Part shown: in pieces, positions 1 through 64,000 of the stretch
Layout: the number at the start of each line of letters is the position of its first letter
Numbering within the stretch: the first letter of the stretch is position 1
From: Clostridia bacterium
Lineage (GTDB): Bacteria > Bacillota > Clostridia > Oscillospirales > CAG-272
Direction: 5' to 3'
Length of the DNA: 64,000 bases
Assembly: GCA_017481595.1 (NCBI GenBank)
Contig: JAFUOY010000017.1
Span: forward strand, 1-64,000
Program-made: the position numbers and the translations under genes
The notes under the pieces: generated by a model
Told to the model about the DNA's origin: nothing
What the model saw: the letters and a program-made list of their open reading frames with translations, nothing else
The model's database searches: none

Positions 1-24
1 ATCCGTCAACTCCGTTGACACCTA

Positions 25-146
25 ATTGCCCTTCCCAAAACATAGTCGTCTCGCGCGCCTCGGTACACTCGGCTTCGACACTCCTTGTTTTGGTTACACA
101 CTCGACAAATTAACACACTGTGTTGATTTGTCCTCGTTCACCCTCA
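25..146. repeat. Direct repeat copy A upstream of the EamA gene
   Basis: This stretch recurs at 1371-1486 in the same orientation with only scattered substitutions. The shared text runs from TTGCCCTTCCC through CCAAAACATAGTCG to the end of a near-perfect palindrome (GACAAATTAACACA, then TGTGTTGATTTGTC). The two copies bracket the EamA transporter gene. No open reading frame of interest lies in it. It reads as a non-coding palindromic intergenic repeat, not a known insertion sequence. Confidence 0.75.
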
Positions 147-185
147 AGGTGAAGGCTATATAATGCACTATACAGAAAACCAAAT

Positions 186-213
186 AAAAAACGCACAATA
201 GTGTGCGTTTTTT
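186..213 (-). terminator. Intrinsic terminator of the EamA gene
   Basis: Hairpin with arms AACGCACA and TGTGCGTT flanked by A and T runs on both sides, directly after the stop codon of the minus-strand transporter. The symmetry allows it to act in both directions. Confidence 0.85.
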
Positions 214-217
214 CTCT

Positions 218-1096
218 TTATTCAGCTTTTTTTAATTTGATTTCGGAGATAAACGCCCCGCCAAGAACGAGAACTGCGCCGATAATTTCGATCACTCCCA
301 TTTTTTCGTGGAGGATAAGGAAGGAAAGAATAAGAGCAAGGATCGGGTCTATATAGCTTAAAATCGCGGCGGTATGCGCCTTTACGTCCTTAAGAGAGGA
401 AAAATACATTACGTAAGCCACACCCGTGTGGATAATTCCGAGAATCAAAACGATAATTACGGATCTTAAATCAAACATAGAGGCGGTAATTTCCTCCGTA
501 AGAAGACTGTAGGGGAGGATAACCATAAGGCTTACGCCAAACTGAAATGCGGTCTTGTCGTAGGCGTCCACATCCTTGATGCCCTTGTTTAAAAATACTA
601 CGGTGGCGTACAGAATTGCAGCGCCGATTCCAAAAAGGATACCCGTTATACCGATTTCACCCGACGAGGAGAATATCCCCGAAACAAGGACCATTCCCAA
701 AAGGGCGGTAGTGATGCCGCAAATTTTTTGCCCGTTTAATTTCTCCTTTAAAATAAGGGGAGAAAAGCCAACTATAAACACAGGGGCAAGGTAATAGCAA
801 AGCGTGGCAATGGAAACGTCGGTGTAGCGGTACGCCTCAAAAAGAAGCACCCAGTTTGCCCCAAGGCAGATTCCCGACAGAATAAGACGGACAAGATTGT
901 TTTTGATGCTCGATATGGTGTCCTTGTTTTTTCTGAAAATTACAAAGGGTAAAAGGAACAAAAAACCGATGGCGGCACGCAAAAAAACCAAAAATCCCGA
1001 GGGGAGTGTGAGATATTTTACAAAAATGCCGATAGTACCGAATATAGCCATAGCTCCGCCAATGCGAAGCTTGGAAAAAAGCTCTTTCTTTTCCAT
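218..1096 (-). CDS. EamA/DMT-family membrane transporter
   Basis: The 292-residue product is a drug/metabolite-superfamily permease with about ten hydrophobic helices arranged as two EamA repeats. Glycine-rich segments such as GAMAIFGTIGIFVKY near the N-terminus and a second repeat from about residue 150 support this. Substrate cannot be assigned; the family moves amino acids, nucleosides or sugar-derived metabolites. The reading frame stays open upstream to 1483, but the start MEKKELF at 1096 is chosen because AAGGAAG lies just before it and the upstream frame crosses a promoter and non-coding repeats. It is monocistronic, with a promoter at 1128-1156 and a terminator at 186-213. Copies of one direct repeat flank it on both sides. 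Confidence 0.85.
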   Translation of the reverse strand: MEKKELFSKLRIGGAMAIFGTIGIFVKYLTLPSGFLVFLRAAIGFLFLLPFVIFRKNKDTISSIKNNLVRLILSGICLGANWVLLFEAYRYTDVSIATLCYYLAPVFIVGFSPLILKEKLNGQKICGITTALLGMVLVSGIFSSSGEIGITGILFGIGAAILYATVVFLNKGIKDVDAYDKTAFQFGVSLMVILPYSLLTEEITASMFDLRSVIIVLILGIIHTGVAYVMYFSSLKDVKAHTAAILSYIDPILALILSFLILHEKMGVIEIIGAVLVLGGAFISEIKLKKAE

Positions 1097-1127
1097 AAAT
1101 TCTTCCTTAATATATATTATAGATAAA

Positions 1128-1156
1128 AGTATAGCACAACGCCGTAAGAAAAGCAA
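1128..1156 (-). promoter_or_regulatory. Promoter of the EamA gene
   Basis: On the minus strand TTGCTT (1151-1156) and TATACT (1128-1133) are separated by 17 bp, about 30 bp before the start codon. Confidence 0.6.
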
Positions 1157-1232
1157 TAGGGAAAATAAAGTAATAGGTAAGAGTGAATAGTGAAGAGGTA
1201 TAGGTAAGGGCTTTGAAAGTGATGAGTGATAA

Positions 1233-1700
1233 GTGAGAAGTGATAAGATGGCTTCGCCGTAGGGGCGACCAAAAAGGCTCCTTCCCCGAGGAGTGCGTAG
1301 CCGTGCCTTTGGTAGAGCTGGCAACGGAGTTGACTGAGGGAGTTTTTGACTCCTTCCACCACTAACGTGGATTGCCCTTCCCAAAACATAGTCGCCTCGC
1401 ACGCCTCGATACACTTGGCTTCGACGCTCCTTGTTTTGGTTACACACTCGACAAATTAACACACCGTGTTGATTTGTCTTCATTCACCCCTCCCTCAAGG
1501 ATGGAGGCAAGGAAAAGCGAGGAGTGATAAGTGATAAGATGGCTTCGCCGTAGGGGCGACCATTGGTCGTCCGCCTCGACAATTCAAAATGCCCCACAGG
1601 GATTAGGCTGTGTCCGTCGCAAAATTAATAATGCAGAATTATTATTTTGTAGATGTGTCGCTTAATTAAAGGCTTGCTTCTCCCGATAAAAGAAGATAGA
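1233..1700. repeat. Mosaic of intergenic repeats, no gene
   Basis: The region from 1097 to 2021 holds no supportable gene. This part is a patchwork: GATGGCTTCGCCGTAGGGGCGACC occurs at about 1238-1271 and again in a longer copy at 1524-1574; the second copy of the direct repeat from 25-146 lies at 1371-1486; and a segment with CCCCACAGGGATTAGGCTG near 1590-1640 recurs inverted near 41925-41975. Simple tracts of GTGATAAGTGA-type words are also present. The 120-residue frame at 1625-1987 has no ribosome binding site or recognisable composition. Confidence 0.7.
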
Positions 1701-1713
1701 AAAGAGAAAAATG

Positions 1714-1911
1714 TCGATATGTTTTCCTTGAAAACTCGATATATTCTCGCATTGCTCGAATTCGATATAATCTTCCTTACGGATGATTTCGATATGATAT
1801 TCGCTTTTACCTCAGGCAAAGCACATATCGAGTCCGTCAGGATATATCGAGTACGAAGTACATATAAATCGTCGAAGGCGAATATCGATACCGCTTGCTG
1901 TATCAAGCGGT
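1714..1911. repeat. Hairpin array 1 with TCGATAT spacers
   Basis: The heptamer TCGATAT occurs at 1714, 1736, 1762 and 1789, then in inverted form ATATCGA at 1825, 1844 and 1882. Between the spacers lie different short inverted repeats: GTTTTC-CTT-GAAAAC (1721-1735), GTAC-GAA-GTAC (1851-1861) and ACCGCTTG-CTGTAT-CAAGCGGT (1890-1911), plus weaker ones. Spacer orientation flips once in the middle. The organisation matches the arrays at 8756-8932 and 26592-26803, although the spacer word differs. Confidence 0.7.
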
Positions 1912-1913
1912 TA

Positions 1914-1952
1914 TAAAAAAACACCCCGCGTCGCAAATGCGACGTGGGGTGT
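1914..1952 (-). terminator. Intrinsic terminator of the opp operon
   Basis: GC-rich hairpin 1921-1952 (ACACCCCGCGTCGC, loop, GCGACGTGGGGTGT) followed on the minus strand by a run of seven T. It lies 70 bp beyond the oppA stop codon. Confidence 0.9.
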
Positions 1953-2021
1953 TGTCTTTTATCAAGACACCTTATCTTAAAGTGCAATACATAAGATATC
2001 CTGAGGCGCTAATCTTAAATA

Positions 2022-3785
2022 TTAGCCCTCTTTGATTTCGTAATACTTCTTGAGTGTTTCAAGAGCCTTCTTAACGTTAGCCTCGTAAGCCTCTCTGCTT
2101 ACGTCGTAGTAACCGTCAAAGTCGTCTGTTGTGCTGTTAGCGTTCTTGTAGAATTCGTTATTATCAGCATCTGTCATACCCATAGCAACGAAGGAGGAAG
2201 CAGGAACCTGTCCACCCTGAGCAACGTCTTCAACGATGTAGTTACGGTCGAGAAGGAGGGAAACCGCATTACGGATTTCCTGCATAGCCTTTTCAGCCTC
2301 TACACCCTTAAGCTCGCTGTCTTCGGGAAGAATGTTCTTGTTGATGTTCCAGCATACGTAGTATGTACCGATCTGACCGGGGATCTTCAACTGGCTGCTG
2401 TACTGGGGATCATTCTTAAGGTTCTTGATTTCGTTTGTAGGAATGCTATCGATAAGCTGCCATTCGCCCTGCTTGAACTTAACGAGCATCAAGTTATCGT
2501 CATCGGAAAGGAAGCAGTTGATTGTAGGCATTGTAACGTTTTCAGCGTCGTAGAATTCAGGGTTCTTTTCAAGAACGATCTTGGACTTGTGCTCCCAGGA
2601 CTTCATTGTGTAAGGACCGTTACAGATGTATGTGGAGGGGTCTGTAGCCCAGTTTTCGCTGTTAAGAGCGGAGGAGTGAACGGGCATGTATGTGGGGAAT
2701 GCGAGAAGCTCATTCCAGTAAGCAACTGCGTTGTTAAGTGTAACAACGAGAGTTCTGTCGTCTGTAGCTTCAACTGCAAGATCCTCGGGGTTATCTGTGC
2801 CGTAGCCCTTAACAACCTCAAACATGTAGCCGTAGTCAGCACCGAGTGCAGCGGATGCAGCTCTCTTCCAAGATCTTTCAAAATCTTCAGCTGTAAGAGC
2901 ATCGCCGTTGCTCCACTTAAGGCCTTCCTTAAGTGTGTATGTGTATGTAACTGTACCGTCAGCATTTGTAACGCCCTCGGGAAGGGATTCAGCAAGGTCA
3001 GCAACGATGGAGAGCACGCCATCAACCTCTGTCCACTTTGCAAGACCTGCAAAGAGGTGAGCGATCATTGTAGCGCCGTCAACAGCGGAGTTAAGAGCGG
3101 GGTCAAGGGACTGGGGCTCGGAAGCGAGACATACGTTTATGTAATCCTGACCGTCAATTTTGGAGTTCATAAAGTACTTATATCCAAGAGGGTTGGAGAA
3201 GAAGCCCTGTACGCTGGAGTCGATCATATAAAGGTCTGTGTAGAAGTAAAGAGGAGTGATACAGCCTGTTGCCATAAGCATATCCTCTGCCATGTGCATC
3301 ATCTTGTAACGCTTAGCGGAGTCTGTACATGTCTTGATTCTAGTAATAAGAACGTCATATGTCTGAGCCCATGTGCCGTTTGTAACCTTATCTGAGTAGC
3401 CAAGGCCTGTGAGGTCGAGGTTGTACATCTTAAGGTTAGCGTGCGCGCCCTTACCGTACTGAACGTCGTTGTTACCGGAGCCGGATGTCCACATATCGAG
3501 GAAGCAGATAGGATCGTTGTAGTCAGCGAGCCAACCGTTACGTGCGATTGTGTATTCACCGTTCTTACGTGTGTCAAGGAATGTAGCCCATTCCTGTGTT
3601 TCAAGGGTCATTGTAATACCTACTGTATCGAGTGCGCCCTGAATGTATTCGCCAATTGCCTTGTGTCCTGAGCCTTCGTTGTAGAGATAGTCAAGGGAGA
3701 GTGTTCCTTTTTTGGAGCCGCCGCAAGCAACTGCCATACTCAACACCATAACTATACAAAGAAGCAATGCTAAAAACTTTTTCAT
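2022..3785 (-). CDS. oppA: Oligopeptide-binding lipoprotein OppA, apparently circularly permuted
   Basis: Extracellular family 5 solute-binding lipoprotein (587 residues) that would capture peptides for OppBCDF. A signal peptide ends in the lipobox AVAC (Cys21). The domain order is unusual. Residues 28-210 (YLYNEGSGHKAI, LETQEWATFLDTRKNGEY, GWLADYNDP, ITPLYFY) correspond to the part that is C-terminal in ordinary OppA. Residues 211-587 (ASEPQSLDPALNS, YTYTLKEGLKWSNGD, NGPYTMKSWE, AVSLLLDRNYI) correspond to the part that is normally N-terminal. The protein ends at LKKYYEIKEG, where normal OppA would run into the lobe now placed first, so both edges fit a clean permutation. The frame is intact and AAAGGATA precedes the ATG. 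The gene is last in the opp operon but has its own promoter at 3911-3939. Assembly error is possible but would need two in-frame joints. Confidence 0.9.
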   Translation of the reverse strand: MKKFLALLLCIVMVLSMAVACGGSKKGTLSLDYLYNEGSGHKAIGEYIQGALDTVGITMTLETQEWATFLDTRKNGEYTIARNGWLADYNDPICFLDMWTSGSGNNDVQYGKGAHANLKMYNLDLTGLGYSDKVTNGTWAQTYDVLITRIKTCTDSAKRYKMMHMAEDMLMATGCITPLYFYTDLYMIDSSVQGFFSNPLGYKYFMNSKIDGQDYINVCLASEPQSLDPALNSAVDGATMIAHLFAGLAKWTEVDGVLSIVADLAESLPEGVTNADGTVTYTYTLKEGLKWSNGDALTAEDFERSWKRAASAALGADYGYMFEVVKGYGTDNPEDLAVEATDDRTLVVTLNNAVAYWNELLAFPTYMPVHSSALNSENWATDPSTYICNGPYTMKSWEHKSKIVLEKNPEFYDAENVTMPTINCFLSDDDNLMLVKFKQGEWQLIDSIPTNEIKNLKNDPQYSSQLKIPGQIGTYYVCWNINKNILPEDSELKGVEAEKAMQEIRNAVSLLLDRNYIVEDVAQGGQVPASSFVAMGMTDADNNEFYKNANSTTDDFDGYYDVSREAYEANVKKALETLKKYYEIKEG

Positions 3786-3827
3786 AATATTATCCTTTCA
3801 GTGTGTGTTTGTGTTTATTTCCGAGCC

Positions 3828-3859
3828 GCTTAAGGAAGTATTGCACGTCTTCCTTAAGC
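3828..3859 (-). promoter_or_regulatory. Hairpin in the oppA leader
   Basis: Perfect 11-bp inverted repeat, GCTTAAGGAAG and CTTCCTTAAGC around a 10-nt loop, between oppF and oppA. No T run follows on the minus strand, so it is more likely an mRNA-stabilising or processing hairpin than a terminator. Confidence 0.6.
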
Positions 3860-3910
3860 AACTAATGAAACCTTTAATAAATTTTAATGAATTTTAATAT
3901 ATTTAAATAA

Positions 3911-3939
3911 ATTATAACAGATTTAATGAATTTTGTCAA
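3911..3939 (-). promoter_or_regulatory. Consensus promoter for oppA
   Basis: TTGACA (3934-3939) and TATAAT (3911-3916) on the minus strand with exactly 17 bp between them, overlapping the last codons of oppF. It would give extra binding-protein transcript independent of the operon promoter. Confidence 0.8.
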
Positions 3940-4912
3940 GGTTGTGACAAGCGACAAAGTGTCCCTTGCTTACTTCCTTGAATTCGGGCATTGAAGATGC
4001 GCATTCCTCAGTTGCGTAGGGGCAACGTGTACGGAAGGGGCAGCCCGAGGGTGCGTTTAATGGGCTGGGGATGTCACCGCCAAGGGCAATACGCTGATTA
4101 GCTCTTGCAATCTTGGGGTCGGGAATGGGAACTGCGGAGATCAGAGCTCTTGAATAGGGGTGGAGAGGTCTTTCGTAGATCTCACCCGCGTCAGCAAGCT
4201 CAACCATCTTACCAAGATACATAACCGCAATACGGTCACTGATGTGGCGTACTACAAGCAAGTCGTGGGCAATAAAGAGATAGGTAAGACCGATCTTATC
4301 TCTCAATTCGTCAAACATATTGATAACCTGCGCCTGAATTGAAACGTCAAGAGCAGAAACAGGCTCATCACATACGATAAACTCGGGATTAACCGCAAGA
4401 GATCTTGCAATACCGATTCTTTGACGCTGACCGCCTGAGAACTCGTGGGCGTAACGTGAAGCGTGCTCACTGTTAAGGCCAACGTGATTCATAAGCTCAA
4501 GTATACGGTCCTGACGCTCTTCCTTAGTTGTGTAAAGCTTATGAACGTCAAGGGGCTCACCGATAATATCGGATACCGTCATACGGGGGTTCAAGGATGA
4601 ATAGGGATCCTGGAAAACCATAGTAGCCTTCTTACGGAACTCCTTTATATCCTCCTTTGTTTCAATAAGCTTACCGTTGTAGTAAATTTCACCTGCGGTA
4701 GGCTTGTAAAGGTGGAGAAGAGTACGGCCAACCGTTGTCTTACCGCATCCGGATTCACCAACGAGACCGAGAGTCTCACCCTTATTTATATAGAAAGAAA
4801 CGTCATCAACAGCCTTTAAGGGCTTTGTTTTGAATGCTCCAACGTTGATATTGAAGTATTCCTTAAGGTGCTTAACCTCTACAAGGGGGGGATTTTTAAT
4901 TATTTCGCTCAT
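3923..4912 (-). CDS. oppF: Oligopeptide ABC transporter ATPase OppF
   Basis: Cytoplasmic ATP-binding subunit (329 residues) that, paired with OppD, powers peptide import. Visible are Walker A GESGCGKT (about 52-59), the signature FSGGQ (about 158-162), Walker B with CDEP, and the C-terminal oligopeptide/dipeptide extension with the cysteines of CPFRTRCPYATEEC. The ATG overlaps the oppD stop as ATGA, so the two are translationally coupled. Full length for the family. Confidence 0.96.
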   Translation of the reverse strand: MSEIIKNPPLVEVKHLKEYFNINVGAFKTKPLKAVDDVSFYINKGETLGLVGESGCGKTTVGRTLLHLYKPTAGEIYYNGKLIETKEDIKEFRKKATMVFQDPYSSLNPRMTVSDIIGEPLDVHKLYTTKEERQDRILELMNHVGLNSEHASRYAHEFSGGQRQRIGIARSLAVNPEFIVCDEPVSALDVSIQAQVINMFDELRDKIGLTYLFIAHDLLVVRHISDRIAVMYLGKMVELADAGEIYERPLHPYSRALISAVPIPDPKIARANQRIALGGDIPSPLNAPSGCPFRTRCPYATEECASSMPEFKEVSKGHFVACHNLDKIH

Positions 4913-5925
4913 TTCTTACCCTCCTTACCTTTTTTAACGGTTATAGTGCCGTCTTCAATGCCTTTTTTTACGTTCATCCAGCAGCAAGCCCAATGATTTT
5001 CGTTAATAACCATTGTTTCGGGACGGTTGTAGATACAAACCTTCATTGCCGCGTCACAACGGGGAGCGAAGGGACAGCCCTTAGGCATATTGAGAAGGTC
5101 AATAGGAGTACCTGTAATGGGTTGAAGCTTTGTTCCTGAGGAATCCGCTGTGGGGATGGAGCGCAAAAGACCCTTTGTATATTCGTGACAGGGGTTGTAG
5201 AATATTTCATCCGCCGTACCCTGCTCACAAATAGAGCCTGCGTACATAACGATGACCTCGTCACACATCTGCGCAACTACGCCAAGGTCGTGAGTGATCA
5301 TAATAATAGCCATACCAAGCTCCTTCTGAAGCTGATTCATAAGCTCAAGGATCTGAGCCTGAATAGTAACGTCAAGGGCTGTGGTGGGCTCGTCGGCGAT
5401 AAGGATATCGGGCTCGCAGGCAAGTGCCATAGCGATTACGATTCTCTGTCTCATACCGCCGGAAAATTCGAAGGGATACTGGTTCATTCTCTTTTCGGGC
5501 TCGTTGATGTTTACAAGCTTAAGCATTTCAATAGCTCTTGCCTTTGCCTCCTCCTTGTTACGGGGAGTGTGGAGCAAAATTGCCTCCATAAGCTGGTGCC
5601 CGATGGTGTAGGTGGGGTTAAGAGATGTCATAGGGTCCTGGAAGATTATAGAGATCTTGTTACCGCGAACAGTTCTCATAACCTTTTCACCGGAGTTTAC
5701 AAGCTCCTGTCCGTCAAGCTTAACGGAGCCGGAAACTATTTTACCGGTGGATGCAAGAATTTGCATAATGGAATAAGCGGTAACGGATTTACCCGAGCCT
5801 GATTCTCCAACTATACCGAGAACCTTACCGCGTTCAAGACTGAAGGAAACGCCGTTTACGGCTTTAACCTCGCCCGCATCCGTAAAGAAGGAGGTATGCA
5901 GGTCTTTTACTTCAAGTAATGCCAT
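4909..5925 (-). CDS. oppD: Oligopeptide ABC transporter ATPase OppD
   Basis: Second ATP-binding subunit (338 residues) of the Opp importer. Walker A GESGSGKS lies near residues 40-47, the signature is FSGGMRQRI, and Walker B reads ILIADEP. The C-terminal extension carries CPFAPRC and CIYNRPE, the region that in related transporters binds an Fe-S cluster. It lies between oppC and oppF with very short gaps. Confidence 0.96.
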   Translation of the reverse strand: MALLEVKDLHTSFFTDAGEVKAVNGVSFSLERGKVLGIVGESGSGKSVTAYSIMQILASTGKIVSGSVKLDGQELVNSGEKVMRTVRGNKISIIFQDPMTSLNPTYTIGHQLMEAILLHTPRNKEEAKARAIEMLKLVNINEPEKRMNQYPFEFSGGMRQRIVIAMALACEPDILIADEPTTALDVTIQAQILELMNQLQKELGMAIIMITHDLGVVAQMCDEVIVMYAGSICEQGTADEIFYNPCHEYTKGLLRSIPTADSSGTKLQPITGTPIDLLNMPKGCPFAPRCDAAMKVCIYNRPETMVINENHWACCWMNVKKGIEDGTITVKKGKEGKK

Positions 5926-5939
5926 ATTTACGTTCCTCC

Positions 5940-7001
5940 TTAGCTATTGATCTTGGGGTCAAAGGCATCGCGCAAGCCGTCGCCAAAGAGGTTCAAGGAA
6001 AGCACGATAAGTGAAATTACGATTGCAGGGATAACCAGACGGTAGGGATAAGACATAACACCGTTGAGTGCGTCGCTGGCAAGGGAGCCAAGGGACGGCA
6101 TAGGCGCGTTTACACCGAGACCGATAAAGGAAAGGTAGCTTTCCGTAAAGATAGCGCTGGGGATCTGGAGAGCTGTGGAAATAATGATAACGCTGATACA
6201 GTTAGGTACCAAGTGCTTCATAATGATCCAACGGCTGCCTGCGCCCGTTGCTTTTGCAGAGAGAACGTATTCCTGCTCACGAAGGGAGAGGATCTGACCT
6301 CTTATAAGTCTTGCCATGGATACCCAGTAAAGAAGGGCGAATACGATAAACAAGCTTATTATGTTTCCGCCAATAGCCTCAAGGAACGTACCCTTTAAGG
6401 CGTCTCCGAATACCAGCTTAAATACGGTAGCAAGAAGAATAACCATAAGCATATCGGGAAGTGAGTAGATAATATCAACGATACGCATTATAACAAGGTC
6501 CACCTTGCCGCCGAGATAACCTGCAAGGGAGCCGATGGTCATACCGATAACAAGAACGATAATGCTGGCAAAGAAGCCTACGGTAAGTGAAATTCTCGTA
6601 CCGTATACCACTCGTATAAAGTAATCTCTGCCTGCGGAGTCAGTACCGAAAATATGGGGGAATACCTTTTCGCCGTTTTCAATACGCTCAAGCTCTGTTG
6701 CGCCGTATTCAAAGGGCTTTAAGTTGTTGTAAGATGGATCAACGGGCTTAAAAAGCTGCTGACCGAGCTGCTCGTCATACTCATAGGGCCATACCATAGG
6801 TATGATAAGACAAGCGATAGTAATAAATACAATAATAAAGAAGCTTACTGTTGCTACTTTGTTTTTGAGAAGACGCTTTACGCCGTCCTTAAAGAAGGTT
6901 GACGGAGGACGCATCTTGACCATATATTCTTTTTCTTCAGCGGTAGCGGGAATGAATTGATCTAAATCCACCTGCATGCTGAAAGGATTTTTCTTTTTCA
7001 T
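5940..7001 (-). CDS. oppC: Oligopeptide ABC transporter permease OppC
   Basis: Inner-membrane permease (353 residues) with an N-terminal OppC_N segment (first helix near residue 52), then the binding-protein-dependent transport domain with about five further helices. The EAA loop (VLSAKATGAGSRWIIMKHL) contacts the ATPases. A long extracytoplasmic loop follows helix 1, as usual for OppC. It starts 15 bp after oppB ends, with an AAAGGGG ribosome binding site. Confidence 0.95.
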   Translation of the reverse strand: MKKKNPFSMQVDLDQFIPATAEEKEYMVKMRPPSTFFKDGVKRLLKNKVATVSFFIIVFITIACLIIPMVWPYEYDEQLGQQLFKPVDPSYNNLKPFEYGATELERIENGEKVFPHIFGTDSAGRDYFIRVVYGTRISLTVGFFASIIVLVIGMTIGSLAGYLGGKVDLVIMRIVDIIYSLPDMLMVILLATVFKLVFGDALKGTFLEAIGGNIISLFIVFALLYWVSMARLIRGQILSLREQEYVLSAKATGAGSRWIIMKHLVPNCISVIIISTALQIPSAIFTESYLSFIGLGVNAPMPSLGSLASDALNGVMSYPYRLVIPAIVISLIVLSLNLFGDGLRDAFDPKINS

Positions 7002-7016
7002 GACGATCCCCTTTCT

Positions 7017-7943
7017 TTATTCCAAGGTAATACGAGGGTCAACCACTTTATAAAGGATATCGCCCACGAGGTTCATAATAACGATAAGGCTGGCAAGAAT
7101 AATAGTTGTACCCATAACCATAGGATAGTCACGGTTTGTAATGCTGCTAACAAATTCCTTACCGATACCTGCAACGCCGAAGATCTTTTCAACAACGAGG
7201 GAGCCTGTAACGATATAAGCAAGCATAGGACCAAAGTATGTGATTACGGGGATAAGCGCGTTCTTGAGCGCGTGGCCAAAAATAATTTTCGGACCGGAAA
7301 CACCCTTAGCCTTAGCAGTTCTTATGTAGTCCTGACCGAGAACGTCAAGCATGGAGGAACGGGTAAGACGGGTAATGTGTGCCATAGGATAAAGGGCAAG
7401 AGTGATAGTAGGAAGGATAAGACCGCCTGCAGTATCACCGAAGGTGTGCATATTCAACACAAACGAGCCTAACAGTAATAGAGCAGTACCCATAATAAAT
7501 GAAGGCATTGAAATAAATGCGGTGGTAATAACCATTATTACACGGTCAATAACCTTATTTCTCTTAAGTGCCGCAACGGAGCCGAGTACAACGCCGATAA
7601 CCAGCGCGGAGGCAGCTGCGATAAGACCGAGGGTTGCGGAGGTCTTCATACCGTCACTAATAATATCAACAACCGTACGTCCTCTCTGCTTAATGGAAGG
7701 ACCGAAATCAAACTCGGTAATAATATCCTTCAGATAGGTGATGTACTGCTGGAACAATGGCTTGTCCAAGCCGTATTTTTCTTTTAGCGCCGCTTCAACC
7801 TCAGGTGAAACAGCCTTTTCTGCCGTAAAAGGACCGCCGGGTATCAGGTGAACTACGAAAAAGGTTACCGTAATAACAACCCAAATGGTCAAAATGGCAA
7901 GTAGAATTCGCTTTAAGATATATAACATCGTTTTGGAATTCAT
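7017..7943 (-). CDS. oppB: Oligopeptide ABC transporter permease OppB
   Basis: Inner-membrane permease (308 residues), first gene of the operon. It has the typical OppB start (ILKRILLAILTIWVVITVTFFVVHL contains helix 1), six predicted helices and the EAA loop YIRTAKAKGVSGPKIIFGHAL. It ends in the family motif VVDPRITLE. AAAGGAAAGG precedes the ATG at 7943. An in-frame ATG five codons later is a less favoured alternative. Confidence 0.95.
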   Translation of the reverse strand: MNSKTMLYILKRILLAILTIWVVITVTFFVVHLIPGGPFTAEKAVSPEVEAALKEKYGLDKPLFQQYITYLKDIITEFDFGPSIKQRGRTVVDIISDGMKTSATLGLIAAASALVIGVVLGSVAALKRNKVIDRVIMVITTAFISMPSFIMGTALLLLGSFVLNMHTFGDTAGGLILPTITLALYPMAHITRLTRSSMLDVLGQDYIRTAKAKGVSGPKIIFGHALKNALIPVITYFGPMLAYIVTGSLVVEKIFGVAGIGKEFVSSITNRDYPMVMGTTIILASLIVIMNLVGDILYKVVDPRITLE

Positions 7944-7963
7944 TTAATACCTTTCCTTTCTTC

Positions 7964-8002
7964 CCATACGCTAAAACCTTTTAAAATAAAAAAAGCGTAT
8001 GG
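7964..8002 (-). promoter_or_regulatory. Inverted repeat in the oppB leader
   Basis: Arms CCATACGCT and AGCGTATGG (9 bp) enclose a 21-nt AT-rich loop directly before the oppB ribosome binding site. In the mRNA it could form a hairpin next to the start, or at the DNA level serve as an operator. No known riboswitch is recognisable in the roughly 160-nt leader. Confidence 0.45.
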
Positions 8003-8109
8003 CTATGTTAGATTATTTGGCAAATGGGCAATAAAAATTTGAAGAAATATCGTAAAATAAATGATAAAATTCCTTAAAAATCAGTCTGCTCGAAAAATTA
8101 GCCAAAAAC

Positions 8110-8138
8110 ATTATAGCACAAAGATTTCTTTTTGTCAA
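8110..8138 (-). promoter_or_regulatory. Consensus promoter of the opp operon
   Basis: TTGACA (8133-8138), a 17-bp spacer and TATAAT (8110-8115) on the minus strand. It implies a leader of about 160 nt before oppB. Confidence 0.85.
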
Positions 8139-8206
8139 TTAGTACTAAATATATTATATAATATTTTTTTAAAAAATAAAATAAATGAAGAAAATGAAAA
8201 AAGGTA

Positions 8207-8235
8207 TTGACACGATATAAATTTTGTGATATCAT
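8207..8235 (+). promoter_or_regulatory. Promoter reading towards tRNA-Ser
   Basis: TTGACA (8207-8212), 17 bp, TATCAT (8230-8235) on the plus strand. No gene lies between it and tRNA-Ser, so the precursor would carry a leader of about 375 nt. Confidence 0.65.
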
Positions 8236-8279
8236 ATTTAGGCAATAAAAAGCAGAAATGCATTGTTATAATTTGATAA

Positions 8280-8592
8280 GCAGGAATAGCAAAACCTTGT
8301 TTTGTGCTTCGGCAGCCCCTTGTGAGCGAGCTCCCAGATGGCTTTGCCTTGCATACGCAGCGGATTCGCGAAATAAATATCGCGAGCCACTTCGATATGA
8401 CGCCTGCATATTTAATTGTAGCGATGCACAAAATTAGAAATGCAGATGAAGCATTATAGTATACAGGAATATCTCACTGACGTGAGGTTACCCACACTTG
8501 CCGCTTACAAGCGAGCTTGACACGGCTTTGTGGGGTACACGCAGCGGATTCGCGAAATGGATTTCGCGAGCCAATTCGATATTGACCTGCAT
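8280..8592. repeat. Two tandem structured units before tRNA-Ser
   Basis: Unit A (8280-8409) and unit B (8463-8592) share their ends and a central block. Each begins with CAGGAATA and ends with TTCGATAT(G/T)GAC plus CCTGCAT, nearly the reverse complement of the start. Both share ACGCAGCGGATTCGCGAAAT followed by TCGCGAGCCA. The middle differs but holds unit-specific hairpins such as CAAAAC-CTT-GTTTTG in A and CTCAC-TGA-CGTGAG in B. The start resembles the 5' end of the downstream tRNA (GCAGGAATATCG). No coding capacity is apparent. They look related to the hairpin arrays of this window. Confidence 0.6.
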
Positions 8593-8620
8593 ATATGATG
8601 CAAGGCTGCATCATATATGC
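8589..8620 (+). repeat. 14-bp hairpin overlapping the tRNA-Ser 5' end
   Basis: Perfect stem GCATATATGATGCA / TGCATCATATATGC with a 4-nt loop. The last two bases of its right arm are the first two bases of the tRNA acceptor stem, so the hairpin and the mature tRNA fold compete at the 5' processing site. Confidence 0.75.
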
Positions 8621-8706
8621 AGGAATATCGAAGCGGTCACAACGAGGCGGTCTTGAAAACCGTTAGGCCAAAAGCCACGGGGGTTCGAATCCCTCTTCCT
8701 GCGCCA
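8619..8706 (+). tRNA. tRNA-Ser (anticodon UGA)
   Basis: 88 nt including encoded CCA. The acceptor stem pairs GCAGGAA with TTCCTGC. The anticodon arm is CGGT-CTTGAAA-ACCG with anticodon TGA. A long variable arm (GGC CAAAA GCC) marks it as class II. The T arm GGGGG-TTCGAAT-CCCTC is canonical. The D arm is somewhat unusual. A strong terminator follows at once. Confidence 0.93.
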
Positions 8707-8708
8707 AC

Positions 8709-8748
8709 AAAAAGAGAACATTTGTCGGTAGACAAATGTTCTCTTTTT
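8709..8748 (+). terminator. Intrinsic terminator after tRNA-Ser
   Basis: 18-bp perfect stem (AAAAAGAGAACATTTGTC with its complement) around a GGTA loop, ending in five T. Confidence 0.9.
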
Positions 8749-8755
8749 GTTTATC

Positions 8756-8932
8756 CAAGCCGCAGGCTTGGCATATCATCACGACGCAGTCGTGTATATC
8801 ATCAAGGGCGCAATGCGCCCTTGTATCTCATCACGCGCCAGCGTGCATCTCCCTGCGGCTTGATGATATACAATGCTTCGCATTGATGATATACCGCAAC
8901 AAGTTGCGGATGATATACAAGGCTACGCCTTG
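8756..8932. repeat. Hairpin array 2 with ATATCATC spacers
   Basis: Seven different perfect small hairpins in a row: CAAGCC-GCA-GGCTTG (8756-8770), ACGAC-GCA-GTCGT (8781-8793), AAGGGCGCA-A-TGCGCCCTT (8804-8822), CACGC-GCCA-GCGTG (8832-8845), CAATGC-TTC-GCATTG (8871-8885), CCGCAAC-AA-GTTGCGG (8894-8909) and CAAGGC-TAC-GCCTTG (8918-8932). The first spacers read (T)ATATCATC, with one TATCTCATC variant. After a half element at 8852-8862, complementary to the first hairpin, the spacers read GATGATATAC. Hairpin sequence changes from unit to unit while the spacer is kept, the opposite of a CRISPR. Confidence 0.85.
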
Positions 8933-8958
8933 ATTTATTTACAAAAGCATGGTATAAT
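8930..8958 (+). promoter_or_regulatory. Orphan promoter after hairpin array 2
   Basis: TTGATT (8930-8935), 17 bp, TATAAT (8953-8958) with an extended -10 (TGG before it). The -35 box overlaps the last hairpin of the array. No plus-strand gene follows; transcription would reach the bidirectional hairpin at 9063-9092. Confidence 0.5.
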
Positions 8959-9062
8959 GAAATAAAAAAGTCAGTGTCCTTTTTATTTGGCTCCGGTACG
9001 AGAGGATTCTCACGTCTTTTTGTGTTGCCTACGTCAAATCTTTTCCATAATTATAAAATAAG

Positions 9063-9092
9063 AAAGCGGCACTTCAAAAGGAGTACCGCTTT
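9063..9092 (-). terminator. Terminator of the GH4 gene
   Basis: Stem AAAGCGG-ACT / AGT-CCGCTTT with one mismatch and flanking A/T runs, just beyond the GH4 stop codon. It could also end a plus-strand transcript from the orphan promoter at 8930-8958. Confidence 0.75.
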
Positions 9093-9106
9093 TGTCATAG
9101 CTTATC

Positions 9107-10507
9107 TTATTTCTCAAGCTCGCTAAGGTCGTAGTCGGAGAGGTATTTCTTTGTGTTGAGTACCATTTCCTTAAACATCTTTTCTGCGTCCTTAAGTCCG
9201 CAGGTAACGAGAGGGTCGGATGAAAAGGCGTTGAAGATAGCCTTAAGGTCACGGCGTGTAATTCCGTCAAATACTGCTTCCTGCTCTGCGCAGATACGGG
9301 AGATCAAGGAATGTATCTCTGTGGGGATATTTCCTGCAAAAACGGGAGTTACCTCATCGGAACGGAAGATAGCGTTTGTTTCAACGATAGCGCCCAAGGG
9401 AAGATTGGGAATCTGTCCTCTGTTGGGGATATTTACGTTTGTTACAAGGTCTTTAAGACCGAGAAGAGCGCGCATCTGATTTACACCGTCCTCTCCTGTT
9501 TTCCAAATCTTTACCTCCTCTTCGCCACTAAGAAGCTTACGGCTTCTTTCAAGTCTGTTTGCAAGGTCCTGTTTACGCCAGCTTACGGGAGTCAATGCAA
9601 ATTTCATTTCGTGTACTCTTTCGGGGCTTTCAAGATACCATTTGCCGGGGCAGAATTCTGCTAAGTGACGGTCACCTGCTGCCGCAATGTAGCCGAAGCG
9701 TCTGAAAAGATCGATTCTTACCTTGAATTGGCTGGAGAAATGGTTGTTCATCCAGTTGTTGTCAGCCTTTGTGGGTAAGCCGTCGGAATATTTTTCACAA
9801 AATTCCTTGTAATAAGGAAAAAGATCTATTCCGTGATAGGAAGCGGAGGTAAGCCAGGTGAAGTGATTTACAGACACAGGGTTGACCTTTATTTCTTCAC
9901 GTGAGGCAGTTTCGCCCAAATATTCCTCGATAACGTAGCCAAGAAGTCCCTGTGTACCGAATACCTCGTGACAGCAACCGAATGCCTTTATCTCGGGGAA
10001 CACATTGTAAAGTGTTTTTACGCAAAGGGTCATGGGGTTTGTATAATTTATTACCCACGCGTTGGGAGAAAATTCCTTTATGTATCTGCCTATTTCCTCG
10101 AACATAGGAATAGTTCTCATAGCGCGTACGATGCCACCGGGGCCTGTTGTGTCACCAACGGGCTGATAAATACCGTACTTTTCGGGGGTGTGTACGTCTG
10201 ACTCCATTTCATCAAAAGTGCCGGGGAGTATGGATATAACTACAAAATCCGCGCCTGTAAGAGCCTCCTTTGGTGTTTCCACCGCGTAGTAGATCCACTT
10301 GGATTTTGCCCCCTCACAATCGTTGAACTTGTTGCCTATTATTTCGTTTGCTTTAGCCGCATCCTTATCAATATCGTAAAGATATACGCATCCACTCATG
10401 TCATCTGCGGAGGCAAGGTCACTCATTAGTCCCCATGCCCAGCCGCGTGAGCCGCCGCCAATATAAGCGATCTTTACGTCCGTTGCCTTTTTGTCGATTA
10501 TTTTCAT
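9107..10507 (-). CDS. GH4 family glycosidase, probable alpha-galacturonidase
   Basis: 466-residue NAD- and divalent-metal-dependent glycoside hydrolase of family 4, a cytoplasmic family that cleaves by a redox-elimination mechanism. Evidence: the dinucleotide site IAYIGGGSRGW (13-23), ILPGTFDEME, NYTNPM (154-159) and the metal-site motif CCHE (178-181). Overall it resembles Bacillus LplD (alpha-galacturonidase) more than MelA or the 6-phospho-glucosidases. The divergent neighbours handle uronic acids, which favours a uronide substrate, but this is inference. The start at 10507 is chosen because AGGAGG precedes it; the frame stays open 22 codons further upstream through the promoter. Confidence 0.82.
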   Translation of the reverse strand: MKIIDKKATDVKIAYIGGGSRGWAWGLMSDLASADDMSGCVYLYDIDKDAAKANEIIGNKFNDCEGAKSKWIYYAVETPKEALTGADFVVISILPGTFDEMESDVHTPEKYGIYQPVGDTTGPGGIVRAMRTIPMFEEIGRYIKEFSPNAWVINYTNPMTLCVKTLYNVFPEIKAFGCCHEVFGTQGLLGYVIEEYLGETASREEIKVNPVSVNHFTWLTSASYHGIDLFPYYKEFCEKYSDGLPTKADNNWMNNHFSSQFKVRIDLFRRFGYIAAAGDRHLAEFCPGKWYLESPERVHEMKFALTPVSWRKQDLANRLERSRKLLSGEEEVKIWKTGEDGVNQMRALLGLKDLVTNVNIPNRGQIPNLPLGAIVETNAIFRSDEVTPVFAGNIPTEIHSLISRICAEQEAVFDGITRRDLKAIFNAFSSDPLVTCGLKDAEKMFKEMVLNTKKYLSDYDLSELEK

Positions 10508-10541
10508 AAAAAACCTCCTAAAAAATAGTTCTTCAACAAAA

Positions 10542-10569
10542 AGTATAAACCTTTTTTTAAAAAAGTCAA
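10542..10569 (-). promoter_or_regulatory. Promoter of the GH4 gene
   Basis: TTGACT (10564-10569), 16 bp, TATACT (10542-10547) on the minus strand, upstream of the chosen start. Confidence 0.6.
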
Positions 10570-10608
10570 GCATATTGAAAAAATAAGCTCAAAATAAAGA
10601 ATAAATAA

Positions 10609-10638
10609 TTGAAATTATATGCGCTTCTATGTTAAAAT
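10609..10638 (+). promoter_or_regulatory. Promoter of the GH2-uxa operon
   Basis: TTGAAA (10609-10614), 18 bp, TAAAAT (10633-10638), 32 bp before the GH2 start. It is back-to-back with the GH4 promoter, so one regulator could control both. I see no clear operator. Confidence 0.55.
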
Positions 10639-10670
10639 AAGAAAAAAGCATATTTTAAAGGAGAATAAAT

Positions 10671-12398
10671 ATGAGAAGATTGTTTGATGAGCACGTAAAA
10701 AGAAACGTAATCGACCTGAACGGTACATGGGGCTTTAAGATTGACCGTGACAACGTGGGTGAGGCTGAGGGATGGCAAAACGGACTTCCTTGCGGTGATG
10801 AAACCACCGTACCCTCCTGCTGGAACAACGAGCTCAGACTTTTGAATTACGAGGGCTGCTGCTGGTATGAAAGAAAATTCAGAACGGAGGGCGGCACCCT
10901 GCTTCTGGAATTTGAAAGCGTAATGACTCTTGCAACCGTATGGCTTGACGGCGTTAAGCTTGGCGAGCATTACGGCGCGTTTACCGAATTTGAATTCGTT
11001 GTAAACGATGTTAAGGCGGGAGAGCATACTCTTGTTGTCCGCGCCGACAGCAGATTTGACGAGCATTCCTTCCCCCAGAGATATACGGACTGGTTTAACT
11101 ACGGCGGTATTGCAAGAAGCGTTTCCGCCCACGAGCTTAAGGGTATTTCCATTCTTTCAAACCATTTGGTTTACGAATTGTCCGAGGACCTTAAGGACGT
11201 TACCGTAAGCGCTAAGCTTGACCTTTATAACGCTTGCGAAGGCTCCGTAACCTCTCCCTTGTCCGTTACCGTTGGTGACGTAACCGTTTACGACGGAGAA
11301 ATTACCCTTGACGGATACGAAAGAAGGACCTACGAAACACCCAAGGTAACTATTGAAAACGTAGCTATCTGGGATCCAAAGACACCCAATTTGTACACCG
11401 TAGCCGTAAAAACCGATACGGACGACCTTATTGACAGAGTAGGCTTCAGAAAAATAGAGGTTAAGGACGTAAAGATACTTTTAAACGGCAAGCCTATTGA
11501 GCTTCTTGGCGTAAACAGACACGACGAGCATCCCGACTGGGGCTTTGCATTCCCGCCCAAGCTTATGAAAAAGGACCTTGATCTTATTGAGGACCTCGGA
11601 TGTAACACCATAAGAGGATCGCACTATCCCAACTCCAAGATATTCCTCGATATGCTTGACAAGCGCGGAATTTTGTTCTGGAGTGAGATCCCTATGTGGG
11701 GCGTTGGCTTTAGTGAAAAGTCACTTCTTGATCCCATTATCGAGGAGCGCGGAACGAATATGCACGAGGAAATGGTGCGTCAGTATTACAACCATCCCTC
11801 AATTATCCTTTGGGGTATGCATAACGAAATTCCCACCTATTCACCCAATTCCTACCACCTTTCCGAAAAGTGGTCGAAGATCCTTCGCGCAAAGGGCGGT
11901 AACCGTCTTATTACCCACGCATCCTGTCATCCCATGAAGGATAACGATATGGGCTTTGACGACGTTATCAGCATAAATATTTATCACGGCTGGTACAGAT
12001 ACGGCGGATATAACGGCACTCTTCAGGACTGGGATAAGATGGTTGAGGACTTGAGAGCCCGCAGAAAGGAAATGGGCTGGGAGGATAAGCCCGTTGTAAT
12101 GAGCGAGTTCGGCGCGGCTGCATTGGCAGGCTTCCACTCCCACTTTGACGACGTGCGCTGGAGCGAGGAATATCAGAGAGACCTTCTTGAATACACCCTC
12201 GAGCTTTTCCATAAGACCGACTATATGAACGGCACGTACATCTGGCAGTTCTGTAATATAAGAACGTCACCCTCAACGGACCTTAACAGAGTAAGATACT
12301 TCAACAACAAGGGTATTCTTGACGAGTACAGAAATCCCAAGGCATCCTACTTCAAGGTTAAGGAGCTTTATCATAAATACGCAAAAGAGGGTAAATGA
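10671..12398 (+). CDS. GH2 beta-hexuronidase (beta-glucuronidase type)
   Basis: 575-residue family 2 glycoside hydrolase that releases uronic acid from beta-uronides. Order: jelly-roll sugar-binding domain (about 10-165), immunoglobulin-like domain (about 170-265), TIM barrel (about 270-575). The acid/base is Glu386 in MHNEIP and the nucleophile Glu479 in MSEFGA. The Asn-x-Lys motif that reads the substrate carboxylate in beta-glucuronidases is present as NNKG (545-548). No signal peptide, so cytoplasmic. AAAGGAG precedes the ATG. It leads an operon with tagaturonate/altronate enzymes, which belong to the galacturonate branch, so a beta-galacturonide substrate is possible. Confidence 0.88.
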   Translation: MRRLFDEHVKRNVIDLNGTWGFKIDRDNVGEAEGWQNGLPCGDETTVPSCWNNELRLLNYEGCCWYERKFRTEGGTLLLEFESVMTLATVWLDGVKLGEHYGAFTEFEFVVNDVKAGEHTLVVRADSRFDEHSFPQRYTDWFNYGGIARSVSAHELKGISILSNHLVYELSEDLKDVTVSAKLDLYNACEGSVTSPLSVTVGDVTVYDGEITLDGYERRTYETPKVTIENVAIWDPKTPNLYTVAVKTDTDDLIDRVGFRKIEVKDVKILLNGKPIELLGVNRHDEHPDWGFAFPPKLMKKDLDLIEDLGCNTIRGSHYPNSKIFLDMLDKRGILFWSEIPMWGVGFSEKSLLDPIIEERGTNMHEEMVRQYYNHPSIILWGMHNEIPTYSPNSYHLSEKWSKILRAKGGNRLITHASCHPMKDNDMGFDDVISINIYHGWYRYGGYNGTLQDWDKMVEDLRARRKEMGWEDKPVVMSEFGAAALAGFHSHFDDVRWSEEYQRDLLEYTLELFHKTDYMNGTYIWQFCNIRTSPSTDLNRVRYFNNKGILDEYRNPKASYFKVKELYHKYAKEGK

Positions 12399-12399
12399 A

Positions 12400-13680
12400 A
12401 TGACGAATAAAAGACCTTTAAAAGTTATTCAGTTTGGCGAGGGAGGCTTCCTTCGCGGATTTGTGGACTGGATGCTTCAGATAGTAAACGAAAAAACGGA
12501 TTTTGACGGGGGTGTGGCTGTAGTTCAGCCTATCAAGGAGGGACTTTGCGACCTTCTTACCGCCCAGAATTGCGTTTATACACATCTTTGCAGAGGATGT
12601 GAGGGGGTAGATATAAAAAAGATAGACGTTATTGAAAAATGTATCAAGCCCTACGATAATTTTGATCAGTACATAGCTCTTGCTGAAAACAAGGACTTCC
12701 GCTTTATCGTATCCAACACCACGGAGTCGGGTATTGCCTTCAATCCCGAGGACAAGATGACGGACCGTCCCGCAAGCTCCTTCCCCGGTAAGCTTACTCA
12801 GCTTCTTTATAAGAGATACGAGCTGGGACTTGATGGCTTTGTATTCCTCCCCTGCGAGCTTATTGATAAAAACGGCGCTCAGCTTAAAAGGTGTATTCTT
12901 CAGTATGCGGAGCTTTGGAATCTCGGTGATGGCTTTGTAAGCTGGATAGAAAATGAAAATATTTTTACAAACACCCTCGTTGACCGTATCAACACAGGCT
13001 ATCCGAGAGGGGAAAAGCTTGAGCTTGACTTTGATGACAGGATGGTAAACACCTCCGAGTATTTCCACCTTTGGGTAATTGACGGCTATGATAAGCTTTT
13101 TGAGGAGATCCCCTTTGATAAGTGCGGACTTAACGTAATTCTTACAAAGGAGCTTGAAAGATACCGCACAAGAAAGGTGCGTATCTTAAACGGCTCCCAT
13201 ACCTCAATGATACCCTACGCATTGCTCTTAGGCGTAGAAACCGTAGGGGAGTGTCTGAAAAACGAGGTAATTTCCGCCCATCTTAAGAATTGCCAGGCAG
13301 AAATAGTTGACTCCCTTGATATGAACAGGGACGAAGCCCTTGAGTATGCGGACTCCGTAATGGTGCGCTTTGCAAACCCATATATTCAGCATAAATGTCA
13401 GTCCATAGCCTTAAACTCCGTAAGCAAGTTCAAGGTAAGAGTTCTTCCCTCCATTCTTCAGTATGAGGAAAAGTTCGGCAAGACACCAAAGACCCTTATG
13501 TTCTCCTTTGCCAAGCTTATTGATTTTTATAGGGTTGGCACTCCCGACGACGCGGCAGACGTAACGGAGAAGATGAAAACGGGTACGGTCAAGGAAATTC
13601 TTGCGGACGCATCCCTTTGGGGACAGGACCTTTCCCGCTATGCAGACGAGGTAGAATCATATGCGGATACACATAAATGA
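12400..13680 (+). CDS. uxaB: Tagaturonate reductase (altronate oxidoreductase) UxaB
   Basis: 426-residue mannitol-dehydrogenase-family enzyme that reduces tagaturonate to altronate with NADH. Hallmarks are VIQFGEGGFLRGFVDWM near the N-terminus (nucleotide site), SNTTESGI, PCELIDKNG, LVDRI and the catalytic-domain segment KVRILNGSHTSMIPYA. Pattern and spacing match UxaB better than UxuB (fructuronate reductase). The ATG is one base after the GH2 stop codon, with AGAGGG as ribosome binding site; an upstream in-frame start would overlap GH2 deeply and is rejected. The 3' end overlaps uxaA by 20 bp. Confidence 0.88.
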   Translation: MTNKRPLKVIQFGEGGFLRGFVDWMLQIVNEKTDFDGGVAVVQPIKEGLCDLLTAQNCVYTHLCRGCEGVDIKKIDVIEKCIKPYDNFDQYIALAENKDFRFIVSNTTESGIAFNPEDKMTDRPASSFPGKLTQLLYKRYELGLDGFVFLPCELIDKNGAQLKRCILQYAELWNLGDGFVSWIENENIFTNTLVDRINTGYPRGEKLELDFDDRMVNTSEYFHLWVIDGYDKLFEEIPFDKCGLNVILTKELERYRTRKVRILNGSHTSMIPYALLLGVETVGECLKNEVISAHLKNCQAEIVDSLDMNRDEALEYADSVMVRFANPYIQHKCQSIALNSVSKFKVRVLPSILQYEEKFGKTPKTLMFSFAKLIDFYRVGTPDDAADVTEKMKTGTVKEILADASLWGQDLSRYADEVESYADTHK

Positions 13681-15037
13681 TAACGTAGAGGTACGTGATG
13701 ACGGCCATAAGTACGCATTGTATCCTATAAAAAAGGGAGAAAACGTAATAAAATACGGCTCTCCCATAGGTCACGCAACGGCGGATATTGAGGTCGGTCA
13801 GCACGTTCACACCCATAATCTGAAAACAAACCTAAGTGGCAATCTTGAATACTCCTACGAATATAAGGATTACGGAATTACGTACACAGGGTCCGACAAA
13901 TTCTTTTACGGATACGTAAGAGAAAACGGGGATGTGGGTATAAGAAACGAGATCTGGATAGTAAATACCGTAGGATGTGTCAATAAAACGGCTAAGATCC
14001 TTGCCGAAAGAACGGGAGCAAAATACTTTCCCCACCCTTACGGCTGCTCCCAGCTTGGGGACGACCAGGATATAACGAGGAAAATACTTTGCGGTATGAT
14101 AAAGCATCCTAACGCCGCGGGAGTTTTGGTCCTTGGTCTCGGATGCGAAAACAGTAATATCGGCGAAATTAAAAGGGTGCTTGGAGAGTATGACGAAAAG
14201 CGGGTAAAATTTCTTAATTGCCAGGACGCAGAGGACGAAATTGCCGAGGGAGTGGCTATAATTGAGGAATTGAAAGCGTATGCTAACACCTTTAAGAGAG
14301 AAAAAATAAATATAAGCCGCCTGCGCCTCGGCTTGAAATGCGGAGGAAGCGACGGATACAGCGGCATTACCGCAAATCCCTTGGTGGGCAGTCTTTGTGA
14401 CAGGCTCGTTTCCTTTGGAGGCAGCTGCGTCCTTACCGAGGTGCCCGAAATGTTCGGGGCGGAGCATCTTTTGATGGAAAGATGCGTAAGCCGTGAGGTG
14501 TTTGACAAGACCGTTAAGCTTATTAACGATTTTAAGGACTACTTTACAAGGCATAATCAGGTAATTTATGAAAATCCCTCTCCCGGAAATAAGGCGGGCG
14601 GAATCACCACCTTAGAGGAAAAATCCCTGGGATGTGTACAAAAGGGAGGACTTTCTCCCGTTGTTGACGTCCTTGATTACGGTGACACCCTTTCAAAAAA
14701 CGGTCTTTCCCTTTTAAACGGCCCGGGCAACGATATAGTGGCGGTTACTAATCTTACGGCGTGCGGCGCCCATATGATATTATTTACCACGGGCAGAGGA
14801 ACACCCCTCGGCGCGCCTGTACCCACGGTCAAGATAGCCACCAACCGCGCCCTTAGCGAAAAGAAGAAAAACTGGATAGATTTTGATGCTTCTCCAATCC
14901 TCGACGGAGAGACTATGGATAAAATAACCCACCGTTTCCTCGACTACGTGTGCGAAATTGCCTCGGGTAAGGAAACGAAAAATGAAGAAAACGGCTACGC
15001 CGAGATCGCGATATTCAAGGATGGCGTAACCCTTTAA
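13661..15037 (+). CDS. uxaA: Altronate dehydratase UxaA
   Basis: 458-residue dehydratase converting altronate to 2-keto-3-deoxygluconate. The N-terminal SAF domain covers about residues 1-75 (KYALYPIKKGENVIKYG, GHATADIEVGQHVHTHN), followed by the UxaA core with GYVRENGDVGIRNE, CSQLGDDQD, GLGCENSN and LKCGGSDGYSG. The conserved cysteines in the core probably bind iron. GAGGTAG inside the end of uxaB serves as ribosome binding site. Genes for KDG kinase and aldolase are absent from the window. Confidence 0.93.
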   Translation: MRIHINDNVEVRDDGHKYALYPIKKGENVIKYGSPIGHATADIEVGQHVHTHNLKTNLSGNLEYSYEYKDYGITYTGSDKFFYGYVRENGDVGIRNEIWIVNTVGCVNKTAKILAERTGAKYFPHPYGCSQLGDDQDITRKILCGMIKHPNAAGVLVLGLGCENSNIGEIKRVLGEYDEKRVKFLNCQDAEDEIAEGVAIIEELKAYANTFKREKINISRLRLGLKCGGSDGYSGITANPLVGSLCDRLVSFGGSCVLTEVPEMFGAEHLLMERCVSREVFDKTVKLINDFKDYFTRHNQVIYENPSPGNKAGGITTLEEKSLGCVQKGGLSPVVDVLDYGDTLSKNGLSLLNGPGNDIVAVTNLTACGAHMILFTTGRGTPLGAPVPTVKIATNRALSEKKKNWIDFDASPILDGETMDKITHRFLDYVCEIASGKETKNEENGYAEIAIFKDGVTL

Positions 15038-15047
15038 GGAGAATAAA

Positions 15048-16436
15048 ATGAGCTACATCAAGGATAATTTTTTACTTAAAAACAAAACTGCAGAGCTTCT
15101 TTACAACAGCTATGCAAAGGATATGCCCATATTTGACTACCACTGTCACTTACCCGAGAAGCAGATCCTTGAAAACAAGTGCTTCAACGATATTTTCGAG
15201 ATCTGGCTTGCAGGAGACCACTACAAGTGGAGACTTATGCGTAATTATGGCGTAAACGAGGAATATATTACGGGCAACAAGTCCAATAAGGAAAAGTTCC
15301 TTACCTATTGCAGAGTTCTTGGTACCGCATTCGGTAACCCCCTTTACCATTGGTCACAGGTGGAGCTTAAGGAATATTTCGGCTGTGAGCTTGAAATAAA
15401 CGAGAAGAATGCAGAAGCAATCTGGGATCAGTGTAATTCCTACATCAGAGCAAACAACATTACTCCTCAGTACCTTATTGAAAGCTCCAACGTAAGCCAC
15501 GTTTTCACCACCAACGAGGTCTTTGACGACCTTACTACCTTTGTTGATATAAAGAAAAAGGGCTACAAATTCGAGGTTATTCCCGCATTCCGCGGCGATA
15601 AGATAATGAATATCGAGGCAAAGGGCTACCTTACCTTCCTTGGCAAGCTTGAGGCTCTTACCCATAAGATAGAGTCCATTTGCGACCTTGAAAACGCACT
15701 CGAGATAAGACTTAAGGAATTTATCAAGGTTGGTACAAGAGCAAGTGATATAGCCGTTGAGCAGGTTTACGACGTGCCTACAAAGGAAGAGGCTGACGCA
15801 GTTCTTAAAAAGGTTATAGGGGGAGAGGCTCCCACAGTTAAGGACAGCGAGGTATTCAAGGGATATATTACCTACTTCCTTATGAAAATGTACGCGGAAT
15901 ATAAGATAGCTACTGAGCTTCATATAGGAGCAATGAGAAACAATAACGCCGTAATGCTTGAAAAGCTTGGTCTTGACACAGGCTTTGACAGTATTTCCGA
16001 CACCAACAGTATCGGTAAGCTTTCCCGCCTTATGGATAAGCTTAACTCCGAGGGTAAGCTTCCTAAGCTTATTATCTTCAACTTGAATCCCAAGATGAAT
16101 GCAGAAATTATGACAATTATGGGCTGCTTCCAGTCCGACGAGGCAAGGGGAAAGATACAGTACGGCCCTGCTTGGTGGTTCCTTGACAATAAGGTAGGTA
16201 TGGAAAGACATCTTGAGGACCTTACCGCAACGGGACACCTTGGCGCCTTCGTGGGTATGCTTACCGACAGCCGTTCACTCCTCTCCTATCCCAGACACCA
16301 TTATTTCAGAAGAATACTTTGCACATATCTGGGCACACTTATAGAAAATGGAGAAATGACCTCCGATATGGACGTTGTATCAGAGGTAGTCAAGGACGTT
16401 TGCTACAATAACTCCATAAATTATTTCTTTAACTAA
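15048..16436 (+). CDS. uxaC: Uronate isomerase UxaC
   Basis: 462-residue amidohydrolase-superfamily isomerase that interconverts glucuronate/fructuronate and galacturonate/tagaturonate. The metal motif DYHCHLPEKQI (about 24-34) and the C-terminal GMLTDSRSLLSYPRHHYFRR are typical of UxaC. AAGGAG lies 5 nt before the ATG, and it follows uxaA after 10 bp. It supplies tagaturonate to UxaB, so the operon forms a galacturonate route as far as KDG. Confidence 0.95.
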   Translation: MSYIKDNFLLKNKTAELLYNSYAKDMPIFDYHCHLPEKQILENKCFNDIFEIWLAGDHYKWRLMRNYGVNEEYITGNKSNKEKFLTYCRVLGTAFGNPLYHWSQVELKEYFGCELEINEKNAEAIWDQCNSYIRANNITPQYLIESSNVSHVFTTNEVFDDLTTFVDIKKKGYKFEVIPAFRGDKIMNIEAKGYLTFLGKLEALTHKIESICDLENALEIRLKEFIKVGTRASDIAVEQVYDVPTKEEADAVLKKVIGGEAPTVKDSEVFKGYITYFLMKMYAEYKIATELHIGAMRNNNAVMLEKLGLDTGFDSISDTNSIGKLSRLMDKLNSEGKLPKLIIFNLNPKMNAEIMTIMGCFQSDEARGKIQYGPAWWFLDNKVGMERHLEDLTATGHLGAFVGMLTDSRSLLSYPRHHYFRRILCTYLGTLIENGEMTSDMDVVSEVVKDVCYNNSINYFFN

Positions 16437-16462
16437 TCTTTAACTAATAAAAAGGGGCAAAA

Positions 16463-16993
16463 ATGAAGCTGTTTGTTACAAGACACGGAGAAACCACATG
16501 GAACGTGGAATGGAAGGTAAGCGGAGTTACGGACGTAGAGCTTACGAGCCTTGGTATCTCCCAGGCAGAGGAGGCTGCAAAAGCCCTTGAAAACGAGAAA
16601 ATAGATATCATCTTTGCTTCCCCCTTAAAAAGGACAAGACACACGGCGGAAATAATCAACTCAAGGTGCAACGCGCCCATTATTATAGATCCCCGCCTTA
16701 CGGAGCAGGATTACGGTATTTACGAGGGCGTACACAGAAAAACAGAGGGCTTTCTTAATAACAAAAGGCAGTTTGCCGTTAAGTACCCCGGTGGCGAGTC
16801 AATGTTTCAGGTCGGCTACAGGGTGTATGCGTTCCTTGAGGAGATAAAGAAATCCTACGCAAACAAAAACGTTCTTCTCGTTACCCACGGCGGAGTTTGC
16901 CGCGTTATAAGAACCTATTTTGAGGATATGACAAACGAGGAGTATTTCGAGTTTTCACAGGGAAATTGCGAGATAAGAAAATACGAAATCTAA
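16463..16993 (+). CDS. Histidine phosphatase (phosphoglycerate mutase-like)
   Basis: 176-residue member of histidine phosphatase branch 1. The phospho-acceptor motif is TRHGETTWN (7-15); further arginines occur in ASPLKRTRHTA, Glu in EQDYGIYEG, and the second His in VTHGGVCR. No signal peptide. It is the last gene of the uxa operon, 26 bp after uxaC and before a strong terminator. The substrate is unknown; members act on sugar phosphates, cobalamin precursors or phosphoglycerate. Confidence 0.85.
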   Translation: MKLFVTRHGETTWNVEWKVSGVTDVELTSLGISQAEEAAKALENEKIDIIFASPLKRTRHTAEIINSRCNAPIIIDPRLTEQDYGIYEGVHRKTEGFLNNKRQFAVKYPGGESMFQVGYRVYAFLEEIKKSYANKNVLLVTHGGVCRVIRTYFEDMTNEEYFEFSQGNCEIRKYEI

Positions 16994-17000
16994 CAAAAAA

Positions 17001-17030
17001 GACACCTTTTGCAAAAAGGTGTCTTTTTTA
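17001..17030 (+). terminator. Terminator of the GH2-uxa operon
   Basis: 10-bp stem GACACCTTTT / AAAAGGTGTC with a GCA loop and a T7 tail, 8 bp after the phosphatase stop codon. Confidence 0.92.
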
Positions 17031-17120
17031 AATGTCCCCATAAGACATTTTTGTATGTCCGCTTTTCCCCCCTCAAAAAGTAAAAAATTAACTTTTATTA
17101 AAAAATTCACATCTAATTTA

Positions 17121-17149
17121 TTGACAAGAGAGAGGAAATAATATAATAT
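17121..17149 (+). promoter_or_regulatory. Promoter of the ATP synthase operon
   Basis: TTGACA (17121-17126), 17 bp, TAATAT (17144-17149), about 45 bp before atpI. Confidence 0.7.
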
Positions 17150-17193
17150 AAATTTATAACTCGCGCAAAAATATGTGTAAGAGGTGTAATATT

Positions 17194-17620
17194 TTGAAAA
17201 AAATAGACAAAACGGTCATAGTGGAGACGAAATTTATAGGCGCATGGATGCTTATATTTTCCGCTCTTATGCAGGCTGTATTTTTAATTATTGGCAAATG
17301 GGATTATACCGTGCTTTTGGGTAATTTGCTCAGCGGAGTGGCAGGAATTATCAGCTTCTTCGTCCTTGGTCTTACTATTGTAAAGGCGGTATCCTCGGGA
17401 GATGCGGAGTACGCAAAGAAGTTTATGAGCGCTTCAACGGCGGGAAGGACCTTTTTCCTCTTTATCGTGGCGCTGCTGGGAGTTTTGCTCCCCTGCTTCA
17501 ATACTATAGCAACCCTTATTCCCATAATTTTCCCAAGGCTTGGACTTCTTATCCGCTCCTTTATGGTAAAGCGTATGGACAAGAACAGTAAGTCAGGTGA
17601 CAATGGGGAGGTGGATAAGG

Positions 17621-17628
<8 letters not shown>
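17194..17628 (+). CDS. AtpI-like membrane protein of the ATP synthase operon
   Basis: Small membrane protein (144 residues from the chosen start) with four hydrophobic helices and a basic C-terminal tail. Sequence similarity to AtpI is weak, but position (first gene before atpB), size and topology fit the assembly factor that helps build c-rings. A TTG start is preferred: GAGGTG lies 7 nt before it, whereas the ATG at 17173 has no ribosome binding site. It overlaps atpB. Confidence 0.65.
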
Positions 17629-18851
<1,223 letters not shown>

Positions 18852-18865
18852 TACGGAGGTTTAAT

Positions 18866-19378
18866 ATGCAAACGTTGGAGATCATCTCTGTCAACATATG
18901 GCATATCGTGGTTTCCCTCTTAAACCTTTTGTTACTCTTTCTTATAGTCAAAAAGTTCCTATTTAAGCCCGTTAAAAAGGTTCTTGATTCCCGTAAGGAG
19001 CATATAGACACTCAGTATTCCGAGGCGGAGAAGGCCTTGAACAACGCAAAAGCGTCGGAGAGGGAGCTTAATGAAAAATTAAGCGCGGCTCACAAGACGG
19101 CGGACGATATTTTAAAGGAGGCTACCGCCCAGGCGGAAAACCGCAGAGAAAATATAGTAAAAGAAGCGGAAAACGAGGCAAGCATCATAATCCGTCAGGC
19201 TAAGGCAAGCGCAGAGCTTGAAAAGAAAAAGGCGGAGGATGAGATAAAGGAGCAGATAGTGGATGTTTCCTCGGCTCTTACGGAAAAGCTGATAGAAAGA
19301 GAGATCAATACGGAGGACCACAGAAAGCTTATAGATTCCTTTATATCCGAAATGGGAGAGCTGAGTGATGCAGAATAA
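18866..19378 (+). CDS. atpF: F-type ATP synthase subunit b
   Basis: Peripheral-stalk subunit (170 residues): one N-terminal membrane helix (about 10-30) followed by a long charged coiled coil rich in Ala, Glu and Lys. The ATG at 18866 has CGGAGG 9 nt upstream; the frame is open further upstream but overlaps atpE entirely. It overlaps atpH by 11 bp. Confidence 0.95.
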   Translation: MQTLEIISVNIWHIVVSLLNLLLLFLIVKKFLFKPVKKVLDSRKEHIDTQYSEAEKALNNAKASERELNEKLSAAHKTADDILKEATAQAENRRENIVKEAENEASIIIRQAKASAELEKKKAEDEIKEQIVDVSSALTEKLIEREINTEDHRKLIDSFISEMGELSDAE

Positions 19379-19901
19379 CGTAGCTAAGGAGTACTCAGAG
19401 GCGCTTTTCATCCTCGCCTGTGAGGAAAAAAAGGAAAAGGAATATTTGGATGAGCTTAAATTGACAGAGAGCCTTATTTCAGAAAATCCCGAATATATGC
19501 TTCTTCTTTCCTCCCCGAACGTAAAAACGGAAGAGAAGCTTTCGGTACTGGAAAATACATTTTCAAATCATTTAAGCGAGAGCGTAATGTCGTTTTTATT
19601 GCTCCTTTGCGAAAAGGGACGCATTACCGACCTTAAGCTTTGCGTGGATGACTACGAAAGATTATATAACGAAAAATGTAAGATCCTTGTAGCCCGTGTT
19701 ACCTCCTCCGTGGAGCTTACCGAGGGCGAAAAGGAGAAAATACGCATAATGCTTCAGAAGAAGCGCGGCGTTATGGTTGAGCTTATATGCAAGGTGGATA
19801 AGAGCATCCTTGGCGGTGTTATTATCGAAACGGAGGACACCGTAATAGACGGAAGCCTCAAGACCAAATTACGTAATGTAAAGGAAGTGATGAAGGCGTG
19901 A
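19368..19901 (+). CDS. atpH: F-type ATP synthase subunit delta
   Basis: 177-residue OSCP/delta subunit linking the stalk to F1. The N-terminal six-helix domain ([13 protein letters not shown]) and the C-terminal segment [27 protein letters not shown] are diagnostic. GGGAGAG precedes the ATG; a GTG one codon earlier is an alternative start. It ends in a GTGA overlap with atpA. Confidence 0.94.
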
Positions 19902-21391
19902 GGGCAAGACCTGAAGAAATCAGTAATATAATTAAGGAACAAATAAAAAATTACAGATCCCGTATCGAAATGAAGGAAACGGGTACGGTTATTCTCGTGG
20001 GTGACGGTATTGCCAAGGTATACGGCATTACTGAATGTATGGCAAGCGAGCTTCTTGAATTTGAGGACGGAAGCTACGGTATGGCGCAGAATCTTGAAAC
20101 GGAGACCGTATCGGTGGCTATTTTGTCCGATAACGGCTCCATTCACGAGGGAACGCAGGTAAAAAGAACGGGGCGCGTCGTTTCCGTTCCCGTAGGAGAG
20201 GGAATGCTTGGCAGAGTAGTTGACGCTCTCGGTATGCCCATAGACGGAAAGGGCGACACAGGGTGCCGTAAAACAAGACCCGTTGAGTCGGAAGCCCCCG
20301 GAATTATCGAAAGAAAAAGCGTAAGCGTGCCTCTTCACACGGGTATTATCGCTATTGACAGTATGATACCTATCGGCAGAGGTCAGAGAGAGCTTATTAT
20401 CGGCGACAGACAGACAGGTAAGACTGAAATCGCCATAGACACTATCATAAATCAGAAGGGCAAGGACGTAATCTGTATTTACGTTGCCATAGGACAGAAA
20501 AGCACCTCCGTGGTACAGCTTGTAAACGAGCTTACAAGGGCGGGCGCTATGGAGTATACTATAGTTGTTTCCGCCTCCGCTTCTCAGAGCGCGCCGCTTC
20601 AGTATCTTGCGCCCTATTCGGGATGCGCAATGGCGGAGTATTTCAGAGAAAAGGGCAAGGACGTGTTGATTATTTATGACGACCTTTCAAAGCACGCGGT
20701 AGCCTACAGAGCTTTGTCCCTTCTTATAAGACGTCCTCCGGGCAGAGAAGCATACCCGGGTGACGTATTCTATCTCCATTCAAGACTCCTTGAAAGGGCG
20801 GCTTGCGTGGATGAGGCATACGGCGGAGGCTCAATTACCGCCTTGCCTATTATTGAAACTCAGGCGGGCGACGTTTCCGCCTATATCCCCACAAACGTAA
20901 TTTCAATTACGGACGGACAGATATTCCTTGAGACGGAGCTGTTTAACGCAGGCATTATGCCCGCTATAAACCCGGGTATTTCCGTATCCCGTGTAGGCGG
21001 CTCAGCCCAGATAAAGGCTATGAAAAAGGTATCGGGCGAGCTTAAGCTCCTTTATTCTCAGTACAGAGAGCTTCGCTCCTTTGCTCAGTTCGGCTCCGAC
21101 CTTGACGCGGATACCAAAAAGCGCCTTGCCCTTGGCGAAAGAATCGTTGAGGTGCTTAAGCAGGGCAGAAACTCACCCATTCGCGCAGGCTCTCAGGTAG
21201 CTATCGTCTACGCGGTAATAAACGGCTATTTTGACAACATTCCCGTATCCCGCGTAAAGGAATACGAAAAGCTTATTTGCGAAAAGCTGGAGCACGAATA
21301 CACAGCCCTTCTTGAAAGACTTGAGGGCGGTCAGTACGAAAAGGAAGACGTGGAGGAGATGAAAAAGGCTCTTTCCGAAATTATGAGGTAA
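19898..21391 (+). CDS. atpA: F-type ATP synthase subunit alpha
   Basis: 497-residue non-catalytic F1 subunit with Walker A GDRQTGKT (169-176) and a beta-barrel N-terminal domain containing [15 protein letters not shown]. The alpha signature [17 protein letters not shown] is complete. It starts with GTG within a GTGA overlap of atpH. Full length. Confidence 0.98.
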
Positions 21392-21393
21392 TT

Positions 21394-22209
21394 ATGGGAG
21401 CAGATATTAAAAGCCTGCGCACCCGTATAAAAAGCGTAAGCTCCACCCTTCAGCTGACTAAGGCAATGGGCCTTGTGGCGTCCTCAAAGATCCGTAAGGC
21501 GCAGCTTGTCCGTACAAGAGCTATCGAATACTCAGACAGCCTTGCATCCATAGTAGACGTGCTTACCTCCTCAAGGGAGTGTCAGAAGAGCCCCTATTTA
21601 AAAATGGGGGAGGGCGTGTCTGAAATTGTGGTAATTGCGGGAGACCGCGGACTTGCGGGTGGCTATAATGCCAATATTTTCCGCTTCCTTCGTGAGATGG
21701 AGAATATAGAAATTACTCCCGTTGGCAAAAAGGCGTGTGAAAGATTTACGGCGGAAATAATCTCCTCGGAGCATTTTTCCCACTCCGACGCCCTTTTGAT
21801 GGCAACAAGGCTTTGCAACGATTTTAAGGAGGGCAAGTGCGCAAGGGTAGGCGTGGTATATACGAAATACGTGTCTATGATAAGCCAGGTGCCCGATATA
21901 AAATGGATACTCCCCCTTGAAAAAAAGGAGGAGCAAAAAACGGGCGGGGCTGTGGCTATATTTGAGCCTGATGAAGCTTCAATGCTTGAAAAAAGCGTAC
22001 CCCTCTACGTTGCGGGACTTCTTTACGCCTGCGTAAAGGAAAGCTTTGCCTGTGAGGTGGTGGCGCGAAGAAGCGCAATGGACTCCGCAGGAAAGAACGC
22101 TACATCTATGATAGACGAGCTTATGCTAAAATACAATCGCGCAAGACAGGGAACCATTACTCAGGAAATTACAGAAATCGTGGCAGGAAGCGGAGAAGGA
22201 GAAAATTAA
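21394..22209 (+). CDS. atpG: F-type ATP synthase subunit gamma
   Basis: 271-residue central shaft subunit, slightly short for the family. The N-terminal helix LRTRIKSVSSTLQLTKAMGLVASSKIRKAQ and the C-terminal helix with MDSAGKNATSMIDELMLKYNRARQGTITQEITEIVAG are conserved. The ATG lies 3 bp after atpA. A palindromic repeat separates it from atpD. Confidence 0.95.
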   Translation: MGADIKSLRTRIKSVSSTLQLTKAMGLVASSKIRKAQLVRTRAIEYSDSLASIVDVLTSSRECQKSPYLKMGEGVSEIVVIAGDRGLAGGYNANIFRFLREMENIEITPVGKKACERFTAEIISSEHFSHSDALLMATRLCNDFKEGKCARVGVVYTKYVSMISQVPDIKWILPLEKKEEQKTGGAVAIFEPDEASMLEKSVPLYVAGLLYACVKESFACEVVARRSAMDSAGKNATSMIDELMLKYNRARQGTITQEITEIVAGSGEGEN

Positions 22210-22238
22210 AAGCCGTCAGCTTCTCAAAAAATCTTAAA

Positions 22239-22290
22239 AGCCTTCCCTTGCGAGGGAAGGGGGACCACGTAGTGGTGGATGAGTAGTAAA
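22239..22290. repeat. Intergenic palindromic repeat inside the ATP synthase operon
   Basis: Two adjoining hairpins, CCTTCCCT-TGCG-AGGGAAGG (22241-22260) and ACCAC-GTA-GTGGT (22264-22276), followed by GGATGAGTAGTA. Related text occurs at 28924-29052, about 41790-41880 and about 51660-51745. It splits atpG from atpD, which are otherwise in one operon. Confidence 0.8.
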
Positions 22291-22335
22291 AACGTATAAT
22301 TTACTCATTAAAAATTGTTCAAAAAACTGTATTAA

Positions 22336-24002
<1,667 letters not shown>

Positions 24003-24043
24003 TAAATATTCCAACAAAAACAGATTATTATAAGAAAATCCTT

Positions 24044-24120
24044 GACGTAGGGGCGACCATTGGTCGTCAGCGCGTTTAAAGGATGATTCTTGCGGACGTG
24101 CAATGCACGCCCCTACAAGC
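24044..24120. repeat. GTAGGGGCG intergenic palindrome
   Basis: GTAGGGGCGACCATTGGTCG starts near 24047 and the complementary CGCCCCTAC closes it near 24114. This belongs to the family seen at 1524-1574 and 51774-51824. It is non-coding, between the convergent atpC and GH31 genes. Confidence 0.7.
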
Positions 24121-24170
24121 GCTATTTGAAGAAAGTCTGTTTCTTCTGCCGTTGAGCTATAATAATACTA

Positions 24171-24200
24171 AAAACCTCCCTTTTACACAAGGGAGGTTTT
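24171..24200. terminator. Bidirectional terminator between atpC and GH31
   Basis: 12-bp stem AAAACCTCCCTT / AAGGGAGGTTTT with a 6-nt loop, serving both convergent transcripts. Confidence 0.9.
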
Positions 24201-24206
24201 TGATTT

Positions 24207-26534
24207 TTAAAGCTTTACAATTATTTCGGTGTCCGTTGGTTTAAGCGTAATGCCAAGGTCGGATGCGGTCATATCCGCGCCCTTAAGGGAGCTTATCTTT
24301 TCTACGTTACGAAGCACGATATTTGCGCCGTCGTACAGTTTATCAAGAATTATTGACACAGTGTCGCCCTTTTTCTCCGCTTTTACGGTAAGAATTGCAT
24401 TTGCATCCGTTGAGTATACGGTTGCTTCCGCCTTATGGGAAAGCTCAAAGATATGCAAGGAAAGATCCTTTGAATAATCGTAGTCGGGTCTTGTGCGCTC
24501 GCCGCCTATGGGAAGGATGGTATTTTCCTTTACGTAAAGAGGCAAGGAGAAGAAATCGTAGGTATCGTTATACCATTTTCCTCCTACGCGTGTCTCGTTT
24601 GTAAGAAGATGGGTCCATTTTCCCTCGGGCAAGTAATAGTCCACGTTGCCGTTTTCCTTGAATACGGGCGCGACTAAAATATCACCGCCAAGCATATATT
24701 CGCGGTCAAGGTAAAGGGCGTTTATATCATTTTCAAACTCAAGAGCCATAGCGCGCATTACGGGAATACCCGTCTTATGAGCTTTTATTGCATTTGCGTA
24801 AATGTAGGGCATAAGGGAGCATTTAAGCTCGGTAAAGTGCTTCGTCACCGCGCAAGCCTCCTCGCCGTTTTCCTCACCCTCCTTGCTAAAGAGCCATGGA
24901 ACTCTGTAGGAGGTGTCGCCGTGGAGTCTTGAATGTGTGGACAAAAGTCCGAATGCCACCCAACGCTTGAACAAATGATGGGGAGCCGTGTTTGCAAATC
25001 CGCTTATATCGTGACTCCAGAACCCAAATCCCGACATACAGAGGGAAAGTCCGCCGCGTAAGGACTCCGCCATAGAGGGATAGTCCGCGGTGCAGTCACC
25101 GCCCCAATGCACGGGAAATTTCTGTCCGCCTGCGGTTGCGCTTCTTGCAAACAGTACCGCATTTCCCTTGCCCTTGCACTCCTCAAGAAGCTCGAAAACG
25201 CACTTGTTGTAAAGGTATGTGTAGTAGTTATGCATACGAAGAGGGTCGGAGCCGTCAAAATATTTAACGTCCGTAGGCACTCTTTCGCCAAAGTCGGTCT
25301 TAAAGCAGTCAACGCCCATCTCAACAAGAGCGCGGAGCTTTGACTTGTACCAGGCGCAGGCGTCGGGATTTGTAAAGTCAACGAGGCCCATTCCAGCCTG
25401 CCATCTGTCCCATTGCCATACGTCGCCGTTTTCCTTGTTTAACAGGAAATTATTGTCCATAGCCTCCTTAAAGAGGGGGGATTTCTGTCCGATGTAGGGG
25501 TTTATCCACACGCAAACGTGGAGTCCCTTTTCCTTCATACGCTTAAGCATATTCACAGGGTCGGGGAAAACTCTTTCATCCCAGGTGAAATTACACCACT
25601 CGCTTTCCCTCATCCAATAGCAATCGTAATGGAATACGCTTAAGGGGATATCCCTTTCCTTCATTCCGTCAACGAAGCTTGTAACTGTCTTTTCATCGTA
25701 GGATGTGGTAAAGGAGGAGGTGAGCCAAAGACCGAAGGTCCAGGCAGGGGGTAATGCGGGATAGCCTGAAAGGGCGCAATAGTTGGACAACGCCCCCTTC
25801 ATATTTTCTCCGCCGATTATCATAAGGTCTATTTTCTCACCGGGAACGGACATCTGCACTCTTGACACCTGCTCGGAGCAGACCTCGTAGGACACAGGGC
25901 CCGAATCGTTTACAAAAACTCCGTAGCCCTTGCTTGAAAGGTAGAAGGGTACGTTTTTGTATGCAATTTCCGTACAGGTGCCGCCGTCCTCATTCCACAT
26001 ATCAACGGTTTGTCCGTTTTTAACAAGGGGTGTAAATCTTTCTCCAAGGCCGTAAATTTTTTCGTCAATATCCACGCTTAAGTGGGCGTCCATATAGGTT
26101 TTTGCGCCCTTGGTAACGTGGGAAATATAGCTTCTGTACCATTTCTTTGCAAAGGAGGTAAGATAGCGGTCCTTGTAGTAGAAATCAAAAAACGCAGGGT
26201 TTTTGTTTATCTCAAGGCGCATATTCCCGCTTATAACGGTGAGGGACGTGTCCGTTTCCGTAATATCAAGGGGCTGCGGGTCCATATCAAGCTCGTATTT
26301 CGGCATTTTAGCGCGGGAGCCTGCGTGATGGCGCGCCTCCACTCTTATAACGTCCTTTTTCGGGGATGTTATTATAAGCTCAATGGCAGAGCCCTCAAGG
26401 GATCTTTTGTTCTCGTTATAGTTTACTGTAAAAAGGTACAAGGAGTCCTTATCGTATCTTGCCTCACGTATCTGAGCAACCTCAGTTGTGCTTGTACCGG
26501 GCAGATCTACCCACGCTCCGCATCTTATTTTCAT
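24207..26534 (-). CDS. GH31 alpha-xylosidase, YicI type
   Basis: 775-residue family 31 glycoside hydrolase removing alpha-xylosyl units (for example isoprimeverose from xyloglucan). The nucleophile is Asp414 in FKTDFGERVPTDV and the acid/base Asp480 in HWGGDCTADY, at almost the same positions as in Escherichia coli YicI (416 and 482). GLGERFTPLVKNG, GFGFWSHDISGF and SRLHGDTSYRVPW also match YicI closely. No signal peptide, so it acts on imported oligosaccharides. AAAGGATG precedes the ATG. Monocistronic; no sugar transporter lies next to it. Confidence 0.92.
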   Translation of the reverse strand: MKIRCGAWVDLPGTSTTEVAQIREARYDKDSLYLFTVNYNENKRSLEGSAIELIITSPKKDVIRVEARHHAGSRAKMPKYELDMDPQPLDITETDTSLTVISGNMRLEINKNPAFFDFYYKDRYLTSFAKKWYRSYISHVTKGAKTYMDAHLSVDIDEKIYGLGERFTPLVKNGQTVDMWNEDGGTCTEIAYKNVPFYLSSKGYGVFVNDSGPVSYEVCSEQVSRVQMSVPGEKIDLMIIGGENMKGALSNYCALSGYPALPPAWTFGLWLTSSFTTSYDEKTVTSFVDGMKERDIPLSVFHYDCYWMRESEWCNFTWDERVFPDPVNMLKRMKEKGLHVCVWINPYIGQKSPLFKEAMDNNFLLNKENGDVWQWDRWQAGMGLVDFTNPDACAWYKSKLRALVEMGVDCFKTDFGERVPTDVKYFDGSDPLRMHNYYTYLYNKCVFELLEECKGKGNAVLFARSATAGGQKFPVHWGGDCTADYPSMAESLRGGLSLCMSGFGFWSHDISGFANTAPHHLFKRWVAFGLLSTHSRLHGDTSYRVPWLFSKEGEENGEEACAVTKHFTELKCSLMPYIYANAIKAHKTGIPVMRAMALEFENDINALYLDREYMLGGDILVAPVFKENGNVDYYLPEGKWTHLLTNETRVGGKWYNDTYDFFSLPLYVKENTILPIGGERTRPDYDYSKDLSLHIFELSHKAEATVYSTDANAILTVKAEKKGDTVSIILDKLYDGANIVLRNVEKISSLKGADMTASDLGITLKPTDTEIIVKL

Positions 26535-26591
26535 AATAGCATCCTTTCTTTATGATTTATTGAATAATTTTAATTATTACCTCTTACTTTG

Positions 26592-26803
26592 TTCATTCAA
26601 TAACGTTATTGAATGAATTGATGGCAAACCATCATGAATTGAAGCTTTTGCTTCATGATTTCTCGCGCTTGCGCTCCATGATTTGAATTGCAACCTTTAT
26701 GCGCCGCAGCGCAATTCATGGCGAAGCCAATTCACGAGAGGTTACGCTCAATTCATGCAACGCAGGTTGCAATTCATTGCTATGCTCATAGAATGAGCAT
26801 AGC
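26592..26803. repeat. Hairpin array 3 with AATTCATG spacers, entering queA
   Basis: Successive different inverted repeats: a 26-bp perfect palindrome at 26592-26617, GATGG-CAAA-CCATC (26620-26633), GAAGC-TTTT-GCTTC (26641-26654), GCGC-TT-GCGC (26665-26674), TGCGC-CGCA-GCGCA (26700-26713), TGGC-GAA-GCCA (26719-26729), TGCAAC-GCAG-GTTGCA (26756-26771), and an 11-bp stem at 26779-26803. Spacers are CATGAATTG-like on the left and CAATTCATG-like on the right, so they flip orientation. One arm of the last hairpin is the final codons of queA, with the stop codon next to the loop. Confidence 0.85.
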
Positions 26804-27868
26804 ATCTCCAAAGGAGAAAAATCTGTATTTTTCCTCTACGGCGGTTTTATACGCATTCATAATATTTTCCTTGCCTGCAAGGGCGGAAACAAGCATCAAA
26901 AGTGTGCTTTCGGGCAGGTGAAAATTGGTTATAAGTGCGTCTATTGCCTTGAATTTGTATCCCGGGTAAATAAAAATTCCCGTATTTGCGCTTAAGGGGT
27001 GTACGATTCCGTTTTCGTCCGTTGCGCTTTCAAGAGTTCTGCAGGAGGTGGTACCAACGGCAATTATTCTGCCGCCCGCCGATTTTCTTTCGTTGATTAT
27101 TCTTGCGCTCTCCTCCGTAACGGTTATAAACTCGGAGTGCATAATATGGTCGGTGATCTTGTCCGCCTTAACGGGACGGAATGTGCCAAGACCGACGTGA
27201 AGCATAACGGGTACTATTTTTACTCCCTTTGCCTCAATTTTTGCCATAAGCTCCTTTGTAAAGTGGAGTCCCGCAGTAGGCGCGGCGGCAGAGCCGTTTT
27301 CCCTTGCGTATACGGTCTGGTATCTGTCCTTGTCCTCTAATTTTTCCGTAATGTAGGGGGGTAAGGGCATGGAGCCGATAATGTTCAGAACCTCGTAAAT
27401 ATTGGTGTATTTTTTCTTATCGTAGGAAAAGTGCACGATTCTGTTGCCGTCCTCCACCACGGACTCAACCGTTGCGGTAAGGATATCTCCGTAGCGGATA
27501 GTACCGCCGATCTTTACTTTCTTTGCGGGGCGGAGAAGCACCTCCCACTTGTCAGATTCTATCTGCTTTAAAAGTAGAGTCTCGATTTTGGACGCCTCCT
27601 GCACGAATTCCTCACCCTGTGGACGTATTTTCTCACCGTAAATACGGGCGGGAATAACCTTGGAGTCGTTTATAACAAGGGTGTCCCCCTCTTTTAAGTA
27701 GTCTATAATATCGTAAAAATGCTTGTGGGTGATATTTCCATCCTGAAGCACCAAAAGTCGGGAGTGGTCTCTTGGCTCTATGGGAGTCTGCGCGATAAGC
27801 TCCTGTGGAAGCTCATAAAAAAAGTCCCTTGTGCGCAGGTTGGTGTCGGGCAACTGATTTTTGATCAT
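26786..27868 (-). CDS. queA: tRNA S-adenosylmethionine ribosyltransferase-isomerase
   Basis: 360-residue enzyme that adds the epoxy-cyclopentanediol ring to preQ1 in tRNA, giving epoxyqueuosine. Family segments include [64 protein letters not shown] and the C-terminal [11 protein letters not shown]. The start at 27868 is chosen because AGAGGAAAAG sits just before it; a further ATG seven codons upstream overlaps this site. The last codons form one arm of a hairpin of array 3. Promoter at 27937-27965; divergent from dapA. Confidence 0.94.
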
Positions 27869-27936
27869 TTCTTTTCCTCTTTGTATCAAGTCAATAATAA
27901 ATTGAATATTTTATAATGAGAGTATATTTCTCTTTT

Positions 27937-27965
27937 AGTATACAATAATATTTTTTTGATTTCAA
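27937..27965 (-). promoter_or_regulatory. Promoter of queA
   Basis: TTGAAA (27960-27965), 17 bp, TATACT (27937-27942) on the minus strand. No preQ1 riboswitch is visible in the leader. Confidence 0.6.
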
Positions 27966-27994
27966 CCGATTTTTACTTTTTCGGAGGGGAAAAT

Positions 27995-28888
27995 ATGAAA
28001 TTTGATTATAAAAGCCTTACAGGGTGCATAACTGCCCTTATTACCCCCTTTAAAAACGGGGAGATAGATTATGACGCCTACGGCAATCTTATAGATTTTC
28101 AGATAAGCGCAGGGGTAAGCGGTATCGTTGTCCTTGGCACAACGGGAGAAAGCGCCACCGTTGACGAGGGGGAAAGGCGGCAGCTTATTTCCTTTGCAAA
28201 GGAGAAAATTGGGGGCCGTGTGCCAATGCTCGTGGGTACGGGCTCCAACAGTACCAAAAGGACGGTTGCCTTTACCGAGGATGCGGAAAAATACGGCGCG
28301 GACGGTATCCTTGCGGTAACGCCCTACTATAACAAGGCAACGGTATCGGGCCTTACGGAGCATTACAGAGTAGTGGCAGGCTCCACCTCCTTGCCCGTTA
28401 TTCTTTATAACGTACCTGCAAGGACGGGGGTAAATATGACCTCTGCCACCTTAAAAAGGCTGGAGGACGTGTCCAATATTGTGGGTGTAAAGGAGGCGTC
28501 GGGCAGTATTGAAAACACCTTATCCATTTTAAGCGAGCTAAAGGACAGATTTCAAATCTACTCGGGCTGTGACGAGCTTACCGTACCCTTGATGTCCGTA
28601 GGGGCAAGGGGAGTAATTTCCGCCTGCGCCAACGTCATTCCCGAAAAAATGGCGGGGATGTGTCGCGATTTTTACGAGGGACGTGTGGAAAAAAGCGGAA
28701 AAACACAAAATGAGATCTACCCCTTTATTAAAGAAATGTTTGCGGAGGTAAATCCCATTCCCGTAAAGACCGCCCTTTACCTTATGGGCAAGTGCGAAAA
28801 CGAATTCCGCCTGCCTATGTGCGCCTCCACCAGGACGGAGCAGATAAGAAATATGCTTACAGATTATGGAATAGCAACGGCGAAATAA
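27995..28888 (+). CDS. dapA: 4-hydroxy-tetrahydrodipicolinate synthase
   Basis: 297-residue class I aldolase condensing pyruvate with aspartate semialdehyde for lysine and diaminopimelate synthesis. GTTGES (48-53) binds the pyruvate carboxylate, Tyr138 in YNVPARTG is the proton relay, and Lys166 in VGVKEASGS forms the Schiff base. GGAGGGG precedes the ATG at 27995; an earlier in-frame ATG has no ribosome binding site. Monocistronic. Confidence 0.95.
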   Translation: MKFDYKSLTGCITALITPFKNGEIDYDAYGNLIDFQISAGVSGIVVLGTTGESATVDEGERRQLISFAKEKIGGRVPMLVGTGSNSTKRTVAFTEDAEKYGADGILAVTPYYNKATVSGLTEHYRVVAGSTSLPVILYNVPARTGVNMTSATLKRLEDVSNIVGVKEASGSIENTLSILSELKDRFQIYSGCDELTVPLMSVGARGVISACANVIPEKMAGMCRDFYEGRVEKSGKTQNEIYPFIKEMFAEVNPIPVKTALYLMGKCENEFRLPMCASTRTEQIRNMLTDYGIATAK

Positions 28889-28923
28889 TAGAGGGCCGAT
28901 AAAAGGGGTAATAAAAATGAATC

Positions 28924-29052
28924 AGCCTTCCCTAAGAAAGGGAAGGTGGATGCGAAGCAGACGGATGAGTATGTATCTAAAAAGTAACTAACTAAAAAGA
29001 GCATACTCATCCACCACTACCGTGGTCCCCCTTCCCTTTCTTAGGGAAGGCT
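28924..29052. repeat. 129-bp palindromic element with 23-bp inverted ends
   Basis: Perfect 23-bp inverted ends (AGCCTTCCCTAAGAAAGG at the start of 28924-28946, complement at 29030-29052) plus an inner inverted pair GGATGAGTATG / CATACTCATCC (28963-28973 and 29002-29012). No coding sequence. It is a symmetrical relative of the repeat in the ATP synthase operon. The rest of the dapA-mgtC gap holds the terminator at 29081-29109 and about 80 bp without recognisable features. Confidence 0.85.
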
Positions 29053-29080
29053 ACAAGTAACTTGTTTTGCATCAAAATAC

Positions 29081-29109
29081 AAAAGGGACGAGATTATCTC
29101 GTCCCTTTT
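29081..29109. terminator. Bidirectional terminator between dapA and mgtC
   Basis: 14-bp stem AAAAGGGACGAGAT / ATCTCGTCCCTTTT with a single-base centre; ends the minus-strand cluster and dapA. Confidence 0.88.
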
Positions 29110-29193
29110 ACACACAACCTTGACTGTAAGGGCAAACATCGTTCGGCGCGCCTGCTTTATCGCAGGTCGCCGCTCAGGGAGTTTTTAAGCATA

Positions 29194-29862
29194 TCAGTCG
29201 TCACAACGGCGAAGTGAAATTATAAAGGGGTTTTCCTTCATGATCTTTGTAAGCTCCGCGGAGCGATGCTCTCTTTCCGTAAGGAGCGTGGCGCTATAAA
29301 TCAGGCGCTCGCCCTGTCGGGTGATCAAAAGACTGTTGAAACGGTCAACGCCGAATTCCTTTTTGATAAGGTTGTTTTCGTCGTCCACCTGGTAGAAAAC
29401 GATTTCAATTGTGAACTTAAGCTTGTGCTTGAAAAGTCTGAAATTGGTGTGGAAAAGAAGCTGAGCGGAGATCATAAGAGCAGATGCAACCACCGCAAGT
29501 ATGTAAAGTCCGCCGCCGCAAGCCATACCAACGCCTGCAGTTGTCCAAACGCCTGCCGCCGTGGTAAGTCCCTTTGTTTCGTGCTTACGGTATACGATAA
29601 TGCCTGCACCAAGGAAGCCGACGCCTGAAACTATCTGCGCCGCAACTCTGCCGGCATCCGATGCTCCGTCAAAGCCATAAATGGAAACAAGCATAATAAG
29701 GGCAGAACCAAGACAAACGATGGTGTGGGTACGGATGCCCGCCTCCTTGTAACGTCTTTTTCTTTCGTATCCTATGGCAAAGCCCAAGATCACAGCAAGA
29801 AGAAGGCGAAAAATATTTTCAAGCTCAAAGGCTAAATTTATATTAGAAAAATAGTCCAGCAT
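29194..29862 (-). CDS. MgtC/SapB family membrane protein
   Basis: 222-residue protein with about four to five membrane helices covering residues 15-140 (LLLAVILGFAIGYERKRR, IRTHTIVCLGSALIMLVS, GVGFLGAGIIVYR, GLTTAAGVWTTAGVGMACG), then a cytoplasmic ACT-like C-terminal domain. In pathogens MgtC is linked to magnesium limitation and ATP synthase control; the role here is unknown. The second of two adjacent ATG codons is chosen for better spacing to AGGAGG. Last gene of the minus-strand unit. Confidence 0.9.
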   Translation of the reverse strand: MLDYFSNINLAFELENIFRLLLAVILGFAIGYERKRRYKEAGIRTHTIVCLGSALIMLVSIYGFDGASDAGRVAAQIVSGVGFLGAGIIVYRKHETKGLTTAAGVWTTAGVGMACGGGLYILAVVASALMISAQLLFHTNFRLFKHKLKFTIEIVFYQVDDENNLIKKEFGVDRFNSLLITRQGERLIYSATLLTEREHRSAELTKIMKENPFIISLRRCDD

Positions 29863-29871
29863 CATATCCTC

Positions 29872-30600
29872 CTATAAGGGTTTTTTACTTATTTGGGAAT
29901 TGTTTCTCGGGTATTTTTGCGGGGTATGTGTTTGTTTTCTTATAATTACCATTGTTCTCTCAAGGCTTTCCACCCCGTTTGTAAGAGTGTAGTTTATTAC
30001 ATTTTCACATTCAGCTCCAAGGAGAGAAATGGCATTTTTTGATTCCTCAAGCTCCTCGGCGGTGGTCCTTGATTTCATTGCGATAAATGCGCCGCCCTTT
30101 TTAACAAGGGGAATACAAAGCTCGCAAAGGAGATTTAATCTGCCCACCGCGCGTGCGCAGGCAATATCAAATTTCTCTCTGTATTCTGCATCCTTGCCAA
30201 GCTCCTCTGCCCGTCTGTTTGACACGGAAATTGAGGAAATGTCAAGGAGGGTGGCTGTATTTTTAACGTATTCTACCTTTTTGGTGACGCTATCCACTCC
30301 TAAAACGGATACGTCATCCCTTAAGATCGATATAGGAAAGGTGGGAAAGCCCCCTCCGCAGCCTATATCCACTATTCTTGCCCCCTCAGGCAGCAGGGGA
30401 ACGATAGCGCAGGAGTCAACGATATGCTTTAAAATAACGCCGTCCGTATCTCTTATGGCGGTTAAATTAAGCTCCTCGTTAACCTTTAACATATGTGTGG
30501 AAAAGCGCTCAAATAAAGCTGCCTTTTCCTCGTTTATAAGGCCGCGGGTCGCTTCGTTAAGGTCGGCAACCCTGATCAGCTTATTCTGAAATTCCGTCAT
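29872..30600 (-). CDS. rsmG: 16S rRNA (guanine527-N7)-methyltransferase RsmG
   Basis: 242-residue class I SAM methyltransferase acting on 16S rRNA. The SAM motif IVDIGCGGGFPTFP, the N-terminal NLTAIRDTDGVILKHIVDS and CARAVGRLNLLCELC are diagnostic. AAGGAGG precedes the ATG. In many Firmicutes the gene sits near the origin; here it lies downstream of rluD in a translation and envelope cluster. Confidence 0.94.
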   Translation of the reverse strand: MTEFQNKLIRVADLNEATRGLINEEKAALFERFSTHMLKVNEELNLTAIRDTDGVILKHIVDSCAIVPLLPEGARIVDIGCGGGFPTFPISILRDDVSVLGVDSVTKKVEYVKNTATLLDISSISVSNRRAEELGKDAEYREKFDIACARAVGRLNLLCELCIPLVKKGGAFIAMKSRTTAEELEESKNAISLLGAECENVINYTLTNGVESLERTMVIIRKQTHTPQKYPRNNSQISKKPL

Positions 30601-30609
30601 ATTGCCTCC

Positions 30610-31527
30610 TTAGCTCAAGGCCTCAAGCCTTTTTAATAATTCCGTAAATTCCTTTGGCAGCTCCGTTTCAAAGCGCATGATCTCCTTCGTTACGGGATGT
30701 GGGAAGGAAAGCTCCTTGGCGTGGAGGCATTGACCCTGTAGAAGTGGCGCGTTTGCCTTTTCAAAGGGAGTTTTGCCGCCGCCGTAAACCGTATCGCCGA
30801 TTATGGGATGCCCAAGATAGCTCATATGGACGCGTATCTGATGGGTGCGCCCTGTTTCAAGCTCCATTTTTGCGTGGGTAAAGGATCTATACTCACAAAG
30901 GGCGGTGTAGTGGGTAATTGCCTCACGTCCCCCGGAAATTACCGCCATTTTCTTTCTGTCGGACGGGCATCTGCCGATGGGGGCGTCAACCGTGCCGTTG
31001 GGACTTTTAAAATGCCCCGTTACTATTGCGTGATATACTCGTTTTATACCGTGGTCCTTTAAAAGAGAGGACAAAAACAGATGCGCCTCGTCGTTTTTTG
31101 CCACTACAAGAAGACCTGAGGTATCCTTGTCTATTCTGTGTACGATGCCCGGGCGGACAACTCCGTTTATCCCCGACAAGGAGCCCTTACAATGATACAT
31201 AAGCGCGTTTACAAGAGTTCCGCTTGGGTTTCCCGGGGCGGGATGCACCACCATACCCGAGGGCTTGTTTACAACTATTATATGCTCATCCTCGTAAACA
31301 ATGTCAAGTGGGATATTTTCGGGCTCTGCGTTCAGAACCTCGATCTCCTCCTCCTCGACGGTAATATCGTCGTCCTTGCGGAGCTTGTAATTTTTGCTCT
31401 CAAGCTTATCGTTTACCCTTACAAGACCGTTTTCTATCATTGATTGTGCGTGGGATCTTGTAACCCCCAAAAGCTCAGAAACGTACACGTCAAGGCGTTT
31501 TTTTACGTCACTCTCCTGTATTTTCAT
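30610..31527 (-). CDS. RluD-type 23S rRNA pseudouridine synthase
   Basis: 305-residue enzyme with an N-terminal S4 RNA-binding domain (residues ~10-60) and the RluA/RluD catalytic core; the catalytic Asp133 is in GIVHRIDKDTSGLL. ARCHAEA-like extensions are absent. It starts inside the end of lspA (20-bp overlap), the usual lspA-rluD (ylyB) arrangement. A GTG one codon upstream is an alternative start. Which uridines are modified cannot be read from sequence. Confidence 0.92.
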   Translation of the reverse strand: MKIQESDVKKRLDVYVSELLGVTRSHAQSMIENGLVRVNDKLESKNYKLRKDDDITVEEEEIEVLNAEPENIPLDIVYEDEHIIVVNKPSGMVVHPAPGNPSGTLVNALMYHCKGSLSGINGVVRPGIVHRIDKDTSGLLVVAKNDEAHLFLSSLLKDHGIKRVYHAIVTGHFKSPNGTVDAPIGRCPSDRKKMAVISGGREAITHYTALCEYRSFTHAKMELETGRTHQIRVHMSYLGHPIIGDTVYGGGKTPFEKANAPLLQGQCLHAKELSFPHPVTKEIMRFETELPKEFTELLKRLEALS

Positions 31528-32008
31528 CACTTGAAGCCGCCTTTTTCGCTTTTTGCTCCTTTATCATAGAAAGGATGAAGCCGAGAATAGTAATGCCTGA
31601 TCCTACGCAAACGCAGCAGTCTGCAAAATTGAACACGTAGAAGTCGATAAATCTGCAATCTATCATATCAACCACGTATTTAAGACAAATACGGTCTATC
31701 ATATTTCCGATGCCGCCGCCGATAATAAGGGCAATACCGATCTTCGTTAAAATACCCTCCTCGCAGAACTTTATAAGATATACGGAAAGAGCGATAAGGG
31801 CCACTATGGAAAGGGTCATAAATACCCATCTGTGCTCGGAGAGCATACCGAATGCCGCACCCTCGTTACGAACGTAGGTAAAGTGGAAAATATCCTTTAT
31901 TATGGGGATAGTTTCTCCAACGGTCATATTTGCTCTTACGATAGCCTTCGTTATCTGGTCGATGCCTATGGAGGCTGCTATAGTGCTTAAAATAATTATT
32001 AAGGTCAT
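31508..32008 (-). CDS. lspA: Lipoprotein signal peptidase (signal peptidase II)
   Basis: 166-residue membrane aspartyl protease cleaving before the lipobox cysteine of prolipoproteins such as OppA. Four helices are visible. The catalytic aspartates are Asp105 in GNMIDR and Asp130 in FNFADCCV; NEGAAFG is conserved. A charged tail extends the C-terminus. Confidence 0.96.
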   Translation of the reverse strand: MTLIIILSTIAASIGIDQITKAIVRANMTVGETIPIIKDIFHFTYVRNEGAAFGMLSEHRWVFMTLSIVALIALSVYLIKFCEEGILTKIGIALIIGGGIGNMIDRICLKYVVDMIDCRFIDFYVFNFADCCVCVGSGITILGFILSMIKEQKAKKAASSDENTGE

Positions 32009-32017
32009 TTTTACCTC

Positions 32018-32284
32018 CTAAATAAACAATACGGCAAGGCGGGAAATAACGCCGAGGCCTATAAATAAGATCAGCATTGAAAAGTCAATGGGGCATCTGC
32101 GGAACACGTCAAATCTGAAGAGAAAATCTCTTATAGGGCGTAAAACGGGCTCCGTCAGCATAAATGCAAAATCATAAAGCTTGGATTCCTGAAAATAGGG
32201 CACCCATGAGCAGATGGCTCGGGCGCAGAGTATCAGCTCATAAACGGAAATGAGGGATACCAATGTGTATACTAAATAAAACAT
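32018..32284 (-). CDS. YggT family membrane protein
   Basis: 88-residue protein with two helices and the YggT features ILCARAICSWVPYF and LTEPVLRPIRDFLF. It lies between sepF and lspA, the standard ylm-cluster place where YlmG is linked to division-site or membrane organisation. A ylmH gene, often next, is missing. Confidence 0.88.
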   Translation of the reverse strand: MFYLVYTLVSLISVYELILCARAICSWVPYFQESKLYDFAFMLTEPVLRPIRDFLFRFDVFRRCPIDFSMLILFIGLGVISRLAVLFI

Positions 32285-32299
32285 TTTTGTACCCTACTA

Positions 32300-32686
32300 T
32301 CAAAGATTTGTAAAGGTGTCTTCATCGCGCTTCTTATTAAAGATCTCGCCGCCTACGTCAACCTTTTTGGGGGCGATAAAGAAGGACTCTGCGGTTGCCT
32401 GCTTGATGGTTGCATCAAGGGCGTAGGCAGATCCGCTTACGAAGTCGATCATTCTGCGGTAGAGGGATTTGTCTATATGCTCAAGATTGAGAAGAACGGT
32501 CTTGCCCTCCTTAAGGTGGTCGATAGCCACCAATAGAGTTTCAAAATTGATAGGCTTAACGAGCTTTAATTCAATATCTCCGCCTCCCAAGGAAATGCTG
32601 GCGTTATCCTTTTTGCCTTCTTCCTCAACTATTTCGTCATCTGCGTCGATCTCAACGTATTTTTTTGATTTTCTGAAAAGTCCCAT
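32300..32686 (-). CDS. sepF: Cell division protein SepF
   Basis: 128-residue cytoplasmic FtsZ-tethering protein: an N-terminal amphipathic segment (MGLFRKSKKYVEI) that would bind membrane, an acidic linker, then the SepF core (LVKPINFETLLVAIDHLKEGKTVLLNLEHI, FVSGSAYALDATIKQ). Context yggS-sepF-yggT confirms the call. Confidence 0.95.
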   Translation of the reverse strand: MGLFRKSKKYVEIDADDEIVEEEGKKDNASISLGGGDIELKLVKPINFETLLVAIDHLKEGKTVLLNLEHIDKSLYRRMIDFVSGSAYALDATIKQATAESFFIAPKKVDVGGEIFNKKRDEDTFTNL

Positions 32687-32688
32687 AA

Positions 32689-33357
32689 TTAATTCCTTTC
32701 TCCGAAGATCGCGCTGCCCACTCTTACCATATTAGCGCCCGCCTCTATTGCGTACAGATAGCTTTCGCTCATACCCATAGAAAGAACTGCGTCGTCCTCG
32801 TCTTTAAATAATTTATCAAAAATTTTTTTGGTCAATGTAAAATATTTCATATATTCCTCTTTGGTATTGCACCTTGGCGCCATAGTCATAAGACCACGCA
32901 CGTGTATAAAGGGAATATTCTGAAGTGAGGCGTAAAATTCCTCCACGTCCTCGGGCATAATTCCGCCCTTTGCCTCCTCCTTGCCGCTGTTTACCTCTAT
33001 CAAAACGTCCATTACCTTGTTTATTTTGGAGCATTTTGCGCTTATTTCCTCAGCAAGGGATAAAGAATCAACGGAGTGTATCATATCCACCTTATCGTAG
33101 ATATATTTTACTTTATTTCTCTGTAAGGAGCCGATAAGATGCAAAGAAGCCCGTCTGTCAAGCAACTCGTACTTTTCTCTTACCTCGTTTACTCTGTTTT
33201 CTCCGATAAGGTCAGCGCCAAGGGAAATAAGATAGTTTATATCCTCTGCGCTTTGGGTTTTCGTGGCAATAAGCAGCTTGACCTTGCCTTCCTTATCAAG
33301 CTCCTTAATACCCCTTAACACTTTTTCGTAATTTAATTTTATCTGTTCCTTGGTCAT
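32689..33357 (-). CDS. YggS/YlmE family PLP-binding protein
   Basis: 222-residue PLP-homeostasis protein with an alanine-racemase-like barrel. PLP lysine in LLIATKTQSAED (about 28-39), then LIGENRVNE, LHLIGSLQRNK and MGMSESY with the phosphate-binding site. No catalytic activity is known for the family. Its start overlaps the miaA stop by 4 bp, and sepF follows 2 bp later. Confidence 0.93.
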   Translation of the reverse strand: MTKEQIKLNYEKVLRGIKELDKEGKVKLLIATKTQSAEDINYLISLGADLIGENRVNEVREKYELLDRRASLHLIGSLQRNKVKYIYDKVDMIHSVDSLSLAEEISAKCSKINKVMDVLIEVNSGKEEAKGGIMPEDVEEFYASLQNIPFIHVRGLMTMAPRCNTKEEYMKYFTLTKKIFDKLFKDEDDAVLSMGMSESYLYAIEAGANMVRVGSAIFGERN

Positions 33358-34277
33358 ATAAAATCTCCCACGTGACGAAGCACCGCCTCATAGGGGTCCT
33401 CCTTGTCAACGTATACGGTAATATAATTGCTTTTTTTCTTGAACCAGGTAAGCTGGCGCTTTGCGTAATGCCTTGTGGAAAGCTTCAGCTGTGCAATACA
33501 GGCTTCAAGGTCCCTTTCGCCCTTAACGTAAGGGATCAGCTCCTTGTAGCCGATAGCTCCCGATGCCGTTGCCGAGGACTCAAAGGTGCCCGTTTCGTAA
33601 AGGCGTCTTACCTCATCAAGGAGTCCTGCCTCCATCATTATATCAACTCGCTTTTCTATTCTTGAATAGAGAAGCTCCTTGTCCTCGCAGGTCAGAAAGA
33701 ATATTTTCGATTCGTAGGGAGAGGGCTCTTTTTTGTTTTCCTTGTCTATTACGCTTTTTGGCTTGCCCGTGCATTTATATATTTCAAGGGCGCGTATTAC
33801 TCTTTTTACGTTATTATAGTGGATTGCCTCCGCGCTTACGGGGTCAATCTCCTTTAGCATATTATGTAGGGTGAGCGCGCCGTTTTTGTTTGCAAAATCC
33901 TCAAGGGAGTGTCTGTATTCCTCGTCTGCCACCGTTTCTCCAAAGGTGGATATCTCAAGGACACTGTCAAGATACAGTCCCGTGCCTCCGCAAAAGATGG
34001 GGGTTTTACCTCTTTTTGTAATATCGGCAATCAGCTCTCTTGCTCTCTTTGCGTAGTCCGCGCAGGAAAAGGCTTTGCTTGGGTCTATAATATCGATCAG
34101 ATGGTGGGTAACCCCATCCATTTCCTCCTTGGTTACCTTTGCCGTACCGATATCCATTCCCTTATATATCTGCATGGAGTCGCAGGAAATTATCTCGCCG
34201 TTGTATTTTTTTGCCAGCCTTACGGAAAGGGAGGTCTTACCTACCGCCGTGGGGCCTACTATTCCCAATACCTTCAT
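33354..34277 (-). CDS. miaA: tRNA dimethylallyltransferase
   Basis: 307-residue enzyme adding dimethylallyl to adenosine 37 of tRNAs that read UNN codons. P-loop GPTAVGKT (8-15), ISCDSMQIYKGMDIGTAK, HHLIDIIDPS, FCGGTGLY and the tRNA-binding ARQLTWF-like segment (YAKRQLTWFKK) are all present. AAAGGAGG precedes the ATG. Confidence 0.96.
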   Translation of the reverse strand: MKVLGIVGPTAVGKTSLSVRLAKKYNGEIISCDSMQIYKGMDIGTAKVTKEEMDGVTHHLIDIIDPSKAFSCADYAKRARELIADITKRGKTPIFCGGTGLYLDSVLEISTFGETVADEEYRHSLEDFANKNGALTLHNMLKEIDPVSAEAIHYNNVKRVIRALEIYKCTGKPKSVIDKENKKEPSPYESKIFFLTCEDKELLYSRIEKRVDIMMEAGLLDEVRRLYETGTFESSATASGAIGYKELIPYVKGERDLEACIAQLKLSTRHYAKRQLTWFKKKSNYITVYVDKEDPYEAVLRHVGDFI

Positions 34278-34288
34278 TTCTGCCTCCT

Positions 34289-34981
34289 TTAAATAAAGAA
34301 TATCTTTTCAAGAGAGCGGCGCATAGGCTTACAGATGGCAACCACGATAAGCATCATTCCAAGAAGGAAGAACACAAGGGCGGGGTAGAAGGACCATATA
34401 AAGCGGATGCTGTCAAAGAAGGTAAGGCGGATAAGAAATTCAATAAGGACGGTAAAAAGCCCCGTTGCGATAAATCCGCCTCCGAGAGTGTAAAGAAAGC
34501 CGCGTCTTACGTATCTTTTAAGGGTGATCATTGTGGTGCTTATAATACATATTCCAAGGGTAATTGGCAAAGCGAAGGTGAAAAACCAGCTTTCCCCTCT
34601 TATAAAGGATATAAACCAGAGAAATACCGCCGTCGCTCCAAAATCACAGGGGACGAATATTACGGGATTTGGGGATTTAAACCACAGGGGAAGCACAATT
34701 ATTACGTAAGTAAGCAAAAGGGCGCTTATTACGTAGCGTGACCAGGTCATACGGTGAAATACCGTAATATCACACACGAAAAGGACGGACATTGCAATAA
34801 AATACAAAACGCTGATAACGAAAAGTATGCCTATCCTGTTATATTCCGTCTGGGGAGCGCCGCCCTTTGGGAAAAGCAAGCCTTCCTTGGATATAAAATC
34901 GGGGTGGTATACCTCTGTGTTACAAAGGGGGCATTTTTTCTGCCCGTCAGTAAGCTCTACACCGCATTTTATACAGTACAT
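34289..34981 (-). CDS. Zinc-ribbon membrane protein (DUF6320-like)
   Basis: 230-residue protein of unknown function. An N-terminal zinc ribbon (YCIKCGVELTDGQKKCPLCN, four cysteines in residues 3-20) precedes about six hydrophobic helices. It sits 10 bp downstream of the esterase-acyltransferase fusion with AAGGAGG before the ATG, an arrangement I associate with DUF6320 proteins in Clostridia (from memory, not verified). A role in lipid or acyl metabolism with its neighbour is plausible but unproven. Confidence 0.7.
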   Translation of the reverse strand: MYCIKCGVELTDGQKKCPLCNTEVYHPDFISKEGLLFPKGGAPQTEYNRIGILFVISVLYFIAMSVLFVCDITVFHRMTWSRYVISALLLTYVIIVLPLWFKSPNPVIFVPCDFGATAVFLWFISFIRGESWFFTFALPITLGICIISTTMITLKRYVRRGFLYTLGGGFIATGLFTVLIEFLIRLTFFDSIRFIWSFYPALVFFLLGMMLIVVAICKPMRRSLEKIFFI

Positions 34982-34991
34982 ATTATCCTCC

Positions 34992-37217
34992 TTATCTTGA
35001 ATTACTCTCTGCCACCGTTTTTATATTAAGCTCCTTAAGTACCTGATAAAACTCCCGCTCAAGGAGGGGCTCTTTTATATTTCTTACGAAATTTAAGTAC
35101 ATTTTGTCCTTGTAGGTAATAAGTCCCGTATTGTAGGGAGCCTTTGCCTGTACGCCAAGGACGAAGCCCATTTTCGTAACGTATTTATCTATCTCGGGGG
35201 GCAGAGTGCAAACGCCGAGATTTGAAAGGGCGAAGCAGGATTTCCTTTCTCCTACTGCGTTAAATACCATTTTCATTGCTAAATTCTTTATAAACAGGGG
35301 CATAAGCTTGATTATAAGAGCTTTTTCATCTCCTACGTTCTTCGCTATTCTTGCCCTCATCTGCTTCGGGGTATTCATTATTGCCATCTGGCTCTGAATC
35401 AGGGTAGCCGCCTCTTGTACCGTATATTCTCCGTATCTTGGGTCAATGCCCGGGGTTACGTAAAGAACGAAATTACGCAAGGAGCAGGACGGAAACATCT
35501 TACGCAGATTTACGGGGATAAGTATCTTTAAGGGCTTACGCCTGTTAATATTCCTTACCTTTTTTTCCTGTATTCTTGCCGCCGCAGTCAGCATTATGGC
35601 GGAAAACAGAGAGGTTACCGTTACCTTCATTTCCTTTGCCATTTTAATAATGTCGGCAGAGTCGAAAATAAAGGTGGTATTGGTTACGTAGCCGTCAAGC
35701 TCCCTTGTGCCCGTGAGCTTAAAGGCGGTGGTGTCGGCTCTCGTTGCCTTGACTCCGCCCGAGTATTTTAAAAAGCTGTCCTCAAGCTCCTCGGGGGTGG
35801 GCTCGTCAAGAACGTTTAATATTCCGTCCCACGGAGTTACGTTTTCCTTGTATTTTTCCTTTACGTACTCGCAAAGGAGGGTCTTTAAAAATATAAGACC
35901 GCCGTTTCCGTCCGTCAGGGCATGGAAAAACTCAACCGCTATGCGCTTTTGGTACACAAGAACACGAAGTGCGCATTTTCGTATGTCGTCAAAGAACATA
36001 CGGGAGAGGGGGTAGGGCTTTTCGTCCATTATGTCGGGGGCCTTTGGTATTTCCTCGATATAATACCAGAACATACCGGTTTTCAGCCTTACGGCAATGG
36101 AGGGGAATCGTCTTACGGTTATATCAAGGGCTCTTTGCAAAGCGTCCTTATCCACGTCCTCCGTAAGAGTTGCGGATAAGCGGAATACGTTTGTCCAGTT
36201 TCTTCTTCTTGCGGCGGGATATATCTTTGCCGCGTTATCAAGGCTCATCCAACGGAGCTTTCTTGCGGGGATCCTTGATTTTACAAACCTTGCTATTCTG
36301 TTAAAATCCTCTCTGTCCTCGTAAAGACAGTAGAGAATATACGCGTGCCATTTTTTCTTGCCGATATAAATATGGGATTCTGCGCCCTGCTTTAAGAGCT
36401 TTGCGTGAATACCCAAAGCGTCATCACGCATTATTTCGTGCTCACCCACAAAAATAATTGATGGGGGCATACCCGTAAGGTCGGCAAAAAGAGGGGATGC
36501 CAGGGGGTGCTGCTTAAGCTCCCTGTCCTTTAAAATATCCTCCTCCGTACTGCGGAATTCTTTATTTCCGTTGGGAGTGTCCTTTCCGTAGATATATCTG
36601 TCTGCAAATCTTGTGAGCCTGCCTATCTTCATAGAAAGATCGTTTCGCTTGTTCTCCTCGTAGCTCTTGCCCGAAACGGTAAGGTCCGTCCAGGGAGAAA
36701 TAGCGATTATGCCCGCAGGCATTTTTCTGCCCGCTTCTCTTAATTTAAGACATAAGGAGTAGCATAAGCCTCCGCCTGCGCTCTCTCCCGCAAGTAAAAT
36801 TTCCTCGGGGGAGTAGCCAAGGGATAAAAGATGCTCGTAGGCGGTAAGGCAGTCGTCAACTGCGGCAGGGAATATATGCTCGGGAGCAAGACGGTATTCA
36901 ACCGCAAGCACCTTAATGCCCATCTTTGATGCAAGCACCGTGGAAAAGCCCTTTGCATAGGTAATATCACCGCCCGAGTATCCTCCGCCGTGGAGGTAAA
37001 GTATTACCCCGCGGGAAAGCTCGTCTTTAGGGGACACCATTGCCATAGGTAATCCGTTTACCGTAAGATCGGATACGTCAACCTTACTTTTTCCCATTCG
37101 TGAAAGAAGCTTACCAAGGGTAGTCATGCTTTTTCTTTCGTTTTCGGGGGCGGACTCGTTAAAAAGCGGCTTTAAAAGCTTAAAATTCGCTCTTACAAAA
37201 TTACCCGACAGCTTCAT
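34992..37217 (-). CDS. Fusion of alpha/beta hydrolase and condensation-type acyltransferase
   Basis: 741-residue two-part protein. Residues 1-315 form a hormone-sensitive-lipase-type alpha/beta hydrolase: oxyanion motif HGGGY (76-80), nucleophile Ser146 in GESAGG, and likely Asp and His in the segments EHEIMRDDA and KKWHAYIL. Residues ~330-741 resemble condensation/alcohol-acyltransferase domains with the catalytic HALTDG (432-437). No signal peptide. A transfer of acyl groups to an alcohol with an esterase in cis is inferred; the substrate is unknown. First gene of a ten-gene unit, AGGAGGTGG before the ATG. Confidence 0.85.
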   Translation of the reverse strand: MKLSGNFVRANFKLLKPLFNESAPENERKSMTTLGKLLSRMGKSKVDVSDLTVNGLPMAMVSPKDELSRGVILYLHGGGYSGGDITYAKGFSTVLASKMGIKVLAVEYRLAPEHIFPAAVDDCLTAYEHLLSLGYSPEEILLAGESAGGGLCYSLCLKLREAGRKMPAGIIAISPWTDLTVSGKSYEENKRNDLSMKIGRLTRFADRYIYGKDTPNGNKEFRSTEEDILKDRELKQHPLASPLFADLTGMPPSIIFVGEHEIMRDDALGIHAKLLKQGAESHIYIGKKKWHAYILYCLYEDREDFNRIARFVKSRIPARKLRWMSLDNAAKIYPAARRRNWTNVFRLSATLTEDVDKDALQRALDITVRRFPSIAVRLKTGMFWYYIEEIPKAPDIMDEKPYPLSRMFFDDIRKCALRVLVYQKRIAVEFFHALTDGNGGLIFLKTLLCEYVKEKYKENVTPWDGILNVLDEPTPEELEDSFLKYSGGVKATRADTTAFKLTGTRELDGYVTNTTFIFDSADIIKMAKEMKVTVTSLFSAIMLTAAARIQEKKVRNINRRKPLKILIPVNLRKMFPSCSLRNFVLYVTPGIDPRYGEYTVQEAATLIQSQMAIMNTPKQMRARIAKNVGDEKALIIKLMPLFIKNLAMKMVFNAVGERKSCFALSNLGVCTLPPEIDKYVTKMGFVLGVQAKAPYNTGLITYKDKMYLNFVRNIKEPLLEREFYQVLKELNIKTVAESNSR

Positions 37218-37253
37218 TTGTCCACCTCCTGTGCATAATTACCTTATTATATC

Positions 37254-37282
37254 ATTGTAACATATTTTTTTATGCTGTGCAA
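37254..37282 (-). promoter_or_regulatory. Promoter of the ten-gene minus-strand unit
   Basis: TTGCAC (37277-37282), 17 bp, TACAAT (37254-37259) on the minus strand, 37 bp before the fusion gene. Gaps from 37217 to 29194 are all 15 bp or less, with no terminator. Confidence 0.6.
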
Positions 37283-37343
37283 GGCTAAAACATATAATTT
37301 AATAATATTTAATAAATACGCCCCCCATACCTCCTTATGAAAG

Positions 37344-37372
37344 TTGACAAAAAGGTATTTTAATGATATACT
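37344..37372 (+). promoter_or_regulatory. Promoter of the 200-residue surface protein
   Basis: TTGACA (37344-37349), 17 bp, TATACT (37367-37372) on the plus strand. Confidence 0.75.
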
Positions 37373-37412
37373 TAAACGGTAAGAACCAACTCAAAGGAAG
37401 GGTAAAGCAGAG

Positions 37413-38015
37413 ATGAAAAGCGGAATAAAAGGAAAATTACATATAATAATCCCTACCCTGTGTCTGATTTTGGCGCTTTGCGGCATATGCTTGGCAAGCG
37501 TATATAGGGTAGAGGGCAGAAAAATTGCCTATACCTATTCCGTCACCGCGCAGCCCGAGCACGTTTACGCCTGGGGATACGAAATAGAGGACGGAGTGTA
37601 TACTCCCGTTAAGAAAAACGCCTATCTCGTACTTCCCGTTACGGAGGAAAAGGAAATTAACGACGTGCGCATAAAATTCAAGTCCCCCGTAAAGAAAAGC
37701 TGCGAAATAAAGCTTGCCTACGCCACCAAGGATTCGGGACTTTCCGACGAAAATACATATAAAAAGACCTTGAATAAGGGCTACGACGAATATTATTCCG
37801 TCCTTGACCCAAAGGTCTATACCATACTTGAATGCTACATTCCCGAGGAATTCGAGCTTGATTCCGTGGTGCTTTCCTACGTTACGGAAAGCGAGCCCGT
37901 CGCCGAGATAAAAATCCGAAAGGATCTACACGTCTACGGCAATATTGCCGTCTTGAGTGCATATTTTGTTTCCCTTGGAGCAATATTTTTCGTAAGAAAG
38001 AAAAAGCAAAAATAA
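37413..38015 (+). CDS. Membrane-anchored extracytoplasmic protein, unknown function
   Basis: 200 residues, not recognised. An N-terminal helix (about 9-29), a mostly beta-predicted external region of about 140 residues, a C-terminal helix (about 172-190) and a basic end (RKKKQK) suggest both ends are inside and the middle lies outside. GGAAGGG precedes the ATG, and a near-consensus promoter drives it alone. The real-gene status is supported by promoter, ribosome binding site and composition. Confidence 0.7.
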   Translation: MKSGIKGKLHIIIPTLCLILALCGICLASVYRVEGRKIAYTYSVTAQPEHVYAWGYEIEDGVYTPVKKNAYLVLPVTEEKEINDVRIKFKSPVKKSCEIKLAYATKDSGLSDENTYKKTLNKGYDEYYSVLDPKVYTILECYIPEEFELDSVVLSYVTESEPVAEIKIRKDLHVYGNIAVLSAYFVSLGAIFFVRKKKQK

Positions 38016-38026
38016 TGTTTACATAG

Positions 38027-38194
38027 GTAGGGACAGGCGTCCCCGACTGTCCGAGGAAATAAGGGACAAAAGCAAAGCTTTGGTTTAGAAGATAGATATT
38101 ACGACATAATCGGTAGGGGAGGGGCTTGCTCCTCCCATATTTTGTGAGAATTGAATTTATGCTGGAACGGACAGTCGGGGACGCCTGTCCCTAC
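38027..38194. repeat. 168-bp element with perfect 26-bp inverted ends
   Basis: The arms 38027-38052 (begins GTAGGGACAGGCGTCCCC) and 38169-38194 are exact reverse complements. The interior has a small hairpin around GGGGAGGGGCTTGCTCCTCCC and no gene. It resembles a non-autonomous palindromic element; no target-site duplication is obvious. Fills most of the gap between two genes. Confidence 0.88.
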
Positions 38195-38246
38195 AAAAAG
38201 ATAATAAATCTCAAAGCACCTTGACGTAAGGACTTGCCCAAAAACG

Positions 38247-38274
38247 AAAAACTCCCGACACGTGTCGGGAGTTT
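38247..38274 (-). terminator. Terminator of the oadB operon
   Basis: 28-bp perfect palindrome centred on ACACGTGT with flanking AAAA/TTTT, 18 bp beyond the small-subunit stop codon. Confidence 0.88.
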
Positions 38275-38292
38275 TCTTAATTTATGCCTGTC

Positions 38293-38433
38293 TTATTTAA
38301 AGAATCTGATTCTGTTAAGAGCCACTATAAATCCAATAAGAATGCCCATTACGATAAAGATACCGAGCATACCGAGACCCATATACTTAAACGATTCAAG
38401 AAAAGCTTCAAAATTTATATTGAATTCAAACAT
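38293..38433 (-). CDS. 46-residue OadG-like small membrane subunit
   Basis: Small gene directly after oadB, with AAAGGCGG 5 nt before its ATG and a terminator behind it. The product begins MFEFNINFEAFLESFKYM, continues with one membrane helix (LGIFIVMGILIGFIVAL) and ends NRIRFFK. Single-helix gamma/small subunits of sodium-pump decarboxylases have this position and topology, so it probably assembles with the beta subunit. Sequence similarity is too short to prove this. Confidence 0.7.
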   Translation of the reverse strand: MFEFNINFEAFLESFKYMGLGMLGIFIVMGILIGFIVALNRIRFFK

Positions 38434-38448
38434 ATTTACCGCCTTTCA

Positions 38449-39570
38449 TTATAAGAAGAAGTTAAGGATAAGACCGCCCGCAATAACTGAGCCGATCTGA
38501 CCTGATACGTTTGCGCCAATGGAGTGAACGAGCAAGAAGTTCTGGTTGTCCTCCTCAAGGCCGATTCTGTTTACGATTCTTGCGGACATGGGGAATGCAG
38601 AGATACCTGCCGCGCCAACCATAGGATTGATCTTCTTTCCTTCGGGCAAGAAGAGGTTCATAAGCTTAGCGATCATAATACCGCCGAATGTATCAAAAAT
38701 AAACGCAATAAGGCCGAGACCGAGGATGATTACTGTGCCCCAGTTTACAAATGCCTCTGCCTTCATTGTAAAGGCAACGGTGATGCCGAGGAATATTGTA
38801 ATAAGGTTAGCAAGAACCTTTTGCGCTGTTTCAGAAAGGGATTCAAGCACACCGCACTCACGGATAAGGTTACCGAACATAAGGAAGCCTATAAGTGCAA
38901 CCGCGCCGGGAGCAAGCATACCTGTGATTATGGTAACGAGAATGGGGAATACTATTCTTGTAAACTTGGAAACGCTTGCAGGTGAATAGGGCATTCTGAT
39001 ACGGCGTTCCTTCTTAGTTGTACAAAGCTTTATAATAGGAGGCTGTACAACGGGAACAAGAGCCATATAAGAGTACGCCGCAACCGTGATGGGACCTAAA
39101 AGATGAGGAGCAAGCTGAGTTGCAACTACAATGGACGTAGGACCGTCTGCCGCGCCGATAATAGCGATTGATGCCGCTTCCTTGAAGTCAAAGCCTACCA
39201 AGGATGCAAGGGAAAGGGTCATAAAAATACCGAACTGCGCCGCCGCGCCGAAGATCATAAGCTTCGGGTTGGAAAGGATAGGACCAAAGTCTATCATTGC
39301 GCCGATACCTATAAACAAGATAAGAGGGAATAATTCGTTTGCGATACCTGCTTCGTAAAGAGTTTCAAGTACCTCGGAAACACCGGCAGTACCGGAGTTG
39401 TTTGGCAAATTCATAAGAATAGCGCCAAAGCCCATGGGAAGTAAAAGTGTCGGTTCCATCTTCTTCTTGATAGCAAGGAAGATAAGAACACCGCCGATGA
39501 CCCACATTACAAGCTGCTTTAAGAAAAGGTCACCGTCAAGCTCCAAAATGTTTTTGAATAAAGCTTCCAT
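38449..39570 (-). CDS. Sodium-pump decarboxylase beta subunit (OadB/MmdB/GcdB family)
   Basis: 373-residue membrane protein with about nine to eleven helices; in known complexes it couples decarboxylation of oxaloacetate, methylmalonyl-CoA or glutaconyl-CoA to sodium export. Asp142 in GAADGPTSIV corresponds to the essential sodium-site aspartate. NPMVGAAGISAFPMSARIVNRIG is the second conserved region. The start at 39570 follows AAAGGAA; an earlier ATG seven codons upstream overlaps that site. No carboxyltransferase or biotin-carrier gene lies nearby, and a Mn2+ riboswitch precedes the gene. Confidence 0.9.
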   Translation of the reverse strand: MEALFKNILELDGDLFLKQLVMWVIGGVLIFLAIKKKMEPTLLLPMGFGAILMNLPNNSGTAGVSEVLETLYEAGIANELFPLILFIGIGAMIDFGPILSNPKLMIFGAAAQFGIFMTLSLASLVGFDFKEAASIAIIGAADGPTSIVVATQLAPHLLGPITVAAYSYMALVPVVQPPIIKLCTTKKERRIRMPYSPASVSKFTRIVFPILVTIITGMLAPGAVALIGFLMFGNLIRECGVLESLSETAQKVLANLITIFLGITVAFTMKAEAFVNWGTVIILGLGLIAFIFDTFGGIMIAKLMNLFLPEGKKINPMVGAAGISAFPMSARIVNRIGLEEDNQNFLLVHSIGANVSGQIGSVIAGGLILNFFL

Positions 39571-39602
39571 AAAAATTCCTTTCTTTTTCAATTTATAATA
39601 AA

Positions 39603-39735
39603 AAGACCCTTAACAAAAGAAACCTTTTGTTAAAAGTCTTGTTATAAACTTAAGTAAAGCTTATGATAGCCCCGGGCAAAAGCCGTATTGACGAGACTAC
39701 CAACACGCAAGCGTGCAAACTACTCCCTTTTAAAA
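39603..39735 (-). promoter_or_regulatory. yybP-ykoY (Mn2+) riboswitch with terminator platform
   Basis: On the minus strand the leader contains the aptamer signature in order: P1 TTAAAAG (39727-39733), GGGAGTAG, a CACG-CTTG-CGTG hairpin, stem TGGTAGTC, TCGTCAATAC, hairpin GGC-TTTT-GCC, CGG, closing stem GGCTATCA, an ATAAGCTT/AAGTTTAT hairpin, AACAAGA, and P1 return CTTTTAA (39630-39636). This is the fold of the lactococcal and Bacillus yybP aptamers. The P1 return strand is also part of a 17-bp terminator hairpin (39603-39640), so metal binding should favour read-through into the oadB-like gene. Confidence 0.88.
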
Positions 39736-39764
39736 ATATTCAGTTTTGATAAAGAGCCATATAT

Positions 39765-39794
39765 ATTATACAATAATCTTTAGTGATTTGTCAA
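39765..39794 (-). promoter_or_regulatory. Promoter of the riboswitch-oadB operon
   Basis: TTGACA (39789-39794), 18 bp, TATAAT (39765-39770) on the minus strand; transcription would begin a few bases before the aptamer. Confidence 0.75.
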
Positions 39795-39826
39795 CAATAT
39801 TTTTTAAACTTATCCTTTATATGAAC

Positions 39827-39855
39827 TTGACAAATAGAAATATTAGTGATAAAAT
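39827..39855 (+). promoter_or_regulatory. Promoter of the transketolase genes
   Basis: TTGACA (39827-39832), 17 bp, TAAAAT (39850-39855) on the plus strand. Confidence 0.75.
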
Positions 39856-39923
39856 ATTTTTTACCACCCTATTATTTTTGATAATAATATTATTGTTTTA
39901 ATAAATGTATCCGGAGGCTATAA

Positions 39924-40760
39924 ATGGACAACAAAATTATAGAACTTCAAAAAATTGCAACAGATATAAGACTTGGCGCCGTTGAGGCTGTGTTCAACGG
40001 TAAAAGCGGACACCCTGGCGGAGCTCTTTCCTCTGCGGACATCCTTGCTTGTCTTTACTTTTCTGAAATGAACGTGGACCCCAAAAACCCCACGGATCCC
40101 GACAGAGACCGCTTCGTGCTTTCAAAGGGACATTCCTGCCCCGGTCTTTACGCGGCTCTTGCTTGTAAGGGCTATTTTGACAAAAAGGAGCTTAAAAGCT
40201 TCCGTCATCTCGGCTCCGTTATGCAGGGTCACCCCGATATGAAGGCGATATGCGGCGTTGATATGTCTGCGGGCTCCCTTGGACAGGGCTTTTCCGCAGC
40301 CTGCGGTATGGCGCTTGCGGCAAAGATAAACGGCAAGGATTACCGTACTTACGTTTTGGTTGGTGACGGTGAGAGCCAGGAGGGTCAGATCTGGGAGGCT
40401 ACTATGTTTGCCGCTCATTACAAGCTTGATAACCTTTGTCTTATTATTGACAATAACGGCTTGCAGATAGACGGTAAAGTAGCTGACGTTATGAATACTA
40501 TGCCCTATGATACTAAATTTGCGGCATTCGGCTGGAACGTAATTTCCGTTGACGGCCACAATATTGAAGAAATTCTCAGCGCATTTGACGCTGCCAAGAC
40601 CGTAAAGGGTAAGCCCACCGTAATAATTGCAAAAACGGTTAAGGGTAAGGGCGTTTCCTTTATGGAGGATCAGGCAGGCTGGCACGGTAAGGCTCCCAAT
40701 GCGGAGCAGTACGAGCAGGCTGTAAAAGAGCTTGAGGATTATAAAAACGAGTTGAAGTGA
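39924..40760 (+). CDS. Transketolase, N-terminal (TPP-binding) subunit
   Basis: 278-residue half transketolase carrying the thiamine diphosphate site: SGHPGGALSSADI, SKGHSCPGLYA, GSLGQGFSAACGMALA and the GDGESQEGQIWEA...NN motif. It interconverts pentose and hexose phosphates together with the C-terminal subunit encoded next. CGGAGG precedes the ATG. Split transketolases are common in Clostridia. Confidence 0.95.
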   Translation: MDNKIIELQKIATDIRLGAVEAVFNGKSGHPGGALSSADILACLYFSEMNVDPKNPTDPDRDRFVLSKGHSCPGLYAALACKGYFDKKELKSFRHLGSVMQGHPDMKAICGVDMSAGSLGQGFSAACGMALAAKINGKDYRTYVLVGDGESQEGQIWEATMFAAHYKLDNLCLIIDNNGLQIDGKVADVMNTMPYDTKFAAFGWNVISVDGHNIEEILSAFDAAKTVKGKPTVIIAKTVKGKGVSFMEDQAGWHGKAPNAEQYEQAVKELEDYKNELK

Positions 40761-40770
40761 GGATATAGAT

Positions 40771-41715
40771 ATGGGAGATAAGATTGCAACAAGAGAAGCG
40801 TACGGTAACGCCCTTGCGGAGTTTGGCGCTTTGAATAATGACGTTGTCGTATTGGATGCCGATCTTGCAGAGGCTACAAAGACGGTAATGTTTAAGAAAA
40901 AATTCCCCGAGAGATTTTTTGACTGCGGTATTGCCGAAAACAATATGATGGGCGTTGCGGCAGGTCTTGCAACAGCGGGTAAGATCCCCTTTGCCAGCAC
41001 CTTTGCTATGTTTGCCGCAGGCAGAAGCTTTGAGCAGGTAAGAAACTCCATCGGCTACCCTCATTTGAACGTTAAGATCGGCGCAACTCACGCAGGCATC
41101 ACCGTTGGTGAGGACGGCGCTACGCATCAGTGTAACGAGGATATTGCCCTTATGCGTACTATTCCCGGTATGGTTATTATCAACCCCTCCGACGCAGTAG
41201 AGGCAAGATGCGCAGTAGAGGCGGCTATCAAGCACGTAGGCCCCGTATATATGCGTTTTGGCAGACTTGCGGTTTCCGTTATCAATAACACCCCCGACTA
41301 CAAATTTGAGCTTGGTAAGGGTATTTATATGGCAGACGGTAACGACGTAACCATCGTTGCTACGGGTATAATGGTAGAGCAGGCTCTTATCGCAAGAGAA
41401 ATGCTCCTTTCCGAGGGTATTTCCGCTGCGGTTATCAATATTCACACCATCAAGCCCCTTGATAAGGAGATCCTTATTTCCGCGGCTCAGCAGACGGGCG
41501 CTATCGTAACTACAGAGGAGCATAGCGTAATCGGCGGTCTTGGAAGCGCAGTTTGTGAAACTCTTGCAGGCGTTTGCCCCGTTCCCGTTGTTCGCCACGG
41601 TGTAGATGACGCTTACGGTAAGTCAGGCCCCGCAAAGGAGCTTCTTGAATACTATCAGCTTAACGCGGCAGGTATTGTGGAGAAGGTTAAGTTAGCGCTT
41701 TCTATGAAAATCTAA
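40771..41715 (+). CDS. Transketolase, C-terminal subunit
   Basis: 314-residue second half with the pyrimidine-binding domain (VLDADLAEATKT, FFDCGIAENNMMGVAAGLA, TFAMFAAGRSFEQVRN, THAGITVGEDGATHQ) and the C-terminal domain (TTEEHSVIGGLGSAV). The Glu in GIAENNM activates the cofactor. It starts 10 bp after the N-terminal subunit. Confidence 0.95.
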   Translation: MGDKIATREAYGNALAEFGALNNDVVVLDADLAEATKTVMFKKKFPERFFDCGIAENNMMGVAAGLATAGKIPFASTFAMFAAGRSFEQVRNSIGYPHLNVKIGATHAGITVGEDGATHQCNEDIALMRTIPGMVIINPSDAVEARCAVEAAIKHVGPVYMRFGRLAVSVINNTPDYKFELGKGIYMADGNDVTIVATGIMVEQALIAREMLLSEGISAAVINIHTIKPLDKEILISAAQQTGAIVTTEEHSVIGGLGSAVCETLAGVCPVPVVRHGVDDAYGKSGPAKELLEYYQLNAAGIVEKVKLALSMKI

Positions 41716-41750
41716 GTAAATTCAAAATGCAAAATGCAAAATGCAAAATT

Positions 41751-41779
41751 AAAAAAGCGACACAGGGTGTCGCTTTTTT
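41751..41779 (+). terminator. Terminator of the transketolase genes
   Basis: 13-bp stem AAAAAAGCGACAC / GTGTCGCTTTTTT with an AGG loop. Three tandem AAAATGC heptamers lie just before it. Confidence 0.9.
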
Positions 41780-41784
41780 GTTAA

Positions 41785-41975
41785 GTAGCCTTCCCTTGCG
41801 AGGGATGCCCAGGCCAGCCTCTCTTGACGCTCTGCGTCAATTCACCTTCAGGTGGATGCGAAGCAGACGGATGAGTAGTAGTTAAATTGGTTAATAAGAT
41901 AATTATTACTTCCTGATAATTCTGCATTTGCGACGGACGTAGTCCTAGTCCCTGTGGGACATTCTGCATTCTGCA
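41785..41975. repeat. Intergenic repeat mosaic after the transketolase genes
   Basis: Non-coding patchwork: CCTTCCCTTGCGAGGGATG, then TTGACGCTCTGCGTCAATTCACC (hairpin), then GGATGCGAAGCAGACGGATGAG, followed by a segment (TTGCGACGGACGTAGTCCTAG...) that recurs inverted near 1590-1640. The middle block recurs near 51680-51745. Confidence 0.7.
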
Positions 41976-41976
41976 T

Positions 41977-42696
41977 TTAAATAATTTCGTTTGCCAATTT
42001 TTTAAGCTTGGCGCAAATTGCGGAATCGGTTTCTTCAGGCTCGTATTCGACCTTGGTTACGTCATTGCCCGTAAAGAATTTGTAAAGGGTAAGACCTGCC
42101 AAATATCTTCCGTAATCGAGGGTGAGATGGAAGCCGTCGCGGTTTAAGGACATACCGCCGGATGATACGTCAAACTCGGGAAGGTCGCGTCCCTTTTCAA
42201 TGGCATCCCCCGAGGGAATAATGGGTAGACCGTATTTTTCAGCCACGTCGGACGTGGTTTTCACAATGGCGTTGTACATTGTCTTTCTGTCCCAATTATA
42301 ATTTGCAAATCCGCCGTGGGTGCTGTCGTCGGAATAAGCCCACGTTCTGTGGAAAACTATCTTTGCCTTGGGACATTTTTCCTTTATGTAATTTACTAAA
42401 AATTCGGTATAAGGCTCGTAGCTGTCGGGCATACCTGAAAGCTGACTTACCTGTTGTATCGACACGTAGTCCCACTTTTTCTTCAAAAGCGCGTCGTTTA
42501 TAGACGTCATTTTAAGCTTTCTGCCGTTTTTCTGATATTCGTAGTAGGCGTTTGCTTCCTTTACGTTGTTAACGTGGGTTTCAAGGGAGCATCCTCCGAT
42601 ATAGAGATTTCTTACAAAGATCTCGTCGTTTGATATCTGATGAAGATATCTTGTGGCATCCTGTGAAAAACTGTTACCGATAAATAATACGTTCAT
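41977..42696 (-). CDS. SGNH/GDSL-like hydrolase (DUF4886 type)
   Basis: 239-residue protein with the block I motif FIGNSFSQDA (Ser at about 9), block II-type GGCSLETHV, and the C-terminal catalytic pair in RDGFHLTLDYGRYLAG (Asp and His). No signal peptide, so cytoplasmic. DUF4886-type proteins may deacetylate sugars, but the substrate here is unknown. Own promoter at 42730-42758. It lies downstream of, and apart from, the ECF sigma gene. Confidence 0.8.
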   Translation of the reverse strand: MNVLFIGNSFSQDATRYLHQISNDEIFVRNLYIGGCSLETHVNNVKEANAYYEYQKNGRKLKMTSINDALLKKKWDYVSIQQVSQLSGMPDSYEPYTEFLVNYIKEKCPKAKIVFHRTWAYSDDSTHGGFANYNWDRKTMYNAIVKTTSDVAEKYGLPIIPSGDAIEKGRDLPEFDVSSGGMSLNRDGFHLTLDYGRYLAGLTLYKFFTGNDVTKVEYEPEETDSAICAKLKKLANEII

Positions 42697-42729
42697 AGCG
42701 CGTCCTCTTTTAATTTACTTGATGTATCA

Positions 42730-42758
42730 ATTTTATCACCAATAGATAAAAAAGTCAA
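42730..42758 (-). promoter_or_regulatory. Promoter of the SGNH hydrolase gene
   Basis: TTGACT (42753-42758), 17 bp, TAAAAT (42730-42735) on the minus strand. Confidence 0.65.
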
Positions 42759-42760
42759 CA

Positions 42761-42788
42761 TAAAAAGCCGACAAGAGTCGGCTTTTTA
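42761..42788 (-). terminator. Terminator of the ECF sigma gene
   Basis: 12-bp stem TAAAAAGCCGAC / GTCGGCTTTTTA with an AAGA loop, 3 bp beyond the stop codon. Confidence 0.9.
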
Positions 42789-42791
42789 TTC

Positions 42792-44402
42792 TTATTGCTC
42801 CGTTGCAAGAAGGCTAAGCCAATATTTACCCTCTGTATCGCTGCTTGATAGCACCCCATTCTTTTCCGCCTCGTAAAGGGAGCAGGTTACAAAAATAGTC
42901 AAGGCGTTAGACAAAAAATTGCCCATCTGCCAATGGAGGTGCCTCGGTACGGACGCTTCGTATTCGTCAAGCACAAGCTTATAGGAGCTTTTTACAATAT
43001 CGCAAACGCTTTTTGCAAATTCCTGCGCCATTGCCTCAAGCTCCCTTAATTCATTCTTACCTATATAGTAGTAATTCTGCGTAAAGGAGCCGTCCTTACT
43101 TACAAAGAGCTTCTTTTCAATAGCGATACTGAAAAGATACTTTTCATCTTCATTAAGCTTATCTATAACGCGCTCCCCCTTGATTATTTGTCTTAAAAGA
43201 GCAAATACCTCGTTTGGAATATCAAAATAATCCTGACTGTCAATACCGCTCCAATAGTGGAAAAAGCCTTGCGTAAAAGCGCTTCCAAGCTTATGGACGG
43301 GTCCGTCCCAACCGTGATATTTTTCAAATTTCTTCGGGGACGTGTCGCTGTTATCAAATCCAAAGGCTATCCATTTGCCGCCGTTTGGACGTAAGGGAAT
43401 ATCGTTATAGTGAATGTAATTTATATTGTTGAAGTGCCTGTAATACTTTACGGTAAAATCCGCAAATACGGGTATATATACCCATAGCAAGCGGCTCCAT
43501 TCAAAGCCCGCAGTATTAAATCTTTCCTCAGTTAAAATATCCTTCTTTGATTCTATAAAAGTCATCAGATTTTTGTAAAAATCGGGGAAGGCGTGTGCGT
43601 ATATCTTATTTCCTATGCTTGGATTCTGTCCCGGGAGTATTACAAAATCCGTCTGATATTTTCCCTTTACAGTCTCCTTAAGAAGCTGATTTTTACAAAG
43701 ATAATACACCTCGTCCTCAATATAAGGGGCGGAAATTCCAAGCTCCTCGCTAAGCTCCGTTATGCTTACGGGATCTTTATATGCGGCAAGTAAAATATTC
43801 TGCGCGGATTTTCTTTTTACGCAGGAAACAGGCTCCATATCAGCGCCTGGATTTCCCGTACAGGAAACGTAAAGCGCTCCGGGGCGGTAGCTTTTTTCTC
43901 CGTAATTTCTCATTGTATTCATTCCTTTCTCAATAGCTTGTCTTGCATCGTGAAGCCACCATTTTACCGTTCCCTCGCTTTTACCGAGGGCTTTTCCTAT
44001 ATCCTCGCAGGACATATTTTCAAAATAGTGCATAACGACGGCGCGTCGGTAATTTCCTGACATAAGGGACAGCTCCCGCCTTAAAAGATTTTTTTGCTCC
44101 TTTAATATGACCTCGTATTCAACGTCCTCCTCGGAGATAAGCATATGGTCATAATAAACGGCGGAGCCTTTCTTTTTACTCCTCAGATAATTGAAGAACA
44201 TATGGTTGGATATTTTCCATACGTATGCGTTTAAATTGTTTATTTTCTTGCCCGAGTGGATGGATTTTAATACCTCCAAGCATATATCCTGGGACAGATC
44301 CTCAATATCCGCCTCCGAGCGCAGCTTCATACGGCAAAAGCCGTAGATCTTTGGTATCATTTCTTTTTCAAAGGCAAGTAGTATAGCGTCCTTTTCTGTC
44401 AA
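42792..44402 (-). CDS. ECF-type sigma factor with large C-terminal extension
   Basis: 536-residue protein. Residues ~8-75 match sigma-70 region 2 (YGFCRMKLRSEADIEDLSQDI, VWKISNHMFFNYLR), and ~105-165 match region 4 (NYRRAVVMHYFENMSCEDIGKALGKSEGTVKWWLHDAR). A winged-helix-like segment follows (ITELSEELGISAPYIEDEVYYLCKNQLL), then about 280 residues I do not recognise. Typical ECF factors have 160-200 residues. TTG start chosen because GAGGTGAT lies 7 nt upstream; the ATG at 44444 lacks a site. The C-terminal part may sense a signal in place of an anti-sigma factor (inference). Confidence 0.82.
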   Translation of the reverse strand: MTEKDAILLAFEKEMIPKIYGFCRMKLRSEADIEDLSQDICLEVLKSIHSGKKINNLNAYVWKISNHMFFNYLRSKKKGSAVYYDHMLISEEDVEYEVILKEQKNLLRRELSLMSGNYRRAVVMHYFENMSCEDIGKALGKSEGTVKWWLHDARQAIEKGMNTMRNYGEKSYRPGALYVSCTGNPGADMEPVSCVKRKSAQNILLAAYKDPVSITELSEELGISAPYIEDEVYYLCKNQLLKETVKGKYQTDFVILPGQNPSIGNKIYAHAFPDFYKNLMTFIESKKDILTEERFNTAGFEWSRLLWVYIPVFADFTVKYYRHFNNINYIHYNDIPLRPNGGKWIAFGFDNSDTSPKKFEKYHGWDGPVHKLGSAFTQGFFHYWSGIDSQDYFDIPNEVFALLRQIIKGERVIDKLNEDEKYLFSIAIEKKLFVSKDGSFTQNYYYIGKNELRELEAMAQEFAKSVCDIVKSSYKLVLDEYEASVPRHLHWQMGNFLSNALTIFVTCSLYEAEKNGVLSSSDTEGKYWLSLLATEQ

Positions 44403-44488
44403 ATTTATCACCTCGCAAAATGTGAACTCAACATGTTGTTTCACCTATTGAGTAACCGAAGGGATGCCTCGGTTGGGAATTTTTTATC

Positions 44489-44517
44489 ATTATACCAAAA
44501 AATTTTGTAAAATGCAA
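44489..44517 (-). promoter_or_regulatory. Promoter of the ECF sigma gene
   Basis: TTGCAT (44512-44517), 17 bp, TATAAT (44489-44494) on the minus strand with an extended -10 TGG. The leader holds a small hairpin (AACCGAGG... CCTTCGGTT). Confidence 0.65.
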
Positions 44518-44647
44518 ATTAAAGGAACTAAAGCGTCCTTTACGGCTCATTTTAGTCCATTTTTCGTTTTTTATTGCTTTTGGTAACCAAAATAAGTGGA
44601 AAAACATCATTTTTTTCACAAAACCATCACAAATTTATAAAAGAAAC

Positions 44648-44676
44648 TTGAATTATACGCCCGCGTAATGTAAAAT
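44648..44676 (+). promoter_or_regulatory. Promoter of the DedA-PlsC fusion operon
   Basis: TTGAAT (44648-44653), 17 bp, TAAAAT (44671-44676) on the plus strand. Confidence 0.6.
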
Positions 44677-44728
44677 AAAGTGAGAGGCTGTGACCTTTTA
44701 TTTATATTTTGAGATTGGAGTAACGGTT

Positions 44729-46651
44729 ATGTCAAAGGCAACAAAAATAAAGCTTTTATTGGTCATTGCGTTTTTCGTGGTTCTCATTTTGCTCGGTTGG
44801 TTCCTGCTTACCGAGGAAAACGTGGATATAATTGTTTGCGTTTTCAAAAACGATGATCTTACTAACGAGCAGATCCAGGATAAGCTGAGTCAGCTTGGCA
44901 TACGCGGTAACATTACCATATCCGTTCTTTCTATGCTTCAGGTGGTGCTTACCTTCCTCCCCTCTGAGCCTACGCAGGTTCTTGCGGGACTTACCTACGG
45001 CTTCTGGCACGGTCTTGCCTGCTGTATGGTGGGCGTTTTCCTCGGCAACTCTATCATCTTCGTCCTTTATAAGCTATTTGGCGACAAACTCAACGCCTAC
45101 TTTGACAAGGAGCTTCACCTTAATATAAACAAGCTGAGCAATTCTCATATTATTACCGTTGTTGTTGCCACACTTTATCTTTTGCCCGTTATTCCCTACG
45201 GTATGATATGCTTCTTTGCGGCAACCATGAGGATGAAATATCCTAAATACATTGCTACCACCGTACTTCTTTCAACCCCCTCCGTCGCTATTGGAGTAAT
45301 TCTTGGCCACACGGCGCTTGCTACAAGCTGGAAGGTTTCCCTTTCTATCTTTATCATTCTCGTTTTGCTTATCGTTGTTTTCGTAATAAAGAAAAAAGCC
45401 TTTTTTGCCTGGCTCAACGACTATATTGACAACTCCCGCGACGTAATGTCGGGCAGATTTACGGTAAAATCCTATCACAGAAGAAATCTTCACCTTCCTT
45501 TCTTTGTAAGCCGCATACTTATGCACGGCAAGGTAAAGGTAAAATACAACTACAAGGTAAAGGATATTGAAAAGCCGTCTATTACCCTTGTAAATCACGG
45601 CTCGTTTATAGACTTTGCTTACGCAGGAGCTATGCTTCGTAAGCACGCGCCGAACTTTGTGGTTGCAAGACTTTATTTCTACAAAAAGCTTTACAGAAAC
45701 TTCCTTCGTAATTTTGGCTGCTTCCCCAAGAGTATGTTCTGCGCCGACCTTGAAAGTGCGAAAAACTGCTTACAGGTATTGAAGCGAGGCAGAGCCCTTG
45801 CTATGATGCCCGAGGCAAGACTTTCAACCGTAGGCCGCTTTGAGGATATTCAGGAGGGCACCTACGCCTTTCTTAAGAAGGCGGGGGTTACCGTCTACGT
45901 AATAAAGCTTGAGGGCGACTACTTTGCAAGACCCAAATGGGGCGATAAGCTAAGAAAGGGTGCTTACGTTGAGGCAACTCTTGATACTCTTATCGATAAA
46001 GAGGAGCTTGCCGGATTAAGCGTTGACCAGATAAAGGAAAGAGTAGAGAAGGCGCTTTATTTTGACGAGTTTGAATGGCTCAAGGAGCATCCCGAAATAC
46101 ACTATAAGTCCAAAACTCTTGCAGTAGGACTTGAAAACATAATCAATCACTGTCCCGCTTGTAACGAAAAATACACCATAAGAACAAAGGGTAACGACGT
46201 ATACTGCGAAAAATGCGGTATGAGGCTTACTCTTAACGACAGATACGGCTTTGAGCCAAACGAATATTTTGAAAACTTTGCCAAGTGGTACGATTGGCAA
46301 AAGGAAGAATTCCGCCGAAGAATGATAGAGGACGAAAGCTTCGCCCTTGTGTCCAAGGTGGAGCTTAAGAACAGCGCAAAGGACGGAAGGCGCGCTCTTT
46401 ATACCGCAGGTCACGGCGTTTGCACTCTTAACCGAGAGGGACTTACATACGTTGGCACCCGTGACGGAGTGGAAATCACCAAGCATTTCCCGTTAAATGA
46501 CATCTACCGCTTGCTCTTTGGCGCAGGCGAGGACTTCGAGATATACGAGGGCAAGGAGATATACTATTTCATCCCCGAGGAAAAGCGAAGCTGTGTAGAT
46601 TGGTATATTGTCAGCGGACTCCTCAAGGAGCCTGTGGCTTTGGAGGTGTGA
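44729..46651 (+). CDS. Fusion of DedA/VTT membrane domain, PlsC acyltransferase and zinc ribbon
   Basis: 640-residue membrane protein. Residues ~10-225 form a VTT/DedA (TVP38/TMEM64-type) domain with several helices (FLPSEPTQVLAGLTYGFWHG, GVFLGNSIIFVLYK). Residues ~250-450 match lysophospholipid acyltransferases: His290 and Asp295 in NHGSFID, then MPEARLSTVGRF as the substrate-binding block. A zinc ribbon (Cys474, 477, 492, 495) and a ~140-residue tail follow. Coupling lipid scrambling or flipping with acylation of lysolipid is an attractive inference. TTGGAG precedes ATG 44729; a longer start at 44690 lacks a site. The stop is 1 bp before the next start. Confidence 0.85.
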   Translation: MSKATKIKLLLVIAFFVVLILLGWFLLTEENVDIIVCVFKNDDLTNEQIQDKLSQLGIRGNITISVLSMLQVVLTFLPSEPTQVLAGLTYGFWHGLACCMVGVFLGNSIIFVLYKLFGDKLNAYFDKELHLNINKLSNSHIITVVVATLYLLPVIPYGMICFFAATMRMKYPKYIATTVLLSTPSVAIGVILGHTALATSWKVSLSIFIILVLLIVVFVIKKKAFFAWLNDYIDNSRDVMSGRFTVKSYHRRNLHLPFFVSRILMHGKVKVKYNYKVKDIEKPSITLVNHGSFIDFAYAGAMLRKHAPNFVVARLYFYKKLYRNFLRNFGCFPKSMFCADLESAKNCLQVLKRGRALAMMPEARLSTVGRFEDIQEGTYAFLKKAGVTVYVIKLEGDYFARPKWGDKLRKGAYVEATLDTLIDKEELAGLSVDQIKERVEKALYFDEFEWLKEHPEIHYKSKTLAVGLENIINHCPACNEKYTIRTKGNDVYCEKCGMRLTLNDRYGFEPNEYFENFAKWYDWQKEEFRRRMIEDESFALVSKVELKNSAKDGRRALYTAGHGVCTLNREGLTYVGTRDGVEITKHFPLNDIYRLLFGAGEDFEIYEGKEIYYFIPEEKRSCVDWYIVSGLLKEPVALEV

Positions 46652-46652
46652 T

Positions 46653-48083
46653 ATGGAAAAAAATAAGCAAAAATCCTTTTCAAGTATAGGTCTGCGCTCG
46701 TTTCTTATAGTTATTATTCTTTTAACTGTAGTAATAGCCGTTAGCGGAGCGTTATCCTACTTTATTCCCCAGGGTGAATTTCAAAAGGATGAAAGCGGAG
46801 CTATCATCCCCGGCAGCTACGTTGAGGGAGAGGTAAACGGAATTGCCATATGGCGTATAATTACCGCCCCTGTTCGCGTTTTTGCCTCAGAGGATTCCCT
46901 TACCATCATAATGATAAGCCTGTTTTTGCTCATTATGAGCGGTGCGTTCAATATCCTTGATAAGACCAACGGTATAAAGGTATTTATCGGACGTCTTATA
47001 AGCCGACTTTCGGGAAAAGTGGCACCCCTTGTATGTATTTGCGTTCTCGTGTTTATGCTTTTCGGTAGCTTTTTCGGTATGTTTGAGGAGCTTTGCACCC
47101 TTATCCCATTGGTAGTTGTCCTGATGCTTTCCTTGGGTATGGATACCATGACGGGCTTGGGCGCTTGTATGCTTGCGGCTTGCTTTGGCTTTTCCGCCGC
47201 TATTACAAACCCCTTTTCCGTAGGACTTGCCTCCTCCGTTGCAGGCTCCGACCCTATGGACGGCGTATGGTTAAGAATAGTATTCTTTATTCTTACCTAC
47301 GGACTCCTTTGCGTATTTTTACTGTTCCACATACGTACAATTAAAAAGGATCCTACCCGCTCCCTGACCTATGAAAGCGATATTGAAAAGAGAAAGAGCC
47401 TCGGCAACCTTGAAACCGACACCATTCCAAACAGCGGCAGAATTTTCAAGGTTTATTCCGTATTCTTTGCAGTTCAGCTTACCGTGCTTATACTTATCGC
47501 CTCCGTGCGCGCAATATCGGGACTTGCAATTCCCATCCTTTGCGTAAGCTTCCTTTTCGGCGGTATCATTTGCGGACTACTTGCAAGCGATGATAAAAAG
47601 GCGGTGTTCAAATACTTCGGTAGCGGCGTGGTTTCTATGCTTCCTGCCGTGATTATGATCGCTATGGCGTCCTCCGTTAAGCTTATAATGGCGGAGAGCA
47701 AGATAATTGACACTATAATGAACGTGGTTATAAACACTCTTGAGGGTAAGGGAAAATTCTTCTCTGTAATTCTTATCTATTTCCTTATTCTTATCTTGCA
47801 GATATTTATCGGCTCTGCTTCTGCAAAAATAATGCTGGTAGTTCCCATAGTTGCTCCCATTTGCGCATCCCTTGGCATCTCTCCCGCATTGTTCATTCTT
47901 GCGTACTGTATGGCAGACGGCTTTACGGACGTTATCATCCCTACAAATCCCATTTTGCTCGTCGGTCTTTCTATGGCTAACGTATCTTACACAAAGTGGG
48001 TAAAATGGACGTGGAAGCTTCAGCTCATCGTCTTTGCTTTGACTATCGGAGTTCTGTTCTTCGGAACCTGTATAGGATATTAA
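46653..48083 (+). CDS. YfcC family membrane transporter
   Basis: 476-residue permease with about twelve helices. The YfcC/AbgT-type signatures include ALSYFIPQGEF after helix 1, SGAFNILDKTNG, GMFEELCTLIPL, CFGFSAAITNPFSVGLA and the late TNPILLVGLSMANVSYTKWVKW. The substrate is unknown: the family is annotated for basic amino acids, short-chain fatty acids or dicarboxylates. Translationally coupled to the fusion gene upstream; GGAGGTG before the ATG. Confidence 0.85.
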   Translation: MEKNKQKSFSSIGLRSFLIVIILLTVVIAVSGALSYFIPQGEFQKDESGAIIPGSYVEGEVNGIAIWRIITAPVRVFASEDSLTIIMISLFLLIMSGAFNILDKTNGIKVFIGRLISRLSGKVAPLVCICVLVFMLFGSFFGMFEELCTLIPLVVVLMLSLGMDTMTGLGACMLAACFGFSAAITNPFSVGLASSVAGSDPMDGVWLRIVFFILTYGLLCVFLLFHIRTIKKDPTRSLTYESDIEKRKSLGNLETDTIPNSGRIFKVYSVFFAVQLTVLILIASVRAISGLAIPILCVSFLFGGIICGLLASDDKKAVFKYFGSGVVSMLPAVIMIAMASSVKLIMAESKIIDTIMNVVINTLEGKGKFFSVILIYFLILILQIFIGSASAKIMLVVPIVAPICASLGISPALFILAYCMADGFTDVIIPTNPILLVGLSMANVSYTKWVKWTWKLQLIVFALTIGVLFFGTCIGY

Positions 48084-48112
48084 AATTTTTATTATAAAGG
48101 AGACAAAGAAAA

Positions 48113-48724
48113 ATGATTTCTCGTTCTGAGCTTCGCGCAAGAGCAAGACAGACTCTTGGCGGCAAAATTTTTGGCAACCAGTGGCTCTTCCCACTCCTTG
48201 TTGCCCTTATTATCAACGCTGTAACAGCGTTTGCAGGTGGCACCTTCGTCCTTGCTATCGTATTGACAGGCTCAATTATGGTAGGCTCTGCAGCTTACTT
48301 TATTGGTATCGTACGCGGTAATAAGGCTGATGACCTTAATCCCCTTCTTGACGGCGTTAAGGAGGACTTTGGCGGCAATCTTGTTACAGGCTTACTCGTT
48401 ACACTTTTCACATTCCTTTGGTCCTTGCTCTTTATCATTCCCGGTATCGTTAAGTCATATTCCTACGCTATGACCTACTTTATCAAAAAGGATAACCCCG
48501 GTATGACAGGTCAGCAGGCTATTACGGAGAGCAGAAAAATGATGAAGGGCTATAAGTGGAAGCTCTTTATGCTTGACCTTTCCTTTATCGGATGGTATAT
48601 CGTAGGCGCTCTTTGTCTTGGTATCGGTACTCTTTGGGTAATTCCTTATCACCAGACTGCAAGAGCTCACTTCTACGAGGAGCTTAAGGGAATACCCGCG
48701 GTTGAAGCTGCGTCCGCTGAATAA
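48113..48724 (+). CDS. DUF975 family membrane protein
   Basis: 203 residues with about four to five helices. The N-terminal pattern ISRSELRARARQTLGG, the PGIVKSYSYAMTYFI segment and IT(E)SRKMMKGYKWKLF are typical of DUF975. Function is unknown. AAAGGAG precedes the ATG, 29 bp after the yfcC stop codon. Some codons are more T-rich than in the flanking genes. Confidence 0.85.
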   Translation: MISRSELRARARQTLGGKIFGNQWLFPLLVALIINAVTAFAGGTFVLAIVLTGSIMVGSAAYFIGIVRGNKADDLNPLLDGVKEDFGGNLVTGLLVTLFTFLWSLLFIIPGIVKSYSYAMTYFIKKDNPGMTGQQAITESRKMMKGYKWKLFMLDLSFIGWYIVGALCLGIGTLWVIPYHQTARAHFYEELKGIPAVEAASAE

Positions 48725-48767
48725 TTACATACAAAATCATATAAAACGTACCCTAAAGGACAGTTTT

Positions 48768-48826
48768 CAAAATACGGTGTATCTCGAAAGAGGTATGCCG
48801 TATTTTGCATTTGTGTCCACAAATGC
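48768..48826. repeat. Two abutting hairpins after the DUF975 gene
   Basis: An 18-bp stem with GAAA loop (48768-48807, arms CAAAATACGG and CCGTATTTTG plus inner pairing) runs into GCATTTGT-GTCC-ACAAATGC (48807-48826). No T tract follows, so a conventional terminator is doubtful. It could act as a processing or stabilising structure. Confidence 0.6.
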
Positions 48827-48870
48827 AGTGCTTGCCAGGAAAATTGATTAGGCATAGGTGAACTAAAAAT

Positions 48871-49050
48871 GGCTCCCTTGTGTAAAGGGTGATTCCCCAC
48901 AGTGTGGTGAAATGTCTGCACAGCAGACAAAAGGGCTGGCACGTAGTGTGTCAGCGAAGGCGGCTGAGGGATTGTTTCCGCGCTAAAACTAACTTTTGCA
49001 ATCCCTCCGTCACGCTATCGCGTGCCACCTCCCTTTACACAAGGGTGGCT
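48871..49050. repeat. 180-bp nested palindromic element
   Basis: Outer arms GGCTCCCTTGTGTAAAGGG (48871-48889) and its near-complement ending AAGGGTGGCT (49031-49050). Inner arms include GGCACGTAG...GAGGGATTG and CAATCCCTCC...CGTGCC. Non-coding; occupies the 415-bp gap between two genes. A common clostridial intergenic repeat type. Confidence 0.75.
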
Positions 49051-49060
49051 CTACTACTAC

Positions 49061-49089
49061 TTGACATTATATGGAGAATATGATATAAC
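49061..49089 (+). promoter_or_regulatory. Promoter of the 136-residue gene
   Basis: TTGACA (49061-49066), 17 bp, TATAAC (49084-49089), about 10 bp past the palindromic element. Confidence 0.7.
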
Positions 49090-49139
49090 TATAATATATT
49101 AAATCAACAGTAATATTCAAGCAAAAAGGAGATGTAATT

Positions 49140-49550
49140 ATGACATTAAAAAAATATTGTGAACAGAACAATTTAGATCAGAACAAGGTTTTTAACATGG
49201 TGCTTGCAAGAGGGGGCGATATTCTTCCTACAGTTACTGCCTTTACGGGATATATTGCAGAGATTAGAGATGAATGTTTAGTTTGTACAAATGATAAACT
49301 TAATGTATTCAACAAAGAAATTCCGTTTTCTTCTTTTCAAAGCGCGGAGTTCGGTATTGGAAGCGGACAGCTTTGGCTTCAATGCATTGTCGATGGCAAT
49401 GAGTTTATTTTCTGCTCTCCCAGAAAAAGTTGGAAATCTCCTGCCGCGAAGTTGCTTCTTGAAAAAATAGGAGAAAAAACTGAAATTTTAAGTATGAAAG
49501 AATATGATAAGTACACCGGAAAACTGTTTTTTATCTATATGTTTAAATAA
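49140..49550 (+). CDS. Small cytoplasmic protein, unknown function
   Basis: 136 residues without signal peptide or membrane helix. The N-terminus (LKKYCEQNNLDQNKVFNMVLARGGDILP) looks helical; the middle (GYIAEIRDECLVCTNDKLNVFNKEIPFSSFQSAEFG) looks like a beta-sheet, perhaps PH-like. I do not recognise a family. AAGGAG precedes the ATG and it has its own promoter and terminator. Codon use is more A/T-rich (AAA, AAT, TTT) than its neighbours, which could indicate acquisition. Confidence 0.7.
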   Translation: MTLKKYCEQNNLDQNKVFNMVLARGGDILPTVTAFTGYIAEIRDECLVCTNDKLNVFNKEIPFSSFQSAEFGIGSGQLWLQCIVDGNEFIFCSPRKSWKSPAAKLLLEKIGEKTEILSMKEYDKYTGKLFFIYMFK

Positions 49551-49591
49551 ATCCATATGGGCAAACTTGCGCCCCTGAATATTCTTATTGC

Positions 49592-49633
49592 ATACAAAAT
49601 GCACCGCTGATTTTTCAACGGTGCATTTTGTAT
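49592..49633. terminator. Bidirectional terminator
   Basis: 15-bp perfect stem ATACAAAATGCACCG / CGGTGCATTTTGTAT with a 12-nt loop, followed by TGGTTTTTTT on the plus strand; lies between convergent genes. Confidence 0.88.
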
Positions 49634-49733
49634 TGGTTTTTTTAGAAAATTTTTTCTTTCGTTTTCCTGTCGGTAGGTAACGTATTCTTAAAACTGTCCA
49701 TAAGGACACAACGCGTAAGATACTGTTTTTGTT

Positions 49734-50690
49734 TTAAAAATTATATTTTTTTCCTTGATAAGAGCCGCGTCTGTACAGCTCCTTGTCAATATCGTTTATA
49801 ACGGAGGTCTTTTTTAAGCTCCATAGGGGGGATAAAAGGCTATCCTTGATTCCGTCGCCCGTAACTCTTTCAACCACCGTGTCGGGGCATAAAAGCTCAA
49901 GCTGATCGCATACTATATTTACGTATTCATCCTTTTCGAGGGGGGTGTAAATACCTTTTTCATACATCTTTGCAAGGGGAGTGTCTTTTATTACGTGTAA
50001 AAGGTGTATTTTTATAATGTCGGGGTTAAGCGCCCTTACGTCAACCGCCGTTTTCAGCATATCCTCCCTGCTCTCTTCGGGTAAGCCGTCTATTATGTGT
50101 ACGGCAATTTTAACACGGGGCGCAATTTTTCTGAGCCTTGCAAAGCAGTCTGTAAACTCATCGTAGGTGTGGCATCTGTTTATTCTTTTTGCCGTTTCGT
50201 CATTGGAGCTTTGAAGCCCCAATTCTACGGTAACGGGTATTTTTTCGGACACGTCCCTAAGGATCTCTATTTTTTCATCCTCAAGACAGTCGGCTCTTGT
50301 AGCTATATCTATCATTACCGCGCCGTCAAATTCCCGTATCTCGTTAAGTATCCTTTTGAAATTGTCGGGGGAGGTGTATGAATTTGTGTACGCCTGAAGA
50401 TAGGGAATAAATTTCGTTACGTCCCATTTTGAACGGATCTTCTGTATTTGCTCCGTATATTGGGTAAAAAGGGGCAATAATTCGTTGCATCCTGCGCTTC
50501 TGCTGCCGCCCGAGCAATAAATACATCCGCCGACTCCGCGGCTGCCGTCTATATTGGGACAGGTAAATCCTGCGTCAAGGGTTATTTTTGCGCACTTTTG
50601 CCCAAAGGTACGGCGCAGATAATAATCGTACGTATAATATCTTTTGTTCGTATCACTGTTTTTAAAAGGATTGTCAGTTACCTGCGACAT
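49734..50690 (-). CDS. TIGR01212-type radical SAM protein (YhcC/YtqA-like)
   Basis: 318-residue radical SAM enzyme. The cluster cysteines are in CPNIDGSRGVGGCIYC (CxxxxxxxxxxxxCxxC spacing typical of this subfamily); GGSRSAGCNELLP, KFIPYLQAYTNSY and GLQSSNDETAKRINRCHTYDEF also match. The exact reaction is not established. Own promoter at 50724-50752. Confidence 0.9.
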   Translation of the reverse strand: MSQVTDNPFKNSDTNKRYYTYDYYLRRTFGQKCAKITLDAGFTCPNIDGSRGVGGCIYCSGGSRSAGCNELLPLFTQYTEQIQKIRSKWDVTKFIPYLQAYTNSYTSPDNFKRILNEIREFDGAVMIDIATRADCLEDEKIEILRDVSEKIPVTVELGLQSSNDETAKRINRCHTYDEFTDCFARLRKIAPRVKIAVHIIDGLPEESREDMLKTAVDVRALNPDIIKIHLLHVIKDTPLAKMYEKGIYTPLEKDEYVNIVCDQLELLCPDTVVERVTGDGIKDSLLSPLWSLKKTSVINDIDKELYRRGSYQGKKYNF

Positions 50691-50723
50691 ATTCTTACCC
50701 CCTGTGCCGATTTTGTCCTATAT

Positions 50724-50752
50724 ATTTTAACACGTTTGATAAAATTGTTCAA
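50724..50752 (-). promoter_or_regulatory. Promoter of the radical SAM gene
   Basis: TTGAAC (50747-50752), 17 bp, TAAAAT (50724-50729) on the minus strand. Confidence 0.6.
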
Positions 50753-50770
50753 TATAAAATAAAAAATTAC

Positions 50771-50799
50771 TTGACAAATAAAAATCCTTCTGCTATAAT
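50771..50799 (+). promoter_or_regulatory. Promoter of tRNA-Thr
   Basis: TTGACA (50771-50776), 17 bp, TATAAT (50794-50799); full consensus, ending 17 bp before the mature tRNA. Confidence 0.85.
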
Positions 50800-50816
50800 A
50801 CAATAGCAAATAGCGT

Positions 50817-50892
50817 GCTACTGTGGCTCAGTTGGTAGAGCACATCCTTGGTAAGGATGAGGTCACCGGTTCGATTCCGGTCAGTAGCTCCA
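50817..50892 (+). tRNA. tRNA-Thr (anticodon GGU)
   Basis: 76 nt with encoded CCA. Acceptor GCTACTG / CAGTAGC, D arm with GGTAGAG, anticodon loop TTGGTAA (anticodon GGT) on a CATCC/GGATG stem, and T arm CCGG-TTCGATT-CCGG. Confidence 0.97.
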
Positions 50893-50922
50893 AAATCCCG
50901 CACATCTGTGCGGGATTTTTTG
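50893..50922 (+). terminator. Terminator of tRNA-Thr
   Basis: 12-bp stem AAATCCCGCACA / TGTGCGGGATTT, then more T, starting right after the CCA end. Confidence 0.92.
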
Positions 50923-51070
50923 CTTTTATATCTTGGCTTTTCAAGGGCGCGGTCTGCTGTTTTTAACATAATTCCTTTTCCTCTTGTGCAAAAACACGAA
51001 AAAAAATTAAAAAACCCCCAAAAAACGGAGGTTATTTGTTTAAAATGACAAGATATTGTAAAAAATTTAT

Positions 51071-51099
51071 TGACAAGTAAGCGATAGTATGATAATATA
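51071..51099 (+). promoter_or_regulatory. Promoter of the mgsA-like gene
   Basis: TTGACA (51071-51076), 17 bp, TAATAT (51094-51099) on the plus strand. Confidence 0.75.
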
Positions 51100-51131
51100 T
51101 TATAAATAACGGTATTCGGGAGGATTGCTAC

Positions 51132-51587
51132 ATGGAAATTGCCATAATTGCAGATGACACAAAAAAAGAACTGATCACGCAGCTTTGTATAGCATATTGC
51201 GGTATTTTGAGTAAGCATTCTATTTGTGCTACCAGCACTACCGGTGCTTATATTTCAGAAGCAACAGGCTTAAAAATAGAAAAGCTGCTTTCAGGTACCC
51301 ACGGCGGAGAACAGCAGATCGCCTCAAGGATCGCCTTTGACGAGATCGACGTATTGTTTTATTTCCGCGCCGCTAACCCTTATAAGGATAGCAGAGACGT
51401 AAACGCCCGTATGGATATTGAACAAAATCTGCTTCGCCTTTGCGACGTTCATAACGTTCCCGTTGCTACAAATATTGCAACTGCGGAAATTATCGTTACC
51501 GCCCTTGAAAGAGGCGAGCTTGATTACAGAAACTTTATCAATCCCCGCTCGGAATATAATATAAAGAAAAGAAATATCAAATACTGA
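51132..51587 (+). CDS. Methylglyoxal synthase-like protein with altered active site
   Basis: 151-residue MGS-fold protein. Phosphate-binding ATSTTG (33-38) and the order SGTHGGEQQIA (54-64), IDVLFYF and NVPVATNIATAEIIV match methylglyoxal synthase, which turns dihydroxyacetone phosphate into methylglyoxal. The Escherichia coli catalytic base Asp71 (GGDQQ) is Glu60 here; the residues equivalent to Asp91 and His98 are also replaced, while Asp101 is kept in SRDV. Activity is therefore uncertain. Monocistronic, with promoter and terminator. Confidence 0.78.
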   Translation: MEIAIIADDTKKELITQLCIAYCGILSKHSICATSTTGAYISEATGLKIEKLLSGTHGGEQQIASRIAFDEIDVLFYFRAANPYKDSRDVNARMDIEQNLLRLCDVHNVPVATNIATAEIIVTALERGELDYRNFINPRSEYNIKKRNIKY

Positions 51588-51590
51588 TAA

Positions 51591-51617
51591 AAAGCCGATA
51601 CGAATATCGGCTTTTTT
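51591..51617 (+). terminator. Terminator of the mgsA-like gene
   Basis: 10-bp stem AAAGCCGATA / TATCGGCTTT with a CGAA loop and T tail, three bases after the stop codon. Confidence 0.9.
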
Positions 51618-51654
51618 TAAATTTCAAAAGAGATTATGTTTTTGTTTGCTTTGA

Positions 51655-51945
51655 TTAGCCTTCACCTTGAGGGGATGGTCCAGACCAGCCTCTCTTGACG
51701 CTTTGCGTCAATTCACCTTCAGGTGGATGCGTAGCAGACGGATGAGGTGTTTCCTGACATAAACAAATTATATGCGGACGACCAATGGTCGCCCCTACGG
51801 CGAAGCCATCTTATCACTTATCACCTATCACTTCTCACTTTTCCTTGCCTTCCCCAGTGGGGGAAGGGGCGAACGAAGGCAAATATAAGAGAAGAGTGAA
51901 GAGTGAAAAGTGAAGAGTGAAAAGATAAGAGATAAGAGAAAAAAC
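51655..51945. repeat. Mosaic of intergenic repeats, no gene
   Basis: Contains TTGACGCTTTGCGTCAATTCACC (hairpin) and GGATGCGTAGCAGACGGATGAG as at 41785-41880; at 51774-51824 an exact inverted copy of 51 bases from 1524-1574; CCTTCCCCAGTGGGGGAAGG; and runs of GAAGAGTGAAAAGT words. I see no coding potential. Confidence 0.75.
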
Positions 51946-51950
51946 AAAAC

Positions 51951-51973
51951 ACCCGACCTTAGTAAGGTCGGGT
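51951..51973 (-). terminator. Terminator of ydbC
   Basis: Stem ACCCGACCTTA / TAAGGTCGGGT; on the minus strand it is followed by GTTTTGTTTTTTC. Confidence 0.88.
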
Positions 51974-51979
51974 ATGATT

Positions 51980-52204
51980 TTATTCAATATCCAAGGTATT
52001 AAGCAATTCCTTAAGATTCTTCAGCTCTTCTGTTGTAAGAGTGATACCCTTACCGAGCTTTTCGTGGCCTTCCTGCCAAGCGCGAATATCGTAAATAGGC
52101 TCACGGTCATTCCAGCTAACAAGGTTAACCTCTTTAACCCAACCGCTGTTGCTCTCGGAGATTGTACCGAAATTTTTCACGATCTCAAATTTGAACTCGG
52201 GCAT
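51980..52204 (-). CDS. YdbC family (PC4-like) ssDNA-binding protein
   Basis: 74-residue protein matching YdbC, a bacterial relative of the PC4 transcription cofactor that binds single-stranded DNA. FEIVKNFGTIS, WVKEVNLVSWND and YDIRAWQEGHEKLGKGITLTTEE are conserved. Start at 52204 chosen because GGAGGAGG lies 9 nt upstream; the frame stays open 14 codons further. Confidence 0.88.
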   Translation of the reverse strand: MPEFKFEIVKNFGTISESNSGWVKEVNLVSWNDREPIYDIRAWQEGHEKLGKGITLTTEELKNLKELLNTLDIE

Positions 52205-52340
52205 TTGTCTGATCCTCCTCCATAAAGATTTATAGATGAAATTCATCTCTTACGGGAGTATTGTAACACATAATTATACAAATTGCAATATAAATTTCAT
52301 ATTTTATTATATTATTTTATAATATTTTAATAAATAATAT

Positions 52341-52375
52341 AAAGGAGGTCAACGGTAACCCGTTCAACCTCCTTT
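52341..52375 (-). terminator. Terminator of the LUD-protein operon
   Basis: Stem AAAGGAGGT / ACCTCCTTT with an inner ACGG/CCGT helix, flanked by A/T-rich sequence. Confidence 0.75.
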
Positions 52376-52409
52376 GATATTGATTTTAGTATCAGAAGCC
52401 ATTTGAAGA

Positions 52410-53051
52410 TCAGAAGCCAAGCTCCTCGTTTACAAGAATTACAACGATCCTTTCGGGAATTGAGGAATATCTTGTGTAAACGGTATGTCCGCAAATGGTC
52501 TGTCCCGAGATAAGACAGCTTTCACACTTGCCCTTTTCGGCGCAGGGAGTCTTTCTTGAAAGACGCTGCGCGTTTTTAACGCAGGCAATGGTCTTTATTC
52601 TCTCCATAGCGGACGCTTTGTCCTTAACTATCTTGTTCTTACCAACTACCATTACCACCTTGTCGGGACCGCATATCATAGCGCCGAGTCTGTTACCGTT
52701 GCCGTCAATGTTTACTATCTCGCCGCTTTCACAAAGGGCATTTGCGCTCATTAAGAAAACATCGGATAAAAGAGCTCTGCGCTTTGCCTCGTGCTGCTCC
52801 TGTCTGGTAGGAAAGGCATAAGGGTCAAGGACGTTGTATTTTTCAATAGCGGAGTAGACGTCAATTTCGGAAAGAGTTCTTGATCCGCCAAAGGATATCT
52901 GCATTTCCTTTTCGGTCTTACCCTTTTTTGCCATTTCCTCGTCTATTACGGAAAGGACGGTACGTACCGCCTCCTCCTTGTTTTCCGCGTAATAGGGCTT
53001 AAACTGTCTTTTTTTAAGCTCCTCCATAAGGGAAGAAAAGATCTTATCCAT
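52410..53051 (-). CDS. LUD-domain (lactate utilization-like) protein
   Basis: 213-residue protein of the LutB/LutC-related LUD domain family: FGGSRTLSEID near residue 53, MSANALCESGEIVNIDGNGNRLGAM, and GPDKVVMVVGKNKIV. Four cysteines near the C-terminus (CAEKGKCESCLISGQTIC) may hold a metal or cluster. No lutA/lutB neighbours, so a lactate role is unsure. It begins 1 bp after the preceding gene. Confidence 0.85.
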   Translation of the reverse strand: MDKIFSSLMEELKKRQFKPYYAENKEEAVRTVLSVIDEEMAKKGKTEKEMQISFGGSRTLSEIDVYSAIEKYNVLDPYAFPTRQEQHEAKRRALLSDVFLMSANALCESGEIVNIDGNGNRLGAMICGPDKVVMVVGKNKIVKDKASAMERIKTIACVKNAQRLSRKTPCAEKGKCESCLISGQTICGHTVYTRYSSIPERIVVILVNEELGF

Positions 53052-53052
53052 A

Positions 53053-53586
53053 TCAGTCCTCTTTATCGGAGATCTTAGCCGCAGCCTTACCGAAGATGAA
53101 CAAGCGCTTCTTTGACAAAAGCTGGAATGCGTTTATTACGAATACTACGAATACGCATACGCTCAATACCGCGTTGATAACGTAAATAATTCTTGAAAAG
53201 CTTGCGTAGTTTAAAGCGGACAATTTACCGTAGTTGTACAAAACCTCGGCAATTATAGAGGGAACGTTGAGAGTTGCCTTTATAACGATGAACGTACCGA
53301 GAGCAAGACCGTTTGCTGTAACCGTGTGCATAGCATCCTTACCTGATTTTGTAAATACTGCAACAGCTATTGCAATGGTACAGATCATAGCCGCGCCGTA
53401 GTTGCTGAGTGTCCACATTGCAAGAGCAAAAAGGGACAAAGCGGAAATAAGGATCTCACCCTTGTTCATTACAAGCTTGGGAGCCTCGGGAGCCTTTTCC
53501 TCCTCATAATCGTTAGTACCGTCAAGAAATGACTGTAAAGCCTTTTCCTCGTTGGTAGCTTCAACGTTTTTGTTTTCCTGATCCAT
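53053..53586 (-). CDS. Membrane protein of unknown function
   Basis: 177 residues. An acidic N-terminal 45 residues (KNVEATNEEKALQSFLDGTNDYEEEKAP) are followed by about four hydrophobic helices between residues ~45 and 160 and a basic C-terminus. I do not recognise a family. AAAGGAG precedes the ATG. It lies between the GH109-like and LUD genes with short gaps and is probably co-transcribed. Confidence 0.7.
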   Translation of the reverse strand: MDQENKNVEATNEEKALQSFLDGTNDYEEEKAPEAPKLVMNKGEILISALSLFALAMWTLSNYGAAMICTIAIAVAVFTKSGKDAMHTVTANGLALGTFIVIKATLNVPSIIAEVLYNYGKLSALNYASFSRIIYVINAVLSVCVFVVFVINAFQLLSKKRLFIFGKAAAKISDKED

Positions 53587-53625
53587 TTTATTTCTCCTTT
53601 CTGAAATATGTAAAATTTATATCAA

Positions 53626-54852
53626 TTAAAAATTGAACTTCACTACGTCAAGGGAGGGTCTTGTTTTGTACGCGCCCCTTGTAAAGTCGGGGATAGCCTT
53701 AGGCATACCGCCCTCCTTTATAGATTCCTCGGAAAGACAGGTTACCACCATCCAGGCAGCCGCGTCATATACGTCGATCGCCATTTCCTCTCCTGCCTTA
53801 AGTCTGTCTACAAAGTCGCGGAATTCGATATAGTCCATTCCGCCGTGACCTGCATCAAGCTGCTCCTGCGTGATATTGAACCAGCTGTCGGGAAGCATAT
53901 CCTTAAACTGCTCCGCGGTGTTCTTATACTCGTCAAAATACTCAACGGGTGACCAAAATTCCTTCTGTCCGTCAAAATATACGGAGTTGGAGGTCTGCTC
54001 ATACATACCCTTGGAGCCGCGAACGGTGAACTCTCGGTTATAAGAGCGGGGGAGAGATGTGTCAAGTCTTATAAGTATCTGCTCGCCGTTTTCGCAGGTG
54101 ATAATTGTGTTAATAATGTCACCCTGCGCGAATTTAACGCCGATAAGCTCGGGATTTATGTTGTCCTTGTTGTCCTCAACGTACTGCTCCATACCGCAGG
54201 AGCCCGATGCAACGGATACCAAGGATACCATTCTGTTTCCTCTGTTGATGTTAAGTATCTTTGCAATGGGACCAAGCTCGTGGGTGGGATAGTTTTCACA
54301 GTTTCTCGTAAGATAATTGCGGAGTCTGTAGTGTCTGTTTTCCTTGCCTCTCGTTACCTCGGAGCGAAGGTCGTGGGAATAAGAGCCCGAGCAATAGATG
54401 ATCTTTCCGAAAAGACCCTTTCTTGCAATAGCCGTAGCAAGAAGCTCGTCTCTGTTATAGCAGCAGTTTTCCATAAACATAAAGGGCACTCTTGTTCTTT
54501 CCCAAGTGTCAACCAGGTCAAAGCAGTCCTGTACGCTGTACGCGCCGCCAACCTCAAGGGCAACGGCAACTCCTGCGTTCATTGCGTCAATGGCGATGGG
54601 AATATGAAGCTCCCAGTCTGTGGAAATAAGCACCGCATCAAGTCCCTCAGTCTTAAGAAGCTCCTTGTAATCGGTGGTCATAAAGGGTGTATTACCCTTC
54701 TTTTCCTTTACCTTGTCAAAGGCACTTTGCGCGCGGTCCTCATATTTATCGCAAACGGCAATTACGTCAACGTCATCAAGGGAGAGAAGTATCTCCAAAA
54801 GTCCCCATCCTCTGCATCCGTGGCCGATAAGACCCATTTTTACTCTATCCAT
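53626..54852 (-). CDS. Gfo/Idh/MocA oxidoreductase, GH109-like
   Basis: 408 residues. The N-terminal Rossmann domain has GLIGHGCRGWGLL (8-20). The C-terminal part has MENCCYNRDELLA, GSYSHDLRSEV, NYPTHELGPIAKILNINRGNRM and YIEFRDFVDRL, all close to GH109 alpha-N-acetylgalactosaminidases that use bound NAD. No signal peptide, unlike many secreted GH109 members. Hydrolysis of host mucin-type or blood-group sugars is possible; a plain sugar dehydrogenase cannot be excluded. AGGAG before the ATG; promoter at 54899-54927. Confidence 0.82.
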   Translation of the reverse strand: MDRVKMGLIGHGCRGWGLLEILLSLDDVDVIAVCDKYEDRAQSAFDKVKEKKGNTPFMTTDYKELLKTEGLDAVLISTDWELHIPIAIDAMNAGVAVALEVGGAYSVQDCFDLVDTWERTRVPFMFMENCCYNRDELLATAIARKGLFGKIIYCSGSYSHDLRSEVTRGKENRHYRLRNYLTRNCENYPTHELGPIAKILNINRGNRMVSLVSVASGSCGMEQYVEDNKDNINPELIGVKFAQGDIINTIITCENGEQILIRLDTSLPRSYNREFTVRGSKGMYEQTSNSVYFDGQKEFWSPVEYFDEYKNTAEQFKDMLPDSWFNITQEQLDAGHGGMDYIEFRDFVDRLKAGEEMAIDVYDAAAWMVVTCLSEESIKEGGMPKAIPDFTRGAYKTRPSLDVVKFNF

Positions 54853-54898
54853 AATAATCTCCTGTCCTTATATATTATATTGTAAAGTAGATACCTTA

Positions 54899-54927
54899 AG
54901 TATAGCATAAGAAAAAGTGAAAATCAA
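54899..54927 (-). promoter_or_regulatory. Promoter of the GH109-like operon
   Basis: TTGATT (54922-54927), 17 bp, TATACT (54899-54904) on the minus strand. Confidence 0.6.
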
Positions 54928-54934
54928 TAAACTA

Positions 54935-54963
54935 TTGACAATTTGTTTTTGTGATGATAAAAT
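54935..54963 (+). promoter_or_regulatory. Promoter of the small lipoprotein operon
   Basis: TTGACA (54935-54940), 17 bp, TAAAAT (54958-54963) on the plus strand, back-to-back with the GH109-like promoter. Confidence 0.7.
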
Positions 54964-55003
54964 AAATGTACAGATATATTTTTGAGAAAGGAAATCATAT
55001 GTT

Positions 55004-55171
55004 ATGAAAAAGATACTTGCATTTTTAATGATCGTTCTTATGGCGTTTACCTTCGTATCCTGCGATCTTGGCGAGGATGTTGGCGCTATGTACGACGAGA
55101 TGGTTCAGGGCGGAGCAGAGGCTCTTGGCGACTTCTTGAAGGAAGATCCCACTTGGTCCACCGGCGCTTAA
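55004..55171 (+). CDS. 55-residue lipoprotein
   Basis: Short gene with GAAAGGAA upstream of the ATG and a promoter 40 bp away. The signal peptide MKKILAFLMIVLMAFTF runs into the lipobox VSC (Cys20), followed by an acidic 35-residue mature part (DLGEDVGAMYDEMV, ending in PTWSTGA). It would be tethered to the outer face of the membrane. No family is recognised. It is 16 bp upstream of the next gene and probably co-expressed with it. Confidence 0.68.
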   Translation: MKKILAFLMIVLMAFTFVSCDLGEDVGAMYDEMVQGGAEALGDFLKEDPTWSTGA

Positions 55172-55187
55172 CTTATGGGGTTGAATT

Positions 55188-56174
55188 ATGAAAAATAAAG
55201 CATTAAGAGTAACGGCAAGGGTCTTTGCCGTTATACTTGCAATAGTATTCTTTTTGCTTTTCGCCATTTATTTCGGCGAAAAGGTGTTCTTTGCGCGCTT
55301 CTTTATGGATGCGGACGCGGAGATGAAAACCCCCGGTCTTTCCGACGGCTACGTGCCTCAGGGCTTTGACTACGTGGGTGAAAAATCCGTATTTCTTACA
55401 AGTGGATATATGAAGGACGGCAGCGCCTCCCGAGTGTATGTTATCAGCGAGGAATCAAGAAAGGTCATGTTCTTTGTTGAGCTTAAGGAGCAGGACGGCA
55501 GCGACCATACGGGTCACACGGGCGGTATTGCCTACTACGGTAATTACGTTTACATTCCCGGCTCCGACGGCTGCGATATCTTTCTTATGTCCGACCTTTT
55601 TGACGGGGACTCCAAGCTTACCAAGTGCGGCGAGATAAAAACAGGTAACGATCCCGCTTACTGTAAGGTATTTGACGGCAAGCTTTACGCAGGCGCGTTT
55701 TTCTATCCCGAGGGTGGATATTCCACTCCCGACTCACATCACCTTACCACTCCGTCAGGAGATAAAAACTCGGCTGTCATAACAGTATTTGAGCTTGATA
55801 AAGCAACGGGAAATGCAAAAAACCCCACCCCTGTGGGCGTAATTTCAACTACTGACAAGGTTCAGGGTATGACAATGACGGATAAGGGCAACATTATTTT
55901 GTCCACGTCCTGGGGTCTTACAATATCTCACCTGTATGAGTACAACACCAAGATCGCTTCCACGGGTGAGTTTGATTTTAACGGTACAAAGGTGCCTCTT
56001 ACGTATCTTGACTCAAAATGTCTTGTGCGTGATGTAAAAGCGCCTCCTATGGCAGAGGAAATTATATATATGCCCGACGGCGAGGTATACATAATGAATG
56101 AGTCCGCTTGTACAAAGTACATATTCGGTAATTTTACCTCGGGACGTCGCGTATACTCCTACGAGCTTGACTAA
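55188..56174 (+). CDS. Membrane-anchored extracytoplasmic protein, propeller-like
   Basis: 328 residues with an N-terminal helix (about 8-30) and a long external domain rich in beta-type segments (FDYVGEKSVFLTSGYMK, GGIAYYGNYVYIPGS, GKLYAGAFFYP, DKVQGMTMTDKGNIILSTSWG). The recurring Gly-aromatic pattern suggests a beta-propeller, but the family is not recognised. A weak ribosome binding site (TGGGG) precedes the ATG. Pairs with the lipoprotein upstream. Confidence 0.75.
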   Translation: MKNKALRVTARVFAVILAIVFFLLFAIYFGEKVFFARFFMDADAEMKTPGLSDGYVPQGFDYVGEKSVFLTSGYMKDGSASRVYVISEESRKVMFFVELKEQDGSDHTGHTGGIAYYGNYVYIPGSDGCDIFLMSDLFDGDSKLTKCGEIKTGNDPAYCKVFDGKLYAGAFFYPEGGYSTPDSHHLTTPSGDKNSAVITVFELDKATGNAKNPTPVGVISTTDKVQGMTMTDKGNIILSTSWGLTISHLYEYNTKIASTGEFDFNGTKVPLTYLDSKCLVRDVKAPPMAEEIIYMPDGEVYIMNESACTKYIFGNFTSGRRVYSYELD

Positions 56175-56193
56175 GGGCATCACAAAAATAATA

Positions 56194-56231
56194 TACGGAC
56201 CTGTTTTACAGACACAGGTCCGTACTTTTTT
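56194..56231 (+). terminator. Terminator of the lipoprotein operon
   Basis: 11-bp stem TACGGACCTGT / ACAGGTCCGTA with a 9-nt loop and a T7 tail. The remaining gap up to 56449 (about 220 bp) is AT-rich and shows no feature I can name. Confidence 0.9.
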
Positions 56232-56449
56232 TGTTAAAAACCCTTTCATGTGTGTGAATCTTGAGCAAAAACAGTATCTTTATGGCGTCTTGGCGTTTGT
56301 TGTCTTGCCAAAACATAGTGAAATATTATTTAAGTAAAATTAAAGTACGTATGGTAGATTTTGAGATGAAGTAAAGCATATTTGACCCTAAGTTTATGCA
56401 TTATTTACAAAAAATATGCAAAAAGACAAAAATTTTAGTAATAATTCTG

Positions 56450-56478
56450 TTGATTTATTTTAAAATATATGCTATACT
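56450..56478 (+). promoter_or_regulatory. Promoter of the Gld-type ABC operon
   Basis: TTGATT (56450-56455), 17 bp, TATACT (56473-56478), 46 bp before the ATPase start. Confidence 0.6.
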
Positions 56479-56524
56479 TTAAAAGTCTACAAAATCGTAT
56501 GATACAAAACAGAAAGGAAAAATA

Positions 56525-57475
56525 ATGGTAGAAATTAAAAATCTCGTTAAAAAATACGGAAACAAGTATGCTCTTGACGATATTTCTTTTACTATAAACA
56601 GCGGAGAGATCGTTGGCTTCCTCGGTCCTAACGGTGCGGGCAAGTCTACGACTATGAACATTGTTACAGGTTACCTTGCTTCAACGTCCGGTACCGTTGT
56701 TGTTGACGGTAAAGACATTTTGGAAAATGCTCTTGAGGCGAAGAAGCTTATCGGATACCTTCCCGAGCAGCCTCCGCTTTACGTGGATATGACAGTTCAG
56801 GAATATCTTGATTTCGTATTTGAGCTTAAGGGCTGCACCCTTAACAAGGCAAAGCATATTGATGAAATATGCACCATCACAAAGATAACAAGCGTAAGAG
56901 AAAGACTTATCAAGAATCTTTCCAAGGGCTATAAGCAGAGAGTAGGTATTGCTCAGGCGCTTATCGGAAACCCTCCCATCATTATCTTTGACGAGCCTAC
57001 GGTTGGTCTTGACCCCAAGCAGATAATCGAGGTGCGTAACCTTATAAGAAATCTCGGTAAAACACATACCGTAATTCTTTCCACTCATATTCTTTCCGAG
57101 GTACAGTCCGTATGTAACAGAATCGTCGTTATTAACAACGGTAAGATCGTTGCCGACGAAAAGACTGAAAACCTTACTAAGACCATTACGGAAAATCTCC
57201 GTTACAGAGTTAAGGTATCAGGACCTCAGAGAGAGGTTACTCAGGCGCTTCGCACAATTCCCGGTATCGTAAATGTAGAGGCTCTTAACGAGCGTGATGC
57301 CGACGCATTCGTTTACATAGTTGAGGGCGCGCCCAACGTTGATATCAGAAAGAAGCTCTTCAGAACTCTCGCTGCCAAGGATTGGCCTATGCTCGGTCTT
57401 GAGGCTGTGGGTACTGACCTTGAGGACATCTTTATCAGACTTACTGACAAAACAGGAAAGAAGAAAGGAGAATAA
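56525..57475 (+). CDS. ABC transporter ATPase, GldA/NosF-like
   Basis: 316-residue ATP-binding protein. Walker A GPNGAGKS (34-41), signature LSKGYKQRVG (LSKGY instead of LSGGQ, typical of the GldA/NosF group), Walker B IIIFDEPTVGLDP and the His switch STHIL. A C-terminal accessory domain of ~90 residues follows. AAAGGAAA before the ATG. It heads an operon with permease, GldG-like and DUF4340 proteins, so it probably serves an exporter or a membrane-remodelling complex. Confidence 0.92.
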   Translation: MVEIKNLVKKYGNKYALDDISFTINSGEIVGFLGPNGAGKSTTMNIVTGYLASTSGTVVVDGKDILENALEAKKLIGYLPEQPPLYVDMTVQEYLDFVFELKGCTLNKAKHIDEICTITKITSVRERLIKNLSKGYKQRVGIAQALIGNPPIIIFDEPTVGLDPKQIIEVRNLIRNLGKTHTVILSTHILSEVQSVCNRIVVINNGKIVADEKTENLTKTITENLRYRVKVSGPQREVTQALRTIPGIVNVEALNERDADAFVYIVEGAPNVDIRKKLFRTLAAKDWPMLGLEAVGTDLEDIFIRLTDKTGKKKGE

Positions 57476-57480
57476 TAGAT

Positions 57481-58212
57481 ATGTTGGCAATTTTCAAACG
57501 TGAATTGCGTTCATACTTCACAACAGCCACAGGATATATTTTCCTTGCCATTTCTTTGGCTCTTTTCGGAGCTATCCTCGGCGCTACCACCCTTATGAAC
57601 GCCACATCATCCACAGGCACATACTTCATTTTGGTGCTTATCATTCTTGCAATGATACTTCCCATCCTTACTATGAAATCCTTCAGTGAGGAGAAGAGAA
57701 CAAAGACAGAGCAGCTTTTGCTTACAGCTCCCGTTTCCATTCCCAGAATGGTGCTTGGTAAATACCTTGCGGCTCTTACAATGTACGTTATCGTAGTTCT
57801 TGCTTCCATGCTTAACTACATTCCTCTTTATACGTACACAGTAAAGGATGCGCTCAGCTCAACAATGCCTCCCAACTTCGTAATGATCCTTGGCAGCACT
57901 ATCGCTATCCTTCTCGTAGGTATGAGCTTTATCGCTATCGGTATGTTCGTTTCCTCCCTTACGGAAAACCAGTTTGCCGCCGTTGTTATTACCTTTGGTA
58001 TTCTTGCAGCATTGCTTTGCATCACTATATTCAACGGATATATAAGCTCCGCTGCTATCAGACTCATTCTTGACTGGTTCAGCATCTACAACAGATTCTA
58101 CAATTTCACATACGGCTTGTTTGACTTTGGAGCGCTTATTTACTATCTCTCCGTATCAGGCGTGTTCGTTTTCCTCACTATCCGTGTGTTTGAGTCACGC
58201 AGATATCGCTAA
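57481..58212 (+). CDS. ABC permease, GldF-like (ABC-2 type)
   Basis: 243-residue membrane protein with six helices. The start LAIFKRELRSYFTTATGYIFLAI and the cytoplasmic segment LTMKSFSEEKRTKTEQLLLTAPVSI are hallmarks of the GldF/NosY-type permeases. AAAGGAG precedes the ATG, 5 bp after the ATPase stop codon. Six helices imply a homodimer in the transporter. Confidence 0.9.
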   Translation: MLAIFKRELRSYFTTATGYIFLAISLALFGAILGATTLMNATSSTGTYFILVLIILAMILPILTMKSFSEEKRTKTEQLLLTAPVSIPRMVLGKYLAALTMYVIVVLASMLNYIPLYTYTVKDALSSTMPPNFVMILGSTIAILLVGMSFIAIGMFVSSLTENQFAAVVITFGILAALLCITIFNGYISSAAIRLILDWFSIYNRFYNFTYGLFDFGALIYYLSVSGVFVFLTIRVFESRRYR

Positions 58213-58229
58213 TTGAAAGGAGAGAAAAA

Positions 58230-59858
58230 ATGAAAAAAGGATTTTTAAAGTCGCTTTCCGACTCAAAAAACGTTAAATACACAAGTATAAACATCGCCTT
58301 CTGCGCTATCGTTATTGCAATCGTAATGGTGCTTAACGGTATGGTAACTATTTTCTCTGAAAAGTACAAATGGCAGCTCGATATGACTGATGAAGGACTC
58401 TTCACAATGTCAGAGCAGATGGAAACTGCCGTTAAGGAGCTGTTTGATAAGAGAGATGTCGAGATCGAGATCATCTTTGCAAAGGATAAGGATGAGATCA
58501 GCGACAAGTTTGAGATCAGCAGCACATCAGGCGCTATCGGCTACGTACACGCTACTGCAGAGCAGCTCAGCCTTAAGTTCCCTGATAACGTTACTCTCAG
58601 CTACCACGATATCGAAGAGGAATATACCTTCTTCAAGAACAATTTCTATTCTGATTCAGGTACGTCCCTCAGCCAGAACGTAGTTATAATTGCAAGAAAG
58701 AATGCTGACGGTACCTACGGTGAGTACAGAGTATTCCACTACAATGCATTTTACGGCAGTGATTCATCAGGCAACCTTTACGCATATAACGGAGAAATGC
58801 TCTTTACGTCCTCTATGCTCGGTCTTGCTCTTGATGAAAGCCCCTCAGTTTATTTCACATGGCAGCACGGTGAAACCTCCTTCAAGTCCTGGACTGACAA
58901 GAGTGAGCCCATTGACTACCTTACCATCGAAACGTCAGAAGACATCAATGCTGACGCAAGAGAGCTTATAAGAATCTTTGCTCAGAGCGGATTTGATGTT
59001 AAGCCCATTGACCTTGCAACTGAGGCAATTCCCGATGATGCAAGATGTATCGTTATCAACAAGCCTAAGTATGACTTCTCCGAGGCTGAAACAAAGAAGC
59101 TCATTGATTACTTCAAGGACTCCGGTACTATATTCTGCTTCACAGAGTACAATATCGACCTTCCCAACCTTTACGAGTGCGCTGAGGCAAACTTCGGTGT
59201 AACCGTTAAGCCTCTTGGCGTAACAGAAAATCCCATCAAGGACCCCGCAACGGTTCTTGCTAACAGCACCCCCTACACTATCAGAGCATTCGTTCCTGAT
59301 AACAGAGCTACTAACAACTATTTCAGAACTATTAAGGATATTGCATCCGCTAAGGCTATCATCACTAACGCAAACGTAATTGAGATTGAAGAAAAATACC
59401 TTAGTGACAGCGGATATGAGGAGGGTGAATTCGGTAAGTTTGTTAAGCCCTTGCTCGTTACAAGTGAAACTGCTGAGCTTAACGGTAAGGCAGGTATTTA
59501 TAACCTTGTTACCTTGACCGCTGCCGCAGAGACCGATATAAACGGCTCATTTAACGGAGTTGCAAAGGAAAAATATTCTTACTTCCTTATGTGTCCCAAT
59601 GACGGCTTTACCTCCAATCAGAATCTTCTCAGCGGCGCTAACGCAAACAGAGATATGATGATGGCATTGGTATACACCCTTGCCGCTAAGGAGGATACCA
59701 CATCCCTTGTTGACATTGACTTTAAGGTATTTGTCAACTACAGCCTTGATATCACAGCAAGAGAGGCTAATATCGTAACTGTTGTTATATCCACAGTTCT
59801 TCCTCTTGTATTCGCTATCACAGGAGCTGTAATTATTCGCAGGAGAAAACTCAGATGA
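58230..59858 (+). CDS. GldG family ABC-associated protein
   Basis: 542 residues: an N-terminal helix (about 20-42), a long external region typical of the GldG/ABC_transp_aux group (QLDMTDEGLFTMSEQ, VEIEIIFAKDKDE, FFKNNFYSDSGTSLSQNVVIIARK, ARCIVINKPKYDFSEAETKKLIDYF), and a C-terminal helix followed by RRRKLR. Partner of the permease; it probably contributes the extracytoplasmic part of the complex. The gene overlaps the next by 4 bp (ATGA). Confidence 0.88.
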   Translation: MKKGFLKSLSDSKNVKYTSINIAFCAIVIAIVMVLNGMVTIFSEKYKWQLDMTDEGLFTMSEQMETAVKELFDKRDVEIEIIFAKDKDEISDKFEISSTSGAIGYVHATAEQLSLKFPDNVTLSYHDIEEEYTFFKNNFYSDSGTSLSQNVVIIARKNADGTYGEYRVFHYNAFYGSDSSGNLYAYNGEMLFTSSMLGLALDESPSVYFTWQHGETSFKSWTDKSEPIDYLTIETSEDINADARELIRIFAQSGFDVKPIDLATEAIPDDARCIVINKPKYDFSEAETKKLIDYFKDSGTIFCFTEYNIDLPNLYECAEANFGVTVKPLGVTENPIKDPATVLANSTPYTIRAFVPDNRATNNYFRTIKDIASAKAIITNANVIEIEEKYLSDSGYEEGEFGKFVKPLLVTSETAELNGKAGIYNLVTLTAAAETDINGSFNGVAKEKYSYFLMCPNDGFTSNQNLLSGANANRDMMMALVYTLAAKEDTTSLVDIDFKVFVNYSLDITAREANIVTVVISTVLPLVFAITGAVIIRRRKLR

Positions 59859-61561
59859 CAAAAAACAAGAAAATTATTATTACCTTGGCAGTAATGCTTA
59901 TCGCTCTTATAGCGCTGGTAGTGGTTTATTTTGCAGTTGTTCTTCCCCTTCTTGAGGATGATACGGAATCTCCCGTGCCTCAGGACGGAGAGGGACTCTT
60001 CAACAATAAGCTCACTCTTTACGAGCCCGTAACCGAGGATCAGCTTATTTCCCTTAAAGTAAAAAATGCCAAGGATGAATACACCTTTAAAAGGGTAAAG
60101 GGAAGTGACGGAAAATATAAGACCGTTGTGGACGGATACGAAAGCCTTGCCTTTGACGAGACCTTCTACGCGTATCTCAGAACTCACGCCCTTACTCCTC
60201 TTACCGTTGAAAATCAGGTATACAGAAATTGCTCCGAGGAGAAAATGATCGAGTACGGAGTAACGGATGAGACCTGCCAGGCTATCCTTACGGTAAAGTT
60301 TACAAACAGCAAGGGCGAGGTTGAAACTCACGTAATGAGAATCGGTCACCTTGCATTTACAGGTAACCCCTCTTACTACGTTTCCATTGATGACAGACCC
60401 CACGTGTACAGATTCTCCTCCACGGCAGAATCTACACTTTATGCACTTGCAGAGTATATATCTCCTATCATCAACGTAGGATACGATACCTCCTCAGATG
60501 CTATGGTAGATATCACAAGATTCTACATTGCAAAGGGACCTCTTAACGATCTTAAGAGATTCGTTGTTCTTACAGCTGAGCGCTATCTTGATTCTCAGGG
60601 CATTTACAGCACGGAGTACTATTACCATGTTCTCAATGATGAAGGAGTTGGTATAAAGAGCACAAGAGCGGATCATGAATACGTTCTTAACTCAATTGCC
60701 ATCTTCTATACTCAGTTCCTTGGTGACGTCGTTATAAAGATAGATCCCGATGAGGAAACTCTTACAAAATACGGCGTTGGTTCCGATAGCGAGGGTTATT
60801 TCGTATACGCGCAGAACGTAGAGGGCAAGGATCTTCCTTCCTTCTTTATCAGTAAGCCTATTTATGATGAGGAATTGAAGCAGAACTTCTACTATACCTT
60901 GACATCCCAGGGTGATATCAAGCTTCTTGTAAGAATTCCCGAAAGCGCTTTTGTTCCTCAGAATCAGTATAAGGACGTTGAGTCTGTTGTATTGGATGAA
61001 ACAAAGGTTATTAACTGGGCTGCCACAAATACACTTGGCGTAGGATTTAACCAGGCTATTAAGGGCGACGGAGTTAAGTACCAGGGTGTAAAGAGCGTTA
61101 CTATCAAGCTCCCCACATCCGTATACCAGTACGGTGAGGAGACCTTCTACATCAATTACGTAAATGACGTACTTAAGGTAACTACGAAGAGCGGCAGATA
61201 TAAGGATGAAAGCAATGATACCATCAAGCCCTTTAACCAGTTCTACTACACTCTCGTTTCTTACCCCTTGGCATCAAGATTCAATTCTCTCAATGATGCA
61301 GAGCTGGAGGCTATTATTTCAAATCCTGCAAATCACCTTTACACCATCGAGGCAGAGCTTAATCCGGCAGAGGGTGAAGCTGCAGGTATCGTAGAAAGAT
61401 ACTCATACTACAGGCTCAGTACAGAGTACGTTATTATATACCGTACAGAGGGAACTTACGTAAACGGTGTGTTCGTTGAAACCGAAGCATCTGCAAAACG
61501 CGGTTTTTCAAGAAATACAATATTTGATACAGTAAGAAGCCAGGTTACCGACTATATCTAA
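59855..61561 (+). CDS. DUF4340 domain protein of the Gld-type operon
   Basis: 568 residues. An N-terminal helix (about 6-30), then two DUF4340-like stretches: LKVKNAKDEYTFKRVKGSDGKYKTVV and the later region with YVLNSIAIFYTQFLGDVV. DUF4340 proteins commonly follow GldG-type genes and are thought to be periplasmic or surface partners of the ABC complex; the function is unknown. Translationally coupled to the GldG-like gene. Confidence 0.85.
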   Translation: MTKNKKIIITLAVMLIALIALVVVYFAVVLPLLEDDTESPVPQDGEGLFNNKLTLYEPVTEDQLISLKVKNAKDEYTFKRVKGSDGKYKTVVDGYESLAFDETFYAYLRTHALTPLTVENQVYRNCSEEKMIEYGVTDETCQAILTVKFTNSKGEVETHVMRIGHLAFTGNPSYYVSIDDRPHVYRFSSTAESTLYALAEYISPIINVGYDTSSDAMVDITRFYIAKGPLNDLKRFVVLTAERYLDSQGIYSTEYYYHVLNDEGVGIKSTRADHEYVLNSIAIFYTQFLGDVVIKIDPDEETLTKYGVGSDSEGYFVYAQNVEGKDLPSFFISKPIYDEELKQNFYYTLTSQGDIKLLVRIPESAFVPQNQYKDVESVVLDETKVINWAATNTLGVGFNQAIKGDGVKYQGVKSVTIKLPTSVYQYGEETFYINYVNDVLKVTTKSGRYKDESNDTIKPFNQFYYTLVSYPLASRFNSLNDAELEAIISNPANHLYTIEAELNPAEGEAAGIVERYSYYRLSTEYVIIYRTEGTYVNGVFVETEASAKRGFSRNTIFDTVRSQVTDYI

Positions 61562-61643
61562 AGGGATTTCCTTGCTCTTATGGAAGGAAAGCTTGAAACC
61601 ATTCAGTAATAAAGCAACATATCATTTATATAGGAGAAATAAA

Positions 61644-63986
61644 ATGGAAATGGAATATAAATACGGTTATTTCAATGAATCCGGCGACGAGTTTATTATA
61701 ACCTCTCCCGCCACACCCCGTCCCTTTGACAACTTTCTTTTCAACGATTCCTGCTATGCAAATGTTCATCAGACAGGTATAGGCTGCTTCGACTACCAGA
61801 TCGACGGTAAGGAGGGCATTCAGCTTTATACAGGCGTTGGCCGTATCTGTGACTACGACGTATTCGGTAAGGACCATCTTTACAACCGTCTCGTTTACGT
61901 AAGAGATAATGAAACGGGTGAATTCTGGACTGTAAACTGGGAGCCTGTGTGCCACCCCTATCAGTCCTACAAGTGTACTCAGGGTATGGGCTACACGGAA
62001 ATAGAGAATAAGACCGCTGATACAACCTCTAAAATGAGAATTTTTGTTCCCGTTGGTAAGGACGCTTGCGAAATATGGAAGCTTTCCTTCAAGAACGACG
62101 GCGCAAAGAAGCGTTCTTACTCCATCTTTACCTATAGCCAGATCCAGTTCAAATTCAAATGGGGATTTGACAGCTACGGAGATACATTCTACCGCGCTAC
62201 CCGCTTTGACGAGGGTGAGAATACCTTCTATATGACAAAGCACCCCTTTATCAAGCCTCATAACTATCTTACCGCGTTTATGATCGCGGACAGAAAGGTA
62301 GTAGGCTCTGACGGTTGCCAGAACGTATTCGTTGGCGACTACGGTACTCTTTCCGCTCCTCAGGTGGTAAGAGAGGGCAAGGCAAGAAACTCCATCGGCT
62401 CTGCTAACGCAACTATCTGCTCAATGCAGTTTGATATGGAGCTTGAGGCAGGCGAGGAGCAGGCTATCAGCCTCGTGCTCGGTATTGGCGAGTGCGAAAA
62501 CGATTCCAAGGCTTACAAGGACAAGTACCTTAAGGATCAGGATAAATACTTTGACGAGGTTAAGTCCTACTACAAGGCGCTTTATACACAGAACCACATT
62601 ACAACAGAGGATAATCATCTTGACCGTCTTATCAACTTCTGGGGCAAGCACGCTACCAACTTCGGCGCTACCTGGTGCCGTTGGGGATATAACGGATACC
62701 GCGATATCGTTCAGCACGGCTTTGGCGTAGTTGCATTCAAGACAGACAGAACAAGAGAGATCCTTAAGGAAGCCGTAGCTAATCAGTATGCAAGCGGTAT
62801 GGCAGTACGCGGATGGAACCCCGTTGATACAAAGCCTTATTCCGACTCTGCCCTTTGGCTTGAGTTTACACTTACAGCATACCTTCGTGAGACGGGAGAT
62901 ATCGACTTCCTCAATGAGGTAGTTCCTTTCAGAGACGAGGGAGAGGCTACCATCCTCGGTCATATGGACAGAGCTCTTAACTTCCTTGAGTCCAACAAGG
63001 GTGAGCACGATCTTCTCCTTATTAAGTTCGGTGACTGGAATGACTCTCTTACCGGTGTAGGTAAGGAGGGCAAGGGCGAGAGCGTATGGCTTTCCATCGC
63101 TTACGCACAGGCGCTTCTTGAAATGGCAGAGCTTGCCAAGTTTATGAAGGACGAGGCAAAGGAAAAGGATTACCTTGCAAGACGCGAGGCTATCGTTAAT
63201 GCTATCAATGCTAACGCTTGGGACGGAGAATGGTATCGCCGCTGCTACACAGACGCAGGCAAGCCCCTCGGCTCAAACGAAAATAAATACGCTAAGATGT
63301 TTATGGAGCCTCAGTGCTGGTCACTTATCTCCGGTGTTGCAAGCGAGGAAAGAGCTGCCACTCTTATCAACGCAATGGATGAGCATATGGCAACTCCCGT
63401 TGGTTATATGCTTCTTACACCCTCCTATAAGGAATTCGACTCCACAATCGGCCGTATTTCCTCTATGGAGCCCGGTATTTGTGAAAACGGTACAATTTAC
63501 TCTCATACAAACATCTGGATGATCCTCGGACTTCTTAAGTACGGTAAGGCAGACCTTGCTTATAACCTCTTTAAGAAGATCGCTCCCGGTTATATCGAGG
63601 GCGACAACGCAGAGATCAAGAATAAGTGCTTACCCTTTATGTTTGCTAACTGCTACCTCGGTCCTGAGCACAAGAACAGCGCGTTCCAGATGGAATACAG
63701 CTGGATCACAGGCTCCGTTGCTTGGTACACAAACACAATGGAAAGCTATATGATGGGTATCCGCGCAACCTACGAGGGACTTGTGGTTGATCCTCACCTT
63801 CCCTTTGCAAAGGGTACAATGAAGCGTAGCTTCCGCGGCGCAACGTATAACATTACCATCGACAACGCAGACGTTAAGTACAAGGACGTAACAGTATCCG
63901 TAGTAGTTGACGGTAAGGCGATCGACGGCAACGTTATCCCCGCATTTGCCGACGGCGAGCACGAAGTAATCGTTACAGTTAAATAA
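61644..63986 (+). CDS. GH94 glycoside phosphorylase
   Basis: 780-residue cytoplasmic phosphorylase of the cellobiose/chitobiose phosphorylase family, splitting beta-linked disaccharides with phosphate to a sugar 1-phosphate. N-terminal beta-sandwich (YGYFNESGDEFIITSPATPRPFDNFL), helical barrel with GYRDIVQ and the likely general acid Asp467 in GDWNDSLTGVG, then MEPQCWSLISG and MEYSWITGSVAWY. The substrate (cellobiose, cellodextrin, laminaribiose or another) is not fixed by the sequence. Start at 61644 chosen because AGGAGA precedes it; the frame stays open 24 codons upstream. The gene ends 14 bp before the window edge. Confidence 0.9.
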   Translation: MEMEYKYGYFNESGDEFIITSPATPRPFDNFLFNDSCYANVHQTGIGCFDYQIDGKEGIQLYTGVGRICDYDVFGKDHLYNRLVYVRDNETGEFWTVNWEPVCHPYQSYKCTQGMGYTEIENKTADTTSKMRIFVPVGKDACEIWKLSFKNDGAKKRSYSIFTYSQIQFKFKWGFDSYGDTFYRATRFDEGENTFYMTKHPFIKPHNYLTAFMIADRKVVGSDGCQNVFVGDYGTLSAPQVVREGKARNSIGSANATICSMQFDMELEAGEEQAISLVLGIGECENDSKAYKDKYLKDQDKYFDEVKSYYKALYTQNHITTEDNHLDRLINFWGKHATNFGATWCRWGYNGYRDIVQHGFGVVAFKTDRTREILKEAVANQYASGMAVRGWNPVDTKPYSDSALWLEFTLTAYLRETGDIDFLNEVVPFRDEGEATILGHMDRALNFLESNKGEHDLLLIKFGDWNDSLTGVGKEGKGESVWLSIAYAQALLEMAELAKFMKDEAKEKDYLARREAIVNAINANAWDGEWYRRCYTDAGKPLGSNENKYAKMFMEPQCWSLISGVASEERAATLINAMDEHMATPVGYMLLTPSYKEFDSTIGRISSMEPGICENGTIYSHTNIWMILGLLKYGKADLAYNLFKKIAPGYIEGDNAEIKNKCLPFMFANCYLGPEHKNSAFQMEYSWITGSVAWYTNTMESYMMGIRATYEGLVVDPHLPFAKGTMKRSFRGATYNITIDNADVKYKDVTVSVVVDGKAIDGNVIPAFADGEHEVIVTVK

Positions 63987-64000
63987 GATTACATACAATC

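Follow-up and report, generated by a model that had tools for sequence, protein, structure and literature searches.

The window, by which we mean the whole stretch of 64,000 nucleotides that was analysed, contains on its minus strand an oppA-like gene that encodes a lipoprotein and lies directly downstream of oppB-, oppC-, oppD- and oppF-like genes (Table 1). The preliminary description of this DNA had placed the gene in an intact opp operon behind a promoter of its own, and both statements hold, the second as a pattern: the sequence TTGACA-17-TATAAT agrees with the sigma-70 consensus at 12/12 positions and has an extended -10 TG. The extent given for the gene was likewise correct, and its strand is minus. 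The stem-loop downstream of the gene was called on the plus strand, with a T run also on the minus side, and the one structure found compares with 2.1 expected in shuffled sequences. In the flanking DNA a pair of direct repeats at 25-143 and 1371-1489 (119 nt, 93%) was seen on either side of an open reading frame at 218-1483 that looks membrane transporter-like by eye. A second pair lies at 8340-8398 and 8524-8582 (59 nt, 83%), and the intergenic segment 8706-8935, which follows a tRNA-Ser gene (8619-8706), is rich in palindromes, with inverted repeats bordered by ATCATC/GATGAT.

Table 1. Features of the opp locus and segments of the permuted binding protein (window coordinates)
Feature	Position	Strand	Remark
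oppB-like permease (BPD_transp_1 + BPD_transp_1_N)	7017..7943	-	
oppC-like permease (BPD_transp_1 + OppC_N)	5940..7001	-	
oppD-like ATPase (ABC_tran + oligo_HPY)	4909..5925	-	
oppF-like ATPase (ABC_tran + oligo_HPY)	3923..4912	-	
sigma-70 consensus promoter-like site, overlapping the oppF end	3911..3939	-	pattern match only
circularly permuted oppA-like gene	2022..3785	-	587 aa lipoprotein; type A: signal peptide - old C half - linker - old N half
residues 1-27, lipoprotein signal peptide (Cys-21) and six-residue tether	3705..3785	-	read from the sequence
residues 28-208, C-terminal half of linear homologues	3162..3704	-	holds H41, R73, R82, W85, D88
residues 206-217, linker from old C-terminus to old N-terminus	3135..3170	-	MNSKIDGQDYIN
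residues 209-587, N-terminal half of linear homologues	2025..3161	-	
terminator-like 15-bp stem-loop with T-rich flank, downstream of permuted gene	1920..1953	.	pattern match

The two halves of the protein were found in rotated order. The Pfam profile SBP_bac_5 (PF00496) was matched in two stretches with 213.3 bits, compared with a curated cut-off of 32.4, and it was matched late and then early along the protein: the upstream DNA at 3698-3468 corresponds to profile positions 290-367 in the whole-genome profile scan, and residues 260-579 correspond to profile positions 2-274 in the Pfam search. The same picture was obtained with phmmer against OppA of Bacillus subtilis (8are), where residues 31-109 aligned with 371-451 (i-Evalue 6.4e-10), residues 143-208 with 457-522 (4.4e-4) and residues 212-550 with 18-344 (1.8e-45), so that, as judged from these alignments, the rotated order is far beyond chance. 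Every segment is thus homologous and rotated, the old termini are joined by a linker and the new termini lie at one formerly internal site. The preliminary description had held that the present end and the present beginning would be neighbours in a normal protein, and in linear relatives the corresponding motifs LKKYY and TLTYLYN are indeed about 10 residues apart; the lipoprotein signal peptide that it reported is also present, with Cys-21. The gene is therefore confirmed as a natural circular permutant of a family 5 (OppA-like) lipoprotein in which the C half precedes the N half, and given that the order of SBP_bac_5 along it is not linear, it was filed as a permuted variant and not as an ordinary family member. 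The PDB sequence matches (n = 51) were named oligopeptide-, dipeptide-, heme-binding and similar proteins.

Related loci were collected by a scan of one genome per species, which gave 345 related stretches, and the best 80 were used together with the window (81 rows). For typing of segment order the window protein was cut into three pieces, each of which was mapped on every open reading frame; since the search patterns were derived from the window's own protein, the sample is biased. The 81 rows comprised 31 of the window's order (type A, including L045, which is cut by a contig end), 16 of a second permuted order (type B; 15 typed and one cut row with a matching ending) and 34 linear proteins, the halves of which are 63-79% identical to those of the window protein. 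A lipobox, by our own loose pattern, was found in 30/30 type A rows with a usable N-terminus. The loci came from cattle, sheep, goat, deer, yak, buffalo and horse and from several metagenome projects, and near-identical pairs from different hosts or projects agreed in order (L007/L008, 98%; L012/L016, 97%).

These relatives bear on the possibility that metagenome assembly put the two halves together in a false order. The window genome is 62% complete in 41 contigs and all 80 loci are from metagenome-assembled genomes (MAGs), which makes the concern a natural one. However, a misassembly would have had to produce a 587-codon open frame with an intact signal peptide and a stop, the same junctions recur in the 30 other type A rows from different hosts and projects, the linker at the junction is conserved, and the other permuted types show other consistent orders. 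Because separate MAG projects show the same order, an assembly error is very unlikely indeed, and we attach next to no weight to it. The search of related genomes that the preliminary description had proposed as a check thus came out in favour of the rotated order, and the normal linear profile order that it had named as a refutation was not found.

A third permuted order (type C) was found in nine genomes of more distant relatives, all confirmed on their DNA: five belong to the window's family (G211, G298, G328, G314 and G244) and four were found at the order level (G640, G541, G425 and G513). The window gene is thus a real natural circular permutant, from a family in which three kinds occur. 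To Pfam, type C looks normally ordered, since the model spans just the middle part of the protein, and annotators should be warned that such genes pass as ordinary ones. In one type C protein (L116:7158-8921) the signal peptide starts MKQLISRRSFLQG and has twin arginines before the Cys, and is presumably Tat-like.

The distribution of the orders over the taxonomy was uneven. In the GTDB family of the window, 36/295 genomes matched at 1e-50, with 11 type A (the window's own included and two cut; all confirmed), 5 type C and 20 linear, the last number being taken from the row pattern with 11/20 confirmed on DNA. At the order level there were matches in 43/394 genomes (8 type A, own included, 2 type B, 4 type C and 29 linear by row pattern), and in the phylum 68/398 genomes matched at 1e-40, namely the window's own, one type B (G728, confirmed in L139) and 66 with a linear pattern, a small number of them checked. 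None of the 28 other genomes of the window's genus had a match, from which we infer that transfer or loss seems frequent. A search of 20 genomes showed that the 15 with type A or B hold no close linear copy, although these genomes may be incomplete, and that the 5 with a linear copy hold no permuted one. Two type B copies occur in G041, and G640 has a close linear copy in addition to its type C copy. Downstream of a type B gene, at L119:6457-7101, there is a 215-aa frame whose match to the family is confined to the C half, and which is perhaps a second, broken binding protein.

The permuted gene occupies the place of the linear gene in the operon. The arrangement oppB-C-D-F followed by the binding protein gene, which is last, was complete in 27/31 type A, 11/16 type B and 30/34 linear rows, and the B, C, D and F proteins are 66-88% identical to those of the window regardless of the order in the binding protein. 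The remaining 13 rows had fewer opp genes within the DNA examined, and several of them appear to start at or near a contig end; for one type B locus (L043) no opp match was found in 3.4 kb upstream. The type C loci L113, L114, L116 and L117 have the identical gene order, at 54-70% identity.

Residues H41, R73, R82, W85 and D88, all in the half that has been moved to the front, are invariant in 25 type A proteins and align with H371, R404, R413, W416 and D419 of OppA, which are described in the consulted part of PMC6305025 as contacts of the docked peptide. Four of these pocket residues are invariant in 14 type B proteins, and the His is nearly so. The ratio dN/dS (NG86) was 0.05-0.18 in 8 pairs of type A genes, 0.12-0.20 in 3 type B pairs and 0.11-0.14 in 3 linear pairs, and these 14 hand-picked pairs show purifying selection on permuted and linear genes alike.

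It could be argued that the permuted copy is decaying or has no task, and that transport is served by another binding protein. Some type C genes would fit this: one of them (L115:2211-3893, G425) is broken by one in-frame stop and four others (L094-L097, from G298, G328, G314 and G244) have lost the pocket motif RNGWLADYNDP and have no opp genes within the 6-7 kb read; in L122 the gene (6480-8210), which also lacks the motif, is surrounded by other genes, and 16 kb of sequence gave no opp match. The type C proteins that lack the pocket motif may have acquired a new role. For the window gene, decay is very improbable given the low dN/dS in all 11 type A and B pairs, the invariant pocket in type A, the consensus promoter-like site and the lack of a close linear copy in the 15 possibly incomplete permutant genomes.

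Another explanation is that the gene is a chimera of two paralogues, with the C half of one and the N half of another, and with a changed function. The best matches of the two halves do differ, and linear rows score almost as high as these: the N part is 71.7% identical to L005_A, the best type A row, and 70.4% to the linear L049, and for the C part the values are 79.1% (L006_A) and 78.7% (L067_LIN). The correlation between the distances of the two halves is also imperfect, with r = 0.69 for all rows. The linear rows, which are surely single proteins, gave 0.75 and the type A rows 0.85, however, i.e. the halves of type A proteins correlate at least as well. As the pocket residues of the moved half are invariant and the gene lies in the same operon setting as its linear relative, there is little to recommend a chimeric origin.

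We therefore consider it highly probable that the product of the window gene is a functional peptide-binding lipoprotein of an OppABCDF-type system, and a natural circular permutant with its anchor on domain III. From its sequence and context, the permuted protein would be expected to fold as OppA, close on peptides and dock on the same OppBCDF translocator.

The three permuted types differ in where the chain is opened. In type A the opening lies between the LKKYY end and TLTYLYN (TLSLDY in the window), in type B after NxxLLP and before IRxAIG, and in type C between GNNDxQFG and WxxYDxLI. By alignment, these sites fall near residues 359 (A), 284 (B) and 443-446 (C) of Salmonella typhimurium OppA. 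With the domain limits given in PMC6305025 (domain I, 1-44, 189-269 and 487-517; domain III, 270-486), all three openings are in domain III, and domain I holds both of the natural termini. Each permuted type would thus have its lipid anchor shifted from lobe I to lobe II.

The junction of the old termini is more uniform. The type A and B linker is 12-14 residues long in the 43/47 rows that were measurable by our own pattern, with a consensus of about MYTTVDGKTDSIS, and in the rows with a variable flanking motif (L009, L036, L042 and L046) the linker stretches appear to be of similar length. In linear proteins the chain stops a few residues past GYKYF(M), and the N-terminal tethers are variable (7-49 residues in the 29/34 rows with a lipobox pattern). 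We read the common linker as a sign that types A and B may go back to one fusion. The type C linkers in L093, L113 and L114, read off the sequences, are 13 residues long, so that a geometric limit on linker length is also likely.

The number of order changes was estimated on trees of the binding protein and of the transporter. In the tree of the binding protein (79 rotated rows, which leaves out the two short rows L044 and L045) there were 6 order changes, compared with a shuffled mean of 34.8, and in a rooted tree made from 47 of the 79 rows (32 left out) and 15 added ones there were 7. The oppBCDF tree, which is unaffected by the permutation, has 65 tips and gave 6 changes against a shuffled mean of 27.7; when only supported branches were considered, our own greedy bound gave a rough lower limit of 4 changes. 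Neither type A nor type B formed a clean clade in the free trees. In the 79-row test, trees in which A, B or A+B were held together outscored the free one, with margins of 30.5, 23.1 and 15.3 log units (p-AU 0.84, 0.75 and 0.71, respectively), which means that the free search had missed better trees. A comparison in IQ-TREE with 51 rows, omitting type C, L107, L109 and the four most distant linear rows, placed the free tree best; A+B as one clade was 21.9 units worse (p-AU 0.39), A and B as one clade each had p-AU 0.22 in a search started from the nested tree, both nested had p-AU 0.20, and none was rejected. As the constrained A+B trees were not rejected, a single origin of types A and B is allowed.

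The position of type C is different. In the transporter tree all 4/4 type C tips (100/100) fall outside a clade, likewise at 100/100, that unites the linear with the A/B operons, and a linear clade separates type C from A/B with support of 100/100 in this tree and 98/92 in the binding protein tree. The simplest reading of this placement is two separate permutation events. Within type B, the transporter tree joins two linear rows, L049 and L051, to L034_B with 100/100 support in a B clade (99.5/100), and the L034_B protein is 83-84% identical to those of the two linear rows, which is read as an order switch, by replacement or re-permutation, in a narrow group. The linear L064 among type A tips and L139_B among linear tips are both weakly placed in the same tree, and L031_A is closer to type B rows (68%) than to any type A row (63%).

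Alternatively, all three permuted types could descend from a single ancient circularisation, in which case the inner group's linear forms would have reverted. The 13-residue linker shared by the three type C proteins would fit this, as would the linear L049 and L051 inside the B clade, but the linear clade between type C and A/B is well supported, reversion requires repeated re-permutation, and gene replacement by transfer gives the same picture. A single event for all three types therefore appears rather unlikely, and two separate events remain our preferred reading. The chances are about even for a still broader history, in which the head-to-tail fused fold was re-opened in at least three places, all in domain III, and more than once, and possibly re-closed to the linear form, with its operon place and partners kept. 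If this were true, the choice of lobe I or lobe II for the lipid anchor would be free to change in the evolution of an ABC importer.

Permutation by duplication is a general model. Applied here, the likely route would be an in-frame tandem duplication in which the copies are fused head to tail, with both ends then trimmed behind the signal peptide. In the window protein the former termini, which belong to domain I of OppA, are connected by about 12 linker residues, and the opening of the chain, between LKKYY and TLSLDY, maps to domain III; the signal peptide and lipid anchor would consequently sit on domain III (lobe II) and not on domain I. One fusion could yield types A and B, and type C would probably be separate. 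Duplication, fusion and trimming would explain both the shared linker and the retained signal peptide. The preliminary description had suggested such a duplication with loss of the outer halves, and the route is still plausible, but no trace of its steps was seen: no remnants of a duplication were detected within 3.5 kb of the 81 genes at E 0.01, and frame lengths and HMM segments revealed no fused dimers in the loci whose DNA was examined. The model therefore fits the linker common to A and B, with no intermediate found among these loci.

The nearest known systems are the OppA/DppE proteins of cluster C (8are; S. typhimurium 1b05), with which the window protein shares SBP_bac_5, the pocket residues, the lipoprotein signal and the oppBCDF partners, and from which it differs in the rotated halves, the fused old termini and the anchor on domain III. 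As a rule, natural circular permutation has been recognised between distantly related proteins, and its origin is hence hard to trace. Here, linear and permuted orders coexist in close relatives and in the same operon, which allows one to ask when permutation happens, whether intermediates persist and what the move of the anchor costs or gains an ABC importer. It seems that in a group of gut bacteria a peptide-import protein has been rearranged several times while being kept working. Among the matches listed for open-licence PubMed Central articles there was no report of a natural permutant of OppA or of family 5, an absence that carries little weight.

A permuted and lipidated binding protein has been described in another fold. 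According to the consulted part of the crystallographic report on TpMglB-2 (Tp0684) of Treponema pallidum (PMC4990184), this circularly permuted lipoprotein binds glucose, changes shape on binding and was proposed as 'Type Ic / Cluster Bc', and between its final 100 residues and the beginning of EcMglB the identity is only 13%. The window protein is similarly a natural permuted, lipidated substrate-binding protein, with the permutation known from sequence. As far as the same excerpt goes, TpMglB-2 has a type I (cluster B) sugar-binding fold and one opening, whereas the proteins described here belong to cluster C and have three, and their halves are 63-79% identical to linear relatives. Membership of the window protein in a TpMglB-2-like cluster B sugar-binding group was ruled out, as SBP_bac_5 was the only Pfam family over the cut-off. 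The loci L034, L049 and L051, with both orders within one close group, are a good place for seeking an intermediate.
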